Origin: Psychrobacillus sp. FSL H8-0483
GTDB taxonomy: Bacteria > Bacillota > Bacilli > Bacillales_A > Planococcaceae
NCBI RefSeq assembly: GCF_038637725.1
Contig: NZ_CP152052.1
Location: 1,223,501 to 1,287,500, forward strand
Direction: 5' to 3'
Length of the DNA: 64,000 bases
Shown here: positions 1 to 64,000 of the stretch, in pieces
How the letters are laid out: every line of letters starts with the position of its first letter
How positions within the stretch are numbered: position 1 is the stretch's first letter
The notes under the pieces: model-generated
What the model was told of the DNA's origin: nothing
What the model saw: the letters and a program-made list of their open reading frames with translations, nothing else
Database searches by the model: none
Made by a program: the position numbers and the translations under genes

Positions 1-108
1 TCGCAATTATACGAGAGAATAATGGATGAAGTTAAGGCATGTTCAATCCTTTGGGAGCAAGATGTACATCATGAAGCAGTCGAATTGTTTTTAGCAAAAA
101 AGAAATAA
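1..108 (+). CDS. C-terminal end of a probable enoyl-CoA hydratase/isomerase family protein (partial)
   Basis: The frame is open from the first base and gives 35 residues ending EAVELFLAKKK before TAA at 106-108. Such an ending (helix, then EA/EGxxAFLxKR/K) is typical of crotonase-fold enoyl-CoA hydratases. In related Bacilli a gene of that family lies directly upstream of rsfA, so position and sequence agree. The 5' part, including all catalytic motifs, lies outside the window, so the assignment rests on the tail and the neighbourhood only. Confidence 0.45.
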   Translation, partial: SQLYERIMDEVKACSILWEQDVHHEAVELFLAKKK

Positions 109-168
109 AATGAGAGTCTATTTAGCCCTACTTTGCATATATTAGTAAAAAAGCAAAGGGTGAACTAA

Positions 169-597
169 ATGAATGTTAAAATGAGAAAAGATAGTTGGAC
201 TATAGAAGAAGACAATCTATTAAAAGAGCTAGTTTTGAAAAAGATTGAGCAAGGCCATACCCAAATTTCTGGTTTTCAGGAGGCAAGCATTTTATTAGGA
301 CGCTCCAAACAAGCTTGTGCATTCCGCTGGAATAAAAATCTACGTTCTCAAATTTTCCGAAAAGAAGTATCTGCTTTTGAGGCAACATTAAAAGAAGATA
401 CATCAAAAGATGATACAACAAAAGAATTGGTAGATTCTACTTCCCTTCAAAACCACTTGCAGTTAGCAATGCAAAGCTATGATGAAATGAGACAATCGTA
501 CGATGAAATTTCTAATGCGTATAACTTATTGAAAAAAGATTACGAGGTATTAGTAAACTGGGCAAAGCAGGGCCTTACACACATTGAGCATAACTAA
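169..597 (+). CDS. rsfA: RsfA-family prespore-specific transcriptional regulator
   Basis: 142 aa. The N-terminal half is a Myb/SANT-like helix-turn-helix: WTIEEDNLL near residue 10, then GRSKQACAFRWNKNLR around residues 44-60, characteristic of the RsfA/YlbO family. The C-terminal half is charged and predicted coiled coil. In B. subtilis RsfA is made in the forespore under SigF and tunes SigF-dependent genes; the same role is inferred here. The start is the ATG at 169 behind AAAGGGTGA; an in-frame ATG follows at 181. The gene ends just before a hairpin terminator. Upstream is a hydratase-like gene, as in related genomes. Confidence 0.85.
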   Translation: MNVKMRKDSWTIEEDNLLKELVLKKIEQGHTQISGFQEASILLGRSKQACAFRWNKNLRSQIFRKEVSAFEATLKEDTSKDDTTKELVDSTSLQNHLQLAMQSYDEMRQSYDEISNAYNLLKKDYEVLVNWAKQGLTHIEHN

Positions 598-601
598 AAA
601 A

Positions 602-631
602 GAAGTCTCTAGAAATAGAGGCTTCTTTTTT
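602..631 (+). terminator. Rho-independent terminator of rsfA
   Basis: Stem of about 10 bp (GAAGTCTCTA at 602-611 against TAGAGGCTTC at 616-625, one G-T pair), 4-base loop, then six T. It lies four bases after the rsfA stop codon. Confidence 0.85.
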
Positions 632-683
632 GTTGCAGAAATAGTTGGAAAAATGATTAGTTTAATTAATTTATTTATTAGGC

Positions 684-847
684 GAATTAACTTCATAATT
701 CCAATTTACATAAATAATATTTGATTCCCGCTATAGGCGTACGCTTTCCGCGGGGTGAGCTATAAGCCATCACCGCCAGCCGCTTCAATCAACAAAGTGA
801 AAAATGTTCGCATTTTAATGACAAAGTACTATTTATGAAATTTACTC
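684..847 (+). repeat. Repeat family R1, internally deleted copy
   Basis: The outer ends are inverted: GAATTAACTTCATAAT at the left and the complement of GAGTAAATTTCATAAA at the right. Inside is a core (about 721-792) that opens TTGATTCCCGCTATAGGCG and closes GCTTCAATCAA. Full copies at 46814 and 60547 are about 279 bp; this one is 164 bp because part of the core is missing. No coding capacity. It abuts an R2 element one base downstream. Confidence 0.75.
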
Positions 848-848
848 A

Positions 849-1118
849 GGCTCTGTGAAACCAGGTTGTTGTTTTTTTAAACAATCATGTAGTTATGGCT
901 GAAAATCCGCTCGCTTTCCGTGGACGAACTACCAAGCCACCTCGAGGAAACAAGGCCCATTCTGCGTCGAAGGGCGTAGGCGACAGATGCAAATCCGTTG
1001 CCACTTGGATGTGGTGAATGTAGGATTTGTTCCTTTAAGGCCGCTATTGGGTTTTGTCAGTCCGTTTTTCCGCAGGAGTCTCGCAGAATTTCGACACAAA
1101 ATATATTCATCAAGAGCC
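849..1118 (+). repeat. Repeat family R2 (GGCTCTGT ends)
   Basis: Begins GGCTCTGTGAAA and ends with the inverse, CAAGAGCC. The interior shares blocks with 22454-22649 and 60872-60989: GAAAATCCG near the left, GGATGTGG with TAGGATTTGT in the middle, and a TTTTCC.(C/A)GNGGAG block near the right. No coding capacity. Together with R1 it fills nearly all the gene-free stretch 632-1176. Confidence 0.6.
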
Positions 1119-1176
1119 ATTTGTTAAAATGTAGATGAAGTGGAGTCACTATTTTGTTAGAAAATTTCATATTTAG

Positions 1177-1204
1177 TTGAAATCGCTTTCATTTTTCGTA
1201 TAGA
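1177..1204 (+). promoter_or_regulatory. Promoter with consensus CcpA (cre) site for the acyl-CoA carboxylase operon
   Basis: A -35-like TTGAAA (1177-1182), 16-bp spacer and TATAGA (1199-1204) lie 45 bp before the first gene. The sequence at 1178-1191, TGAAATCGCTTTCA, fits the cre consensus TGWAANCGNTWNCA at every position. It overlaps the -35 box and spacer, where CcpA binding would block RNA polymerase. Carbon catabolite repression of the operon is therefore inferred. Confidence 0.75.
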
Positions 1205-1248
1205 CTAATAGAGAAGGGGTTCACTTTTTGTAACAAGGGGGAAAAGAG

Positions 1249-2610
1249 ATGAAAAAGGTATTAATTGCAAACAGAGGAGAAATTGCCCGTCGAATAATTA
1301 AAACGTGTAAAAAGTTAAATATCGAGACGGTAGCAATCTATTCCGAGGCAGATCAGGATTTACCTTACGTGAAAGAAGCGGATTTTGCATTCTTAATTGG
1401 TCCAAGCCAAGTCCAACTATCGTATTTAAAAGCAGATGACATAATTGCACTTGCAAAAAGAGAACAGGTTGATGCTATTCATCCAGGATACGGTTTTTTA
1501 TCGGAAAATGCAGATTTTGCTCGAAAGGCGGAAGAAGAAGGTATTAAATTTATTGGTCCTAAGCCAATAACAATAGAGAAAATGGGAGATAAGATAGCTT
1601 CTAGACTTTCAATGCTGGAAGCAAATGTTCCGGTAGTTCCTGGAACAGAAGCAGGCTTAACGTCTTTAGAAGCTGCAAAAGAAGCTGCATTCACTATTGG
1701 ATATCCAGTAATGTTGAAAGCAAGTGCTGGGGGTGGTGGCATAGGGATGATTCGTTGTGATGATGAAGCCACATTAATCAAACACTTTGAATCCACTAAA
1801 ACACGTGCAAAATCATATTTTGGAAGTGATGTTGTATTTTTAGAGAAATATATTGAAGCATCCCGTCATATCGAAGTACAAATCTTTGGTGACTCTCAAG
1901 GAAATATTGTTCATTTGTTCGAAAGAAATTGTTCCGTTCAAAGGAGAAATCAAAAAGTGTTAGAAGAGTCGCCCTCTCCTAATTTTCCAGAGGAAGCTCG
2001 AAAAAAACTATTAGAAGCGGCAATAAATGCTGCGAAAGCAGTAGAGTATGTAAATGCAGGTACAGTTGAGTTTATCGTAGATCAAGACCATCAATTTTAC
2101 TTTTTAGAAATGAATACAAGATTACAAGTAGAGCATCCCGTAACAGAAGCGATAACAGGATTTGACTTAGTAGAATGGCAGCTAAAAGTAGCGGCGGGGG
2201 AAGAATTGCCTGTGAAAGACCAACAAGCTATTTCTTCAAAAGGTCATGCCTTTGAGTTTAGAATTTATGCCGAGGATCCAAAAACATTTTTCCCATCACC
2301 TGGGACGATAACATCTCAGAATTGGGGAGCATTAGAAGGTGTCCGGATTGATGCTGGATATGAAGAAGGGGATAAAGTAACGCCTTTCTATGATCCTATG
2401 ATTTCCAAAGTCATCATTCACGCAGAGAACAGAAAATTAGCAATAGAGAAAGCGCAAAAAGTTTTTTCTTCTGCTAAAATAGAAGGTGTGAAAACAAATA
2501 TTCCGCTTTTCAAACAATTCTTAGAAGCTGAAAGTTTTCTAAGTGGGATATATTCAACATCTGTATTAGGGGAATGGATGGAAAATCAAAGGGAGGAAGA
2601 CTTAAAATGA
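1249..2610 (+). CDS. Biotin carboxylase subunit of an acyl-CoA carboxylase
   Basis: 453 aa. ATP-grasp biotin carboxylase: N-terminal MKKVLIANRGEIARRI, glycine-rich ATP loop KASAGGGGIGM at about residues 157-167, and EMNTRLQVEHPVTE near 285-298 with the catalytic Glu/Arg pattern. It carboxylates biotin on the carrier protein using ATP and bicarbonate. Start ATG follows AAGGGGG. It overlaps the carrier gene by ATGA, and a carboxyltransferase beta-type gene follows, so this is a three-subunit catabolic type (propionyl-, methylcrotonyl- or similar acyl-CoA) rather than the housekeeping accC next to accB. The substrate cannot be read from sequence. The cre site upstream supports a catabolic role. 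Confidence 0.9.
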   Translation: MKKVLIANRGEIARRIIKTCKKLNIETVAIYSEADQDLPYVKEADFAFLIGPSQVQLSYLKADDIIALAKREQVDAIHPGYGFLSENADFARKAEEEGIKFIGPKPITIEKMGDKIASRLSMLEANVPVVPGTEAGLTSLEAAKEAAFTIGYPVMLKASAGGGGIGMIRCDDEATLIKHFESTKTRAKSYFGSDVVFLEKYIEASRHIEVQIFGDSQGNIVHLFERNCSVQRRNQKVLEESPSPNFPEEARKKLLEAAINAAKAVEYVNAGTVEFIVDQDHQFYFLEMNTRLQVEHPVTEAITGFDLVEWQLKVAAGEELPVKDQQAISSKGHAFEFRIYAEDPKTFFPSPGTITSQNWGALEGVRIDAGYEEGDKVTPFYDPMISKVIIHAENRKLAIEKAQKVFSSAKIEGVKTNIPLFKQFLEAESFLSGIYSTSVLGEWMENQREEDLK

Positions 2611-2819
2611 AAAATTTAGAATCGACAATGGCTGGAACTGTATTTACAGTAAATGTAGAGGTTGGAGAAGAAGTTGCTGTAGGACAAGTGCTAATAGTGT
2701 TAGAATCGATGAAAATGGAGATTCCGATTGAGTCAGAAGTAGCGGGTAAAATTGCTACGATCAATGCATCAGAAGGTGATTTTGTAAACGAAGGGGATAT
2801 CCTAGTTACGTTCGAATAA
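2607..2819 (+). CDS. Biotin carboxyl carrier protein (biotin/lipoyl attachment domain)
   Basis: 70 aa when started at the ATG at 2607, which overlaps the previous stop (ATGA) and follows GGGAGGAAGA. A longer in-frame start at 2574 has no better ribosome site and adds residues not typical of the family. The protein is one biotinyl domain with the biotinylation motif ESMKMEIP in a beta-hairpin; the lysine is the attachment site. It shuttles carboxybiotin between the carboxylase before it and the carboxyltransferase after it. The short single-domain form matches those in catabolic acyl-CoA carboxylase clusters. Confidence 0.88.
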   Translation: MKNLESTMAGTVFTVNVEVGEEVAVGQVLIVLESMKMEIPIESEVAGKIATINASEGDFVNEGDILVTFE

Positions 2820-2870
2820 CTCAAATTGTTGACAAATGTGTTTTATATTTGCACTCGTTGTAAGCTCATG

Positions 2871-3000
2871 AACTTAAGTTCTATTCGCGGGCTTACACGA
2901 TGTGAGTCAGGCAACCGTTTCTTCACGATGTGGCGCATTTAAGTTGCTAACATCTACATGTGCTGGCTCGCCTAGACCAACAAGCGTTTTCAAGACATCT
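2871..3000 (+). repeat. Structured intergenic insert inside the carboxylase operon
   Basis: The 235-bp space between carrier and carboxyltransferase genes is unusually long for an operon. It contains CTTACACGATGTGAG, a mini-palindrome followed by TCAGGCAACCG. A close relative, CCCGCACGATGCGGG followed by TCAGACAGTCG, is at 23175. Probably the worn remains of a dispersed repeat; its limits are uncertain. Confidence 0.35.
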
Positions 3001-3054
3001 CTATTAACATAGATTTTTCAGGTTCAATTGCTTTAAATAAGGGGGTTATACAAA

Positions 3055-4596
3055 GTGGGAGAAACTAAAGGTTACAACGAAAGATTAGAAGAAAAGCTTA
3101 CGTCCATTTTTTCTGGTGGTCATTCAAAATATCACGAAAAAATGAAGGAACAAAAGAAGTTATTTGTTCGTGACCGTTTAGCTTTACTATTTGATAATGG
3201 GGATTATATAGAGGATGGTCGTTTCGCAAATGTAGAAGCAGGTGATTTACCTGCGGATGGGGTTGTCACAGCAACCGGGAAAGTAAATGGTCAAACAGTT
3301 TGCGTAATGGCGAATGATTCAACTGTTAAAGCTGGTTCATGGGGATCCCGAACAGTTGAAAAAATTATTCGTATTCAAGAAATAGCAGAAAAAAATAGAG
3401 TACCAATGTTATATTTAGTAGACTCGGCTGGTGCTCGTATTACAGATCAATTAGATATGTTTCCAAATCGTCGAGGAGCAGGGAAGATATTTCATAACCA
3501 AGTAAGACTTTCAGGTTTCATTCCGCAAATTTGTTTGCTTTTTGGTCCCTCAGCAGCAGGTGGAGCCTATATTCCTGCATTTTGTGATGTAGTGATTATG
3601 GTGGAAGGCAATGCTTCAATGTATTTGGGGTCGCCTCGTATGGCTGAAAAAGTAATTGGTGAAAAAGTGACACTTGAGGAAATGGGCGGAGCTCGCATGC
3701 ATTGTACTGTGAGTGGAGTAGGCGATGTACTTGTTACTTCTGAAGAGGAAGCGATATCAGAGGCAAAACGATACTTAAGCTTTTTCCCTGCTAATTATAC
3801 GGAAAAGCCTAAAGAGATAGAGCCGAAAGAAGTAGTTAAGGGGCGTTCACTCGAAGCTATTATTCCTGAAAATCAAAATGCACCATTCGATATGTATGAA
3901 GCCATTGGTCAGATTATTGATGAGGATTCATTTTTTGATATCAAGCACCTGTTTGCACCTGAAATTATTACGGGACTTGCTCGTATAGAAGGTCAGGCTG
4001 TCGGAATTATTGCCAATCAGCCAAAAGTAAAAGGTGGCGTTTTATTCGTAGATTCTGCTGACAAAGCCACTAAGTTTATTTCGCTTTGTGACGCATTTTC
4101 GATTCCGTTACTATTTTTGGCAGATGTACCAGGATTTATGATTGGAACGAAGGTAGAACGAGCAGGTATTATTCGACACGGAGCGAAGTTAATTGCAGCG
4201 ATGAGTTCTGCAACCGTACCGAAAATATCGGTTATTGTTCGTAAAGCATACGGAGCAGGATTGTATGCAATGGCTGGACCGGCCTTTGAACCAGACGTAT
4301 GTATTGCACTTCCTACCGCTCAAATTGCAGTAATGGGTCCTGAAGCTGCCGTAAATGCTGTCTATTCAAATAAAATTGAAGCGATAGAAGATCCAAAAGA
4401 ACGTGTGAAATTTGTGCAAGAAAAACATGCAGAATATAAAGAAGAAATTAATATTTATAAATTGGCTTCTGAAATGATTATTGACGAAATTGTTGCTCCT
4501 AGCAAATTACGTGGGGAGCTTGCGAATCGTCTCCGCTATTATAAAGATAAGGAAATTGCAAGTGCACCTCGAAAACACCCTGTGCTTCCTGTATAA
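3055..4596 (+). CDS. Acyl-CoA carboxylase carboxyltransferase subunit (propionyl/methylmalonyl type)
   Basis: 513 aa, the usual length for PccB/MmdA-type carboxyltransferases, which fuse two crotonase-fold halves. N half: GRFANVEAGDLPADGVVTATGKVNG, then LVDSAGARITDQ and FGPSAAGGAYIPAFCD, forming the acyl-CoA oxyanion pocket. C half: LADVPGFMIGTKVERAGIIRHGAKL and RKAYGAGLYAMAGPAFEPD. It moves the carboxyl group from biotin to an acyl-CoA. GTG start at 3055, preceded by AAGGGGG. A terminator follows directly, closing the operon. Substrate choice among propionyl-, methylcrotonyl- and acetyl-CoA is not settled. Confidence 0.88.
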   Translation: MGETKGYNERLEEKLTSIFSGGHSKYHEKMKEQKKLFVRDRLALLFDNGDYIEDGRFANVEAGDLPADGVVTATGKVNGQTVCVMANDSTVKAGSWGSRTVEKIIRIQEIAEKNRVPMLYLVDSAGARITDQLDMFPNRRGAGKIFHNQVRLSGFIPQICLLFGPSAAGGAYIPAFCDVVIMVEGNASMYLGSPRMAEKVIGEKVTLEEMGGARMHCTVSGVGDVLVTSEEEAISEAKRYLSFFPANYTEKPKEIEPKEVVKGRSLEAIIPENQNAPFDMYEAIGQIIDEDSFFDIKHLFAPEIITGLARIEGQAVGIIANQPKVKGGVLFVDSADKATKFISLCDAFSIPLLFLADVPGFMIGTKVERAGIIRHGAKLIAAMSSATVPKISVIVRKAYGAGLYAMAGPAFEPDVCIALPTAQIAVMGPEAAVNAVYSNKIEAIEDPKERVKFVQEKHAEYKEEINIYKLASEMIIDEIVAPSKLRGELANRLRYYKDKEIASAPRKHPVLPV

Positions 4597-4612
4597 TTAC
4601 AAAAAAAAATAA

Positions 4613-4638
4613 GGTCTGCCTTCTTGGTAGACCTTTTT
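4613..4638 (+). terminator. Terminator of the carboxylase operon
   Basis: GGTCTGCC, loop TTCTT, GGTAGACC (one G-T pair), then five T; 17 bases after the stop codon. Confidence 0.85.
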
Positions 4639-4657
4639 ATAACTTGAGGTGATTGAG

Positions 4658-5548
4658 ATGAACATTGGTATTGTAGGTGCAGGAGCTATTGGTATGTTAT
4701 TTGGTGCTTATTTATCGGAAGCAAAGCATGATGTGACCTTTTTAATCCGCAATCGTGAAATGACTGATCAATTATACATAGAAAAAGGCGATACATCTCA
4801 ACAGCCAATCCATTGCAATCTTGTCTATGACATAGAAAAACTGTATGACATGGATTTAGTTATTATCGCAGTGAAATACCATCACTTGCACCAGCTAAAA
4901 AAAGAACTAGATTTAATACCCTCTAAAACTCCTCTTTTATTTTTGCAAAATGGGTTACTCCATTTGCCTTATGTAGAAAATTTAAAACAACATACAATAA
5001 TTCTTGGTTCTGTTTTGCATGGAGCAACGAAAGTAAATTCTACTACTGTTCAACATTTAGGTGTAGGAATAACCTCTATTGGTCTATATAAAGGAAATTG
5101 GAGTAGAATGAAAGAGTTTCTCTGTACTGAAAAAGAAGACTTCCCACTTCAGTTCACCACAAATATAGAGCAGATTCTTTTTAAAAAAGCGATGTTAAAT
5201 TGTCTCATTAATCCTTTAACAACCATTACAAAAGTCCAAAACGGGGAACTCATAAAGAATGATACATATAAAAAGATATTAAAGAGTGTATACGATGAAT
5301 TGATCGAAGCGTTTGAAGAATGGAAAGAGCATCTTAGCTGGGAAGAAGTAGTGACACTTTGCAAAAATACCGAATATAATCGTTCCTCTATGTTAAAAGA
5401 TTATGAAAATGGTCGTGTTATGGAACTCGATACGATAGTTGGGGCAATTATCGAGGAAGCAACTAAAAGAAATAAAGCATTACCAATACTAAATACATTT
5501 TATTTATTGTTAATTGAAGCGAATAAGGTAGGTGAAAGAGATCGTTAA
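4658..5548 (+). CDS. panE: 2-dehydropantoate 2-reductase (ketopantoate reductase)
   Basis: About 296 aa. N-terminal Rossmann motif GAGAIGMLFGAYL for NADPH, the AVKYHHL stretch, LFLQNGLLH, and the C-terminal helical domain with KKAMLNCLINPLTTI (catalytic Lys and substrate Asn). It makes pantoate for coenzyme A. The ATG at 4658 is preferred because GAGGTGA ends six bases before it; an upstream GTG at 4649 lies inside that ribosome site. It stands just before bshC, as ylbQ does in B. subtilis, but here the carboxylase operon has come between it and rsfA. Its 3' end overlaps the next gene by 17 bp. Confidence 0.88.
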   Translation: MNIGIVGAGAIGMLFGAYLSEAKHDVTFLIRNREMTDQLYIEKGDTSQQPIHCNLVYDIEKLYDMDLVIIAVKYHHLHQLKKELDLIPSKTPLLFLQNGLLHLPYVENLKQHTIILGSVLHGATKVNSTTVQHLGVGITSIGLYKGNWSRMKEFLCTEKEDFPLQFTTNIEQILFKKAMLNCLINPLTTITKVQNGELIKNDTYKKILKSVYDELIEAFEEWKEHLSWEEVVTLCKNTEYNRSSMLKDYENGRVMELDTIVGAIIEEATKRNKALPILNTFYLLLIEANKVGERDR

Positions 5549-5918
5549 GATTCTTTCTTTTTTCATTTTGTTTCCTGTATTAATATATGTAATAGTTTTT
5601 AGCATTTCTAAATATATTTTACATAAACGAAAAAAGTCACTTGGAATTGCAGCTGATGTCACAACTCTATTTTTATATTTGTCGGTTTCCCTTGTCTATT
5701 CAATTATATTTTCCGAAAATATAGGGTTTATTTTAGTAGTAAGTTCCATATTAATAGCTACCATTATTACTTATTTTGACTGGCGATCAAAAAAAGAAAT
5801 AGAAGTTATCCCTCTTTTACGAAAAATTTGGAGACTATTTTTTCTTCTACTTTGCGTATTTTATGGATTTCTATGGTTATTCGGAGTTATCCGATATGTT
5901 TTACGATATATAAGCTAA
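5532..5918 (+). CDS. DUF3397-like small membrane protein
   Basis: 128 aa with four predicted membrane helices (about residues 5-25, 42-60, 65-85 and 100-125) and a basic loop KRKKSLG between the first two. A protein of this size and topology, annotated DUF3397, usually sits between panE and bshC in Bacillales; the match is from position and general character. GTG start at 5532 overlaps the end of panE, indicating translational coupling. No function is known. The stretch after it (5919-5970) is AT-rich spacer. Confidence 0.65.
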   Translation: MKEIVKILSFFILFPVLIYVIVFSISKYILHKRKKSLGIAADVTTLFLYLSVSLVYSIIFSENIGFILVVSSILIATIITYFDWRSKKEIEVIPLLRKIWRLFFLLLCVFYGFLWLFGVIRYVLRYIS

Positions 5919-5986
5919 TTATTTTTACCTATTACTTATGAAGTGATATACTCTTTAAGTATTTATAGTAAAGAGGTGGAAAAATC

Positions 5987-7603
5987 GTGCGATTAGAGCA
6001 ATACACACAACCATTCGCTTCCTCATTTTATAAGAAGTATTTAGAGGATACAGCTAGTTTATCTTCATTCTTTCATTATGAGTGGAATCAAAAGGCAATT
6101 ATTAAAAGACTTCAGGAAACTGACTTTAGCAAACATAAAAGAAATGAACTTGTAAAAGTATTAACAAATTATATGAGTAAGTTTGGTATATCCGAAAAAA
6201 GTAGAAAGCATTTAGAAGAATTAGAGGATAATGGTGTGGTTGTAATCGGGGGGCAGCAAGCAGGGATTCTTTCTGGTCCAATGTATTCCATCCACAAAGC
6301 AATTTCTGTTATTACATTAGCAAAGCAACAAAGAGATATTTTAGGAGTGCCGGTCATACCTGTTTTCTGGATTGCAGGGGAAGATCACGATATTGATGAG
6401 ATAAACCATGTTTACATAGAGAGAAGTAGAAAACTTCAAAAACTTGTATATCCTGAAAAATCAAGAATAAAAAAGATGGCATCTGATACAAATTTTGATA
6501 AACAATTAATGCAAAATTATTTAGATGAGATTTTTCAAAGTCTGCCGGAAACACTGTATACGAAAGAGCTCTTTTCAAAGGTTATGAATCTTTTAGAGGG
6601 AAATAATTATTATCCCGACTTCTTTGCTGCATTAATGAATGATCTTTTTCAAGAAGAAGGCTTACTTCTAATAGATGCAGCATATGGACCATTTCGACAA
6701 TTGGAAAGTGAGTACTTCCAATTGTTTGTACAACAGTCTTCGGAACTAGCTAGAGTGGTATTTGAACAAGAAGCAGTCTTTGAACAAGCTGGATTTGGAA
6801 CACCGATTCAAACAAAAGAATCAGCTGCTCACTTATTTTATGTGGAAGATGGAGAACGCTTTTTATTGGAAAGAAAAGATCATATGTTCATCCATGAGGC
6901 AAAGGGAATTTCATTTACCAAAGAAGAATTGATGGATATTGCGAAAAATCACCCGGAAAAGCTAAGTAATAATGTAGTAACAAGACCAATTATGCAAGAA
7001 ATGGTCTTCCCTACTTTAAGTTTTATCGGTGGACCAGGAGAAATTGCATACTGGGCTACATTAAAAACAGCATTTGAATTATTTAATATGAAGATGCCTG
7101 TCATTATGCCTCGCTTGAGTGTAACAATTGTGAATTCTAAAACGCAGTCTTTGTTAGAAAAGTTATCGTTTACAATTCAAGATGTGTGGGGCGGATTAGT
7201 CGAAGAGGCAAAAGTTCAATACATCAACGATCACCGAAATGAACAAATTCCACAAATGATTGAAAAAATGAGAGAAGAACTTGCGGCTAAGTATGAAGGA
7301 CTAGAGCAACTTCTGTTAAGTGAAGATTTGAAATTAACTCCATTAGTTCAGAAAAATTTGCGTTATCATGAAAAACAGCTATCATTTTTAGGAAATGCGA
7401 TAGAAGATACTTTAATTGGGAAACTAGATGCTTCTATTTATCGATACGAACAAATTACGATGGAACTGACTCCTAATGGTGGGCTACAGGAAAGAATATA
7501 TTCACCACTTCAATTATTAAATGAAGTAGGATTAAGTCTAGTTAATGATCTTTTAGAGGTTAAGTATGAATTTAATGGAAAGCATCATGTAGTATATATA
7601 TAA
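5987..7603 (+). CDS. bshC: Bacillithiol biosynthesis cysteine-adding enzyme BshC
   Basis: 538 aa, the normal length for BshC (YllA). Recognised by VVIGGQQAGILSGPMYSIHKAISVI near residues 83-108, VPVIPVFWIAGEDHDIDEINH near 121-142, and FIGGPGEIAYWATLK near 345-360, followed by a long coiled-coil segment. In Firmicutes BshC adds cysteine to glucosaminyl-malate, the last step to bacillithiol, the main low-mass thiol. GTG start at 5987 behind AAAGAGGTGG. Its place just before mraZ is conserved. A terminator follows. Confidence 0.93.
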   Translation: MRLEQYTQPFASSFYKKYLEDTASLSSFFHYEWNQKAIIKRLQETDFSKHKRNELVKVLTNYMSKFGISEKSRKHLEELEDNGVVVIGGQQAGILSGPMYSIHKAISVITLAKQQRDILGVPVIPVFWIAGEDHDIDEINHVYIERSRKLQKLVYPEKSRIKKMASDTNFDKQLMQNYLDEIFQSLPETLYTKELFSKVMNLLEGNNYYPDFFAALMNDLFQEEGLLLIDAAYGPFRQLESEYFQLFVQQSSELARVVFEQEAVFEQAGFGTPIQTKESAAHLFYVEDGERFLLERKDHMFIHEAKGISFTKEELMDIAKNHPEKLSNNVVTRPIMQEMVFPTLSFIGGPGEIAYWATLKTAFELFNMKMPVIMPRLSVTIVNSKTQSLLEKLSFTIQDVWGGLVEEAKVQYINDHRNEQIPQMIEKMREELAAKYEGLEQLLLSEDLKLTPLVQKNLRYHEKQLSFLGNAIEDTLIGKLDASIYRYEQITMELTPNGGLQERIYSPLQLLNEVGLSLVNDLLEVKYEFNGKHHVVYI

Positions 7604-7609
7604 ACCTGG

Positions 7610-7637
7610 GTCCCACAATAAAATGTGGGGCTTTTTT
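7610..7637 (+). terminator. Terminator of bshC
   Basis: GTCCCACA / TGTGGGGC stem (one G-T pair) with short A-rich loop, followed by six T, seven bases after the stop codon. Confidence 0.85.
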
Positions 7638-7730
7638 ATGTTAAATTTTATGTCAAATCCGCACTATTACTGTCTCAATAAGTACTATTTATCCATTTTG
7701 TAAAATTATAGTTATATTTTTAAGAAATGA

Positions 7731-7754
7731 GTGGAGGAAAGTGGGGGGATGTGG
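7731..7754 (+). promoter_or_regulatory. Probable MraZ operator: three GTGG repeats at 10-bp spacing
   Basis: GTGG occurs at 7731, 7741 and 7751, exactly one helical turn apart, in a G-rich setting 32-55 bp upstream of the mraZ start. MraZ is known to bind direct repeats with this period in front of its own gene and repress the dcw cluster. A fourth GTGG at 7772 belongs to the ribosome site. No clear SigA promoter stands out beside it. Confidence 0.7.
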
Positions 7755-7785
7755 TATGTTATTGACATAAAGTGGGGTGAGTAGC

Positions 7786-8217
7786 ATGTTCATGGGCGAA
7801 TATCAACATAACGTTGATGCGAAAGGTCGGTTAATTATACCTTCCAAATTTCGTGAGCATTTAGAAGATTACTTTGTTTTAACACGTGGTCTTGATAATT
7901 GCTTATTTGGTTATCCTATGAATGAATGGCGAAAGCTCGAAGAAAAATTAAAAGAACTTCCTGTCACCAAAAAAGATGCACGTGCTTTTACTCGTTTTTT
8001 CTTCTCGGGTGCTACTGAAGTTGAAATTGATAAACAAGGCCGTATTAACATTCCGAATAATCTTCGTTCCTATGCAAAAATGGACAAAGAGTGTATAATC
8101 CTTGGCGTTTCAAATCGTCTTGAAATTTGGGCGAAGGAAGCTTGGGAAAATTACTTTGAAGAATCTGAGGATTCCTTCAACGATATTGCGGAAAATATGA
8201 TCGGTTTTGATATATAA
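7786..8217 (+). CDS. mraZ: Division/cell wall cluster repressor MraZ
   Basis: 143 aa, two SpoVT-AbrB-like halves: [24 protein letters not shown] and [24 protein letters not shown], each with the signature DxKGR/DKQGRxxxP. MraZ forms ring-shaped oligomers and represses its own operon. ATG at 7786 is chosen because the family starts MFMGEYxH and GTGGGGTGA ends six bases before it; the GTG at 7777 falls within this ribosome site. First gene of the dcw cluster, preceded by the GTGG repeats it presumably binds. Confidence 0.95.
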
Positions 8218-8235
8218 GAATTGGAGGGAAAGAGC

Positions 8236-9186
8236 TTGTTTCATCACACAACCGTATTACTTAAAGAAACAGTAGATGGACTAGCTATTCGTCCAGATGG
8301 TATTTATGTAGACTGTACCCTTGGCGGAGCGGGACATAGTGAATATTTAGTTAAACAATTAAACGAACAGGGCAGGTTAATCTGTTTTGATCAAGACATG
8401 ACTGCTATCGAGAATGCAAAGATTAAACTTGCAGCCTATTTAGATCAAGTAACATTTGTACATGCTAATTTCCGTTATTTAAAAGAAGAACTATATAAAA
8501 TAGGGATTGAAAAAGTAGACGGTATTTTATATGACTTAGGTGTTTCATCACCTCAACTAGATACTCCAGAACGTGGTTTTAGTTACAACTACGATGCGCC
8601 ATTAGATATGCGAATGGATCAAACAAGTGAGTTAACAGCTTTCCATGTAGTGAATGAATGGCCGTATGAAAAACTAGTGAAAATCTTTTTCCGTTATGGA
8701 GAAGAGAAATTTTCGAAGCAAGTAGCGCGAAAAATTGAACAAGCAAGAGAAGTCGCTCCGATCGAAACAACATTTCAATTAGTAGAGTTAATAAAAGCAG
8801 GAATACCTGCAGCTGCAAGGAGAACTGGTGGACATCCAGCTAAAAGAATTTTCCAAGCAATCCGAATAGCTGTTAATGATGAACTAGGAGCAGCAGAGGA
8901 TTCCTTAGAAGATGCAATTCGAATGATTAAAGTGGGTGGAAGAGTAAGTGTTATTACATTCCATTCTCTAGAAGATAGATTAACTAAAACAATTTTCAAA
9001 GAAGCATCATCGGTACCTAACTTGCCGCCTAACTTGCCAGTAATTCCAGCAGGTCTGGAGCCAATGTTAAAACTAGTAACAAGAAAGCCGATTTTGCCAT
9101 CGGAAGAAGAATTAGAAGTAAATAATCGTTCTCGTTCTGCTAAGCTGCGAATTGTGGAAAAACTAATTGAAAAGGGAAGTGTTTAA
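8236..9186 (+). CDS. rsmH: 16S rRNA (cytosine-1402 N4) methyltransferase RsmH
   Basis: 316 aa. Starts at a TTG (8236; [15 protein letters not shown]), seven bases after GGAGGG; the upstream TTG at 8221 lies in the ribosome site. SAM-binding loop [14 protein letters not shown], then [14 protein letters not shown] and the helical insert typical of Rsm[15 protein letters not shown], and [10 protein letters not shown]. It methylates C1402 of 16S rRNA. It is immediately followed by ftsL (TAA then ATG). Confidence 0.95.
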
Positions 9187-9555
9187 ATGGCTTTACGTAA
9201 TCATCAGTCAAAAACTTACATAACTCAGCCTTCTTCTCCTAAACAACCACAATTGAAGAAGCAAGCAAAACAACAGAGGTATCTAATTACAAAAGGTGAA
9301 CGAGTTCTGTTTCTTATGTTATTAACTGTCGTAACTATACTTGGTATAATGATTATTCAAACTCAAGCGACTGTTCGTGCAACATCTGCGGACATTTCAC
9401 TACTTGAACAACAAATAGACACGACTTCAAAAGAAAATACAGACTTGTCCATTCAAGTAAGTGAATTATCTACCTATAAGCGTATTTGGAAAAAGGCGGA
9501 AGAGCTCGGTTTGAAACTGAATGAGCAAAACGTAAAGGTAGTACCAGGACAATGA
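9187..9555 (+). CDS. ftsL: Cell division protein FtsL
   Basis: 122 aa bitopic protein: about 40 basic cytoplasmic residues, one membrane helix (RVLFLMLLTVVTILGIMII, about residues 39-57), then an extracytoplasmic coiled coil (ISLLEQQIDTTSKENTDLSIQVSEL). FtsL forms a complex with DivIC and DivIB in the divisome. Sequence is poorly conserved in this family, so the call rests on topology and position between rsmH and pbpB. It overlaps pbpB by ATGA. Confidence 0.9.
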   Translation: MALRNHQSKTYITQPSSPKQPQLKKQAKQQRYLITKGERVLFLMLLTVVTILGIMIIQTQATVRATSADISLLEQQIDTTSKENTDLSIQVSELSTYKRIWKKAEELGLKLNEQNVKVVPGQ

Positions 9556-11753
9556 ATAAGAAATTTCGTTTTCAATGGGGAGCCTTTCTAATGTTTTTAC
9601 TTTATGGAGGGCTCTTTTTTCTATTGCTAAGCCGATTTTTATTTATCCAAGTAACTGGTACAGCAGAAGGGCAAGTATTAGCAACAAGAGCAGATTCCAA
9701 GTATAGTAGAGAACAAGTTTTACAAGCAAGTAGAGGGAAGATTTTAGATCGTAATGGAGAAGTCATTGTGGAAGATACAATAAGCTATAAAATGATTGCC
9801 GTTATTAGATCAGATGCTTCCAAGAATAGTAGTATTCCTCGACATGTAATTGATCCAGCAAAAACGGCTCAAGTATTATCGAAATATATTGATATGACAG
9901 AACAGGAAATACTAGATTTACTCAATAAAAATATACAAGCTGAAAAATATCAAGTAGAATTCGGAAAAGCTGGAAGAGACATTAGTCATGAAGAAATGAT
10001 GGAGATACAAGGGTATCAGCTACCTGGTATTATTTTTATTCAAGATTTGAAAAGGCTATATCCCAATGGGGAGTTTGCTTCCCACCTAATTGGCTTTGCG
10101 CTTAAAGAAGAAACAGAAGATGGGGAAGCCCATACAGTAGGAAAAATGGGACTTGAATATATTTATAACAAAGAGTTAACAGGTACTCCTGGAAAAGTAG
10201 AATTTAAAAGTGATACAAAGGGATTTTTACTTCCGAATGCTGAGAAAATGGTGACGGAGCCACAAGATGGACAAGATATCTACTTAACCATTGATAAAAC
10301 CATTCAAAACTTTTTAGAAGATGCACTAAATAAAGCGGAAGAGAAATATAGTCCGGAACGTATGACAGCAATTGTAGCAAACCCAAAAACGGGCGAAATT
10401 TTAGCGATGTCTCAAAGGCCAACATTTGAGCCGAACACGAGAGAGGGCTTATCAACCAACTGGTTAAACGAAGCAACCGAACAAACAATTGAACCAGGCT
10501 CTACAATGAAAATTTTCACGTTAGCTGCGGCAATTGAAGAAGGTGTATGGGACCCTAATGCAACGTATAAATCAGGTTCGTACAGTGTATATGACCGAAC
10601 AATTCGAGATCATAACGTGGTAGGTTGGGGAAATATTACCTTTCTAGAAGGGTTTCAACGTTCGTCCAACGTTTCAATGGCTTATTTGCTTCAACGTCTA
10701 GGGGAAGATACCTTTCTTGACTATATTCATCGTTTTGGATTTGGTCAGAAAACTGGAATTGACTTGCCAAACGAAGCAAGTGGAATAATAAGTGATCAGT
10801 ACCCAATCAATAGAGTGACAACCACTTATGGGCAAGGTTCCACAGTTACACCTATTCAGTTAGTGCAAGCCATGACAGCCATTGCGAATAAAGGGAAAAT
10901 GATGCAGCCGTATGTCATCGACAAAATTGTTAATCCGAATACGGGTGAAATAGTAAGTAACCATGAGCCTACTGAAAAAGAGTCGCCGATTTCAGCAAAG
11001 ACTGCTGATCAGGTTAAAGAAATACTGGCAAGTACGGTTACATCTGAACATGGTACAGCAAAACGATTTAAGTTAAATGAATATACAACCGCTGGGAAAA
11101 CAGGGACAGCGCAAATAGCAAAGCCTGATGGAGGATATTATTGGGGGCGTGAATTATTTTTATATTCATTCCTTGGAATGGCACCTGTCGAGGATCCTCA
11201 GTTAGTTGTATATGTCACAGTTCATAAACCACATTTAGAAGATACTGAAGTTGGGTCGCAGCCTGTTTCAGATATATTTAATTCCGTGACAGAAAATAGT
11301 CTGAAGTATTTAAACATTCAACCTGAAAATCTTGAATTATCTGAACCAATTGAAATGCCAGATGTTGTTGGTAATAATGTTGTGGAAAGCCAAATAGCAC
11401 TAGAGTCACAAGGATTGAAAACTGTTATAATTGGACAGTCAGAAAATGTAGTGGAGCAATACCCAACAGCGGGAACTTCTATTATTTCCAGTGGGTTGGT
11501 ATTTATTAAAGGACAAGGGGAAATTCAATTACCAAATTTCTCTGGCTGGTCCAAAAGGAATTTAATGATTTATAAATCATTAGCAAATCTTCCGATAGAA
11601 ATTATTGGAGAAGGATTCGTAACAAAACAAAGTCTGACAGCAGGTTCTGTAGTTTCAGATAACACACCAATAGTCGTTCAATTAGAGACTCCAGAGGAAA
11701 CTACAAACGCTCTTTTGGTAGAGGAAACAGAGGAAGGTCTTCCTCAAGACTAA
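9552..11753 (+). CDS. pbpB: Penicillin-binding protein 2B, septal transpeptidase
   Basis: 733 aa. Short cytoplasmic tail, membrane helix at about residues 10-31, a PBP dimerisation domain (RGKILDRNGEVIVED near 55), and a transpeptidase domain with the three active-site motifs: EPGSTMK (Ser317), SSN near 375 and KTGTAQ near 517. Two C-terminal PASTA domains follow (MPDVVGNN... and LPNFSGWS...). It is the essential septal peptidoglycan transpeptidase. The ATG at 9552 overlaps the ftsL stop, so the two are coupled. Confidence 0.94.
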   Translation: MNKKFRFQWGAFLMFLLYGGLFFLLLSRFLFIQVTGTAEGQVLATRADSKYSREQVLQASRGKILDRNGEVIVEDTISYKMIAVIRSDASKNSSIPRHVIDPAKTAQVLSKYIDMTEQEILDLLNKNIQAEKYQVEFGKAGRDISHEEMMEIQGYQLPGIIFIQDLKRLYPNGEFASHLIGFALKEETEDGEAHTVGKMGLEYIYNKELTGTPGKVEFKSDTKGFLLPNAEKMVTEPQDGQDIYLTIDKTIQNFLEDALNKAEEKYSPERMTAIVANPKTGEILAMSQRPTFEPNTREGLSTNWLNEATEQTIEPGSTMKIFTLAAAIEEGVWDPNATYKSGSYSVYDRTIRDHNVVGWGNITFLEGFQRSSNVSMAYLLQRLGEDTFLDYIHRFGFGQKTGIDLPNEASGIISDQYPINRVTTTYGQGSTVTPIQLVQAMTAIANKGKMMQPYVIDKIVNPNTGEIVSNHEPTEKESPISAKTADQVKEILASTVTSEHGTAKRFKLNEYTTAGKTGTAQIAKPDGGYYWGRELFLYSFLGMAPVEDPQLVVYVTVHKPHLEDTEVGSQPVSDIFNSVTENSLKYLNIQPENLELSEPIEMPDVVGNNVVESQIALESQGLKTVIIGQSENVVEQYPTAGTSIISSGLVFIKGQGEIQLPNFSGWSKRNLMIYKSLANLPIEIIGEGFVTKQSLTAGSVVSDNTPIVVQLETPEETTNALLVEETEEGLPQD

Positions 11754-11821
11754 AAGAGAGATAGAATAGTTAGTGCCATTTTTTCATACGCTATCTAAAA
11801 CGGATAAAAGGGGAAAAGGTA

Positions 11822-13720
11822 ATTTCTAAAATAAAACAAATTATACGTTTGCGGATGATTTGGATTATGACGGTTATATTATTCTTGTTAGTTGCTTCGA
11901 AGTTAGTACAACTTCAGTTTTTTCAATTTGATGAACTGACGCTGAAAGCGAAAGAAAGCTGGGATCGAGAATTACCATACGCATCACTTCGAGGTAGTAT
12001 ATTGGATAGAAATGGTGAAGTAATCGTAGGAAATAAGCTTTCACCAACCTTATTTTATATGCCATCTCAAAACGATGAACCAGAAAAAGTTGCGGAGCAA
12101 ATTGCACCACTTATAGAAATGGAAAAAGAAGCACTATTTGAACAACTTAATAAAAGAGCTTCTATTGTTAAAATTGCCCCAGCAGGAAAAAATATTTCGA
12201 CCGAACTTGCGATGGAAATTCAAGATAAAAATATAAAAGGCTTGTATGCGGGTGTCGATTATATACGAGACTATCCACATGGGGAGATGCTTTCGAGATT
12301 GCTAGGATTCACTGGCTACGATGCTCAAGGACTAGCAGGGATTGAATACCAATATGATTCCATATTAAAAGGAAAGTCATCAGCAATACGTATGTTTACA
12401 GATGCAAAAGGGGTACCTCTACCTCATGTGGATGATGGTTGGAAAAGTGGAGATGCTGGGAATCATGTCCAATTAACAATTGATATGAAAATTCAGGAAG
12501 TCGTAGAAAGAGAGCTTTCTCAAGCAATGCTGAAGTATGATGCAACGCAAGCAATTGCAATAGCGATGAATCCGAATAATGGAGAGATACTTGCATTAGC
12601 TTCCGCACCAAATTTTGATCCCTCAGCGTATCAAGAGGCGGATTCTACTATTTATAATCGTAATTTACCAGTTTGGATGACATTTGAACCTGGCTCGACA
12701 TTTAAAATAATTACACTAAGTGCTGCATTAGAAGAAAATGTAGTGGATTTAGAAAATGATCATTTTTTTGATCCTGGATACGCAATGGTAGAAGGTGCTA
12801 GACTCCGGTGTTGGAAAAGGCAAGGGCATGGAGATGAAACTTTCCTAGAAGTAGTCCAAGATTCCTGTAATCCAGGTTTTGTCGAGCTAGGTAGAAGAGT
12901 AGGTCCGGATAAGCTTCAGGATTACATACGTAAATTTGGTTTTGGACAGTCAACAGGATCTGGAATGGCTGGAGAATCAACGGGCATTCTATTTAGTGAA
13001 GAAGGTTATGGACCCGTCGAGCATGCCACCACATCATTCGGTCAAGGGATATCGGTAACACCAATACAACAAGTGCAAGCAGTTGCTGCAGCAGTGAACG
13101 GCGGTTATTTATATAGACCATATATTGTTAAAAATATCTTAGACGGAGAAACGAATGATATTTTATCGAGTACCGAACCAGAGATGAAAAACCAAGTAAT
13201 CAGTGAAGAAACTTCTGCAAAAGTTCGAGATGCGCTAGAACATGTTGTAGCGTTAGGCTCAGGAAGGCATGCGTATAGAGATGGTTTGCGAATTGGTGGA
13301 AAAACAGGAACTGCCCAAAAGGTAAAAGACGGTAGATATATGGATGGTGAATATATCGTATCTTTTATCGGTTTTGCCCCAGCGGATAATCCAGAAATAG
13401 TTGTATACGTTGCAATAGATAATCCCAAAAATTCTTCCGTGTTTGGGTCTGTCATTGCAGCACCAATCGTTGGGCAAATTATTGAAGATTCCCTCGAAAT
13501 TTCTGACGGTGGTAAACAGATAGAAAAAGAATATAGATGGGGGGATATCCAGCAAGTTCGCGTTCCAAACTTAGTAGGAGTGAAGAAAAACAAAATAACA
13601 TCCTATATGTATCCATTCTCCATTGTTTGGCACGGGGACGGGGAAGAAATACTAACCCAATTACCAAAAGAAAATAGTCTTATTCCATTGGATGGGACCA
13701 TACATGTTTACACAAAATAA
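11822..13720 (+). CDS. spoVD: Sporulation transpeptidase SpoVD (apparent ATT start)
   Basis: About 632 aa. Motifs: RGSILDRNGEVIVG near residue 55, EPGSTFK (Ser292), SCN near 343, KTGTAQK near 492, and one C-terminal PASTA-like domain (VPNLVGVKKNK). In B. subtilis SpoVD makes spore cortex peptidoglycan with SpoVE in the mother cell. The start is odd. The first ATG/GTG/TTG is TTG at 11849, with no ribosome site and close to the membrane helix. An excellent AAGGGG (11808-11813) sits eight bases before ATT at 11822, which opens the same frame with a basic SKIKQIIRLR segment expected before the helix. So either ATT is used or an ATG was mutated. Confidence 0.88.
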   Translation: MSKIKQIIRLRMIWIMTVILFLLVASKLVQLQFFQFDELTLKAKESWDRELPYASLRGSILDRNGEVIVGNKLSPTLFYMPSQNDEPEKVAEQIAPLIEMEKEALFEQLNKRASIVKIAPAGKNISTELAMEIQDKNIKGLYAGVDYIRDYPHGEMLSRLLGFTGYDAQGLAGIEYQYDSILKGKSSAIRMFTDAKGVPLPHVDDGWKSGDAGNHVQLTIDMKIQEVVERELSQAMLKYDATQAIAIAMNPNNGEILALASAPNFDPSAYQEADSTIYNRNLPVWMTFEPGSTFKIITLSAALEENVVDLENDHFFDPGYAMVEGARLRCWKRQGHGDETFLEVVQDSCNPGFVELGRRVGPDKLQDYIRKFGFGQSTGSGMAGESTGILFSEEGYGPVEHATTSFGQGISVTPIQQVQAVAAAVNGGYLYRPYIVKNILDGETNDILSSTEPEMKNQVISEETSAKVRDALEHVVALGSGRHAYRDGLRIGGKTGTAQKVKDGRYMDGEYIVSFIGFAPADNPEIVVYVAIDNPKNSSVFGSVIAAPIVGQIIEDSLEISDGGKQIEKEYRWGDIQQVRVPNLVGVKKNKITSYMYPFSIVWHGDGEEILTQLPKENSLIPLDGTIHVYTK

Positions 13721-13770
13721 AATAACTATAGCGTTTATTAATAGCTCATTGTTTTTAAGGAGATTTTTTT

Positions 13771-14742
13771 ATGACATTATCAACAACGATCATTACACTT
13801 TTTGTTAGCTTTCTCTTATCTGTTATTCTTGCCCCAATCGTCATCCCTTATTTAAGGAGGATGAAATTTGGGCAAAGCATAAGAGAAGAAGGCCCGGAAT
13901 CACATCAGAAAAAAGCAGGTACACCAACTATGGGGGGACTTATATTTTTAACTTCCATTATTGTTTCCACACTTGCTATTTCATTATACTTTGGTGAGCT
14001 AACGACGCAATCAATTGTCTTGCTTATCATATTAGTTGGATTTGGTCTTATTGGATTTTTAGATGATTTTATTAAAGTAGTATTAAAACGAAATCTTGGC
14101 TTAACATCCATTCAAAAATTGATTGGTCAAATTATTATTTCGGTTATCGCGTATTTCTTATTGAAGCTTGGACCATTTGATACATCTCTTGCAATTCCTT
14201 TTACAGATATACATTTTTCACTTGGACAATTTTATGTAGCATTTCTCATCTTTTGGTTAGTTGGATTTTCAAATGCAGTAAATCTGTCTGATGGTTTAGA
14301 TGGATTAGTTTCTGGAACAGCATCGGTCTCCTTTGCAACATTCGCAGTACTTGCACTTGCTTATGAACAAGCGGACATTGCCATCTTTGCTTTTAGTGTA
14401 GCCGGAGCACTTTTAGGATTTCTTTTATTCAATAAAAACCCAGCGAAAGTGTTCATGGGTGATACAGGATCTCTTGCATTAGGTGGAGCTCTTGCAATGG
14501 TCTCCATTTTGGTAAAACAAGAGGTATTGCTATTACTCGTTGGGATAATATTCGTGATCGAAACGTTATCTGTTATTTTACAAGTGATTAGCTTTAAAAC
14601 GACAGGTAAGCGAATTTTCAAAATGAGCCCGATCCATCATCATTTTGAGCTTTCTGGTTGGAATGAACGAAAAATCGTAACCGTATTTTGGGCGATTAAC
14701 TTTATTGCGGCAATGCTGGTAGTAATCATGGAGGTTATGTAA
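13771..14742 (+). CDS. mraY: Phospho-N-acetylmuramoyl-pentapeptide transferase MraY
   Basis: 323 aa with ten membrane helices. Family motifs: KKAGTPTMGGLIFL, FLDDFIKV (catalytic Asp pair), NAVNLSDGLDGLVSG, VFMGDTGSLALGG and the cytoplasmic MSPIHHHFELSGWNE. It transfers phospho-MurNAc-pentapeptide to undecaprenyl phosphate, forming lipid I. ATG start behind AAGGAG. In B. subtilis murE lies between spoVD and mraY; here the gap is only 50 bp, so murE is elsewhere. Confidence 0.96.
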   Translation: MTLSTTIITLFVSFLLSVILAPIVIPYLRRMKFGQSIREEGPESHQKKAGTPTMGGLIFLTSIIVSTLAISLYFGELTTQSIVLLIILVGFGLIGFLDDFIKVVLKRNLGLTSIQKLIGQIIISVIAYFLLKLGPFDTSLAIPFTDIHFSLGQFYVAFLIFWLVGFSNAVNLSDGLDGLVSGTASVSFATFAVLALAYEQADIAIFAFSVAGALLGFLLFNKNPAKVFMGDTGSLALGGALAMVSILVKQEVLLLLVGIIFVIETLSVILQVISFKTTGKRIFKMSPIHHHFELSGWNERKIVTVFWAINFIAAMLVVIMEVM

Positions 14743-14743
14743 A

Positions 14744-16099
14744 GTGAAACAATTACCGTTTGTCTATCATAAAAAAATACTTGTACTAGGTTTAGCGAAA
14801 AGTGGTACAGCTGCAGCAGAAATTTTGCATGATTTAGGTGCATTTGTAACTGTCAATGATTCTAAGCCATTTGAACAAAATGATAACGCACAGTATTTAC
14901 TTACAAAAGGGTTAACTGTTATTTGTGGAAGTCACCCCGAGGATCTTTTAGACGAGGGTTTCAGTCTTGTAGTTAAGAATCCAGGAATTCCGTATACTAA
15001 TGTAGTCATTAAAGAAGCCCAAAAAAGAGGCATTCCAGTTTGGACAGAGGTAGAACTAGCTTATCGAATTAGTGATGCACCAATGATTGGAATAACAGGT
15101 TCAAATGGGAAAACGACTACAACTACTTTAATTTTTGAAATGCTAGCAGCAGGCGATAAGCATCCGCTAATTGCCGGAAATATCGGAACTGTTGCAAGTA
15201 GCGTTGCGAAAGAAGCTTCGAATGAAAATACGATTGTAACAGAGTTATCATCATTTCAGTTGATGGGTGTAGAGCAGTTAAAACCAAAAATCTCTGTATT
15301 GCTGAATTTGTATGAAGCTCATTTAGATTATCATGCTGATTTCCAAGAATACACGGATGCAAAATTTAATATTGCCAAAAAACAAGATGCTACAGACTGG
15401 TTTATTTTTAACGGAGAACAAAGGATAGTTAAGGATTATGCTGAGAAAAGCATGGCTTCCAAAGTACCATTCTATGTTAGTAATAAAACAAACGATGGCA
15501 TAAGTGCCGATGATTTGTATATATATTGGAATGGGGAAAAACTGTTTGAACGTTCGATTATCGCACTTCGTGGTAAACATAATCTAGAAAATGTGTTGGC
15601 AGCAACTGCTTCTGCATTACTTATGGATTGCTCTTTGGAAAGTATCCTCCATGTGCTTTCTACATTTCAAGGGGTTAAGCATCGCACTCAATTTGTTAGA
15701 GAGTGGAAAGGTCGCAAGTTTTATAATGACTCCAAAGCTACAAATGCTCTTGCTACAAAGAGCGCATTAGAAGGCTTCTCGGAACCAATTATTTTAATCG
15801 CTGGCGGAGTGGATCGTGGACACTCATTTGATGAATTAGTCCCTTATTTACATAATGTGAAAGCTTTAATTCACTTTGGGGAAACTGCCGATCGTCTGCA
15901 GGAGTTTGGAGAACAACAAGGTATTCCTACTGTCATTCAAGTGAACAACTTAGCAGAAGCAATGCAAGAAGGGGTAAACGTTTCGGTAGAAGGAGATGTT
16001 GTTTTATTATCACCGGCTTGTGCGAGCTGGGACCAATACGAAAGCTTTGAGCTTCGTGGGGATGAGTTTATAGAAAAAGTTCTAGCGTTACAAGAGTAA
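14744..16099 (+). CDS. murD: UDP-N-acetylmuramoyl-L-alanine:D-glutamate ligase
   Basis: 451 aa. N-terminal Rossmann-like region (VLGLAKSGTAAAEIL), central ATPase loop ITGSNGKTTTTTL at about residues 113-125, and a C-terminal ligase domain (FYNDSKATNALATKSAL, LLSPACASWDQYESFELRGDEF). It adds D-glutamate to UDP-MurNAc-L-Ala in the cytoplasm. GTG start at 14744, two bases after mraY; GGAGG lies within the mraY end. Confidence 0.95.
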   Translation: MKQLPFVYHKKILVLGLAKSGTAAAEILHDLGAFVTVNDSKPFEQNDNAQYLLTKGLTVICGSHPEDLLDEGFSLVVKNPGIPYTNVVIKEAQKRGIPVWTEVELAYRISDAPMIGITGSNGKTTTTTLIFEMLAAGDKHPLIAGNIGTVASSVAKEASNENTIVTELSSFQLMGVEQLKPKISVLLNLYEAHLDYHADFQEYTDAKFNIAKKQDATDWFIFNGEQRIVKDYAEKSMASKVPFYVSNKTNDGISADDLYIYWNGEKLFERSIIALRGKHNLENVLAATASALLMDCSLESILHVLSTFQGVKHRTQFVREWKGRKFYNDSKATNALATKSALEGFSEPIILIAGGVDRGHSFDELVPYLHNVKALIHFGETADRLQEFGEQQGIPTVIQVNNLAEAMQEGVNVSVEGDVVLLSPACASWDQYESFELRGDEFIEKVLALQE

Positions 16100-16115
16100 T
16101 GAAAGGATGAAATAA

Positions 16116-17210
16116 TCGAAAGATATAAGAAAGTTACTTTTCATCTCCTCCGTCCTTTTTCTATCCATTATTGGAATTCTATTTGTACACTCAGCAGGCT
16201 CTTATTGGAGCGAAGTACATTATAAAGGACAATTGCCTTTTGCACTGAAGCAAGGGAGTTATTTAATTGTTGGAATTTTAGGAGCCTTTTTAATTCAAAA
16301 TAATGGCCTTATCCGACTTCCGACATTTTGGCGTGTATTGTATTTAGTATCCATTGCATTGTTAGTTGGTGTATTAATACCGGGTATAGGTGTAGTGCGA
16401 AACGGTTCTCAAAGCTGGATTTCACTCGGGTTTATGAATTTCCAGCCGGCTGAGCTAGCTAAAATTGCTGTATTAGGAGTGCTAGCTAGTGCATTAGCAA
16501 ATGAAAAGAAATCAAAAAGTAAAGTATATATTCAAAGTGCTGTATTACTAATATTGCCAATTGGTCTTATCATGCTGCAGCCTGATTTTGGTTCAGCATT
16601 TGTCCTTGTCGTTGGGGTTTTCTTCTTATTATTTGCAGCGGGTCTTCCAATGAAATTTTTTGCAGCTATTGGAATGTCAGGAATTATTGCTTTTGTATTA
16701 TTAATTGTTTCAGCTCCCTATAGACTTGTTCGAATTCAAGCTTTTTTAGATCCATGGAAGGATCCTTTAGGTTCAGGGTTTCAAGCGATTCAATCTTTGC
16801 TAGCTATAGGGCCCGCTGGATTGTTTGGCTTTGGATATGGGAACAGTAGACAAAAGTTTTTATACTTGCCAGAGCCTCAAAATGATTTTATTTTCTCCAT
16901 TTTGCTTGAAGAAACAGGTTTTATTGGTGGGTTAATCGTCATTACAGCTTTTGTTATGTTTTTTTCGACAAGCTTTACGATGGCTGCAAGAGCAAAAACG
17001 AGGGAAGCTCAACTAATGATCATCGGATTTACTTCTTTATTGGTAGTACAAACGTTTTTAAATATGGGAGTGGTAACAGGTTTACTTCCTGTTACTGGAG
17101 TTACACTGCCATTCATTAGCTATGGAGGGTCTTCTCTAGTTATGACGTGGGGAATCATTGGCATCATATTAAATTTAGCAAATACATCTTCAAATGAAGG
17201 GAGGCGGTAG
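16116..17210 (+). CDS. spoVE: SpoVE / FtsW-type lipid II polymerase (start codon disrupted)
   Basis: About 365 codons of SEDS-family sequence: RNGSQSWISLGFMNFQPAELAK, the catalytic QPDFGSAF, LYLPEPQNDFIFSILLEETGF and LPFISYGGSSL; ten membrane helices. Its place next to spoVD and murD points to SpoVE, the cortex glycosyltransferase partner of SpoVD. No normal start exists where one is needed: the frame has a TAA at 16113-16115 and no ATG/GTG/TTG until TTG at 16233, which would remove the first helix. AAAGGATG at 16102-16109 is followed by ATCG at 16115-16118. Deleting the C at 16117 gives ATG AAA GAT ATA AGA with ideal spacing. Either a real one-base insertion (null or weakened allele) or a sequence error. 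Confidence 0.85.
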   Translation, partial: SKDIRKLLFISSVLFLSIIGILFVHSAGSYWSEVHYKGQLPFALKQGSYLIVGILGAFLIQNNGLIRLPTFWRVLYLVSIALLVGVLIPGIGVVRNGSQSWISLGFMNFQPAELAKIAVLGVLASALANEKKSKSKVYIQSAVLLILPIGLIMLQPDFGSAFVLVVGVFFLLFAAGLPMKFFAAIGMSGIIAFVLLIVSAPYRLVRIQAFLDPWKDPLGSGFQAIQSLLAIGPAGLFGFGYGNSRQKFLYLPEPQNDFIFSILLEETGFIGGLIVITAFVMFFSTSFTMAARAKTREAQLMIIGFTSLLVVQTFLNMGVVTGLLPVTGVTLPFISYGGSSLVMTWGIIGIILNLANTSSNEGRR

Positions 17211-17211
17211 A

Positions 17212-18009
17212 ATGGAAAAAATCATAGATATTGAGGATCGCATACCTACTTTAAAAGAGCGTAGAAGACGTAGAACAAACAAAAAGTTTTCCATTCTACT
17301 TTTTCTCTTTGTCTCTACATTATTGGTAGTCCTCTATTTTCAATCTTCTTATAGCCAAGTCCAAACAATTACATTGGACGGGGCATCACTTGTTCCAAAA
17401 GAACAGTACATAGAGCAAATTTCGTTGGAAATTGGTGACTCCATGTGGGGGTTTAGAGAAAAGAATTTAGAGGAATTACTGAAACAAAATAAGTGGGTAC
17501 AAGCGGTTACTGTGAAACGAAAATGGTTAACTGAAGTGGAAATCCAAATAGAAGAATATAAACAAATTGGATATGTAGAAGATGGAGACTTTCTTCGTAT
17601 TACCCTAGAAAACGGAGAGATTATGGATACAGATGGACAAGTCTTACCGTTAGAAGGGCCGATATTGTCGGGATTTGATGATGAAAAAATTCGACTGCGT
17701 TTAATAAAAGAGTTAAAAAACTTAAATAGCGAAGTTCTATTAACTATTTCACAAATAAATTATACACCGAATGAGAATGACAAACATTCCATACAAGTGT
17801 TTATGAATGATGGCAATGAGGTACAAGCGATGATCCCTTCATTCTCTGAGAAAATGAATTTTTATCCATTCATTTTTTCGCAACTTGAACCAACTGTGAA
17901 GGGAATTATAGATTTGGAAGTGGGGTCATTTTTCCAACCATATGTAGATGTTTATGGCGAACAGACAGATGAGGAGGCGATGGAGCTTGAAGAAGAGCAG
18001 ACTCCTTAA
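17212..18009 (+). CDS. divIB: Cell division protein DivIB (FtsQ-type)
   Basis: 265 aa. Basic cytoplasmic tail (LKERRRRRTNKKF), one membrane helix at about 31-50, then a POTRA/FtsQ-type domain (VQTITLDGASLVPKEQYIEQI, VKRKWLTEVEIQIEEYKQIGYVE). It stabilises FtsL/DivIC at the septum. ATG at 17212 follows GGGAGGCGG; an in-frame start at 17194 lies inside the previous gene and has no ribosome site. In B. subtilis murG and murB separate spoVE from divIB; here only one base does. Confidence 0.9.
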   Translation: MEKIIDIEDRIPTLKERRRRRTNKKFSILLFLFVSTLLVVLYFQSSYSQVQTITLDGASLVPKEQYIEQISLEIGDSMWGFREKNLEELLKQNKWVQAVTVKRKWLTEVEIQIEEYKQIGYVEDGDFLRITLENGEIMDTDGQVLPLEGPILSGFDDEKIRLRLIKELKNLNSEVLLTISQINYTPNENDKHSIQVFMNDGNEVQAMIPSFSEKMNFYPFIFSQLEPTVKGIIDLEVGSFFQPYVDVYGEQTDEEAMELEEEQTP

Positions 18010-18709
18010 AATTCCTTCTAGAGGGTTAGTACTCATTTCCATGGTAAGTTTAGTGCTAGGTTTTATACTCGCCTACTCCTATAGTATTTCTTCCAAAAAT
18101 GAAAAAGAAACCTCTGGGAGTTCCTATTCATTCGAGGAAATGGAGAAATATAGAGAAGAATTGATTAATCAAAAAGAAAAAAACAAAGATCTCACGGAAG
18201 AAATTAATGAAAAACAACAGGAAATTAGAGATTTTGAACAGTCATTTGCAAGTAGTGAAGAAAGTGTAGAAGAGTTAGTAAAAGAAGCAGAAAAGCTAAG
18301 GTTATTAATAGGTGATATACCTTCTCAAGGAAAAGGGATTGCGGTTTCTTTACAAGATGGCGCTTATAATCCATCTCAAGAAAATCCAAATGACTATATT
18401 GTGCATGAAAGTCATGTTTTTAAAGTGATAAATGAATTAAAAATTTCTGGTGCTGAAGCTATTTCCATTAATGGACAGAGACTTCATGCGAATTCGTTTA
18501 TACGTTGTACAGGTCCAGTTATTACGGTAGATGGCAAGACATTCCCGGCGCCATTTACAATTGAAGCAGTAGGTGATCCATCCGTATTATTAGCCTCCGT
18601 TAATTTGGGTGGAGGAATTGTGGATCAGCTAACAAGCGACAATATTATAGTTACTGTCGAAGAAAGAGAGAAAATAACGATGCCAGCTTTACGAGGCGAC
18701 AAAAACTAA
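17987..18709 (+). CDS. ylxW: DUF881 family protein, YlxW-like
   Basis: About 240 aa. N-terminal membrane helix (LVLISMVSLVLGFILAYSYS), coiled coil at about 40-95, then the DUF881 domain (GKGIAVSLQDGAYNPS, ISINGQRLHANSFIRCTGPVI, INLGG-like end). TTG at 17987 is preferred: GAGGAGG lies nine bases before it, and the longer reading from 17948 has none. It overlaps divIB by 23 bp. Conserved next to divIB in Bacillus; function unknown, presumably at the membrane during division or wall growth. Confidence 0.8.
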   Translation: MKKSRLLKIPSRGLVLISMVSLVLGFILAYSYSISSKNEKETSGSSYSFEEMEKYREELINQKEKNKDLTEEINEKQQEIRDFEQSFASSEESVEELVKEAEKLRLLIGDIPSQGKGIAVSLQDGAYNPSQENPNDYIVHESHVFKVINELKISGAEAISINGQRLHANSFIRCTGPVITVDGKTFPAPFTIEAVGDPSVLLASVNLGGGIVDQLTSDNIIVTVEEREKITMPALRGDKN

Positions 18710-18731
18710 CAAAGGTGAAGGGGGCCGAATA

Positions 18732-19451
18732 ATGAAAAGAACCGTCTATATTCGGTTTACTATAATTTTGTTAATAGTTGGTTTTATGTTATCGGTTCAA
18801 TATAACACAGTACAAAATCCAGAAACTAGAGATACGAGAGATATTTGGGCAATTCGACAAGAACTGGCGAAAGAAACAGAATTACATTCAGAGTTGTTAT
18901 CGGAAGTTCGTGTACTTGAACAAACCATTGGTAAATACGAGAATATGGTCAACGAAAGTCCAAAAATTGCTTTAAATGATACGGTGGAACAGTTAGAAAG
19001 AGAAATTGGATTAGATGATGTGAATAGTCCAGGGCTTATGATAACTGTAGAACCCTCTTTAGAAAGTATGATTGTAGGACAAGCAATAGAAGAGATTTCA
19101 CCCGATTTACTTGTCCGTTTAATAAATGAAATTAATCGATTTAAAGCAAAAGCAGTAGAAGTAGACGGGAAACGGATTATATACTCCTCTGCTATAAGAG
19201 ATGTCAATGGTAAAACAACTGTAAACAACCTTGCGATTAGACGTGCTCCATTTAACATTAAAATAGGAACTTCTACATATGAAGATGCCAAAAAAATGTA
19301 CAATCAATTGGAGGCTTCAGCAATAGGTGACGACTTTTATATTGATAATTTAAGACTAGTAATTGGAGAGCCACAACATAGCATGAGTATATCTGCATAT
19401 GACCAAACAGTAAGTAAGCAATTTCTACAAGAAGTTCCAGGAGGAGAGTAA
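18732..19451 (+). CDS. ylxX: DUF881 family protein, YlxX-like
   Basis: 239 aa, paralogue of the preceding gene with the same plan: N-terminal membrane helix (FTIILLIVGFMLSVQYN), coiled coil about residues 35-85, and a DUF881 domain (SPGLMITVEPS, AVEVDGKRIIYSSAIRDVNGKTTVNN). In B. subtilis ylxW and ylxX are also tandem before sbp. ATG follows AAGGTGAAGGGGG. It ends four bases before sbp. Confidence 0.8.
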   Translation: MKRTVYIRFTIILLIVGFMLSVQYNTVQNPETRDTRDIWAIRQELAKETELHSELLSEVRVLEQTIGKYENMVNESPKIALNDTVEQLEREIGLDDVNSPGLMITVEPSLESMIVGQAIEEISPDLLVRLINEINRFKAKAVEVDGKRIIYSSAIRDVNGKTTVNNLAIRRAPFNIKIGTSTYEDAKKMYNQLEASAIGDDFYIDNLRLVIGEPQHSMSISAYDQTVSKQFLQEVPGGE

Positions 19452-19455
19452 TGAA

Positions 19456-19806
19456 ATGTGGTTACCATTATTAGGTCTAATACTTGGAATTTCACTTGGT
19501 CTTTTAACAGATATACAAATTCCAAAAATATATGAAAGCTATTTGTCCATAGCCGTTTTAGCTGCATTAGATACTCTGTTCGGAGGAATTCGAGCACAAT
19601 TGCAGCATGTCTATGATGATAAGGTATTTGTATCTGGATTCTTCTTTAATATTGCGCTAGCCGCTGCGCTAGCCTTCTTAGGAGTTCATCTGGGGGTTGA
19701 TTTATACTTAGCTGCTATATTTGCATTCGGTGTGCGTTTGTTTCAAAATATTGCTGTGATACGAAGAATTTTATTAACAAAATGGAGTGAGAGAAAAAAT
19801 GCATAA
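19456..19806 (+). CDS. sbp: Small basic protein Sbp (DUF1290)
   Basis: 116 aa, nearly all membrane: three to four helices with the family signature YLSIAVLAALDTLFGGIRAQ around residues 28-47 and DVYLAAIFAFGVRLFQNIAVIRR-like sequence at the end. Always found before ftsA in Bacillus; function unknown. ATG follows GGAGGAGAGT. Confidence 0.85.
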   Translation: MWLPLLGLILGISLGLLTDIQIPKIYESYLSIAVLAALDTLFGGIRAQLQHVYDDKVFVSGFFFNIALAAALAFLGVHLGVDLYLAAIFAFGVRLFQNIAVIRRILLTKWSERKNA

Positions 19807-19906
19807 AGTTTTCATGAATAATTTACTATTTCTTTAGAAAATTTTAGACTTTATACCTTTTTTACAATAGAATAATAAATAAAGAGTTTTTAGGAGGTGC
19901 TACGGG

Positions 19907-21196
19907 TTGAATCAATCTGAATTGTACGTATCATTAGATATCGGGTCGTCTTCCATTAAAGTTTTGATTGGAGAAATGAATGATGACTCGCTGCATGTTA
20001 TAGGAGTAGGAAATGTAAAATCAAATGGAATCCGTAAAGGCACCATTGTAGATATAGATGCAACAGTTCAGTCTATTAAAAAAGCCATAAGTGAGGCTGA
20101 AAGAATGATTGGAATGTCTATTCAAGAAATAGTGTTAGGAATCCCTGCTAACTTAGCAAACATACAAAACGTTAAAGGTGTAGTAGCTGTTAATAGAGAA
20201 GATAGAGAAATTACGGATGGAGATTTGGAACGTGTAATCGAATCTGCTCAAGTAATGTCTATTCCTCCTGAGAGAGAGCTAATTAATATTGCGCCTAAGC
20301 AGTTTATCGTCGACCACTTGGAAGAAATAAAAGATCCTCGTGGCATGATAGGTACTCGTCTTGAGATGGATGGAATCATGATGACTACATCAAAAACAAT
20401 TTTACATAACGTGTTAAGATGTGTGGAAAGAGCCGGTCTTCAGGTAAGAGAGATATATTTACAGCCTCTAGCAGGCGGTCATTTTGCTTTAACAGAAGAC
20501 GAAAAAAATCATGGCACCGCTTATATTGATATTGGTGGCGGATCCACAACAATTGCTATTTTCAATGAAGGTCACTTGATTAATACTTCTGTTATTCCAG
20601 TTGGTGGAGATCATATTACAAAAGATTTATCGATCGTTTTGAAAACACCAACAGAACAAGCAGAGATGATTAAATTAAAATATGGACATGCTTTTTATGA
20701 TGATGCTTCAGATGACGAACTTTTTGAGGTTCCAGTTATTGGTGCAGATATGAAAGAACAATACTCTCAACGATATATTGCGGAGATAATTGGGGTTCGT
20801 TTAGAGGAATTGTTTGAATTGATATTGGAAGATTTTTACCGTATTGGTCTCCAAGACTTGCCAGGTGGTGTTGTTATTACCGGGGGAGTATCAAAATTAG
20901 AAGGTATTGGTCAACTGGCAAGACATATTTTACAAACAAGAGTGAGATTGTATACACCAGACTATATTGGTGTTCGTGAGCCGCAATACACAACAGCGGT
21001 TGGTCTTATAAGATATGCCTATAAAGAAGATCTTTTCTATGGTAAAATTGGGAATAGCCATGCTTTATCTCAGCTTGCGCATAATGAAGTAGTTTCTAGT
21101 CCAAAAAAACAAAAACAAACACAAAATTTGACAAGTGAAAACAAAGAGAGTGCGATGACAAAAGCGAAGAAATTCTTCGACAAATTTTTTGAATGA
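19907..21196 (+). CDS. ftsA: Cell division protein FtsA
   Basis: 429 aa actin-like ATPase: LDIGSSSIKVLIGE (phosphate 1), the 1C domain, IDIGGGSTTIAIFN (phosphate 2), VITGGVSKLEGIG (adenosine), and a C-terminal amphipathic helix (TKAKKFFDKFFE) for membrane binding. It anchors FtsZ to the membrane. TTG start at 19907, behind TAGGAGGTGC. The 100-bp space before it may hold a promoter, but I see no convincing -35/-10 pair. Confidence 0.95.
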   Translation: MNQSELYVSLDIGSSSIKVLIGEMNDDSLHVIGVGNVKSNGIRKGTIVDIDATVQSIKKAISEAERMIGMSIQEIVLGIPANLANIQNVKGVVAVNREDREITDGDLERVIESAQVMSIPPERELINIAPKQFIVDHLEEIKDPRGMIGTRLEMDGIMMTTSKTILHNVLRCVERAGLQVREIYLQPLAGGHFALTEDEKNHGTAYIDIGGGSTTIAIFNEGHLINTSVIPVGGDHITKDLSIVLKTPTEQAEMIKLKYGHAFYDDASDDELFEVPVIGADMKEQYSQRYIAEIIGVRLEELFELILEDFYRIGLQDLPGGVVITGGVSKLEGIGQLARHILQTRVRLYTPDYIGVREPQYTTAVGLIRYAYKEDLFYGKIGNSHALSQLAHNEVVSSPKKQKQTQNLTSENKESAMTKAKKFFDKFFE

Positions 21197-21237
21197 CAAA
21201 CCTTTATCATAGTTGAAAGAATATAGGAGGCAATAGC

Positions 21238-22395
21238 ATGTTAGAATTTGAAACAAACGAAGATCAATTAGCGATTATTAAAGTTATTGGAGTCGGTGGC
21301 GGCGGTAACAACGCAGTAAATCGAATGATTGAACACGGAGTTCAAGGTGTTGATTTTATAGCAGTTAATACGGATGCACAAGCTCTAAATATGTCAAAAG
21401 CCGAAGTGAAACTTCAAATTGGTGGTAAATTGACGAGAGGATTAGGAGCAGGCGCGAATCCCGAAGTTGGAAAGAAAGCAGCGGAAGAAAGCAAAGAACT
21501 AATAGAAGAAGCATTAAGAGGCGCTGATATGGTATTTGTTACTGCTGGAATGGGTGGAGGAACCGGTACTGGAGCAGCTCCTGTAATTGCTCAAATTGCC
21601 CGTGATTTAGGAGCTCTAACAGTAGGAGTAGTTACTCGTCCATTTACATTTGAAGGACGTAAACGTTCTACGCAAGCTGTAGGTGGTATCGGGATGATGA
21701 AAGAAGCGGTTGATACGCTTATCGTTATTCCAAATGATCGCTTACTTGAAATCGTAGACAAAAATACGCCAATGCTTGAAGCATTTAGAGAAGCAGATAA
21801 TGTTTTACGTCAAGGGGTTCAGGGTATTTCAGATTTAATCGCTGTTCCAGGATTAATTAACCTAGACTTTGCAGATGTTAAAACGATTATGTCCAATAAA
21901 GGGGCAGCACTAATGGGAATTGGTATTTCTGCAGGTGAGAATCGTGCTGCAGAAGCTGCGAAAAAAGCAATCTCAAGTCCTCTTCTTGAAACATCTATTG
22001 ATGGAGCGACAGGTGTACTTATGAATATTACAGGTGGATCCAATTTAAGTTTATTTGAAGTTCAAGAAGCTGCTGATATTGTTGCTTCTGCTTCGGATGA
22101 AGAAGTAAATATGATTTTTGGTTCAGTTATTAATGATAACTTGAAAGATGAAATAGTCGTTACTGTAATTGCAACAGGGTTTAACGAAGAAGTAATTACG
22201 CAAAAACAACCTAGAGGTACAGGATTCGGTGCTGCTAGAGCTCAACATGCTGCAACAACACCTAATCGTGAACCACGAAAAGAAGAACAACATACACAAC
22301 AACCATTACACCAAGAACGTCAAACATCAAGTCATCAACAAGAAGATGCACTAGACATTCCGACGTTTTTGAGAAATCGTCAACGTAGAAACTAA
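21238..22395 (+). CDS. ftsZ: Cell division GTPase FtsZ
   Basis: 385 aa tubulin homologue. [14 protein letters not shown] at the N terminus, signature [15 protein letters not shown] at about 104-118, and T7 loop [11 protein letters not shown] near 208. After a Gln-rich linker comes the conserved C-terminal peptide [13 protein letters not shown], which binds FtsA and SepF. It polymerises into the Z ring. The start follows AGGAGG. A strong terminator follows, ending the cluster. Confidence 0.98.
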
Positions 22396-22414
22396 TCTTC
22401 ATATATTAATAGAA

Positions 22415-22447
22415 AAGCAACCACCTTATCGGTGGTTGCTTTTTTTT
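22415..22447 (+). terminator. Terminator of ftsZ / dcw cluster
   Basis: Perfect 11-bp stem AAGCAACCACC / GGTGGTTGCTT with TTATC loop, followed by a long T run. Confidence 0.95.
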
Positions 22448-22453
22448 GTTCAA

Positions 22454-22649
22454 GGCTCTGTTTAAAGATTATGTTGTTACCTGCCGAAAATCCGTCGATT
22501 TCCGCTGTCGAACTGCCTGCCACATGGATGTGGCGAATGTAGTATTTGTCCCTATAAGCCCGCTATGGGGTCTTGGCAGCCCATTTTCCAGTGGAGTATC
22601 GCGGATTTTCGTCTCAAAATAAAATGCAACAGCCTAATTTAACAGAGCC
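22454..22649 (+). repeat. Repeat family R2, 196-bp copy with intact inverted ends
   Basis: Left end GGCTCTGTTTAAA (22454-22466), right end TTTAACAGAGCC (22638-22649), a nearly perfect 12-bp terminal inverted repeat. Internal blocks match 849-1118: CTGCCGAAAATCCG, GGATGTGGCGAATGTAG, TTTTCCAGTGGAG. No coding capacity; a MITE-like element of an unidentified transposon. No clear target duplication. Confidence 0.7.
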
Positions 22650-22770
22650 TTTATCAACGAATAATAAAGGTTCTATCCACTTATTAAAGAATAAGAAAGT
22701 AGATAATTTTCCGTTCCATAAATCCAGTGTTTTAGATATTTTGGAGAAAAAGATCGATTCAATACTACTG

Positions 22771-22900
22771 TTGATTTCCGTTACAGGCGGACGCTTTCCG
22801 CGGGGTGAGCGATAAGCCATCACCGCCGCTTTCGCGTTCGTTGTGATGGCTCATCTGTCTCACTCATCCCGCTGGAGTCGCCGCCTTCTACTACAATCAA
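22771..22900 (+). repeat. Repeat family R1, core only
   Basis: 130-bp core beginning TTGATTTCCG and ending AATCAA, imperfectly self-complementary: GGCGGACGCTTTCCGCGGGG on the left against CCCGCTGGAGTCGCCGCC on the right. It lacks the outer flanks found at 46814 and 60547, so the core can occur by itself. Confidence 0.75.
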
Positions 22901-23169
22901 GTAAATATTCAATCATCAAAGAAAGGATAACTAAAAGATAAGAGGGAGTATATACTTTTTGGGTGTATAAAGTCACTAATACTTTGAACGATATGAAAAT
23001 GCAATGGATTTACACAAGGTAAGGTAGAGCGGATGGACCTGTTAGCTAGTAAGAATCTTTAAGAAGAGCATTTCTGCTAATTTTCTTCTACTGGTAAAAG
23101 AGTATATGACAAAAAAATAGTTAGCATCCATGTATAGAGGAGCACTAGAGCACCCGAAATTGTATCTAC

Positions 23170-23275
23170 GGAGGCCCGCACGATGCGGGTCAGACAGTCG
23201 TTGCGAAATGTTCTTTTATTTTGCGACGAGCTTTGCGCAGGAGCACCATGAAGTCGCGAACTTAGACTGTCCTCC
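23170..23275 (+). repeat. Palindromic intergenic repeat with inner hairpin
   Basis: GGAGG (23170-23174) plus ACAGTC (23094-type arm at 23194-23199) pairs with GACTGTCCTCC at 23265-23275. The left arm is split by the perfect mini-hairpin CCCGCA-CGA-TGCGGG. The inner hairpin followed by TCAGACAGTCG resembles 2895-2925. A structured dispersed repeat or small RNA-like fold; no gene. Confidence 0.45.
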
Positions 23276-23393
23276 TCTGAAGCTTTATTAGTTGGAAAGC
23301 ATCTTTTCCCTCATTATCCAAAAAGATCTTACCCTTATTCGTACCGTTGAAGGAGGGCGACGGACAGACAAATGCCATAAGATTACCGAGAAA

Positions 23394-23433
23394 AGAGAGG
23401 CTGGTCGTGACGTTAGTCACGATCAGCCTCTCT
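23394..23433. terminator. 18-bp near-perfect hairpin, best read as a minus-strand terminator
   Basis: AGAGAGGCTGGTCGTGAC and its complement (one G-T pair) around a GTTA loop. On the minus strand it is followed by TTTT then CTCGG; on the plus strand by TAAAAAAT. There is no minus-strand gene to its right that would need it (spoIIGA is plus), so it may be a relic. Confidence 0.4.
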
Positions 23434-23781
23434 AAAAAATCAATCGGTAGTGATATAGCAATAAGTCTGTCCAAAGACCTCCGAAAACGATACAAAACAG
23501 GTTTAGTACTTAGAGGGCGCCTGCGCTTTTCTTAATCAAACAAGCAACATGTCTCCAAAAGTTGGAGGAGAACGACTTACAGAATACTGCCACAAGAATA
23601 CAGAAAATAGAGTAGAGTGAAGTGAAGTGAAGTCTGTCCAAATTACTCTAGAAACGATTCAGAATAAGCTGCCCCAAAAAACTTCTATTCCAAGTGATAT
23701 CCCAAAAAAATTAGGGAGGATTGCTTGGCAACTACTGAGGATGAGTAGATTTAGAAATATTATTTTTATTGTATTAATTTT

Positions 23782-23848
23782 TTGTCGTTTAAAAAAGTGG
23801 TTTTGGAACGTTCTTTTGACAAATTTCTTAGATAAGGGATGCTAAGAT
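23782..23848 (+). promoter_or_regulatory. Probable spoIIG promoter with long spacer and 0A-like box
   Basis: TTGACA at 23816-23821 is separated by 21 bp from TAAGAT (23843-23848), 22 bases before the spoIIGA start. The B. subtilis spoIIG promoter likewise has good boxes too far apart (22 bp) and needs phosphorylated Spo0A. TTGTCGTT at 23782 is close to the 0A box (TGNCGAA, mismatched at the end). Assignment is by analogy. Confidence 0.5.
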
Positions 23849-23869
23849 TTAGACAAAAGGAGGAGAGCC

Positions 23870-24712
23870 ATGTACGCGGAAGTTATGATAGCAACTAATA
23901 CTTTTTTCAACTATACCGTTTTAGCATTTGCAAACAGAATTGGTTGGATTGAAAATCAAAAAAGATATTTGCTACTTTCTGCTTTTACTGCTGGAGTGAT
24001 AACAGTAATTTTTTCACATCATGTTATGACATTGTTTTTTACTTTCTTCCTCATGATCGGAATCGCTTTTTGGAAGAAACGTACACAAATTGTCAAAGCA
24101 ATAACATTGACGTTACTCGCAAGTATTTTTGCTGGTGGTTTATTAACAGCGATTGCCCCAATGTATACAAATAGTAGTAATACATTTATGATCGTAAATT
24201 TTGCGTTAATAGCAACGGGCGGATTATATTTGCTAACGAAACATGTTCTGCATCTAAATATTGCACATTCGGATAGAGAATTACTATATTCATCTAATGT
24301 CACTTTGTTTGGAAACACAAAAGAGTTAACTCTTTTTATTGACTCCGGAAATGAATGTAAAGAGCCGCTTTCTAATGCTCCAGTCCATTTTGTAGCCGCT
24401 GAAGTGCTACAAGGTGTCCTTCCAGAATCTCTGTTTCGAGCAATCAGCAATTGGGAATTTGAAAAAAATGTAGGGTTGGATAAACTTCCAAAAGAATATG
24501 CAAGTAAATTACGTTTAATACCTATTTCTACTATACAAAAAGAAAAAGCATGGGTTATTGGTATTAAGTACGAACAATGGATTGTAAACGATCTAGTATT
24601 GCCTAAAGGATATATTGTGATGACTAGGGTAAAAGACAAATTTCCACATGGAGCGGATGGAATTTTGCATAGTTCCTCGTACTTTTATTTAAAGAAAAGG
24701 AGTGTCAAATAA
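23870..24712 (+). CDS. spoIIGA: Sporulation sigma-E factor processing peptidase SpoIIGA
   Basis: 280 aa. The N-terminal half has about five membrane helices ([24 protein letters not shown] onward); the C-terminal half is an aspartic protease domain with [14 protein letters not shown], the catalytic Asp in DSGN near residue 156, and ending [12 protein letters not shown]. It cleaves pro-SigE in the mother cell on a signal from SpoIIR. Slightly shorter than the roughly 309 aa of B. subtilis. ATG follows AAAGGAGGAG. It overlaps sigE by one base (TAATG). Confidence 0.93.
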
Positions 24713-25419
24713 TGTTGTTGAACTTGTTACGCCGAGTGTATTTTTGGTTTCTTTCTCTTAGGAGAAAGGGAGTACATTATATTGGTGGCAATGAATCCCT
24801 ACCCAAGCCACTCTCAAGAGAAGAAGAACGAGAAATGCTTTTATCCTTTATGGAAGGTAATGAACACGCAAGAGACGTTTTAATTGAGCGGAATTTAAGA
24901 CTGGTTGTTTATATTGCAAGGAGATTTGATCAAACGAATACAAATATCGAAGATTTGATTAGTATTGGTTCTATTGGACTTATCAAGGCAGTGGAAACCT
25001 TTAATCTGGATAAAGGTATTAAGCTTGCAACATATGCATCTAGATGTATTGAGAATGAAATACTTATGCATTTGCGGAAAACAAACCGAATGAAATCGGA
25101 AGTTTCCTTTGATGAACCATTAAATTCAGATTCAGATGGAAATGAGCTCCTCTTATCCGATATATTAGGAACTAGTGAAGATTTAATCATTGAGGATGTG
25201 GAAAAAAAATTAGAGCGTCAGCATGTATTTGAAGCGATTAATCTGCTTGGAAATCGGGAAAAGTATATTATGCAATGTCGTTTTGGATTAAATGGACAGG
25301 AAGAAATGACTCAAAAAGAAGTAGCTGATCATTTAGGAATTTCCCAGTCTTATATATCTCGTTTAGAAAAGAAAATAATTTTAGATTTAAAAGAGCTGTT
25401 AAATGAACCGATAGCTTAA
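24712..25419 (+). CDS. sigE: RNA polymerase sigma factor SigE (pro-SigE)
   Basis: 235 aa. N-terminal amphipathic pro-sequence ([27 protein letters not shown]) removed by SpoIIGA; region 2 ([58 protein letters not shown]); region 4 helix-turn-helix ([22 protein letters not shown]). It directs early mother-cell transcription. Translationally coupled to spoIIGA. Confidence 0.96.
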
Positions 25420-25509
25420 TGGGTGAAATTGGATGCTGCTAGCTCCGAATAAACTTCAAACTCACGGACAAACTGACTTAGAACAATTAAAAAGTCCGGA
25501 GGAAGATCT

Positions 25510-26292
25510 ATGACGAGAACAAAAGTTGAATTATGCGGCATTGATACATCTAAGCTTCCTTTACTTTCCCACGAACAAATGAAAGAAATGTTTATTCGGT
25601 TACAAGCAGGAGAAGAATCCGTAAAAGAAGAATTAGTAATGGGTAATCTAAGATTAGTTTTAAGTTTAGTTCAACGGTTTGCTTATCGAGGAGAACAAGC
25701 CGATGATTTGTTTCAGGTTGGTTGTATAGGACTTATTAAGTCCATAGAGAATTTTGATTTAAAGCATAACGTACGATTTTCTACGTATGCTGTCCCTATG
25801 ATCATTGGAGAAATAAAAAGACATTTGCGTGACCATCATTCCGTACGTGTTTCGAGGTCATTAAGAGATATTGCATATAAAGCCATGAAAGCAAAAGAAC
25901 AATATATAAATGACCATTTAGAAGAGCCTACACTAGAAGACTTATCGAAAATATTAGAAATTCCAGTTGAGGACATATTGCTATCATTAGATGCCATTCA
26001 AGACCCTGTTTCTCTTCAAGAACCTATTTTTAGTGATGGGGGAGATGCTATCTATATGATGGACCAATTATGTGACAATGATGTGTCAGAAGATCAATGG
26101 GTTACTTATTTTACCGTGAAAGAGAGTTTTCAAAAGTTAGATACAAGGCAAAAGAAAATCTTGACAAAAAGGATTTATTTCGGAGCTACCCAAACCGAAA
26201 TAGCAATGGATCTAGGGTTATCACAGGCACAAATATCCCGTTTAGAAAAAAGTGCACTTTCCACCATCCAAAATCAATTGAATCCAAAATAA
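25510..26292 (+). CDS. sigG: RNA polymerase sigma factor SigG
   Basis: 260 aa. Starts MTRTKVELCGIDTSKLPLLSHEQM, the SigG signature that interacts with anti-sigma factors. Region 2 QVGCIGLIKSIENFDLKHNVRFSTYAVPMIIGEIKRHLRD; region 4 GATQTEIAMDLGLSQAQISRLEK. It controls late forespore genes. ATG at 25510 follows CCGGAGGAAG. It lies 90 bp after sigE, as in B. subtilis; I cannot pick out a SigF/SigG promoter with confidence in that gap. A terminator follows. Confidence 0.96.
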   Translation: MTRTKVELCGIDTSKLPLLSHEQMKEMFIRLQAGEESVKEELVMGNLRLVLSLVQRFAYRGEQADDLFQVGCIGLIKSIENFDLKHNVRFSTYAVPMIIGEIKRHLRDHHSVRVSRSLRDIAYKAMKAKEQYINDHLEEPTLEDLSKILEIPVEDILLSLDAIQDPVSLQEPIFSDGGDAIYMMDQLCDNDVSEDQWVTYFTVKESFQKLDTRQKKILTKRIYFGATQTEIAMDLGLSQAQISRLEKSALSTIQNQLNPK

Positions 26293-26325
26293 TAGCTTGG
26301 TCTACGTCAATGGTCAGGCCTACAC

Positions 26326-26363
26326 AAAAAATGCTTTTTCTGCATAGAAAAAGCGTTTTTTTC
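26326..26363 (+). terminator. Terminator of sigG
   Basis: Stem AATGCTTTTTCT / AGAAAAAGCGTT, loop GCAT, followed by T run; A tract before the stem. Confidence 0.85.
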
Positions 26364-26398
26364 TTTTTCGTTCATATAATATAGAAAGGGGGTTAAGT

Positions 26399-26638
26399 AT
26401 GAAATTTTCAGAGGCACAACAAAAAGAGGTCATAGAAGCAAATAGCGGTCAATTATTAGGATTTATAGTGGATGCAGAAATAGATAAAGATAGCGGACAT
26501 ATTATTTCATTTATTGTAGAAACAAATGGAGCTTATCCATCCATATTTAATAAAAAAAGAGAAACGAAAAAAATTGCTGTTCAAAATATAGCGATAATTG
26601 GAAAAGATGTTATTATTGTTTCAAAAAACTTAGAATAG
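26399..26638 (+). CDS. ylmC: YlmC/YmxH-family sporulation-associated PRC-barrel protein
   Basis: 79 aa with a PRC-barrel fold: MKFSEAQQKEVIEANSGQLLGFIVDAEIDKDSGHIISFIVE and a C-terminal QNIAIIGKDVIIV strand. YlmC/YmxH proteins are found only in spore formers, next to sigG or in dapA-type clusters; molecular role unknown. ATG follows AAAGGGGG. In B. subtilis ylmD comes next; here it is missing at this site (see the YlmD-like gene at 61781). Confidence 0.8.
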   Translation: MKFSEAQQKEVIEANSGQLLGFIVDAEIDKDSGHIISFIVETNGAYPSIFNKKRETKKIAVQNIAIIGKDVIIVSKNLE

Positions 26639-26651
26639 GCATGTTTCATCA

Positions 26652-26680
26652 TTGATAAAACGGCCTTTCATTGTTACAAT
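26652..26680 (+). promoter_or_regulatory. SigA-type promoter for ylmE-sepF-ylmG
   Basis: TTGATA (26652-26657), 17-bp spacer, TACAAT (26675-26680). Predicted start about 28 bases before the ylmE ATG. Confidence 0.75.
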
Positions 26681-26714
26681 AAACAAAAACAATTGATGAA
26701 AAGTTGGTTTTTAA

Positions 26715-27407
26715 ATGACAAATGTGCAGCAAAATTTAATACTTATTCAACAAAAAATGGAAGATGCTTGTATTCGTGCTAATAGAAAAGCGGAATATGT
26801 TACAATTATTGCAGTAACGAAAGAAGTTTCCGTGGATAGAACGAAAGAAGTTATTCTTACTGGTGTAAACCATCTTGGAGAAAACAGACCAGAAGGTTTA
26901 AAGAAAAAATTAGATGCCATTTCAGTCGATGTTAAATGGCATTACATAGGGTCTTTACAAACGAGAAAAGTTAAATCGGTTATCAATGAAGTGGATTATT
27001 TACATTCATTAGATCGAATTAGTTTAGCAGAAGAAATAGAAAAAAGAGCAACTTCTATAAAAGATTGCTTTGTGCAAGTCAATGTGGCAGAAGAAGAATC
27101 AAAACATGGTCTTTCTTTTGAAGAAGTAGAAACCTTTATCGAAGAGTTAAAAAACTTTTCACGTATACGTGTCATTGGTTTGATGACGATGGCTCCAGAT
27201 ACGGACGATGATTCTGTCATTCGAAATGTTTTTCGTAAACTAAAAGAATTACAAGTGAAAATTGCAAATAAGCAATTACCATACGCTCCATGCAATGAGT
27301 TATCGATGGGTATGTCTGGAGACTATGAAATAGCTATTGAGGAAGGCGCTACATTTGTTAGAATTGGAACAGCATTAGTCGGCAAAGAGAAGAAGGAGGT
27401 TTTATGA
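26715..27407 (+). CDS. ylmE: PLP homeostasis protein, YggS/YlmE family
   Basis: 230 aa single-domain alanine-racemase-like barrel: [10 protein letters not shown] near residue 35 carries the PLP lysine, then [26 protein letters not shown], and the phosphate-binding end [28 protein letters not shown]. The family buffers pyridoxal phosphate and has no known catalysis. It starts ATG at 26715 with a weak ribosome site. It overlaps sepF by ATGA. Conserved next to sepF across Firmicutes. Confidence 0.92.
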
Positions 27408-27883
27408 GCATGAAAAACTGGGTAAAAAATTTCTTCTATTTAGACGAAGATGAAGACGCAACCGAAGCAGAACAACCAAGATCTCAACAACAAAGACCCG
27501 TGGAAAATCAATTAAGACAACAGCCAATTAAATCCTCATCAAAAGAGCGTAAATTTAATACAGCAACCAAAGAAACAAATGCACCAAATCTTGTGAGTAT
27601 TCAAAATATGCAAAAATCTTCCAAAGTAATCTTAATTGAGCCACGTGTGTATGCAGAAGCTCAAGATATTTCCGAACACTTGAAAAGCAAAAAAGCAGTT
27701 ATTGTCAATTTACAACGTATTGATAAAGAGCAAGGAATAAGAATAATCGACTTTTTAAGCGGAACAGTGTACGCTTTAGGTGGAGACATACAACGAATAG
27801 GGACGGATATTTTCCTTTGTGCACCAGACTCAGTAGAAGTAGCTGGCGCCATATCGGATTATTATTATAACGACCTTGATTGA
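27404..27883 (+). CDS. sepF: Cell division protein SepF
   Basis: 159 aa. N-terminal membrane-binding amphipathic helix ([11 protein letters not shown]), acidic and Gln-rich linker, then the SepF/DUF552 domain ([60 protein letters not shown]). It forms rings that bind FtsZ and tether it to the membrane. ATG at 27404 overlaps ylmE and lies four bases from AAGGAGG; ATG at 27410 is the alternative with wider spacing. Confidence 0.93.
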
Positions 27884-27901
27884 TAGAGGAGTAATTTAAC
27901 T

Positions 27902-28162
27902 ATGAGCTTTGTATTATATTTGTTAAGTCAAGCAGTAACTTTATATACGTATGCATTAATTGTTTATATATTGATGTCATGGGTACCAAATATACAGCAA
28001 TCAACGTTTGGTCAATTTTTAGGAAGAATTTGTGAACCTTATTTAGAGCCATTCCGAAAAATCATCCCACCACTTGGAATGATTGATATTTCACCAATTG
28101 TTGCAATTTTTGTTTTACAGCTTGCAATGAAAGGTATTTGGTCACTAGCTTCATTCATTTAA
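27902..28162 (+). CDS. ylmG: YggT-family membrane protein YlmG
   Basis: 86 aa with two membrane helices and the family motif [36 protein letters not shown] between them. YggT/YlmG proteins act in division or envelope organisation; exact role unknown. ATG follows GAGGAG. Confidence 0.9.
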
Positions 28163-28209
28163 ACCTTCAAATTGTCGGCTAAGCGCAGACCCACACAATG
28201 TGCGAAGGT

Positions 28210-28331
28210 AGGCTGTAAACCTCTTTTCAACTGACATGTGTTTACAGAGCAGTTTGGAGTGACACCTATGAATGAATGAATGAATGAAGGTTTTGTCTAC
28301 AGCCTCAAACTCCACTGTTGTGGGGTTTTTT
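28210..28331 (+). promoter_or_regulatory. Attenuator-like structure and terminator before ylmH
   Basis: AGGCTGTAAAC (28210-28220) can pair either with GTTTACAG at 28240-28247 or with TACAGCCT at 28298-28305, which excludes the first. A terminator stem AACTCCAC / GTGGGGTT plus T run ends at 28331, only 25 bases before the ylmH start. Five ATGA units (28268-28287) lie in the loop. The layout suggests conditional termination, but it could be a simple terminator beside a repeat remnant. Confidence 0.4.
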
Positions 28332-28356
28332 ACTATATTTGAGAGGGAATACTTAC

Positions 28357-29145
28357 ATGGAACATGTGCTACAGCATTTTAGAAAAGAAGAGCAGCCATT
28401 TATTGAACAAGTAGTGAGTTTGATGCGAGAAATTGAAGATCGATATGCTCCTAAGCTAACAGATTTTTTGGATCCGAGACAGCAATTTATCGTCGATTCG
28501 ATCCGTAGACAATATGATGGTATCGAATCGTCAGCAGAAGGTGCTTTAGATGGTGCAGAAAGAAAAAGAGTACTTTTGTATCCTTCTTATTTTATCCCAG
28601 CTAATGATGAATTTGCGCTAACTGTTGTGGAAGTTAATTATCCTAAGAAGTTTGTTACTTTGCGTCATAAAGATGTTCTTGGTTCGATGATGTCACTTGG
28701 CATGGATAGAAGTAAATTCGGAGATATTCGTGTAGAGGATGGTGCCATTCAATTTGTCGTTGCTTCTGAAATTTTAGAGTATGTTCGAGCTAACTTTAAT
28801 GGAATAGGAAAAGTGAAAGTACAAGTAGAAACAGTGGAAGATCCTTTAAACTATTTCCAACAACAGGAGGAATGGACATCGGAAAGTCTTACTGTTAGTT
28901 CATTAAGGTTAGACACAGTCATTTCATCCGTTTTTAATATTTCTCGTCAAAAATCAGCTTCACTTATTCAAAGTGGTAAAGTGAAAGTGAATTGGGTAGA
29001 GAAAGATCAAACGTCGATGGAATTACAAGAATTAGACTTACTCTCCATTCGTGGGTTAGGAAGAGTTAAATTAATGATGATTGAAGGTAGAACAAAAAAA
29101 GATAAAATTCGACTTCAAATAGGTCGATTAGAGCAAAAAAATTAA
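28357..29145 (+). CDS. ylmH: S4-domain RNA-binding protein YlmH
   Basis: 262 aa. The N-terminal two-thirds match YlmH (HFRKEEQPFIEQVVSLMREIEDRYAPKLTDFLDPRQQFI). The C-terminal S4 domain is LRLDTVISSVFNISRQKSASLIQSGKVKVNW. It is a ribosome-associated RNA-binding protein reported to help rescue stalled ribosomes. ATG at 28357 follows GAGAGGGAA; the longer frame from 28318 begins inside a terminator hairpin. Unlike B. subtilis, a terminator-like hairpin separates it from ylmG. Confidence 0.9.
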   Translation: MEHVLQHFRKEEQPFIEQVVSLMREIEDRYAPKLTDFLDPRQQFIVDSIRRQYDGIESSAEGALDGAERKRVLLYPSYFIPANDEFALTVVEVNYPKKFVTLRHKDVLGSMMSLGMDRSKFGDIRVEDGAIQFVVASEILEYVRANFNGIGKVKVQVETVEDPLNYFQQQEEWTSESLTVSSLRLDTVISSVFNISRQKSASLIQSGKVKVNWVEKDQTSMELQELDLLSIRGLGRVKLMMIEGRTKKDKIRLQIGRLEQKN

Positions 29146-29241
29146 ATTATCTATAATATATTAGAATTTTAGATGTATTCACTCTATGGTAAATGTATAA
29201 TAGAGGAAAAGAATGATAGTACATTAAAGGAGATGAAATTG

Positions 29242-29751
29242 ATGCCATTAACACCACTTGATATACATAACAAGGAATTCAGTAGAGGATTTAGAGGATA
29301 CAGTGAAGATGAAGTAAATGAATTCCTCGATCAAATTATGAAGGACCTTGAAATCCTTATTAAAGAGAAAAAGGATCTGGAAACTAGACTGAAATCTTCA
29401 AGCGAAAAGGTAGGACATTTCACATCCATTGAAGAGACTTTACATAAGTCTATCGTTGTTGCCCAGGAAGCAGCAGAAGAAGTTAGACGCAATTCTCAAA
29501 AAGAGGCAAAACTAATTGTAAAAGAAGCAGAAAAAAATGCAGATCGAATTGTTAACGAAGCACTTACAAAGGCGAGAAGAATTGCACTTGAGATTGAGGA
29601 TTTGAAGAAGCAATCGAAAGTATTCCGTAATCGCTTTAAAATGCTCATAGAAGCACAATTAGACTTGATCAATACAGACGATTGGAATCATTTAATGGAG
29701 TATGATGCAGATACAGCAGCAATAGAACGTATATCTGCAACAGAGGATTAA
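29242..29751 (+). CDS. divIVA: Septum site/polar curvature protein DivIVA
   Basis: 169 aa. Family N terminus MPLTPLDIHNKEFSRGFRGYSEDEVNEFLDQI (membrane-binding, crossed-loop) followed by coiled coils to the end. It marks negatively curved membrane at septa and poles, positions Min proteins and, in sporulation, the chromosome anchor. ATG at 29242 lies after AAAGGAGATGA; the longer frame from 29173 lacks a ribosome site. A TATAAT at 29196-29201 hints at its own promoter but no good -35 is seen. Confidence 0.95.
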   Translation: MPLTPLDIHNKEFSRGFRGYSEDEVNEFLDQIMKDLEILIKEKKDLETRLKSSSEKVGHFTSIEETLHKSIVVAQEAAEEVRRNSQKEAKLIVKEAEKNADRIVNEALTKARRIALEIEDLKKQSKVFRNRFKMLIEAQLDLINTDDWNHLMEYDADTAAIERISATED

Positions 29752-29759
29752 TACATTTC

Positions 29760-29788
29760 TTGACTGTTTGGCTTAGTTTTCCTATAAT
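29760..29788 (+). promoter_or_regulatory. SigA promoter of ileS leader
   Basis: TTGACT (29760-29765), 17-bp spacer, TATAAT (29783-29788), just downstream of divIVA. Confidence 0.85.
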
Positions 29789-29794
29789 TATTGC

Positions 29795-30058
29795 ATATCA
29801 AATAAACATGCGAAGATAAAGACGTCTATAATAGATTTCGATTAAGCGACTTGAGGATGGTGAGAGCTCAAGCAATGAATCTTTTTTAGAATATCACTTT
29901 GGAGCAAAGACACTGAACTTTATCCTTATTTAATAGTAAGTGTCTTCGGAATATGCCCCGTTATGGCATACTAAGCGGCGATTTTTAATAAAATCGCAAG
30001 TAGGGTGGTACCGCGAGCATTAACTTCTCGTCCCTTTTTGGGATGAGGGGTTTTTTTA
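29795..30058 (+). promoter_or_regulatory. T-box riboswitch (tRNA-Ile) upstream of ileS
   Basis: The T-box signature AGGGTGGTACCGCG is at 30002-30015, with a terminator CTCGTCCC / GGGATGAG plus seven T ending about 30058. A long stem I region precedes it, and ATC at 29893-29895 followed by A is a plausible isoleucine specifier codon. Uncharged tRNA-Ile would pair with the leader and allow readthrough into ileS. Stem limits are approximate. Confidence 0.93.
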
Positions 30059-30232
30059 TTTTTTTCAGTAGGGTCAAAACACCTATTGAATAAAATAAAT
30101 GCCACCGGCGGATGTCACAGATTTCAAGAAGAGTTAAAAAATGTTAGCCCATTTTCGTCGCATCCATGCTACAACGACTAACTGACCTGCATTATGTAGG
30201 CAAGAGCACGATTCAAATAAGGAGGAAGAAAG
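30059..30232 (+). other. Extra leader segment between T-box terminator and ileS
   Basis: Some 170 bases lie between the T-box terminator and the ileS start, where 20-50 would be usual. The stretch has no gene and no clear fold; fragments such as CTGCATTATGTAGG resemble the mini-palindromes of the local repeats, suggesting an old insertion. Confidence 0.4.
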
Positions 30233-32995
30233 ATGGAGTACAAAGACACATTATTAATGCCAAAAACGGATTTCCCAATGCGAGGGAATTTACCAGTAAA
30301 AGAATTAGATATTCAAGCACAATGGGCGGAGCAAGATATTTATAAAAAAGTGCAAGAAAGAACAGCAGATCGTCCTTTCTTCGTATTACATGATGGTCCT
30401 CCATACGCAAATGGTGATATTCATATTGGTCATGCTTTAAACAAAGTATTAAAGGACATGATTGTTCGTCATAAATCCATGACAGGGTTTCATGCACCTT
30501 ATGTTCCAGGTTGGGATACACATGGTTTACCAATTGAACAAGCACTAACAAACAAGGGTGTAAAACGTAAAGAAATGACATTAGCAGAATTCAGACAGCT
30601 ATGTGAGGAATATGCTTATGAACAAATTAATAACCAACGCTCTCAATTTAAACGTCTAGGTGTTCGTGGTGATTGGGAGAACCCTTATGTTACACTTACT
30701 CCAGCATTTGAATCTCGTCAAATCGAAGTATTTGGAGCAATGGCTAAAAAAGGATATATCTATAAAGGGTTAAAACCAGTTTATTGGTCACCATCAAGTG
30801 AATCTGCCCTTGCAGAAGCGGAAATTGAATACCAAGACAAAAAGTCACCTTCTATTTATGTAAGTTTCGCAGTTACAGAAGGAAAAGGTGTGCTAGAAGA
30901 GGGAACGAAATTCATCATCTGGACGACAACTCCTTGGACAATTCCAGCGAACTTAGGAATAGCGCTACATCCTGAAGTAGAGTATGCAGTTGTAAGTGCA
31001 AAAGGTTCTAAGTATGTTGTAGCAAAAGAATTAGTGGAATCTGTTTCAACTGAACTTGGTTGGGAAGAATACGCAATTGAACGTACGCTAGAAGGTAAAG
31101 AGATGGACCGACTTGTTGCCAAACATCCACTTTATGATCGTGATTCACTAGTAATTCTTGGTGAACACGTAACTACTGAGTCTGGTACAGGATGTGTTCA
31201 TACTGCTCCAGGGCACGGGGAAGACGATTTCTACGTAGGTAAAGCGTATGGCTTAGATGTTTTATGTCCAGTGGATGATCGTGGTGTATTGACAGCAGAA
31301 GCACCAGGATTTGAAGGTTTATTTTATGATACTGCCAATAAAGCTATTACAGAAGCTTTAGAAGAAGCGGGAGCCCTTGAAAAACTAACTTTCTTTACAC
31401 ACTCGTATCCACATGACTGGCGTACAAAAAAACCAGTAATTTACCGTGCAACTGCCCAGTGGTTTGCTTCAATTGAAGCATTTAGAGATGAATTATTACA
31501 AGCTATTCGTGATACAAATTTCACACCTGCTTGGGGTGAAACTCGTCTATTCAATATGATTCGTGACCGTGGAGACTGGTGTATTTCTCGTCAACGTGTA
31601 TGGGGTGTTCCAATTCCTGTGTTTTATGCAGAAGATGGTGAACCAATTCTTACCGAAGAGACAATTTCACATGTATCAAAATTATTCCGTGAACATGGTT
31701 CTAATATTTGGTTCCAAAGAGAAGCGAAAGAGTTATTACCAGAAGGATTTACACATCCTAACAGTCCAAATGGTATCTTTACGAAAGAAACAGATATCAT
31801 GGACGTATGGTTTGACTCAGGTTCTTCACATCAAGGTGTGTTAGAAGAGCGAGATGATTTAGTATTCCCAGCTGATTTATATTTAGAAGGCTCTGACCAA
31901 TACCGTGGATGGTTTAACTCTTCATTAATTACTAGTACTGCTATGTTTGGTCATGCACCTTACAAAGGACTTTTAAGTCATGGATTTATTTTGGATGGTA
32001 ATGGCCGTAAAATGAGTAAATCACTAGGGAATGTAATTGTTCCTTCTAAAGTGATGAATCAACTTGGTGCAGACATTCTTCGTTTATGGGTTGCTTCTGT
32101 TGATTACACGGCAGATGTACGTGTATCCGATGCTATCATTAAACAAGTAACAGAAGTATATCGTAAAATCCGTAATACTTTCCGTTTCCTACATGGGAAT
32201 ATTAGTGATTTCCATCCAGTAAATGATCGTGTAGAATTTAAAGATCTTCGCGAAGTAGATCAATATATGTACATGAAGCTGCAAGAGGTTATTAAAACAG
32301 TAAGAGCTGCTTATGAGCGCTATGATTTTGCGAGTGTTTATCATGCAGTAAATAACTTCGTTGCTGGTGAATTAAGCTCATTCTATTTAGATGTTGCAAA
32401 AGATGTTGTGTATATTTATGGAGCAGATCATAAAGATCGTCGTGCAATGCAAACAGTTATGTATGACACACTTCTTGCTTTATTAAAATTAATGACACCT
32501 ATTTTGCCACATACAACAGATGAGCTTTGGGCTTATCTAGAACATGAAACAGAAGAAAGTGTACAATTAACAGATATGCCGGATGCGATAGAATATCCAG
32601 CGTTTGAAGCACTAGCACCAAAGTGGACGAAAATTATCGAATTACGTGATGATGTATTAAAAGCGTTAGAAGAAGCACGTAATGCTAAAACAATCGGTAA
32701 ATCTCTGGAAGCAAAAGTTACTTTGTATGTAAAAGACGATTATAAATCATTATTTGAAACAGATGCGATTGATTTTGCTCAATTATTCATCGTTTCTAAG
32801 TTTGCATTAGGTGGAGCTCAATCGGAAGCACCAGCAAATAGCTTAGTACTGGAGCATAGTTCTGTGTTAGTGGAAAAAGCAGATGGCGAGAAATGTGAAC
32901 GCTGCTGGACAATTTCTGAAACAGTCGGCTCAGATGAAAAACATGCAACATTATGTACTCGTTGTGCGGATGTTGTAGAAAATAATTATATCTAA
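30233..32995 (+). CDS. ileS: Isoleucyl-tRNA synthetase
   Basis: 920 aa class I synthetase. HIGH motif in [16 protein letters not shown] near residue 57, editing domain CP1 at about 190-390 ([13 protein letters not shown]), KMSKS in [10 protein letters not shown] near 595, anticodon-binding domain, and a C-terminal zinc finger with paired Cys (CERCW ... LCTRC). It charges tRNA-Ile. ATG follows AAGGAGGAAG. Controlled by the T-box leader. Its terminator lies 41 bases downstream. Confidence 0.98.
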
Positions 32996-33035
32996 TAAAG
33001 TGAATGGGGCTGTCCAATAAGCCCATAAATTGAAG

Positions 33036-33075
33036 CAGGTGTAGAAAAACGAGTCTTTTTCTACACCTGTTTTTT
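33036..33075 (+). terminator. Terminator of ileS
   Basis: CAGGTGTAGAAAA / TTTTTCTACACCTG stem followed by six T. Confidence 0.9.
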
Positions 33076-33111
33076 GTATACTTTTCATAACCTACTATTT
33101 TTTGTAGGGAA

Positions 33112-33297
33112 TTAATAGTAGTGAAAGACGGCGACTCCAGCGGGAATAGCATGAGCTGAAGGCCCCGCAGGAGCGAACAAAGGAACGAAGGCTAAGAACG
33201 CCACCTCGTGTGGCAACGCCTTCGTGACCAACATCGTGTTGGCCTGAGGAGACTGAAGTTATGCCCGCGGAAAGCGTCCGTCTGGAACGGAAATCAA
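33112..33297 (-). repeat. R1-related core, inverted and longer variant
   Basis: Read on the minus strand it opens TTGATTTCCGTTCCAGACGG, continues ACGCTTTCCGCGGGC and closes CGCTGGAGTCGCCGTC, matching both ends of R1 cores. The middle differs and holds mini-hairpins (CCACCTCGTGTGG, CCAACATCGTGTTGG). Confidence 0.7.
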
Positions 33298-33494
33298 TAC
33301 ATTGGAAAATGGACCATTTCTCAGTCACTATATGACTTTAGGGACAGCCACATTTTTTTATATACATTTAATCTATATGCTCTTTTACGAATAGCATACT
33401 TTTATGGTAAACTAGTTAAGATTCTTTAAATTCATTCAGCAGAAATTTTCCATATCAGTAAAAAGTGGAGAAATTCATTATCGGAGGAATTAAT

Positions 33495-33971
33495 GTGTGG
33501 AAATTTTACGGACTTGCAGCGTTTGTCATTGCTTTAGATCAATGGACAAAATGGCTTGTTGTTAAAAATATGACGCTAGGTGAAAATATCATTCTTTTGG
33601 ATCCTTATTTAGCACTGCTTTCGCATAGAAATCGCGGAGCTGCATGGGGAATGCTACAAGGTCGAATGGGTTTGTTTGCAATCATCACGATTATTGTAAT
33701 CATTGGGATTATTTATTATTTTCATAAAGAAGCTAATGGTAAACCATTGTTTCAAGTAGGTTTAATGATGCTATTAGGTGGAGCAATAGGGAATTTTATC
33801 GATCGACTTTGGAGAAAAGAAGTAGTTGATTTTGTGGATGTTTTAATACCAATTATAAACTATGATTTTCCTATTTTTAATATTGCAGATGCGGCATTAA
33901 CAATAGGAGTAGTATTCATTATATTATTCATACTACAAGAAGAACGAGCAGAAAAGAAAAAGGTGAAGTAA
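33495..33971 (+). CDS. lspA: Lipoprotein signal peptidase (signal peptidase II)
   Basis: 158 aa, four membrane helices. Family motifs: ALDQWTKW near residue 14, LSHRNRGAAWG near 43, GAIGNFIDRL with the first catalytic Asp near 108, and PIFNIADAALTIG with the second near 134. It cleaves prolipoproteins after lipid attachment. GTG at 33495 is chosen: GGAGG ends seven bases earlier and the length then fits the family; the longer frame from 33465 lacks a ribosome site. Confidence 0.94.
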   Translation: MWKFYGLAAFVIALDQWTKWLVVKNMTLGENIILLDPYLALLSHRNRGAAWGMLQGRMGLFAIITIIVIIGIIYYFHKEANGKPLFQVGLMMLLGGAIGNFIDRLWRKEVVDFVDVLIPIINYDFPIFNIADAALTIGVVFIILFILQEERAEKKKVK

Positions 33972-34897
33972 TGGAAGAGTTAACATTTGTAATAGAAAAA
34001 GAACAAGAAAAAGAGAGAATTGACAAAGCAATTGCCACATTTGAGACGGAATGGTCACGCACACAAATCCAAAACTTTATAAAAGATGGACATGTGTTAG
34101 TGAATAATGAAGCACCAAAAACGAACTATAAAGTGAAAGAAGGAGACGTTATTGTTGTATCTCCTCCTGCAGCAATTCCACTAGACATCGTTGCTGAAAA
34201 CTTGAATTTAGAAATCGTTTATGAGGACGAGGATGTAGTGGTAGTGTACAAACCACGTGGAATGGTTGTTCATCCTGCACCTGGTCACACGAGCGGGACA
34301 CTTGTAAATGGGTTAATGTATCAAATAAAAGACTTATCAGGCATAAATGGAGTTTTACGTCCTGGAATCGTTCATCGTATCGATAAAGATACAACCGGAC
34401 TATTAATGGTCGCAAAAAATGATGTTGCACATGTATCTTTAGTCGATCAACTGGTGAAGAAAACAGTAACTCGTAAATACACTGCACTTGTACATGGGCA
34501 TATTGCACATGATAAAGGAACAATTGACGCTCCTATTGGTCGGGATAAAAAAGAACGACAAAGCATGGCAGTTGTTGATAATGGAAAACATGCAGTGACT
34601 CATTTCCGTGTATTGGAACGATTCGATAAGTTTACGTTAGTGGAGTGTCAGCTTGAAACAGGAAGAACGCATCAAATTCGCGTCCACATGAAGTATATTG
34701 GTTATCCTTTAGCTGGAGATCCGAAATACGGTCCGAAGAAAACAATCGACTTTGATGGCCAAGTTCTACATGCGGGAGTATTAGGGTTTATTCAACCGAA
34801 AACTGGCGAGTATTTAGAGTTTTCTTCTCCACTTCCAGAGGAATTCACAAATCTGTTACAAGATTTAAAAAAACAATCATTGATTAAAGAAGACTAG
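33971..34897 (+). CDS. rluD: RluD-family 23S rRNA pseudouridine synthase
   Basis: 308 aa. N-terminal S4 domain (ERIDKAIATFETEWSRTQIQNFIKDGHVLVNN), then the catalytic domain with HRIDKDTTGLLMVAK (catalytic Asp) and ETGRTHQIRVHMKYIGYPLAGDPKYG. It converts uridines to pseudouridine in 23S rRNA helix 69 or similar sites. Overlaps lspA (TAATG), and the pyr promoter lies over its last codons. B. subtilis ylyB has the same position. Confidence 0.92.
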   Translation: MEELTFVIEKEQEKERIDKAIATFETEWSRTQIQNFIKDGHVLVNNEAPKTNYKVKEGDVIVVSPPAAIPLDIVAENLNLEIVYEDEDVVVVYKPRGMVVHPAPGHTSGTLVNGLMYQIKDLSGINGVLRPGIVHRIDKDTTGLLMVAKNDVAHVSLVDQLVKKTVTRKYTALVHGHIAHDKGTIDAPIGRDKKERQSMAVVDNGKHAVTHFRVLERFDKFTLVECQLETGRTHQIRVHMKYIGYPLAGDPKYGPKKTIDFDGQVLHAGVLGFIQPKTGEYLEFSSPLPEEFTNLLQDLKKQSLIKED

Positions 34898-34908
34898 TGT
34901 ATTATAAT
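34880..34908 (+). promoter_or_regulatory. SigA promoter of the pyr operon
   Basis: TTGATT (34880-34885), 17-bp spacer, TATAAT (34903-34908), overlapping the 3' end of rluD; start of transcription near 34915. Confidence 0.85.
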
Positions 34909-34914
34909 GATTGA

Positions 34915-35655
<741 letters not shown>

Positions 35656-35683
35656 TAATCTAGATAAAAAGGTGGGGACCTTC

Positions 35684-36985
35684 ATGTCGAATGCGATATT
35701 AGATGTAAATGAAAAGCCAACAGGTGGGCAATTGATCACGTTAAGTTTTCAGCATATGTTCGCGATGTTCGGATCAACGATTTTAGTACCGCAGTTAGTT
35801 GGATTAAGCCCTGCGATTGCTTTACTTACGAGTGGAATTGCTACAATAATCTTTTTATTAGTAACGAGATTCCAAGTACCAGCTTATTTAGGTTCATCAT
35901 TCGCCTTTATTACACCGATTCTTATTGCAACTAATTATGGTGAAAGCCCTGGTAATGCAATGATAGGTGCGATGTTTGTAGGTTTAGTGTATGGTATTGT
36001 GTCACTCGTTATTTGGAAAAGTGGTTATAAATGGATCATGAAATTGTTACCTGCTATCGTTGTTGGTCCAGTAATAATGGTTATTGGGTTAGGTCTTTCA
36101 GGAGTTGCAGTTGATATGGCGATGAATATTCCAATTGAAGGTACAGATTTAAAAGAATATAGTTTCTTACATTTCTCAGCAGCATTGGTTACATTATTTA
36201 CAGCAATCTTCTGTACAATCTATTTCAAAAATATTTTAAGCACGATGCCGATCTTAATCGGATTGGTAGTCGGCTATATTTATTCCATGATAATCGGAAT
36301 TGTTGACTTTACTCCTATCAAAGAAGCAAGCATGTTTGCTTTGCCGGACTTTCTAATTCCCGGTGTACATTATGAATTCGAAGTGACATCTAAAATTCTA
36401 CTTGTGATGGTGCCAATCGTCATTGTAACGATTTCAGAGCATATTGGTCATCAACTTGTTCTTGGTAAAGTAGTAGACCGCGATTATATTAAAACTCCGG
36501 GCTTACACCGCTCATTACTAGGTGATGGTTTAGGAACATTTGTCAGTGCATTCATCGGTGGTCCTCCGAAAACAACATATGGTGAAAACATCGGAGTTCT
36601 AGCAATTACACGTGTTTACAGTATCTATGTCATCATGGGTGCAGCAGTGATTGCCATCTTACTATCATTTTTCGGTAAAGCAATGGCTCTTCTTACAACA
36701 ATTCCAACAGCGGTTCTTGGAGGAGTTTCCATTCTATTATTCGGTATCATTGCTTCAAGCGGTTTACGCATGTTAGTGGAGGCGAAAGTAGACTTTGGAA
36801 ATAGCCGAAATCTTGTGATCGCATCCGTAATCTTAGTAATTGGAATCGGTGGAGCAAAATTCATCGTGACAGAATCACTAAGTATAGAAGGAATGGCTTT
36901 AGCAGCAATCATCGGTGTTGTCTTAAATCTAGTCCTTCCCGGGAGAAAAGAAGCTGAAACTTCCAGTATGGATTCAACTAAATAA
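35684..36985 (+). CDS. pyrP: Uracil permease (NCS2 family)
   Basis: 433 aa, 14 membrane segments of the NCS2/UraA fold: FQHMFAMFGSTILVPQLVGL near the N terminus, PAYLGSSFAFITP, SEHIGHQLVLGKVVDRDY with the substrate-binding Glu, and GGPPKTTYGENIGVLAITRVYS. It imports uracil with protons. ATG at 35684 follows AAAGGTGGGG; the longer frame starts inside pyrR. It lies between the two PyrR attenuators, as in B. subtilis. Confidence 0.95.
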   Translation: MSNAILDVNEKPTGGQLITLSFQHMFAMFGSTILVPQLVGLSPAIALLTSGIATIIFLLVTRFQVPAYLGSSFAFITPILIATNYGESPGNAMIGAMFVGLVYGIVSLVIWKSGYKWIMKLLPAIVVGPVIMVIGLGLSGVAVDMAMNIPIEGTDLKEYSFLHFSAALVTLFTAIFCTIYFKNILSTMPILIGLVVGYIYSMIIGIVDFTPIKEASMFALPDFLIPGVHYEFEVTSKILLVMVPIVIVTISEHIGHQLVLGKVVDRDYIKTPGLHRSLLGDGLGTFVSAFIGGPPKTTYGENIGVLAITRVYSIYVIMGAAVIAILLSFFGKAMALLTTIPTAVLGGVSILLFGIIASSGLRMLVEAKVDFGNSRNLVIASVILVIGIGGAKFIVTESLSIEGMALAAIIGVVLNLVLPGRKEAETSSMDSTK

Positions 36986-36989
36986 ATAA

Positions 36990-37114
36990 CCTTTTAAATA
37001 GCTGGACAGAGAGTCAGCAAAGGGTTCGGATAGATGAGTAGGGACTTTGTATAAAGTCTTTCTACTGATCTGTACTTAAACGAACCTTCTCGAGTCTTCG
37101 AGGAGGTTTTTTTA
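36990..37114 (+). promoter_or_regulatory. PyrR-dependent attenuator 2 (pyrP-pyrB)
   Basis: A binding-loop variant GGACAGAGAGTCAGC with CCTTT / AAAGG flanks sits at 36990-37024, followed by a competing structure and the terminator AACCTTCTCGA / TCGAGGAGGTT plus T run (37083-37114). Confidence 0.8.
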
Positions 37115-37133
37115 TAAGAAAGAGGGGAATTTC

Positions 37134-38012
37134 ATGAAAAATTTAGTATCAATGAAAGATCTATCTGTTGATCAAATAATGGCTATATTAGAACAAGCTC
37201 AAGCGTTTCGTGAAGGCGCCCATTCTACAGTGAAAAACAGTTATACAATGGCTAATCTGTTTTTTGAGCCAAGCACTCGAACAAAAATGAGTTTCGAAAT
37301 GGCTGAAAGAAACTTACAAGTAGGAGTAATACCTTTTGAAGCAGGTTTTTCGAGTACATTAAAAGGTGAAACTCTTTATGACACAGTGAAGGTGTTAGAA
37401 GCGATTGGTTTAGATGCGTTAGTTATAAGACATGAAGAAAATAGTTTCTTTGAGCAATTAGTTGGAAGAGTAAAACCAGCTATTATAAATGGAGGAGATG
37501 GAACTGGTAATCATCCAACACAAAGCCTCCTTGATATCTATACAATTTGGCAAGAGTTCGGCACATTACAGGACATAGTAGTTACAATAGTTGGAGATAT
37601 TGCACATAGTCGAGTAGCAAGATCCAATGCAGATGCATTAACGAGACTTGGTGCAATCGTCCATCTTGTTTGCCCGCCAGAGTGGCAAGGGGAATTTGAT
37701 ACCTTTAATGAATTTGATAAAGTCATTGAATCTAGCGATGTGATCATGATGCTGCGTGTTCAACATGAAAGACATGACAGCAACATGACATTTTCTAAGG
37801 AAGACTACCATCAAGCATTTGGCTTAACAGTCGAAAGAGAACGCAAAATGAAAGATAAAGCAATTATCATGCATCCAGCTCCATTTAATCGAGATGTAGA
37901 AATTGCTAGTGAATTAGTAGAATGTGACCGGTCAAGAATTTTTAAGCAAATGGAAAATGGCGTTTATATTCGCATGGCAATCATTGAAATAATTTTGAAA
38001 GGGAGAGAATAA
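37134..38012 (+). CDS. pyrB: Aspartate carbamoyltransferase, catalytic subunit
   Basis: 292 aa. Carbamoyl-phosphate motif [19 protein letters not shown] at about residues 42-60, [19 protein letters not shown] near 121, and [12 protein letters not shown] near 247. It makes carbamoyl-aspartate, the first committed step. No regulatory subunit (pyrI) is present, as usual in Bacilli. ATG follows AGAGGGG. Confidence 0.97.
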
Positions 38013-38013
38013 C

Positions 38014-39294
38014 ATGACAAAAATTATTCAAAACGTTCAAATAGTTAACAATGAAGGAGATTTTGAAACTACCTCCGTTTTAATCCAAGAAGGAAAAATA
38101 GCTAAAATCGGATCAAGCGTCACTGCTGATAATGCACAAGTAATAGAAGGAAAAGGAATGCTTCTTTCTCCAGGCTTTATCGATGTACATGTCCATTTAC
38201 GTGAGCCAGGTGGCGAACAAAAAGAAACGATTGAAACGGGAACCAAGTCTGCTGCTAAAGGCGGATACACAACAATCTGTGCCATGCCAAATACAAGACC
38301 AGTACCAGATACAGCCGAAAACTTCGCGCACGTATTAGATTTAATAGAGAAAAAAGCACTTGTTCGTGTGTTACCTTATGCTTCGATTACGATTCGCCAG
38401 GCTGGAAAAGAAAGAACGGATATTGAAGCATTAAAAAAACTTGGAGCATTTGCTCTAACAGATGACGGAGTTGGTGTTCAAGCTGCTGGAACGATGCTAG
38501 AAGCAATGGAGGAAGCAGCGAAATTTAACATTCCAGTTGTCGCACACTGTGAAGACAATACACTTATCTACGGTGGTGTTATGCATAAAGGGAAACGCAA
38601 CGAAGAGCTTGGCTTAAAAGGAATCCCTTCTGTATCAGAATCAGTACATATAGCAAGGGATATATTACTAGCAGAAGCAGCAGGAGCTCATTATCATGTA
38701 TGTCATGTGAGCACGAAAGAATCAGTAAGAGTCATTAGAGATGCAAAAAAAGCTGGTGTGCATGTTACTGCGGAGGTAAGTCCACATCATTTATTACTTT
38801 GTGAAGACGATATTCCTGCGAATGATGCTGTTTGGAAAATGAATCCTCCTTTAAGAGGGAAGGACGATATGATGGCATTACGCGAAGGTTTATTGGATGG
38901 AACATTAGATTTGATTGCAACGGATCATGCGCCACATACGGATGAAGAGAAGGCAAACGGCTTTGAAAAAGCTCCATTCGGGATTGTTGGACTGGAAACT
39001 GCATTCCCACTTTTATATACACATTTCGTCAAAAATGGGGAATGGACAATAAAACAACTCCTAGATTATTTAACAAATAAACCAGCGGATGTTTTCGGAT
39101 TTGAATTTGGAAAGCTTGAAGAAGGTGCTCCAGCGGATTTAGTATTAATCGACTTAGAAAAAGAACAAGCTATTGATAAAGAGGCATTTTTATCTAAAGG
39201 AAAAAATACACCATTCAATGGATGGGTTTGCACAGGTTGGCCACAAGTTACTATTTATAACGGAGAAATCGTATGGCAGGAGGAAGAAGCATGA
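38014..39294 (+). CDS. pyrC: Dihydroorotase
   Basis: 426 aa amidohydrolase. Metal ligands in [22 protein letters not shown] near residue 50; also [19 protein letters not shown], and [15 protein letters not shown] near 300 with the catalytic Asp. It cyclises carbamoyl-aspartate to dihydroorotate. The start lies one base after pyrB, with GGGAGAG in its end. It overlaps carA by ATGA. Confidence 0.97.
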
Positions 39295-40391
39295 AAACGA
39301 GATATTTAATTTTAGAAGACGGTACTGTATTTAAAGGAAATGCATTTGGAAGTGAGGAAGGAACTATCGGTGAAGTAATTTTCACTACTGCAATGACAGG
39401 TTACCAAGAATCGATTTCAGATCCTTCGAACTGTGGACAAATATTAACATTTACTTATCCAATGGTTGGAAACTACGGTGTTAATCCAGATGATTTTGAA
39501 GCAATTGAAATTGGGCTTTCAGGGGTAGTTATAAGAGAGCTTGCAGAACAACCATCTAATTTTAGAAGTGCAGGTACATTAAGTGAATTTTTAGAAGCAA
39601 AAAATGTTCCAGGAATTGAAGGAATCGATACTAGAAAGTTAACGCGTATTATTCGAAAACATGGTTCTTTAAAAGGAAAGCTTACAAATGCTGGGGAAGA
39701 AGTGAATGTGGAGCAAGTAGTAAAAGAACTGCAAACTACTGAAATTAAAAGAAATGTAGTCGAACAAGTTTCTATTACTCGTCCATATCCAAGTCCAGGA
39801 CGTGGGAAAAAAGTTGTGTTAGTAGACTTTGGTATGAAACACGGTATTTTAAGAGAATTAAACAAACGTGACTGCGACATTATTGTCGTTCCTTATAACA
39901 CATCTGCAAAAGAGATTTTAGGTATGTACCCAGATGGTGTCATGCTATCAAACGGACCTGGGGACCCAACAGACATCCCAGAAGTAATTGAAATGGTAAA
40001 AGGAATTATCGGTCAAGTTCCGATATTCGGGGTATGCCTTGGACATCAGCTGATTTCACTTGCGAGTGGCGCAACGTCTTTCAAATTGAAGTTCGGTCAC
40101 CGCGGTGGAAATCATCCGGTAAAAGACTTAACAACAGGACGAACAGAGCTTACTTCTCAAAATCATGGTTTTGCTATTGATGCAGATTCCATCGCACATA
40201 CAGATTTAGAAATTACACATGTTGCTTTAAATGACGGTACTGTCGAAGGTGTAAGACATAAAAAATTCCCAGTGTTCTGCGTTCAGTTCCATCCAGAAGG
40301 ATCATGTGGACCAGAAGATTCTACACACTTATTTGACCAATTTATCGAATTAATGAATGCTGAAAGCAAAAAGGAGAGTTCACATGCCTAA
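39291..40391 (+). CDS. carA: Carbamoyl-phosphate synthase, small (glutaminase) subunit
   Basis: 366 aa. N-terminal domain ([40 protein letters not shown]), C-terminal class I amidotransferase with [15 protein letters not shown] (nucleophile Cys near 245) and [14 protein letters not shown] (His, Glu). It supplies ammonia to CarB. ATG at 39291 overlaps pyrC; the frame from 39273 is too early. In the pyr operon this is the pyrAA gene of B. subtilis nomenclature. Confidence 0.97.
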
Positions 40392-43300
40392 ACGTAAAGA
40401 TATAGAAACAATATTAGTAATCGGATCTGGCCCAATCGTAATTGGACAAGCAGCTGAGTTTGACTATGCTGGTACACAAGCTTGTATTTCATTAAGAGAA
40501 GAAGGCTACCGTGTAATTCTTGTGAACTCGAACCCAGCGACAATCATGACTGACACAGAAATAGCAGATAAAGTATATATCGAACCAATCACATTACCAT
40601 TCGTAAGCAAAATCATTCGTAAAGAACGTCCAGATGCGATTCTCCCTACATTAGGTGGACAAACAGGATTGAACATGGCGATTGAACTAGATAAATCAGG
40701 AATTTTAGATGAACTTGGAATCGAAATCTTAGGTACGAAGCTAGAAGCAATTCATAAAGCAGAAGACCGTGATTTATTCCGTACATTGATGAATGAATTA
40801 AATGAACCAGTTCCAGAAAGTGATATTATCCATAACTTAGATGAAGCAAAAGCATTTGTAGAGAAAATCGGTTACCCAGTTATCGTACGCCCAGCTTTCA
40901 CACTAGGTGGAACTGGTGGCGGTATTTGTCACAATGATGCAGACTTGCTTGAAATCGTAACAAGTGGATTGAAGTACAGCCCAGTAACACAATGTCTCCT
41001 AGAAAAATCGATTGCTGGTTACAAAGAAATTGAGTATGAAGTAATGCGTGACTCTGCTGACAACGCAATCGTCGTATGTAATATGGAAAACGTAGATGCA
41101 GTGGGAATTCATACTGGAGATTCCATCGTAGTTGCTCCAACGCAAACATTATCGGACCGTGAAAACCAAATGCTTCGTAATGTATCCTTGAAAATTATTC
41201 GTGCGCTAAAAATTGAAGGTGGATGTAACGTACAATTAGCACTTGATCCACATAGCTTCAATTACTATATTATCGAAGTAAACCCACGCGTAAGTCGCTC
41301 ATCAGCACTTGCATCAAAAGCAACTGGTTACCCAATTGCGAAACTTGCTGCGAAAATTGCTGTAGGATTAACTTTGGACGAAATGATGAACCCGGTAACA
41401 GAGAAAACTTACGCATGCTTTGAACCAGCACTAGACTATATTGTTGCAAAAATTCCAAGATGGCCATTTGATAAATTTGAATCTGCTAAACGTAATCTTG
41501 GCACACAAATGAAAGCAACTGGTGAGGTAATGTCTCTAGGACGTACATTTGAAGAAGCGATTCTAAAATCAGTTCGTTCACTAGAAACAGGACACTTCCA
41601 TATCGAAATGAAAAATAATGAATCGATAACAGACGAGTGGATGGAAAAACGTATCCGCCGTGCAGGTGATGAGCGTTTATTCTTCATTGGTGAAGCACTT
41701 CGTAGAGGTGTGTCTGTAGAGCAAATCCATGAGTGGAGTCAAATTGATGTATTTTTCTTAAATAAACTTCAAAACATCGTGAACTACGAGGAAGTAATTC
41801 AAGCCAATCCTTTTGACAAAGAAGTATTATACAAAGCAAAACGAATGGGCTTCGCAGATAAAACAATCGCGAAATATTGGAATGTAAAAGAAATCGAAGT
41901 GTATAACTATAAAAAAGAACATGGCATTGTACCAGTATACAAAATGGTCGATACTTGTGCAGGAGAGTTCGAATCAGAAACTCCATACTTCTATGGAACG
42001 TATGAAGAAGAAAACGAATCCATTCGTACAGACAAAGAAAGTGTTATTGTGCTAGGTTCTGGCCCGATCCGTATTGGACAAGGGGTAGAATTTGACTATG
42101 CAACCGTACATTCTGTATGGGCAATCAAAGAAGCAGGATATGAAGCGATTATTATCAATAATAACCCTGAAACAGTTTCAACGGATTTCTCCATTTCAGA
42201 TAAACTTTACTTTGAGCCACTAACACTCGAAGATGTGATGCATATTGTAGACTTGGAGCAGCCAAAGGGAGTAGTTGTACAATTCGGAGGACAAACGGCA
42301 ATTAATCTTGCTGCAGGACTCGAAGAAAGAGGCGTAAAAATTCTAGGTACCACACTAGAAGATATCGACCGTGCAGAAAATCGTAACAAATTCGAAGCTG
42401 CATTACATGAAATCGATATTCCTCAGCCACTTGGAAAAACAGCAGTATCTGTTGATGAAGCAGTTGTTATTGCTAATGAAATCGGTTATCCAGTATTAGT
42501 AAGACCATCTTACGTACTTGGTGGTCGTGCAATGCAAATCGTCTATAACGAAGATGAGATTAAACATTATATGGAGAATGCTGTTGAAGCAAGTCCGGAA
42601 AAACCAGTGTTAATCGATCGTTATTTAACAGGAACAGAAATTGAAGTAGATGCAATTTGTGACGGTGAAAATGTATTGATTCCTGGAATTATGGAACATA
42701 TCGAACGCGCTGGAGTTCACTCTGGTGACTCAATTGCTGTGTATCCACCACAAAAATTAGCACAGAAACATATTGATACACTTGTGGATTACACTACTCG
42801 CCTTGCAAAAGGATTGAAAATTGTAGGATTAATGAACATTCAATACGTTATCTCTAAAGATGAAGTATTTGTAATTGAAGTAAATCCACGTTCAAGCCGT
42901 ACAGTACCATTTTTAAGTAAAATTACATCGATTCCAATGGCGAACATTGCTACAAAAGCAATTCTAGGACAATCGATTGTAGAGCAAGGGTACACGCCAG
43001 GACTTGCTCCAAATAGTCCGGGAGTTTACGTAAAAGTTCCCGTATTCAGTTTTGCGAAACTTCGCCGAGTGGACATTACGCTTGGACCAGAGATGAAGTC
43101 AACTGGGGAAGTAATGGGGAAAGACATTACTTTAGAAAAAGCATTATATAAAGGCTTAGTTGCTGCAGGTATGGAAATTAAAGACCATGGATCTGTCTTA
43201 ATGACGATTTCTGATAAAGATAAAGAAGAAGCAACGGAGATTGCGAAACGTTTTAATAATATTGGCTTCCGTATTATTGCTACACAAGGAACAGCTCAAG

Positions 43301-43577
43301 CAATTCAAAAAGCAGGTATCCCAGTGGATATCGTAGACAAAATCGGTTCAAAAGGAACGACATTGTTAGATGTTATTCAAAAAGGGGATGCACAATTTGT
43401 TATTAATACTTTAACAAAAGGAATGCAGCCAGAAAGCGATGGCTTCCGTATTCGAAGAGAATCAGTTGAAAATGGTATACCATGTTTAACTTCTCTAGAT
43501 ACAGCAGAAGCAATGCTCCGAGTAATTGAGTCCATGACTTTCTCAACAGAAACAATGAAACATCAGGAGGTTCGTGC

Positions 43578-43581
<4 letters not shown>
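40384..43581 (+). CDS. carB: Carbamoyl-phosphate synthase, large subunit
   Basis: 1065 aa, two homologous ATP-grasp halves: [34 protein letters not shown] at the start and [26 protein letters not shown] in the second half, with [17 protein letters not shown] and [18 protein letters not shown]. The C-terminal MGS-like allosteric domain binds UMP/PRPP ([24 protein letters not shown]). It makes carbamoyl phosphate. ATG at 40384 follows AAAAGGAGAG; it overlaps carA and pyrK. Confidence 0.98.
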
Positions 43582-45968
<2,387 letters not shown>

Positions 45969-45972
<4 letters not shown>

Positions 45973-46601
45973 CTTTAGAAAATAAAATTGCAAAAGCATT
46001 GCTTCAAGTAGGAGCAGTGGAGTTAAAACCAAACGATCTTTTCACATGGGCTTCCGGAATTAAATCTCCAATCTATTGTGATAACCGAATTACGATGTCA
46101 TCTCCTGCCATTCGCAAAGAAATTGCAAAAGGATTAGCAGAAGCAATCCAACAAAACTTTCCAGGAACAGAGGCAGTAGCAGGAACTGCAACTGCGGGTA
46201 TACCACATGCTGCATGGGTAAGTGATGTACTAGAACTTCCAATGATGTATGTTCGTTCGAAAGCAAAAGAGCATGGTCGTGGCAATCAAATTGAAGGTAA
46301 AGTAGTTGCTGGACAAAAAGTAGTGGTTATTGAAGATTTAATCTCTACTGGAGGGAGCAGCTTAGTTGCAGTAGAAGCGCTTCAAAAAGAAGGTTTAGAA
46401 GTTCTTGGAGTTGTAAGTATTTTTACATACGGTTTACCAAAAGCGGAACAAGCATTTAAAGAAGCTGGAATCTCATTTGTGAGTTTAACTAATTATGACG
46501 CACTTACAAACGCTGCTCGTGAAGCGGGTACAATAGCAGAAACAGATTTACCAATGCTTTCAAAATGGCATGCTGATTTAAAACAAGGCTTACTAAAATA
46601 A
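45969..46601 (+). CDS. pyrE: Orotate phosphoribosyltransferase
   Basis: 210 aa. [16 protein letters not shown] near residue 21, [19 protein letters not shown] (flexible loop Lys/His), and the PRPP motif [21 protein letters not shown] near 118. It joins orotate with PRPP to form OMP. ATG at 45969 overlaps pyrF (ATGA) after GGGAGG. Last gene of the operon; a strong terminator follows. Confidence 0.97.
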
Positions 46602-46608
46602 ACAGAAA

Positions 46609-46643
46609 AGACGCTTTCCAATCAGTTGGAAAGCGTCTTTTTG
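46609..46643 (+). terminator. Terminator of the pyr operon
   Basis: Perfect 14-bp stem AAGACGCTTTCCAA / TTGGAAAGCGTCTT, loop TCAG, then T run. Confidence 0.95.
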
Positions 46644-46813
46644 AATGGCTCTTGTTATTTTGCAATTCTCTTTGTACAAAAAGTGCTAGATACCATTCTG
46701 AATATGTACAAAATTACTTGGAAAATGTAAAGCATATCCTAGAAGATATAGTTTCACAGATAAATGTTGCCTTTCATTTGTTTGAGAGTGAAAGGCCTAT
46801 CTATGGGTAAACT

Positions 46814-47091
46814 GAATCAATTTCATAATTCCAATTTACTTAAAAAAACACAAACAATACTAAAGGAAACTAAAGAAAATATATATTTTACACGGAATAA
46901 AGTATAGTTGATTTCCGCTATAGGCGGACGCTTTCCGCGGGGTGAGCGATAAGCCATCATCGCCGCTCACGCGTCGTTTGTGATGTCTTATCTGTCTCAC
47001 TCATCCCACTGGAGTCGCCGCCTGGCGCTACAATCAACAAGCAATAAATGTTCGTATTTTAATGACAAAGTACTATTTATGTAATTAACTC
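46814..47091 (+). repeat. Repeat family R1, complete copy (about 278 bp)
   Basis: Ends GAATCAATTTCATAAT and the complement of GAGTTAATTACATAAA. Inside is the full core TTGATTTCCGCTATAGGCGG ... CCACTGGAGTCGCCGCC ... CAATCAA. Nearly identical to 60547-60825 over the whole length, including the AT-rich shoulders (AACAATACTAAAGGAAACTAAAG and TTTTAATGACAAAGTACTAT blocks). No coding capacity. Confidence 0.85.
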
Positions 47092-47128
47092 AACTAATAG
47101 AGAGTAAAAGTAATTGTTAGATTGATAG

Positions 47129-47174
47129 AGGAAGAACCCGTAGGACACTCTCGGTACGTTCTTCCTATTTTTTT
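47129..47174 (+). terminator. Terminator-like hairpin without an obvious gene
   Basis: AGGAAGAAC / GTTCTTCCT, 20-base loop, then A and seven T, plus-strand orientation. The nearest plus-strand gene (pyrE) already has its own terminator and an R1 element lies between. It may end a small transcript from the repeat or be a relic. The rest of 46644-47280 shows no gene. Confidence 0.45.
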
Positions 47175-47280
47175 ATTCGTGGATAATAGGAGAGGGCTAT
47201 ACTATGGAAGTTCATGCTTGTTTGAATTATGGTAATACGTTATTTTTATCTTGGAAACAATTAGTTTTCATTGCTGTCAG

Positions 47281-47658
47281 TTACTCCATTACTTTAAACC
47301 ATAATTCTGACCTATCTTTGGGGTCACCATTATAATTTATTGTTAATTCTTCACCTGCCAATATATCTTCAATTGCATAAAAGTCGATTGATAAATTATC
47401 TTTATTATTATCAAAATTTACATTAGGAGAGTAGGAATGATTAAATAGGGCTCCATATCCAAGTGCGATGGCTGTATCGTTACGTTTCCCCCAATAAAAG
47501 CAGTAATTAAAAAGTATAGTCTTTTTCAAATACTTCCATTCTTTTTTAGGTGATATTATTACAGGTGACACCTCAATCAGTTCATCCTTTTTAATATCTC
47601 GTGTAGCAAATAACCCTCTACCATACTTACCAGTTTCTTTAATACATATGGGACCCAA
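47281..47658 (-). CDS. SET-domain protein (putative protein-lysine methyltransferase)
   Basis: 125 aa, essentially one SET domain: TGKYGRGLFATRDIKKDELIEVSP near the N terminus, GYGALFNHSYSPNVNF with the conserved NHS, and AGEELTINYNG with the catalytic Tyr. No post-SET cysteines. The family methylates protein lysines with SAM. TTG start at 47658 behind AAAGGAG on the minus strand. It lies 54 bp after the cotH-like gene on the same strand, so probably co-transcribed with it. The Lys/Gly-rich repeat protein two genes upstream is an attractive but untested substrate. Confidence 0.85.
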   Translation of the reverse strand: MGPICIKETGKYGRGLFATRDIKKDELIEVSPVIISPKKEWKYLKKTILFNYCFYWGKRNDTAIALGYGALFNHSYSPNVNFDNNKDNLSIDFYAIEDILAGEELTINYNGDPKDRSELWFKVME

Positions 47659-47712
47659 AGCATAAACTCCTTTCCGCTATTTAAGTAGCCAAGGCTATTA
47701 ACAAGCTATTAT

Positions 47713-48798
47713 TTAGTCAAAATTCCTTAATTGCTCTTTTATATATTCATTGCGATTTCGAATGAATTGAAAGATTAATTCTGGTTCATCATCAAAAATA
47801 TCAATCTTCTTTTTTTTGTAGGGATCGAGAAGAATGTGAGGACGTACTATTTGATGTAGGGAAAATACTTTATCCTCTAAATATTTTACAGTAAATTTGG
47901 TTTCCAGGATTTCTTCCAACATTTCTTTGTAACGCTTTCGGAATTCTGGAATTTGAAAGAGAAGATTTAAAAGGTGATTTCCTTTTTTTCCTTCAATAGG
48001 GACGTAAGTATGCTCCATGATACCACCACTAACTTTTCTTCCCCAAGTTGCATCATAATCCCAAGGAAGCTTTTCGAATAAGCCAGTATCACTATTGCGA
48101 TACAGGGCATAGTTGTGAGTAAACCCATCATTATTCATTGTACAAACTGCGCCAACTAACCAAAGCAAATATTTCTCCATATTAAGAAGTTGGGAGATTT
48201 CATCAAAGAAATTAGATTGAGCGGTAGTATTAATGGTAGTAATCAATTCATGAAGAAAGGTATCGTCGGATGGTTCTCCAGATGCTTGGAAATAGCCGTC
48301 CATTAACGATTCTTTTGGCTTCTCGTATCTCGTAAAAGAAAAGTTTGCATCATTGTTGGTGGCATAATAAATGGGACCAACAGGAAGCCCCCTTTTTTCC
48401 AAAAACAAATCATCTACAGACTCTAATTGTAAATATACACCTTTGAAAGTATCGTTTCGGAAAAAATTTATATGTTGACTATCGGGTGATAGAACACCGA
48501 GATCTTGAAAGAAGTCAAGAGAAAGTTTGTTACGAATAAGTGAGGGGTCTCTATACTCCGCATTGAGATGAATCTTACGAACTCCAAATAACTTTTCAGG
48601 ATCATCAAAATCAATCACATAGGATCTTTTTCGAAACTTTCGTGTATAAGCACCACGATAGGCAATTTGAATATCCTGGATAATGTCTTCTACTTTTAAT
48701 TTGCTTGGAACAGATTCATCACTATTTAAATTCTTTCTTAAATGATTTAGGTCTTCTTCCTCGATCATTAAGAAATAAGATGGAATTTGATATGACAT
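47713..48798 (-). CDS. cotH: CotH-family spore coat protein kinase
   Basis: 361 aa. CotH fold markers: KVEDIIQDIQIAYRGAYTRKFRKRSYVIDFDD (Arg/Lys in the N-lobe), RKIHLNAEYRDPSLIRNKLSLDFF, and the catalytic segment MNNDGFTHNYALYRNSDTGLFEKLPWDYDATWGR (Asp, Asn and DYD metal ligands). In B. subtilis CotH phosphorylates serines of the coat proteins CotB and CotG during coat assembly. ATG follows AAGGTGGTG. The Ser/Thr-rich repeat gene directly upstream on the same strand is the expected kind of substrate. Confidence 0.9.
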   Translation of the reverse strand: MSYQIPSYFLMIEEEDLNHLRKNLNSDESVPSKLKVEDIIQDIQIAYRGAYTRKFRKRSYVIDFDDPEKLFGVRKIHLNAEYRDPSLIRNKLSLDFFQDLGVLSPDSQHINFFRNDTFKGVYLQLESVDDLFLEKRGLPVGPIYYATNNDANFSFTRYEKPKESLMDGYFQASGEPSDDTFLHELITTINTTAQSNFFDEISQLLNMEKYLLWLVGAVCTMNNDGFTHNYALYRNSDTGLFEKLPWDYDATWGRKVSGGIMEHTYVPIEGKKGNHLLNLLFQIPEFRKRYKEMLEEILETKFTVKYLEDKVFSLHQIVRPHILLDPYKKKKIDIFDDEPELIFQFIRNRNEYIKEQLRNFD

Positions 48799-48863
48799 AT
48801 ATTCACCACCTTGATATTATTTTATAGGTTTATATATTTATATATTAGAACTATAGCTGACAA

Positions 48864-48908
48864 CTAACATAGCCTTAGTACATGGCTATTGAACAACGGC
48901 TATGTTAG
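48864..48908. repeat. Inverted repeat upstream of cotH
   Basis: Perfect 11-bp arms CTAACATAGCC (48864-48874) and GGCTATGTTAG (48898-48908) with a 23-base loop, about 65 bp before cotH on the minus strand. No T run fits a standard terminator; it could be an RNA structure in the cotG-cotH transcript or a regulator site. Confidence 0.45.
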
Positions 48909-48960
48909 TAGCCAGTTAAGGGATTAAGTATCAGTATGCAAATAACAAATCTATTAAGCT

Positions 48961-48999
48961 TTAAAAGCCTCCTTTAACCAATCGAGTATTAGTTAAAGG
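48961..48999 (-). terminator. Weak terminator after the Ser-rich repeat gene
   Basis: Read on the minus strand: CCTTTAAC, 13-base loop, GTTAAAGG, then AGGCTTTTAA. The T run is short, so partial readthrough into cotH would be expected. Confidence 0.35.
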
Positions 49000-49052
49000 A
49001 AAGCTCTCGAATTTATCATTTCTTTTACACGCTTGTTTCTAGTAGACTTATT

Positions 49053-49904
49053 TTAGGTAGACGAACTACCAGTAGACGAGCTCCTAGTAGATGTACTTCC
49101 GGTAGACTTTGATCCAGTAGATGAGCTACCAGAAGATGAATTACCTTTTTTACCTTTTTTTCCATTCGAGCTACTAGAAGATGAGCTCTTAGAAGACGAG
49201 CTTCTAGTAGATGTACTTCCGGTAGACGTTGATCCAGTAGACGAGCTTCCAGTAGATGAGCTCCTAGAAGACGAGCTTCTAGAAGATGTACTTCCGGTAG
49301 ACTTTGATCCAGTAGATGAGCTACCAGAAGATGAATTACCTTTTTTACCTTTTTTTCCATTCGAGCTACTAGAAGATGAGCTTCCAGTAGATGAGCTCTT
49401 AGAAGATGAGCTTCTAGTAGATGTATTGCTTGTAGACGAACTACCAGTAGATGTTGATCCAGTAGATGTACTTCCGGTAGACTTTGATCCAGTAGATGAG
49501 CTACCAGAAGATGAATTACCTTTTTTACCTTTTTTTCCATTCGAGCTACTAGAAGATGAGCTTCCAGTAGATGAGCTCTTAGAAGACGAGCTTCTAGTAG
49601 ATTTACTGCTTGTAGACGAACTACCAGTAGATGTTGATCCAGTAGATGTACATCCGGTAGACGTTGATCCAGTAGATGTAGTTCCTGTAGAAGTTGATCC
49701 AGTAGATGTACTTCCAGAAGATGAACTACCTCTTTTACCTTTTTTACCTTTTTTTCCTTTCGACCTACTAGAAGACGAACTTCTAGAAGATGTACTTCCT
49801 GTAGATGAGGTACTAGAAGACGAGCTTCTAGTAGATGTACTGTTTGTAGATGTGCTTCCAGTAGACGAGCTACTAGAGGATGAACTTCCTTCCATTTCTT
49901 TCAT
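49053..49904 (-). CDS. CotG-like Ser/Thr-rich modular protein with Lys-Gly patches
   Basis: 283 aa made almost wholly of Ser, Thr, Gly, Lys and Arg. A short head (MKEMEG) is followed by 5-residue units such as STSTG, SSSTG and RSSSS. Four basic patches interrupt it: KGKKGKKGKRG near residues 49-59 and NGKKGKKGN near 122-130, 182-190 and 247-255. Patches two to four sit in DNA repeats offset by 180 and 195 bp. One Cys, near residue 85. ATG at 49904 is chosen because AAGGAGGTG lies six bases before it; a GTG at 49913 is inside that site. No signal peptide. Modular Ser/Lys-rich proteins beside cotH are CotG/CotB-type coat proteins that CotH phosphorylates; that role is inferred. Confidence 0.75.
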   Translation of the reverse strand: MKEMEGSSSSSSSSTGSTSTNSTSTRSSSSSTSSTGSTSSRSSSSSRSKGKKGKKGKRGSSSSGSTSTGSTSTGTTSTGSTSTGCTSTGSTSTGSSSTSSKSTRSSSSKSSSTGSSSSSSSNGKKGKKGNSSSGSSSTGSKSTGSTSTGSTSTGSSSTSNTSTRSSSSKSSSTGSSSSSSSNGKKGKKGNSSSGSSSTGSKSTGSTSSRSSSSRSSSTGSSSTGSTSTGSTSTRSSSSKSSSSSSSNGKKGKKGNSSSGSSSTGSKSTGSTSTRSSSTGSSST

Positions 49905-49913
49905 AACAGGCAC

Positions 49914-50203
49914 CTCCTTAATAACAGATTTAGGTTTATATTACGCAAAGGATTTATTATGGTGTGGACAATTGCCTTATTAAGCAAGAAACTAAAGCTT
50001 GAATTTTTTATAATAAGTAAAAAGCTCTAATATGGTCTAGATTGAAAGGCAGAAAGTTTAATGGGATAGGTTGCTGAATTTTTAATTCCCTAGACTCTTT
50101 GAAATTATGTAAGGTAATGGGGGGTCTTTCAAGTGTCCACTCTGCAGCGTCCATATTCATCCTCAAGTAATTAATGGAAAAATGCATGTTGAAATAAGAA
50201 GGA
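49914..50203. other. Intergenic stretch upstream of the repeat-protein gene
   Basis: About 290 AT-rich bases between the divergent-facing ends of the Ser-rich gene and the marR terminator. It should hold the minus-strand sporulation promoter. CATAATAAA on the minus strand (around 49955-49963) is loosely like a SigK/SigE -10 but not convincing. No gene seen. Confidence 0.4.
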
Positions 50204-50235
50204 AAAACGGCTACCAGGATATCGGTAGCCGTTTT
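50204..50235 (-). terminator. Terminator of the marR-type gene
   Basis: AAAACGGCTACC / GGTAGCCGTTTT, 8-base loop, followed on the minus strand by a T run; it also works on the plus strand. Confidence 0.85.
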
Positions 50236-50262
50236 GTTTATACATATGCATTTTCAACTGAT

Positions 50263-50697
50263 TCATTGTGCATTAAATAGTTTAGACTGAAGTATATCTA
50301 GAGCGCGATCAATTTCTTGTAAATCTTCTTTTGAAGCATTTTGGATTCGATTTAGAAAACGTAATTCTATGGATGCAAAGGCTTCGTTCATCATGATTTC
50401 TCCTTCTTTGGAAAGACAAACAAATTGTTTTCTTCGATCTTCGGTATCAGTTAATTTTTCAATTAAATTTTTCTCAATTAATTTTTTTAACTCACGACTT
50501 GTATTTGGCATAGATATGTGTTGACAATCACTAATTTCACTAGGAGTAACAGGTTGGCTAACAGTTATATATTCAAGAATTTTATATTGAACAGGTGTGA
50601 TTGAATCTGATTTAGCGCTTTGTGTTAATTCGTGTGTCACCTGATGAACAGAAGTTAAAAATGTAATACATTTGTTAAAAAGAGCATTTTTGTCCAT
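50263..50697 (-). CDS. MarR-family transcriptional regulator
   Basis: 144 aa winged-helix protein: VQYKILEYITVSQPVTPSEISDCQHISMPNTSRELKKLIEKNLIEKLTDTEDRRKQFVCLSKEGE covers the recognition helix and wing (DxRxK). ATG at 50697 follows GAGGTG; an upstream in-frame start at 50760 overlaps the operator region and is unlikely. Divergent from a flavodoxin-fold reductase, with palindromic sites between, so it probably represses both and responds to a quinone, electrophile or similar ligand. Confidence 0.88.
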   Translation of the reverse strand: MDKNALFNKCITFLTSVHQVTHELTQSAKSDSITPVQYKILEYITVSQPVTPSEISDCQHISMPNTSRELKKLIEKNLIEKLTDTEDRRKQFVCLSKEGEIMMNEAFASIELRFLNRIQNASKEDLQEIDRALDILQSKLFNAQ

Positions 50698-50746
50698 AAT
50701 CATCACCTCGTACGAATAACATATCAAAAAAGTTATCATAAAACAA

Positions 50747-50803
50747 TTATCAATTGACAACTAAAAGCATATAGTGCTATTATTTACTTATCATTTGATA
50801 AGT
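50747..50803 (+). promoter_or_regulatory. Promoter of the reductase gene with two MarR-type operators
   Basis: TTGACA (50754-50759), 18-bp spacer ending TGC, TATTAT (50778-50783): an extended -10 promoter. The perfect palindrome ACTTATCA-TT-TGATAAGT at 50786-50803 covers the start of transcription. A similar TTATCAATTGACAA at 50747-50760 covers the -35. Confidence 0.8.
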
Positions 50804-50817
50804 AAAAGGGGTGCAGG

Positions 50818-51405
50818 ATGAATACGTTAGTCATTTACACTTATCCAAATCATAAAAGTTTAAATTATGCATTTTTACAAAAAGTAATTGAGGGAAGTAA
50901 TGAAAACCCTCATATAAAGGAGTTACAGGTTGTAGATTTATATGAAGAGGACTTTAACCCGATTTTAGTATTTAATGAGCATAAACGAAGGCGTGACATG
51001 TATCGAGAACCAAAACTAGAAAAGTATAGAAAGCAAATTACTTGGGCTGATAAAATAATATTTGTTTATCCAATTTGGTGGGGAAGACCTCCCGCCATGC
51101 TATTGGGATACATTGATCAATTATTTGCAGCAAATTTTGCCTACAAGGATAAGAAAGGGTTATTGCCAGATGGTCTATTAAAAGGGAAGTCAGTTGTGTG
51201 TATTTCTACCATGAAGGGACCAACCAATTATCTGTTTTTCTGGTTAAATAATGCGCATAAAGTTTTAATGAAAAGAGCTTTATTTAGTTTTGTAGGAATT
51301 AAGAAAGTGAAGTTTTTTGAATTTGGTAATATGGAAAACTCCAAAGGGAAACAAACAAAAAAACTAGACAAAGTTTATCGATATTTTAAAGAAATAAACT
51401 GCTAA
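50818..51405 (+). CDS. NAD(P)H-quinone oxidoreductase-like flavodoxin-fold protein
   Basis: 195 aa of the MdaB/KefF/YwrO type: MNTLVIYTYPNHKSLNYAFLQKVIE (FMN phosphate loop), DLYEEDFNPIL, IIFVYPIWWGRPPAMLLGYIDQLF, and LLKGKSVVCISTMKGP. Such enzymes reduce quinones by two electrons to limit redox cycling. ATG follows AAAGGGGTGCAGG. Controlled by the divergent MarR regulator. An R1 repeat starts three bases after the stop, so the gene has no terminator of its own. Confidence 0.85.
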   Translation: MNTLVIYTYPNHKSLNYAFLQKVIEGSNENPHIKELQVVDLYEEDFNPILVFNEHKRRRDMYREPKLEKYRKQITWADKIIFVYPIWWGRPPAMLLGYIDQLFAANFAYKDKKGLLPDGLLKGKSVVCISTMKGPTNYLFFWLNNAHKVLMKRALFSFVGIKKVKFFEFGNMENSKGKQTKKLDKVYRYFKEINC

Positions 51406-51407
51406 GA

Positions 51408-51886
51408 GAATCAATTTCATCATTCTAATTTACACAAAAAACACGAACAATACTAAAGAAATATATATTTTACACGGAATAAAGTATAGGTGATTTCCGC
51501 TATAGGCGGCGCTTTCCGCAGGGGGGCGATAAGCCATCACCACTGCTCACGCGTGGTGATGGCTTATCTGTCTCACACATGAGGGCACTGAAAAACTCTA
51601 TTACAGAATTTTTTATGATAAATATTTGATGTGACGATACTGTGTACTATAGGATTTAGCACGGCGGCGTGAGACTCCTGTGGGAAAGCGAGACAGCCGA
51701 GACCCCGCACGAAGCGTAGCGTAGGAGGAGGCTCGGCGCTCGCCCACGGAAAGCGAACAGAGCCGTGCTAAATCCAATTAGCGGATATTTATTACGAATT
51801 TTATTAGAATACCACTTTTTCAGTGCCCTCTCACACATCCCGCTGGAGTCGCCGCCAGCCGCTTCAATCATTTATGAAATGAAATC
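51408..51886 (+). repeat. Repeat family R1 copy interrupted by another element
   Basis: Left end GAATCAATTTCAT at 51408, shoulders and left core as in 46814, then the R3 insert (51581-51830), then the right core CATCCCGCTGGAGTCGCCGCC and a shortened right shoulder ending TTTATGAAATGAAATC. Without the insert it would be about 220 bp. Confidence 0.8.
51581..51830. mobile_element. R3: 250-bp MITE with 8-bp target duplication, nested in R1
   Basis: Perfect 15-bp terminal inverted repeats GAGGGCACTGAAAAA / TTTTTCAGTGCCCTC, flanked on both sides by TCACACAT (51573-51580 and 51831-51838), a direct target-site duplication. Inside is a long palindrome GGATTTAGCACGGC ... GCCGTGCTAAATCC (about 51653-51776). 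No coding capacity, so it was mobilised by a transposase elsewhere. Confidence 0.92.
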
Positions 51887-51908
51887 AAGAAATTAAAAAT
51901 TTAATAGA

Positions 51909-51941
51909 AAAGACGTTCACTGTCTATAAGTGAACGTCTTT
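51909..51941. terminator. Bidirectional terminator after the CofE-like gene
   Basis: Perfect 13-bp stem AAAGACGTTCACT / AGTGAACGTCTTT, 7-base loop, with T runs on both strands; the minus-strand gene ends just to its right. Confidence 0.9.
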
Positions 51942-51946
51942 TTGCA

Positions 51947-53137
51947 TTACTTTGTATAGTTATCAAAATAACCTTGGATGAAGACAATAGGTGTTCCTTT
52001 ATCGCCGCTTCCTGATGTTAAATCGGATAGAGAACCGATAAGATCAGTAAGTCTTCTAGGGGTAGTTCCTTGTGCTTCCATCGCGCCTACAAGATTTGAG
52101 CCTTTATTTGTAATATATTGAGAGATAGCTTGTTGAAGCTCTTCTCCTCTTAAATCAGCAAAATTATTATCCGCAAGATATTTTAGTTTAATTTCGTTAG
52201 GTGTTCCATCAAGGCCAGCTGTGTAAGCAGGAGATACTACTGGATCGGCAAGTTCCCATATCTTACCTACTGGATCTTTGAATGCTCCATCTCCGTATAT
52301 CATAACTTCCACATCTTTGCCTGTCTTTTCTTTCATCTTTTGTTGAATGTTATCAACTATAGGCTGGCAATTACGTGGGAATAGCTTAACAGAATCCTCT
52401 GTTGATTTATTTGAACCTAACAAACCATATGCTTCATTACATCCACTGCCATCAATAGACTCTGATAATATGTTATCCAGGCTAAAGATTTTTTCTCCGC
52501 CGTTTGCTCTTAATATTTTCTTTGTTCTAAATCTTGTATGAATATCACAAGTAAGAACATTTTTTGTATATTCTAAAATGGTCTTTGGATTATTAGAGAA
52601 GATAACTTCACATTCCACACCATACTCTTCAATTAAAGACTTATAATAATCAATATAATCAACACCGGTAAAAGGATGCTTATTGTATCCAAAATGGTCA
52701 CGGAATTGTTTTTCTGTTAAAACGTCAGTCCAAGGATTAACACCTTTTTCATCAAGCATATCTAAATCTACTAAGTGATTTCCAACTTCATCAGATGGGT
52801 AGCTAAGCATTAATACAATTTTTTTAGATCCTTTCGCAATACCTCGTAGACAGATTGCAAAACGATTACGACTCAAGATAGGGAATATTACTCCTACTGT
52901 ATCATCTCCAAATTTTGAGCTAACATCTTTAGCAATATGATCGATCGTAGCATAGTTCCCTTGAGCGCGTGCAACGATTGATTCTGTAACGGTAATAATG
53001 TCTTTATCGTTAATGTTAAAACCTTCTGTTTCAGAAGCTTTTAGTACGCTATCTACAACAATTTCCTCAATATTATCGCCTTGATTGATGATTGGGCATC
53101 GAAGACCTCTAACAACTGTTCCAACTACTCTTTCCAA
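51947..53137 (-). CDS. CofE-like (coenzyme F420-0:L-glutamate ligase family) protein of unknown substrate
   Basis: 396 aa. Resembles the F420 gamma-glutamyl ligase family found in some Firmicutes: [87 protein letters not shown], and [31 protein letters not shown]. It is longer than archaeal CofE (about 250 aa). Bacilli are not known to make F420, so the acceptor is unknown. TTG start at 53137 behind AAGGAGCG. Divergent from a LysR regulator, which probably controls it. Confidence 0.7.
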
Positions 53138-53191
53138 AATAATCGCTCCTTATAGCAATAATAGTTATATATGTAATGTTTCCTCTTGTAC

Positions 53192-53244
53192 TATACCTCA
53201 ATTTAATGGTATAAGTGAAATTAATATATGTAATATCAGGTATA
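53192..53244. promoter_or_regulatory. LysR-type operator between the CofE-like and lysR genes
   Basis: TATACC-N10-GGTATA (53192-53213) is an inverted repeat with the T-N11-A style core of LysR sites, and a third half-site GGTATA lies at 53239-53244 just before the lysR ribosome site. Confidence 0.6.
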
Positions 53245-53256
53245 AGGAGAAATTAT

Positions 53257-54141
53257 ATGATAAGCAAATTAGACTTATATAAAGTATTTTGTAAGGTAGC
53301 GAATAGCAAAAGCTTTTCAAAGGCGGCAAAGGATCTATTCATGACACAACCAGCTGTTAGTCAAGCAATCATGCAATTAGAAAGAGAATTAGAAATACGT
53401 CTATTTAATAGAACATCGAGAGGGGTAACATTAACAAATGAAGGAACTCTACTCTTTGAATATGCCAATTCTGCGCTTAACCTTATTCTCGCTGGAGAAG
53501 AAAAAATATTAGAGCATAAGAATTTAACTACGGGGAAACTAAAGATAGGTGTAGGTGATACGATTTCAAGGTATTTTTTACTTCCGTATTTAGAAGCCTT
53601 TCACAATGAATATCCCAACATTAAATTTAACATTGTTAATGGTACAACATTAGAAATTTGTTCCATTTTAAAATCGGGAGGAGTCGATATTGCCATTTGT
53701 AACTTTCCGATTGAAGATCCTACTTTAGTGGTAAGACCGTGTATTGATATCCAGGACATTTTTGTTTGTGGGGAGAAATATATGAATAGGTTATCTAAAC
53801 CAACAAGCCTAGAGGAGTTAGTGGAATTGCCTTTAATATTACTAGAACGAAAATCAAATTCCAGAAAGTATGTAGAAAATTATATCCGTACCAAAGGCAT
53901 TGCGATTTCACCAGAATTTGAACTTGGCTCACATGATTTATTATTAGAATTTGCTAAAATAAATTTAGGAATAGCCTGTGTGACAAAAGAATTTTCACAG
54001 GACTATATAAATAAAGGCTTACTATACGAAGTAAATCTAATGGAAAATATACCGAAGCGAAGCATAGGAGTATGTTATTTAAAAAGTGTACCTCTATCAC
54101 CAGCTTCCACAAAGTTTGTGGAGATAATAGAAGAAAGGTAA
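53257..54141 (+). CDS. LysR-family transcriptional regulator
   Basis: 294 aa. N-terminal winged helix (MISKLDLYKVFCKVANSKSFSKAAKDLFMTQPAVSQAIMQLERELEIRLFNRTSRGVTLTNEG), then a two-lobed effector domain (LKIGVGDTISRYFLLPYLEAFHNEYPNIKF). Closest in style to CysL/CysB-like members; effector unknown. ATG at 53257 follows AAGGAG; the longer frame from 53215 has no ribosome site. Divergent from the CofE-like gene. Confidence 0.9.
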   Translation: MISKLDLYKVFCKVANSKSFSKAAKDLFMTQPAVSQAIMQLERELEIRLFNRTSRGVTLTNEGTLLFEYANSALNLILAGEEKILEHKNLTTGKLKIGVGDTISRYFLLPYLEAFHNEYPNIKFNIVNGTTLEICSILKSGGVDIAICNFPIEDPTLVVRPCIDIQDIFVCGEKYMNRLSKPTSLEELVELPLILLERKSNSRKYVENYIRTKGIAISPEFELGSHDLLLEFAKINLGIACVTKEFSQDYINKGLLYEVNLMENIPKRSIGVCYLKSVPLSPASTKFVEIIEER

Positions 54142-54149
54142 GTTAAAAT

Positions 54150-54181
54150 AAGCCCGATAATATTTAGTAATTATCAGGCTT
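54150..54181. terminator. Convergent terminator between lysR and deacetylase genes
   Basis: AAGCCCGATAAT / ATTATCAGGCTT stem with an 8-base loop between two converging genes; serves both strands. Confidence 0.75.
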
Positions 54182-54197
54182 AAATATATTGTTTATC

Positions 54198-55433
54198 TTA
54201 GTTTAAACTCACAATATTCAAATCTTGTCCTTGCAAATATTCAATAATTCTTGGTAATGCGTCTATTACAGCTTGTGATTCATGTAGTAAGATAATAGAT
54301 CCAGATGCTTTAGTATTAACAACTTTCTTAAAAATTTCATTCGCATTATTACTTTTCCAATCTTCGGTATCCGAATTCCAAAGAACCATCTTACTATTTG
54401 TTAAATTCATTAAATCTATTGTTGTTTCATTTTTGATACCATAAGGAGGTCTAAAGAGAGTAATTTTCTCCTGAATTAATTCTTCAATTAAGCGATTTGT
54501 ATGTAAGATTTCGTACTCTTGTTTAACGGAAGGTAATTTTGCAAAATTAGGGTGGCTCATTGAATGGTTGCCAATTGAGTAACCATTAGCTTGTACATAC
54601 TGAACGGAATCAGGATGCTTTTCTACATTATTTCCGATAAAAAAGAATGTGCCACCGACTTCATATGTCTTTAATATATCCGTGATTTCTTTTGTGAATT
54701 TGGACGGCCCGTCATCGAATGTAAGTGCTACATTACCTTCCTGGATATTAAAGTTAATTACCTCGTTTAATTCTTCTATTGGAATTGCAGATTCATTTAC
54801 TGAAGTAGTTGATTTATTAGAAGGCTTGGTTTTCTCAACACTACTTGATTTTATAGTTTCTGTCTCTTCTACATTTATAATGTTCTCTTTACGTATACTT
54901 TCTGACTTTACATTTGTAATTCCTTTTATTTCTACCTTATGTAAAAAACTGTTGTCTATACTAATGATTGTCAGTACACACATTAGTGCTAGAGATATCC
55001 AAGCAAACTTCCTGTTAAACTTTTTAGGAGCTACTACTTCTGTTTCCAATAAATCAATTGATGAAGGGGTCTCAGATAAAGGTGTTACAATACTAATCTG
55101 AGTAATGTGTTCGTTGTATTTAATAGCTTTTAATCCATTGACGTAAGCTTCGGAGCAAGGGAAATAAATTTTTTCACTTTGATCTTTATAAGTTTTCGTT
55201 AAGAAGCTTATATAGTGATTTTTATTGGAATCCCATGAACTATGGAAAGATAATCTGTACTTGTATTGTTCACCTAGTACAGTTAATTCCTTTAGATGCT
55301 CCGCTGTATATTGGTCGATTTCCCAAAGTAGTTCCACATCGTGCTCAGTTGATAATCTTACTCTCAAAACAGATTGATTAATTTCTATATCGAGTGATAA
55401 TAATTCAAGTATTTTTACTAAATAGACTGACAT
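54198..55433 (-). CDS. Membrane-anchored polysaccharide deacetylase (NodB domain) with N-terminal cytoplasmic domain
   Basis: 411 aa. Residues 1-140 are a cytoplasmic region I do not recognise. A membrane helix lies at about 144-160 (FAWISLALMCVLTIISI), then a Ser/Thr/Lys/Glu-rich linker, and a NodB domain from about 232: VALTFDDGPSKFT, GNHSMSHPNF (metal His), LFRPPYG, LWNSDTEDW and IILLHES (LLHD in most relatives). Such enzymes deacetylate peptidoglycan or other GlcNAc polymers outside the cell. ATG start at 55433. Follows a coiled-coil gene by 44 bp on the same strand, so probably one operon. Confidence 0.88.
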   Translation of the reverse strand: MSVYLVKILELLSLDIEINQSVLRVRLSTEHDVELLWEIDQYTAEHLKELTVLGEQYKYRLSFHSSWDSNKNHYISFLTKTYKDQSEKIYFPCSEAYVNGLKAIKYNEHITQISIVTPLSETPSSIDLLETEVVAPKKFNRKFAWISLALMCVLTIISIDNSFLHKVEIKGITNVKSESIRKENIINVEETETIKSSSVEKTKPSNKSTTSVNESAIPIEELNEVINFNIQEGNVALTFDDGPSKFTKEITDILKTYEVGGTFFFIGNNVEKHPDSVQYVQANGYSIGNHSMSHPNFAKLPSVKQEYEILHTNRLIEELIQEKITLFRPPYGIKNETTIDLMNLTNSKMVLWNSDTEDWKSNNANEIFKKVVNTKASGSIILLHESQAVIDALPRIIEYLQGQDLNIVSLN

Positions 55434-55477
55434 AGTTGTCTCCTCTCTCTACTTGTGAATGGAGAGTCTACTTTAGA

Positions 55478-56197
55478 TTATTCTTTGTTAATATTAGTTT
55501 TAGAGGTGAAAGAGAAAGACATTCGCTCTGTAAAATCATTAATTGTTCTCATTAATTCCTCTTTTTCATCAAGAATTTTTATGTATTGCTCTGAAGATTT
55601 TTGATTTTCTACTTCTAGGTTTCTAATTTTTTCTTCTAATTCTCTAATAGCTAACATATTTTGATATTGAATATTAGAAGATTCTTCTCTTAGCAAATTG
55701 TATTTATTAATTTCTTTCTCCAGCTGACTGGAGATCTTTTCAAAATCGTTACTAGAATTACTTTGATATTCTTTATAATCTTCTAGCAGTTGGTCATAAC
55801 CCATCTGTTTATTTGTAAGATTACCTTCTAATGTACGAATTTCTTTATTCTTATCCTGAACAAGCTGTTCTTTCATTAATAAATCATGCTTTAAACGGCT
55901 AATCGTCTCATTTGCTGTATGTAACTGGCCTTCGAGTCCTTCGTTTTTATATAGCATCAATTGTCGATCATTTAGTACATTTTCTAAAGAAACGATTAAA
56001 TCCAAAGATAATTTATCCTGATTATCCTTTGATAGTGTATATATTTTTGTTGAGTTTGCTGGAGGAATAAAATCTTCCATATTACTAAACTCCTCAATTA
56101 GTTCAATTGAAACTTCTTTGGTTTCATTTTCTATTTGAGGATTGGAAAGAACGCCTTTAAACCAACCCATGGACTTATTTTTATTATCCTTAGTCAT
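55478..56197 (-). CDS. Coiled-coil protein of unknown function
   Basis: 239 aa. The first 75 residues are charged and probably unstructured (MTKDNKNKSMGWFKGVLS); from about 80 to 225 the heptad pattern is continuous (LMLYKNEGLEGQLHTANETISRLKHDLLMKEQLVQDKNKEIRTLEGNL). No signal peptide or membrane helix. I do not recognise a family. Because it comes just before the deacetylase, it may be a cytoplasmic partner for that protein's N-terminal domain. ATG follows CAGGAGATG. Confidence 0.75.
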   Translation of the reverse strand: MTKDNKNKSMGWFKGVLSNPQIENETKEVSIELIEEFSNMEDFIPPANSTKIYTLSKDNQDKLSLDLIVSLENVLNDRQLMLYKNEGLEGQLHTANETISRLKHDLLMKEQLVQDKNKEIRTLEGNLTNKQMGYDQLLEDYKEYQSNSSNDFEKISSQLEKEINKYNLLREESSNIQYQNMLAIRELEEKIRNLEVENQKSSEQYIKILDEKEELMRTINDFTERMSFSFTSKTNINKE

Positions 56198-56319
56198 AAG
56201 TTCATCTCCTGTAATTTAATATTTTCCATTAATTGAAGCCAATTAACAAAATAAACTAGGATAGTAAGTAGAATAAATTAATTGGTAATACTCCGATAAA
56301 CTACGAATGTCCTAATTAT

Positions 56320-56347
56320 ATTGTATGATTACTTCAAATATTGTCAA
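56320..56347 (-). promoter_or_regulatory. SigA-type promoter for the coiled-coil/deacetylase genes
   Basis: On the minus strand TTGACA (56347-56342), 16-bp spacer, TACAAT (56325-56320); leader of about 115 bases. The rest of 56198-56628 is AT-rich. For the plus-strand gene, TTGCAC (56516) with TAGCAT (56539) is possible but weak. Confidence 0.6.
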
Positions 56348-56628
56348 CATAATATGAAGAAATTGTAAGATGTTATCGAAAAAAGTCATTTTATTATCTA
56401 TTATAAAGATATATAGTCTTTCTGGAATAATTGGATTTATTATGGTTGGCGCAATTATTTATTAAAACAGGTAACATTTATCCATTGATTATTTATCTTT
56501 TTTACTTGCACTGGATAGACTATTAAGGTAGCATTACTAATAATTTCATAATATATAGGCGTATATATTAATAGAATATAAAGCATTATTGCTTGTAAGT
56601 TGTAATCTAGAAGGTGAGTGGTTTAAGT

Positions 56629-57543
56629 ATGAAAACAATAACAGTAGAAGATATTGTTCGGAAATATTCCTTTGAAGTGTTAACGGGTCACGATCAATTG
56701 CATCGGCTGTTAAAACAATCGAAAGTACGACGTCCAGGTCTTGAGTTTATGGATAAATTCGATTTCATTGCTACTGAGCATGTCCAAATTTTAGGGAAGA
56801 ATGAAATAAATTATTTACATACACTGACAGATGAAGAATGTAAACTACGCATTGGAAATATCGTTCAATACGATCCTCCGTGCATTATCATTACATCCGA
56901 TCAAGAAGAACCGCTGGGATTAATTCATTACTGTGTGGGAAAGGAAATACCAGTTTTACGTACACATGACTCGACGAGTGAGGTAAGTGCGAAACTGGAC
57001 GCATTTGTCGTGAAAGCAATGGCACCGGAAATTGCAATTCACGGTGTATGTGTGAATGTCTCCGGAATTGGTATTCTATTACGAGGCAAGTCGGGTGTTG
57101 GAAAAAGTGAAACAGCCCACACATTGATAGGACGTGGCCATAGACTAGTGGCAGATGATGTAATCGTGTTGAAGAAGTTAAGTCCACAAACCCTTCTTGG
57201 ATCACATAATGAAAAGAACAAGGAATTTCTGGCGTTAAGAAGTATCGGATTATTGAATGTCGTACGTCTTTATGGAAGAGCAGCATTTCAGGAAGAAACA
57301 CGAATAGCACTTGATATCGAATTGACCAAGTGGGAGCAAAATACCCTGAATAACGACTTGGAGTTGCAAACGAAATTTACCGAATATATGGGTGTTCAAA
57401 TTCCGCATATTCAAATTCAACTACAACCAGGTCGTGATGTTGCTGGTTTAATAGAAGCAGCGGCTAATAATTGGTATTTAAAACAACAAGGTTATAGTGC
57501 TGCAGAGGAATTTGTGAAACGACTCGAGGAAGACTTCGAATAG
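56629..57543 (+). CDS. HPr kinase/phosphorylase-like protein, divergent paralogue
   Basis: 304 aa, full length for HprK. N domain with RRPGLEF and VQILGKNEI; C domain with the conserved His in IAIHGV (138), P-loop RGKSGVGKSE (152-161), VADD (174-177), RLYGRAAF and QPGRDVA. Bifunctional HprK phosphorylates and dephosphorylates HPr Ser46 for catabolite control. Here the usual LEIRG motif reads LALRS (201-205), so the conserved acidic metal ligand is Ala202. The gene also lacks the normal lgt/ppaX neighbours. It may be a second HprK with altered activity or substrate. ATG at 56629 follows AAGGTGAG. Confidence 0.8.
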   Translation: MKTITVEDIVRKYSFEVLTGHDQLHRLLKQSKVRRPGLEFMDKFDFIATEHVQILGKNEINYLHTLTDEECKLRIGNIVQYDPPCIIITSDQEEPLGLIHYCVGKEIPVLRTHDSTSEVSAKLDAFVVKAMAPEIAIHGVCVNVSGIGILLRGKSGVGKSETAHTLIGRGHRLVADDVIVLKKLSPQTLLGSHNEKNKEFLALRSIGLLNVVRLYGRAAFQEETRIALDIELTKWEQNTLNNDLELQTKFTEYMGVQIPHIQIQLQPGRDVAGLIEAAANNWYLKQQGYSAAEEFVKRLEEDFE

Positions 57544-57562
57544 TCCAAACCAAAATAGTAAT

Positions 57563-57610
57563 AACCATCCTTATCTCTACATTCCTTTTGTAGTGATAGG
57601 GATGGTTTTG
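57563..57610 (+). terminator. Terminator of the hprK-like gene
   Basis: AACCATCCTTATCTCTAC pairs with GTAGTGATAGGGATGGTT (two mismatches), 8-base loop, T-rich tail. Confidence 0.8.
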
Positions 57611-57622
57611 TTTAAACGAAAG

Positions 57623-57653
57623 AAAAAAGACACCCTCTGTTTTGGAGGATGCC
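57623..57653 (-). terminator. Terminator of tldD-tldE
   Basis: On the minus strand GGCATCCTC / GAGGGTGTC stem with 7-base loop, followed by TTTTTTC. Confidence 0.75.
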
Positions 57654-57664
57654 CCTTGAAGTTC

Positions 57665-59008
57665 TCAGTCAACCGTAATGGAAATTTCTTTCAAAAGGAC
57701 AGATGGTGCACCAAAACCACCCGGGCTAAAGTATAAATCTGATGCAATTTCTTCGATATCCTTCATAAAATCGAAGAAGTTACCTGCTATTGTCATCTGT
57801 TTTACAGGGGAGGCAATTTTACCATCTTTAATATAAAAGCCCGTTGCTGCAACGGAAAAATCTCCAGAAACCGTACTCGTACCGGAATGAAGACCAGCCA
57901 AGTCCGAAATAAGGACACCTTCAGTTAGAGAAGAAATCAATTCTTCCTTCGTTCTTACTCCTGGTGCAATATACATATTCAGTGGTGCAATGGAAAGTGT
58001 ACTTTTATAAGAAGATTTATGTGCATGGGCTGTTGTTTGGATACCTTCTATTTTTGCTGTTTTTCTGTTATGAAGAAGCGTTTCTAATATACCATTTGAT
58101 ATGATTGTCTGTTTTTTTGTTGCTACACCTTCTCCATCAAAATTTGATCCCGCAACTGCATCCGGATGAAATGGATCATCAAGCAGGGTAAAGGAATCAG
58201 ATGCAATTTTTTCTCCAACCTTCCCTTTTAATAGGGACAGACCCTTTTGTGTATTTTCAGCTGAAAAGATGGGCGTAAACGTAGCAAGAAGGGATGCTGC
58301 CGCATTATGTCGCATAATAATTGGATATTTTCCTGTTGGAATTGATTTCTCCCCAAGATTCGAAAGAGCTTCTTCTGCCACTTCTTTTGCAATTTCATCC
58401 GCATCGAAAGAACCAAAATTACGTGTTACTTTATAGGTGCCACCTGTCTTCATTTCTTCTCCATCTTTCACGACTGCGGAAATGAAGATGATTAGGCCGT
58501 TCTTTTTTTCTTTTAATGAAAGGCCTTTACTGTTTGCCATCACACGATCTCCAGAAAAACTTTGCAGTGCGCAATAGTTGAGCGAGACAATCCGTGGATC
58601 ATATGAAAGGACTTTCTTTTCAATGGATTTAATTAGTTCAATTTTTTCAGGGATTTGTACATTTGCAAGCTCTTCACTGTAAAAATCATAACCCACATAT
58701 TCTCTGCTTCCTTCGAAAATATCGGTCCCATCATCTTCGTCAAGCACGTCTGCATTCGCTTTAGCTCGATCGATTAAAAATGATATGGAATCTTCATCCA
58801 TTTTTTCTGTATAGGCGTAACCCATTTTCCCGTTATACAGACCTCGTAAACCAAGACCTCCATCTTCAGAAGTTTCGTAGCTGTCAATTTCCCCTTCAAA
58901 AATCATACATTGGAATGATTCAGTACGTTCGTAATAGACTTCAGCTTCTTTAAACCCTGCATCCATCGCCTTGTTTAGTAACTCTTCCTGGAAGTCAGTA
59001 ATATTCAT
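57665..59008 (-). CDS. tldE: TldE/PmbA-type metalloprotease subunit
   Basis: 447 aa, TldD/PmbA family without the HEXXXH motif, as expected of the TldE subunit. Typical segments: DAGFKEAEVYYERTESFQCMIFEGEIDSYETSEDGGLGLRGLY and IAPGVRTKEELISSLTEGVLISDLAGLHSGTSTVSGDFSVAATGFYI. TldD and TldE form a heterodimeric protease that degrades unfolded peptides and, in E. coli, matures microcin B17. ATG follows AAAGGGGGAA. Lies four bases after tldD on the same strand. Confidence 0.88.
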   Translation of the reverse strand: MNITDFQEELLNKAMDAGFKEAEVYYERTESFQCMIFEGEIDSYETSEDGGLGLRGLYNGKMGYAYTEKMDEDSISFLIDRAKANADVLDEDDGTDIFEGSREYVGYDFYSEELANVQIPEKIELIKSIEKKVLSYDPRIVSLNYCALQSFSGDRVMANSKGLSLKEKKNGLIIFISAVVKDGEEMKTGGTYKVTRNFGSFDADEIAKEVAEEALSNLGEKSIPTGKYPIIMRHNAAASLLATFTPIFSAENTQKGLSLLKGKVGEKIASDSFTLLDDPFHPDAVAGSNFDGEGVATKKQTIISNGILETLLHNRKTAKIEGIQTTAHAHKSSYKSTLSIAPLNMYIAPGVRTKEELISSLTEGVLISDLAGLHSGTSTVSGDFSVAATGFYIKDGKIASPVKQMTIAGNFFDFMKDIEEIASDLYFSPGGFGAPSVLLKEISITVD

Positions 59009-59011
59009 CTT

Positions 59012-60400
59012 TTATTCCCCCTTTGTTCCACCGACGGTTATTTCACTAATACGAATCATTGGCTGACCTACATTTACTGGGAGGCTTCCACTTAACGAAC
59101 CGCACATTCCAGCACCGTGTGCGAGATTATTGCCGACACGGTCTACAAGTTGCAATGTTTTCGCGCCATTTCCGATAAGTGTTGCACCTCGAACCGGACG
59201 TTTAATCTTGCCATCTTTCACGAGATAGGCCTCCATAACTGCGAAGTTGTAATCGCCTGTTGCTGGATTTACGGAGCCTCCCCCCATGTATTTTGCATAA
59301 ATGCCGTTTTCCGTAGAAGCGATAATTTCTTCCGGTGTAGAAGTGCCAGGTGCGATATACGTATTGGTCATACGAGAGGTAGGGTTGAAACGATACGACT
59401 GGCGACGCGAAGATCCAGTCGCTTCTGCATTCATGCGACGAGCATTAAATTTATCAATGAGATAACCTTTTAGAATTCCATTTTCAATCAAGATATTTTT
59501 ACGAGTTTTCTCTCCTTCATCATCAATAGAAAGGGAGCCCCATTCGTTCGGGAGTGTACCATCATCGATATAGGTCACGATATCAGGTGCGACCTTTTCA
59601 CCAATCCGATTCGCGAAAACAGAATTATTTTTAGCAATAGAAGTCGCTTCCAACCCGTGTCCACATGCTTCATGGAAAATAACACCACCGAATTCATTAT
59701 CGATAATGACTGGAAACTTCCCACTAGGACATTCATCCGCACCAAGCATTGTTACAGCAATACGCGCCGCTTCACCTGCATAATGTTCGAGATCTAGTTT
59801 TTCGATAAATTCAAACCCTGCATGTGCACCTGGCCCGTAGAAACCTGTTTGCATTTCGACGCCATCGGAAGCGGTCGCTTGAATGGAAAGTCTACTATGG
59901 ACACGTGTGTCTGTGATGAATTTACCTTCGGAATTTGCAATCAGTACATTTTGTTCTTCGTCAAAATAGCGGAGAGCGACCTGCCGTATACGCTCATCAT
60001 AATTTCTCGCAATCTCATTTGCCTTTCTCATGATGGCAACTTTTCTAGCATTTTCGACATTTTGTGGCATTTGAACAATTTGGTGTATAGGATTTAATGT
60101 TTCTTTTTGAAGTGGATGAATGATTCCTTGTGCTCCACTATTAATTGCAAGTGCTGCGCGTTTTGCTGCTACTAGCAAACCTTCTTCGGAAAAATCAGTC
60201 GTATAGGTATAGATGCTTTGGAGACCCGAAAAAATACGAATACCAATGCCAAAATCACGACCAGATATACTTTTCTCTATTTTTCCACTTTGCAATTCTA
60301 TTGTGTTCACATATTTATCTTCAATGAACACTTCTGAGAAATCGCCGCCTGTTGAGAGAGCGGCTTCTAGTACGTTTTCAATTATTGATTGTTTGATCAT
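59012..60400 (-). CDS. tldD: TldD-type metalloprotease
   Basis: 462 aa. The zinc site is seen in GGVIFHEACGHGLEAT (HEXXXH), with the further Cys ligand in NNLAHGAGMCGSLSG near the end; also YIDDGTLPNEWGSLSIDDEGE and NTYIAPGTSTPEEIIASTENGIYAKYMGGGSVNPATGDYNF. It pairs with TldE downstream. ATG follows AAGGGGGAAGAG. No peptide-natural-product precursor gene is visible nearby. Confidence 0.93.
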   Translation of the reverse strand: MIKQSIIENVLEAALSTGGDFSEVFIEDKYVNTIELQSGKIEKSISGRDFGIGIRIFSGLQSIYTYTTDFSEEGLLVAAKRAALAINSGAQGIIHPLQKETLNPIHQIVQMPQNVENARKVAIMRKANEIARNYDERIRQVALRYFDEEQNVLIANSEGKFITDTRVHSRLSIQATASDGVEMQTGFYGPGAHAGFEFIEKLDLEHYAGEAARIAVTMLGADECPSGKFPVIIDNEFGGVIFHEACGHGLEATSIAKNNSVFANRIGEKVAPDIVTYIDDGTLPNEWGSLSIDDEGEKTRKNILIENGILKGYLIDKFNARRMNAEATGSSRRQSYRFNPTSRMTNTYIAPGTSTPEEIIASTENGIYAKYMGGGSVNPATGDYNFAVMEAYLVKDGKIKRPVRGATLIGNGAKTLQLVDRVGNNLAHGAGMCGSLSGSLPVNVGQPMIRISEITVGGTKGE

Positions 60401-60546
60401 TTTCTCTTCCCCCTTACTTTGGATTATATCTCAACTTATTGTTAGAACACACTTATTATATTGATAATTTAGTATTTTTAGTATTTTTAATTTACATCTT
60501 TCTTTATTTAAAGGATTTAAATGAAAAGTGGAGAATAATTATAAAT

Positions 60547-60825
60547 GAATCAATTTCATAATCCTAATTTACATAAAAAAAACACGAACAATACTAAAGG
60601 AAACTAAAGGAATATATATTTTACATGTAATAAAGTATAGTTGATTTCCGCTATAGGCGGACGCTTTCAGCGGGGTGAGCGATAAGCCATCACCACAGCT
60701 CACGCGTCGTTAGTGATGTCTTATCTGTCTCACTCATCCCGCTGGAGTCGCCGCCTGCCGCTTCAATCAACAAAGTGATAAATGTTTGTATTTTAATGAC
60801 AAAGTACTATTTATAAAATTAACTC
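60547..60825 (+). repeat. Repeat family R1, complete copy (279 bp)
   Basis: Ends GAATCAATTTCATAAT and the complement of GAGTTAATTTTATAAA; core from TTGATTTCCGCTATAGGCGG (about 60641) to GCTTCAATCAA (about 60771). Near-identical to 46814-47091. No coding capacity. Confidence 0.87.
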
Positions 60826-60871
60826 AAATAGGAAAATATTAACTTAATTGAGCTTGAAGGGATAAATGAAT

Positions 60872-60989
60872 TTAGGATTTGTTCTATAAGCTCGTCTGGG
60901 TCTTGGGAATCCGTTTTTCCGTAGGAGCCTCGTGGATTTTCGAAACAATATATATGCTTCTAAAAAACAATAGACTAATTAACAGAGCC
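60872..60989 (+). repeat. Repeat family R2, left-truncated copy
   Basis: Starts within the element (TAGGATTTGTTCTATAAGC) and runs to the right end TTAACAGAGCC at 60989; matches 22454-22649. Lies 46 bp after an R1 copy, as R1 and R2 also adjoin near 848. Confidence 0.65.
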
Positions 60990-61049
60990 TAGTGTTATGG
61001 CAGGGGAGAGGTTACGTCTAACTCCAATTATCGAAAAGAAGGTGAAGAA

Positions 61050-61301
61050 TTGAGATTAATATTACCAAAAGAATATACTAAATTTTTCTGGGCTGTATTC
61101 CCATTCGTTCTACCACTGGTTGCCATATATTATTTTTTTTATGATTGGAAATTTCATTTGTATTACTTTAATGAATTAGAAGATTTTGGGTCACTTTTGT
61201 TTGCTCTAATTATTAGCATACTTCAGAGTGCCTTATATACGTTCTTTTTCTGGTTAATTTTTAAGGTAGTACAAAAAGTTACGATGCCTATAAAGAAGTA
61301 A
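61050..61301 (+). CDS. Small two-helix membrane protein, unknown
   Basis: 83 aa: LPKEYTKFFWAVFPFVLPLVAIYYFFY then a short loop and LLFALIISILQSALYTFFFWLIFKVVQK, so two membrane helices with a basic tail. TTG start at 61050, well spaced from GAAGGTGA. No family recognised. It lies between repeats and gene remnants, so it may be a survivor of a decaying region. Confidence 0.55.
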   Translation: MRLILPKEYTKFFWAVFPFVLPLVAIYYFFYDWKFHLYYFNELEDFGSLLFALIISILQSALYTFFFWLIFKVVQKVTMPIKK

Positions 61302-61321
61302 GAAACCGTGGGGAAAAAGCG

Positions 61322-61405
61322 ATGAAGCTAGTAAAGGTTTATCATTATGGTGCATTTAGTAAAGAACCCAATAGTGGGAATCCTGCAGGAATCACACGTG
61401 ATTAA
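61322..61405 (+). pseudogene. N-terminal remnant of a PhzF-family isomerase gene
   Basis: Translates as MKLVKVYHYGAFS followed by KEPNSGNPAGITRD and TAA. PhzF/YddE proteins begin with exactly such a strand and the substrate-loop motif VYHYDAFSxxPNxGNPAG, but run to about 290 aa. Only 27 codons remain; the following bases do not continue the family in any frame. It keeps a ribosome site (GGGGAAAAAGCG). Confidence 0.7.
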
Positions 61406-61447
61406 CCAAAAATTACCCAGTAATTTGCTTATTAATAAGCGGAGAGT

Positions 61448-61534
61448 CACCATATTCAATGGTCATACGAAGGATATACAGGTCCTGACTATTGGGGTGA
61501 ATTGGATCCATCCTTTACGGACGTGAGGTATTAG
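61448..61534 (+). pseudogene. Fragment of an alpha-type carbonic anhydrase gene
   Basis: One frame reads HHIQWSYEGYTGPDYWGELD then PSF and soon a stop at 61532. Alpha carbonic anhydrases start their mature domain with W(S/G)YEGxxGPxxWGxL. Nothing upstream gives a signal peptide and nothing downstream the zinc histidines, so this is a decayed fragment. It lies 42 bp after the PhzF remnant. Confidence 0.65.
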
Positions 61535-61638
61535 TGAAAGGTATCATGTTCATACAATCTACTGAATAGTTTTAGAGCTTGTTACAAAATATGATACCTA
61601 GTTGTCGGTGGTTGTTATGTCAGTTTTGCAAAAATAAT

Positions 61639-61673
61639 AAAAGGGCATCGTTCTAATGGAACGATGCTCTTTT
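61639..61673. terminator. Bidirectional terminator between remnants and the PgeF-type gene
   Basis: AAAAGGGCATCGTTC / GAACGATGCTCTTTT, TAATG loop, T runs on both sides; likely ends the minus-strand gene at 61781. Confidence 0.8.
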
Positions 61674-61780
61674 ATCCATTTATTCGATATCGCATCAAAG
61701 TTGTTCTTTACCTATCAAATCACTCTCGTGATAAGGCTATGGCTCTATGATTCCAATCGATTGTTACTTATTTATTTCGA

Positions 61781-62545
61781 TCAATCGCCTTTTTTCATAA
61801 TAAAACTAAGATGTCTTCCGCTTTGTTTGTCTTGACGATAGGAGAACCCATCTGGGCTTAAATACGTACAGGTTGGATCAATGGTAATTTGCTCAGTCGA
61901 GATGCCTGCCAACTCACATTGCTTTTTCACGGTTTGCTGGTTGTCGATGTGATACTTGTTGGTTTGGTTATTGTAATACATAAAATCATCCGCATAGCCA
62001 AGGTTTTTAAATTTTACATACACATCTTCATCTACTTCAAACTTTTCCTGACTTAGCGCAGCACCAATTTGGACACGTAAATCACTCGGGTTACAATTTT
62101 CCACTTGTTTTAGATGTTCAAAAAGTTTCAAGGTAATTTCTTTGACTGTACCTTGCCATCCGGAATGTATAACGCCAATGAGGCCATTCACTTCATTGTA
62201 AAAAATCACCGGGACACAATCGGCGGTAAAGCTACATAATAAAAGATTTGGCTCATACGTATATAGGGCGTCTGTATCCGCAATTGCGGTATCCAAACGA
62301 TCAGCGCCACGCCCTTTGTCAGCAAGCGTTACGCGTTGGAAATTCGAGCTATGTGTTTGATTGGCACAAACGAAATTATCCAGCTCACAATGCAAGGTAG
62401 CAGCTAATTTTTTGCGATTTTTCCTTACATTGTCAGGGTTTTCACAGATGTGGAGAGCCATATTGTTGATTTCAAGTTCGGCTTCATCTTTTACGGTCAT
62501 CCCTGCTATAAAATTCTCATTATTTAAGTAAATAGTTGTTTTCAT
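61781..62545 (-). CDS. YfiH/YlmD-family (PgeF) purine nucleoside phosphorylase / peptidoglycan-editing factor
   Basis: 254 aa of the multicopper-laccase-like YfiH family: CANQTHSSNFQRV, ADTDALYTYEPNLLLCSFTADCVPVIFYNE and LIGVIHSGWQGTVKEITLK supply the His/Cys/His zinc ligands, and YLSPDGFSYRQDKQSGRHLSFI the C-terminal signature. Members act on purine nucleosides or clear mis-made peptidoglycan precursors. In B. subtilis the family gene ylmD lies between ylmC and ylmE; that slot is empty here. ATG follows AAGGTGATG. Confidence 0.85.
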   Translation of the reverse strand: MKTTIYLNNENFIAGMTVKDEAELEINNMALHICENPDNVRKNRKKLAATLHCELDNFVCANQTHSSNFQRVTLADKGRGADRLDTAIADTDALYTYEPNLLLCSFTADCVPVIFYNEVNGLIGVIHSGWQGTVKEITLKLFEHLKQVENCNPSDLRVQIGAALSQEKFEVDEDVYVKFKNLGYADDFMYYNNQTNKYHIDNQQTVKKQCELAGISTEQITIDPTCTYLSPDGFSYRQDKQSGRHLSFIMKKGD

Positions 62546-62850
62546 ATCATCACCTTGCTTTAATATATACGAATCTATTGTTGATGTATAGGTCAGTATA
62601 CCAATAGTCTATCGAAACTATAATTATTAAGTGTCATTAGTAAATTAAATTATCATCTCATAATATTCTCTTCTTTAGGCAAACGGGTATCAAAGACTCG
62701 AGGAAAGGTGATAACATGCATAGCTATGTTAAACTGGAATATTTTTCTTAAAGAGAAAAGAGTTAAGTTTTAAATTATTACTTTTTTCTTAGTTTCCAAT
62801 TAAACAAGTTATTAAGATTATTTCGCTCTAGTATGCAATCAAAAGTTAAA
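62546..62850. other. Intergenic stretch with no clear feature
   Basis: About 300 AT-rich bases. One 11-codon frame (ATG at 62715) follows AAAGGTG but is too short to support. No promoter pair is convincing. Confidence 0.4.
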
Positions 62851-62883
62851 GAAAAAAGACCTCAACATAATTGTTGAGGTCTT
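62851..62883 (-). terminator. Terminator of the ato operon
   Basis: Perfect stem AAGACCTCAACA / TGTTGAGGTCTT, loop TAAT; on the minus strand followed by six T. Confidence 0.9.
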
Positions 62884-62900
62884 CAATAATTTAGTCTTTC

Positions 62901-63062
62901 TTATATAAAATAAAACACTGCGGAAATAAATATCCCTGTTATTAGCATTATGATCAATCCATACCCCATAATATCTTTTGCTTTTAACCCTGCAATTGCC
63001 AAAGCTGGCAGTGCATAAAACGGTTGAATCATATTCGTCCATGCATCTCCCCAAGCAAACCC
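62901..63062 (-). pseudogene. atoE: C-terminal remnant of a short-chain fatty acid transporter (AtoE)
   Basis: One minus-strand frame reads GFAWGDAWTNMIQPFYALPA and goes on LAIAGLKAKDIMGYGLIIML to a stop at 62901. This is the end of AtoE-type short-chain fatty acid permeases (about 440 aa). The other 85-90 percent is missing: the frame breaks at 63062, where an R1 repeat fragment begins. Position downstream of atoD-atoA fits the usual atoDAE order. Confidence 0.8.
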
Positions 63063-63063
63063 C

Positions 63064-63103
63064 CGGAAAGCGTCCGCCTATAGCGGAAATCAACTATACT
63101 TTA
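63064..63103 (-). repeat. R1 fragment at the atoE deletion junction
   Basis: On the minus strand it reads TAAAGTATAGTTGATTTCCG then CTATAGGCGGACGCTTTCC, identical to the left shoulder and left core of the full copies, and ends there. Confidence 0.8.
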
Positions 63104-63114
63104 GGGAAAAAGCG

Positions 63115-63771
63115 TTATTTCACTTCCACAAGTTCGGGTAAAACTGTAAAACTTGCTTCTGTTTTCTCTTTCACTTCATCTATTGTCACGCCTTCTGTTG
63201 TTTCAATAAGTACCATTCCGTTTTCTGTGAAGTCAAACACTGCTAAATCTGTAATTAGTCGATGAACAACTCCTTTACCTGTAAGAGGTAACGTACATTC
63301 TTTTTTAATTTTTGATTCACCGTTTTTATTTACATGTTCCATCACGACAACAACCCGTTTTGCGCCATTGACGAGATCCATTGCTCCACCCATTCCTTTG
63401 ACCATTTTCCCTGGAATCATCCAATTGGCTAGATCGCCATATTCAGATACTTCCATACCACCAAGAATCGCAAGGTCGATATGTCCACCACGGATCATTG
63501 CAAATGACTCGGCGCTGTCAAAAAATGAAGACCCAGGAACTGTTGTAATTGTTTCTTTACCTGCATTAATTAAATCTGGATCCTCTTCACCTTCTAATGG
63601 GTAAGGACCAATGCCAAGTAACCCGTTTTCTGATTGTAATAAAACGTTAAAATCAGTCGGAATCTCATTGGCGACAAGCGTTGGAATCCCAATTCCTAAA
63701 TTTACATTCATACCGTCTTTTATTTCGTGTACAGCTCGTTTCACTATTGATAAACGTGTATTCCTCATCAT
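63115..63771 (-). CDS. atoA: 3-oxoacid/acetate CoA-transferase subunit B
   Basis: 218 aa, class I CoA-transferase beta subunit: [34 protein letters not shown] with the catalytic Glu, [40 protein letters not shown]. With subunit A it moves CoA between acetoacetate or similar acids and acetyl/succinyl-CoA. ATG at 63771 follows AAAGGAG; the longer reading from 63837 overlaps the upstream subunit. Its transporter partner atoE is broken. Confidence 0.9.
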
Positions 63772-63784
63772 AATTCGCTCCTTT

Positions 63785-64000
63785 TTACGCCTTGACAACT
63801 GTTCTGCGTTCAATTCGTTTTTGATAATCTTTTCCAACTAAAAGTCGCTGCACATAAATACCTGGTGTGTGTATTTCATCGGGATTCAGTTCACCTGGTT
63901 CGACAATTTCTTCTACCTCTGCAATAGTTATTTTCCCAGCCATTGCCGCAAGGGGATTAAAGTTGCGAGACGTTTTCCGGTATATGAGGTTGCCTAGTGT
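63785..64000 (-). CDS. atoD: 3-oxoacid/acetate CoA-transferase subunit A (partial)
   Basis: Frame open at the window edge: [20 protein letters not shown], then [20 protein letters not shown] and the ending [14 protein letters not shown] before TAA at 63785. This is the end of the alpha subunit family (AtoD/ScoA). The N-terminal part is outside the window. Stop is 13 bases before the atoA start. Confidence 0.88.

Follow-up and report, generated by a model that had tools for sequence, protein, structure and literature searches.

Why is a gene encoding a SET-domain protein located directly downstream of a gene encoding a CotH-family kinase, and what connects both of them with a repeat protein carrying Lys patches? 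This question is raised by three minus-strand genes in a 64,000-nt stretch of DNA from Psychrobacillus sp. FSL H8-0483 (the window, i.e. the whole stretch analyzed), where the order along transcription is the repeat gene, cotH, SET (Table 1). A sequence-only reading of this DNA had located the genes and the 54-bp gap between cotH and SET exactly as found here, and its three gene identities agree with the domain matches and the 283-aa frame listed in the table. It had proposed a coat protein with phosphorylated Ser and methylated Lys, treating the phosphorylation of CotB and CotG by CotH as established; this agrees with the available text of PMC7821199, according to which B. subtilis CotH phosphorylates Ser/Lys/Arg repeats of both proteins.

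Table 1. Features of the repeat gene-cotH-SET locus (positions in the window)
Feature	Position	Strand	Remarks
CotG-like Ser/Thr-rich repeat protein, 283 aa	49053..49904	-	four Lys patches (GKKGKKG); proposed substrate
CotH-family kinase, 361 aa	47713..48798	-	PF08757 E 1e-76; belongs to the SET-associated CotH clade
Small SET-domain protein, 125 aa, TTG start	47281..47658	-	PF00856 E 1.9e-19; proposed protein-lysine methyltransferase
Inverted repeat, 59 nt, between the repeat gene and cotH	48857..48915	-	four Psychrobacillus loci
Promoter-like block AC-N16-CGTAATATA upstream of the repeat gene	49937..49963	-	motif chosen after inspection

The window repeat protein is dominated by Ser (51%) and Thr (17%), contains 36 Lys and Arg residues against 2 Asp and Glu, and has its GKKGKKG patches in positions 49-59 (KGKKGKKGKRG), 123-129, 183-189 and 248-254. 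Among the periods detected in its gene by Tandem Repeats Finder, one is 180 bp (3.4 copies, 86% matches). The protein has no Pfam or NCBIfam matches at E 0.001, and it shows the features of CotG-like modular coat proteins, as this family is defined in the available part of PMC9765600 (tandem repeats, mostly positive charge, a cotH neighbor). The start codon, ATG at 49904, is preceded by AAGGAGG, which ends 8 bases before it. The start site and the Shine-Dalgarno sequence occur at the corresponding positions in three Psychrobacillus relatives, which also share GKKG near the start, and thus a low-complexity artifact is ruled out; other long frames across this DNA are by-products of the repeats.

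The window CotH matches PF08757 over the full length of the domain (positions 1-322 of 322, 259 bits), the nearest structure being B. cereus CotH (5jd9, profile E 8e-118). As in B. subtilis CotH, the putative catalytic Asp pair is retained: D224 (NNDG) and D247 (PWDYD), with a spacing of 23 residues, are invariant in four Psychrobacillus CotH proteins and in four CotH-SET fusions (see below). These residues were equated with D228 and D251 of the B. subtilis protein by motif and spacing rather than by alignment to it; the D228Q and D251A forms of the latter are inactive, as described in the available text of PMC7821199. The window CotH is predicted to act as a kinase on Ser-rich coat repeats. 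The same genome encodes a second CotH, 0.75 Mb away (at about 2.024 Mb, 8127-9218 of locus L003), and two other SET proteins. This second CotH is outside the SET-linked clade, has no adjacent SET gene, and its partner is a divergent Arg-rich CotG-like gene.

The window SET protein matches PF00856 over its full length (1-105 of 105, 70.5 bits), and the NHS motif, G13/G15 and Tyr109 (the C-terminal Tyr motif) are invariant in 20 SET sequences. Its nearest solved structures, both by sequence and by fold, are S. pombe Set7 and PBCV-1 vSET; the predicted model of SET alone has mean pLDDT of 73 (38-62 in the other four models). The LegAS4 identity was rejected, as NCBIfam gives LegAS4 matches only, far below the cut-off. 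We propose that the window SET is a putative protein-lysine methyltransferase. The dN/dS ratios are 0.06-0.13 for CotH and 0.07-0.12 for SET (six pairs each, calculated by our own Nei-Gojobori script, dS exceeding 1 in some). Downstream of the SET gene, at about 46920-47030, there is a GC-rich, partly palindromic segment that by eye resembles a dispersed repeat element.

Kinase-SET units are not restricted to the window. In total, 21 of them (including the one in the window) were found in several genera, namely 17 adjacent pairs and four single-gene fusions, and the gap between cotH and SET varies from a few-base overlap to 241 bp. Among 19 Psychrobacillus genomes, 15 encode CotH, 18 encode SET, and four show the same-strand adjacency. 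Among 200 genomes of the family, CotH is present in 88 and SET in at least 136, and cotH is adjacent to SET in 12, the remaining 76 of the 88 CotH-bearing genomes having no such adjacency. A second search of 200 family genomes, with the alignment of linked SETs as the query, yielded 142 matches in 134 genomes. The 12 SET proteins scoring 228-240 bits are exactly the 12 adjoining cotH, their high score being partly built in, since the query alignment contains them; the other 130 matches score 117-149 bits (148.6 at the top), with none between the two groups. In a comparison of the tables by eye, no CotH match lay within 40 kb of any of these 130 in the 200 genomes.

Scanning named genomes with four linked SETs as queries produced 11 loci, including those from two genomes already seen (L058, L060), four adjacent pairs (two from Sporosarcina, two from Domibacillus), four fusions, and one solitary SET of the linked clade from Cytobacillus (L062), where the only CotH match of the genome is on another contig. 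In 398 genomes sampled at class level, one further unit (G366) was found, together with an intermediate-score SET (G551) having no cotH in the 11 kb covered.

The fusions (L059, L066, L067, L068), found in Peribacillus simplex, Peribacillus sp. Bi96, Bacillus sp. BA3 and Bacillus sp. ISL-34, are each encoded by a single open frame. Measured from the aligned start, it spans 501-506 aa; CotH occupies 45-353, and SET approximately 390-491. In the AlphaFold model of the fusion, the CotH domain is similar to B. cereus CotH (5jd9, 5jda; TM 0.95-0.96 by target length), the linker 364-382 has low confidence, and the SET domain low to moderate confidence. On the CotH tree the fusion arose in a single event, and SET-associated CotH proteins form one clade (SH-aLRT 100). 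Three members of this clade without an adjacent SET of their own make up a separate branch, one of them adjoining a complete unit in G051. The SET-less CotH genes of the linked clade in L084 and L085 are divergent to a large gene, helicase-like by the look of its sequence.

The linked SETs likewise form one clade (SH-aLRT 95), comprised of 17 linked proteins, three of the four fused ones and the solitary L062, apart from 35 other SETs in the tree, where the divergent L026 is on a very long branch and most inner branches are weak. A chance neighborhood is ruled out by the adjacency of all 12 high-scoring SETs in the family, by the fusions and by both trees; a crude estimate from assumed averages gives less than 0.1 adjacency per 200 genomes by chance. 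The sequence-only reading would have been abandoned, by its own terms, if relatives lacked the linkage of SET with cotH; the linkage is conserved, with 21 units and 12 of the 12 clade SETs in the family. SET and cotH are firmly linked as one evolving unit, usually together with a Lys-patch repeat protein.

Each of the 20 units whose upstream DNA is complete has a Ser-/Thr-rich repeat gene upstream of cotH and in the same orientation; the contig of the remaining unit (L071) ends within a Ser/His/Arg-rich frame upstream. No such gene was found in the 12-16 kb covered around the solitary SET (L062) or SET-less CotH of this type (L084, L085). The repeat sequences vary widely among the SET units. 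The GKK[GA] patch, N-terminal or internal, is observed in 17 of 20, and KGKG is present instead in L064, L065 and L125, two of which have short Lys runs. Arg is more frequent than Lys in four SET-linked repeat proteins (L046, L047, L063, L074), and the only five lysines of the L074 protein sit in its terminal patches. The repeat gene, the distinct CotH clade and the distinct small-SET clade constitute a conserved gene unit, with the two enzymes being one polypeptide in four loci. Two individual genes deviate in structure. In the proposed substrate of L125 (3512-4066), unlike the others, a longer domain of ordinary appearance comes after a short KGKG/TTTG segment, and in L059 (P. simplex RUG2-6) an early stop interrupts the repeat gene (at about 570-790), the CotH-SET fusion being intact.

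Most repeat proteins in the vicinity of SET-less CotH are Arg-rich and CotG-like, with genes on the opposite strand. The median K/(K+R) is 0.73 beside SET units and 0.06 beside SET-less CotH (n=20 each), and GKK[GA] occurs in 17/20 and 1/20 repeat proteins, respectively. The difference in K/(K+R) has a Mann-Whitney p of 7e-6, but the rows are not independent, and this p-value overstates independence, since the contrast largely mirrors one split of the CotH tree. The SET-less set was obtained by scanning 32 CotH loci without adjacent SET, of which 12 gave no usable repeat protein; the repeat proteins of L003 and L050 were chosen by the N-terminus, as the filter had missed them or taken another frame. 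In the SET-linked set, L071 was excluded, its repeat gene being cut by the contig end, and some starts were set by hand (in L046-L048 three residues before the probable ATG, in L064 at an internal Met); the compared frames include L059, shortened by a stop, and L065, ending in an unrelated tail.

Moreover, there are Lys-biased repeats without SET, namely those of L079 (K/(K+R) 0.85) and L082 (0.81), and in the SET-less L088 a second repeat protein (17% K, 9% R) that was omitted from the count, where the Arg-rich one was used. Thus Lys-richness does not require SET, and Lys-richness alone was not accepted as proof of SET targeting.

The flanking genes of the units vary: the window unit has no flanking gene in common with L047 or L048, and the two that it has in common with L046 are placed on the opposite side of the unit. 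Adjoining eight units (L047, L061, L063, L069, L071, L072, L073, L074) are genes for three related proteins (Pfam DUF2642/DUF6897), one of them with a KVDRGGPES-type motif. We take these neighbors to resemble the N-terminal domain of CotB, and the label CotB-like is used for them in this presumed sense. Together with the homology to B. cereus CotH (5jd9), the CotB-like neighbors in eight loci suggest a spore-coat role for the window CotH.

Two candidate regulatory elements are found at the locus. The inverted repeat between the repeat gene and cotH is possibly a leader hairpin or an operator; its pattern gives one site per genome in three of four Psychrobacillus genomes, the L046 version being mismatched. 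Among its 19 pairs, two have changed on both sides and still pair, and in five a single sequence is broken or gapped. The block upstream of the repeat gene is, weakly, sigma-K-like at best. A sigma-K promoter by the strict AC/CATAnnnTA score was rejected, the score showing no excess over shuffles (mean 6.2 vs 6.06). The relaxed pattern, chosen after inspection, is present at 6 of 20 SET-linked loci (0.38 expected) and upstream of 1 of 20 SET-less repeat genes (0.40 expected), a mere hint at sporulation timing. The search for RNA families in 46800-50400 gave four matches, each under its gathering score.

We consider it probable that these genes encode a two-enzyme CotH/CotG coat module, in which one coat protein would be phosphorylated on its Ser/Thr repeats by CotH and methylated on its Lys patches by SET. 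Late in sporulation CotH, acting in the mother cell, would place phosphate on Ser (or on Thr in Thr-based repeats) of the disordered repeats, and SET would transfer methyl groups from S-adenosylmethionine onto the GKK-type patch lysines. This would yield a phospho-Ser/methyl-Lys coat protein with patterned charge, able to assemble without aggregation. The methylated lysines would remain positively charged and would be expected to be barred from isopeptide cross-links.

The adjacency and the fusions prove association with CotH, and not with any given lysine, and SET might act on CotH itself or on another coat protein, such as the CotB-like neighbors, the repeat protein being the kinase substrate only. 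CotB-like genes do adjoin eight units, the smallest of them with Lys-rich tails, but they were not found in the flanking DNA covered for the other compared units, including the window's, while a repeat gene accompanies each of the 20 units with intact upstream DNA, and we regard this reading as unlikely. Still less probable is mere co-regulation of late-sporulation genes with an unrelated SET target, e.g. a ribosomal or DNA-binding protein. Related small SET genes are widespread away from cotH (the 130 matches in 200 family genomes), and hence a general role exists for the SET family; the linked SETs, however, are a separate clade, fused with the kinase in four loci and kept while the flanking genes differ. 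Binding of Lys without methyl transfer is conceivable for a SET domain, which could then be a non-catalytic adaptor placing CotH on Lys-rich repeats, but the invariance of NHS, G13/G15 and Tyr109 in 20 sequences and the low dN/dS (0.07-0.12) make this very improbable.

The preferred reading, phosphorylation and methylation of one repeat protein by two enzymes, concerns a SET clade tied to a coat kinase by gene order and fusion, and thus offers a directly testable native partner and substrate for a bacterial SET protein. If it is true, spore-coat chemistry gains lysine methylation, and the fused enzyme suggests that both marks are written jointly on a single disordered protein. The question can be tested in Psychrobacillus and Peribacillus systems by ordinary co-expression and mass spectrometry.

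The locus resembles the B. subtilis CotB/CotG/CotH module in that a CotH-family kinase adjoins a low-complexity, positively charged, Ser-rich modular protein. CotG aggregates when unphosphorylated, a charge-balancing effect being ascribed to its phosphorylation (available text of PMC9765600). The SET gene sets our locus apart, none being mentioned for the B. subtilis module in the available parts of PMC7821199 and PMC9765600. The literature search, covering titles and the opening lines of abstracts, with subscription journals thinly represented, returned no paper linking a SET protein with CotH or the bacterial spore coat, and the term SET domain is absent from the available text of a sporulation-gene survey that treats CotH as a likely kinase (PMC3533761). 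The organization differs as well: the compared SET-less CotH loci have a divergent repeat gene with a mostly Arg-rich product, whereas in SET units it is located upstream on the same strand and usually encodes Lys patches.

Short SET chains like that of the window are also found in S. pombe Set7, which modifies an H3 site, and in PBCV-1 vSET. The former has 169 residues (5h6z), the latter 119 (1n3j, 3kma), and by PDB names both are histone methyltransferases (H3-Lys27 for vSET), whereas the partners here are a coat kinase and a repeat protein. In the available text of PMC3980110, bacterial SET proteins are mainly discussed as host-histone modifiers, and BaSET of Bacillus anthracis is described to methylate eight lysines of histone H1. 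BaSET and the window SET are both bacterial SET proteins, but the former is, by the description available there, a secreted protein that takes no part in sporulation and germination.

Diatom silaffins are Ser/Lys repeat peptides with phosphorylated Ser and with methylated or polyamine-bearing Lys, and these modifications produce zwitterionic self-assembling polymers (available text of PMC4557024 and PMC11818168). Silaffins are eukaryotic secreted silica proteins, and no homology is claimed; they set a chemical precedent for phospho-Ser combined with modified Lys in a single repeat protein, and the analogy lies in the composition of the window protein and in the two kinds of enzymes encoded beside it. 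One of these texts attributes to B. cereus CotB1 a part in the silicification of the coat. By analogy, CotH-SET may tentatively be viewed, with more doubt than confidence, as a bacterial dual writer producing a zwitterionic silaffin-like coat polymer that would self-assemble and possibly mineralize on the spore surface.
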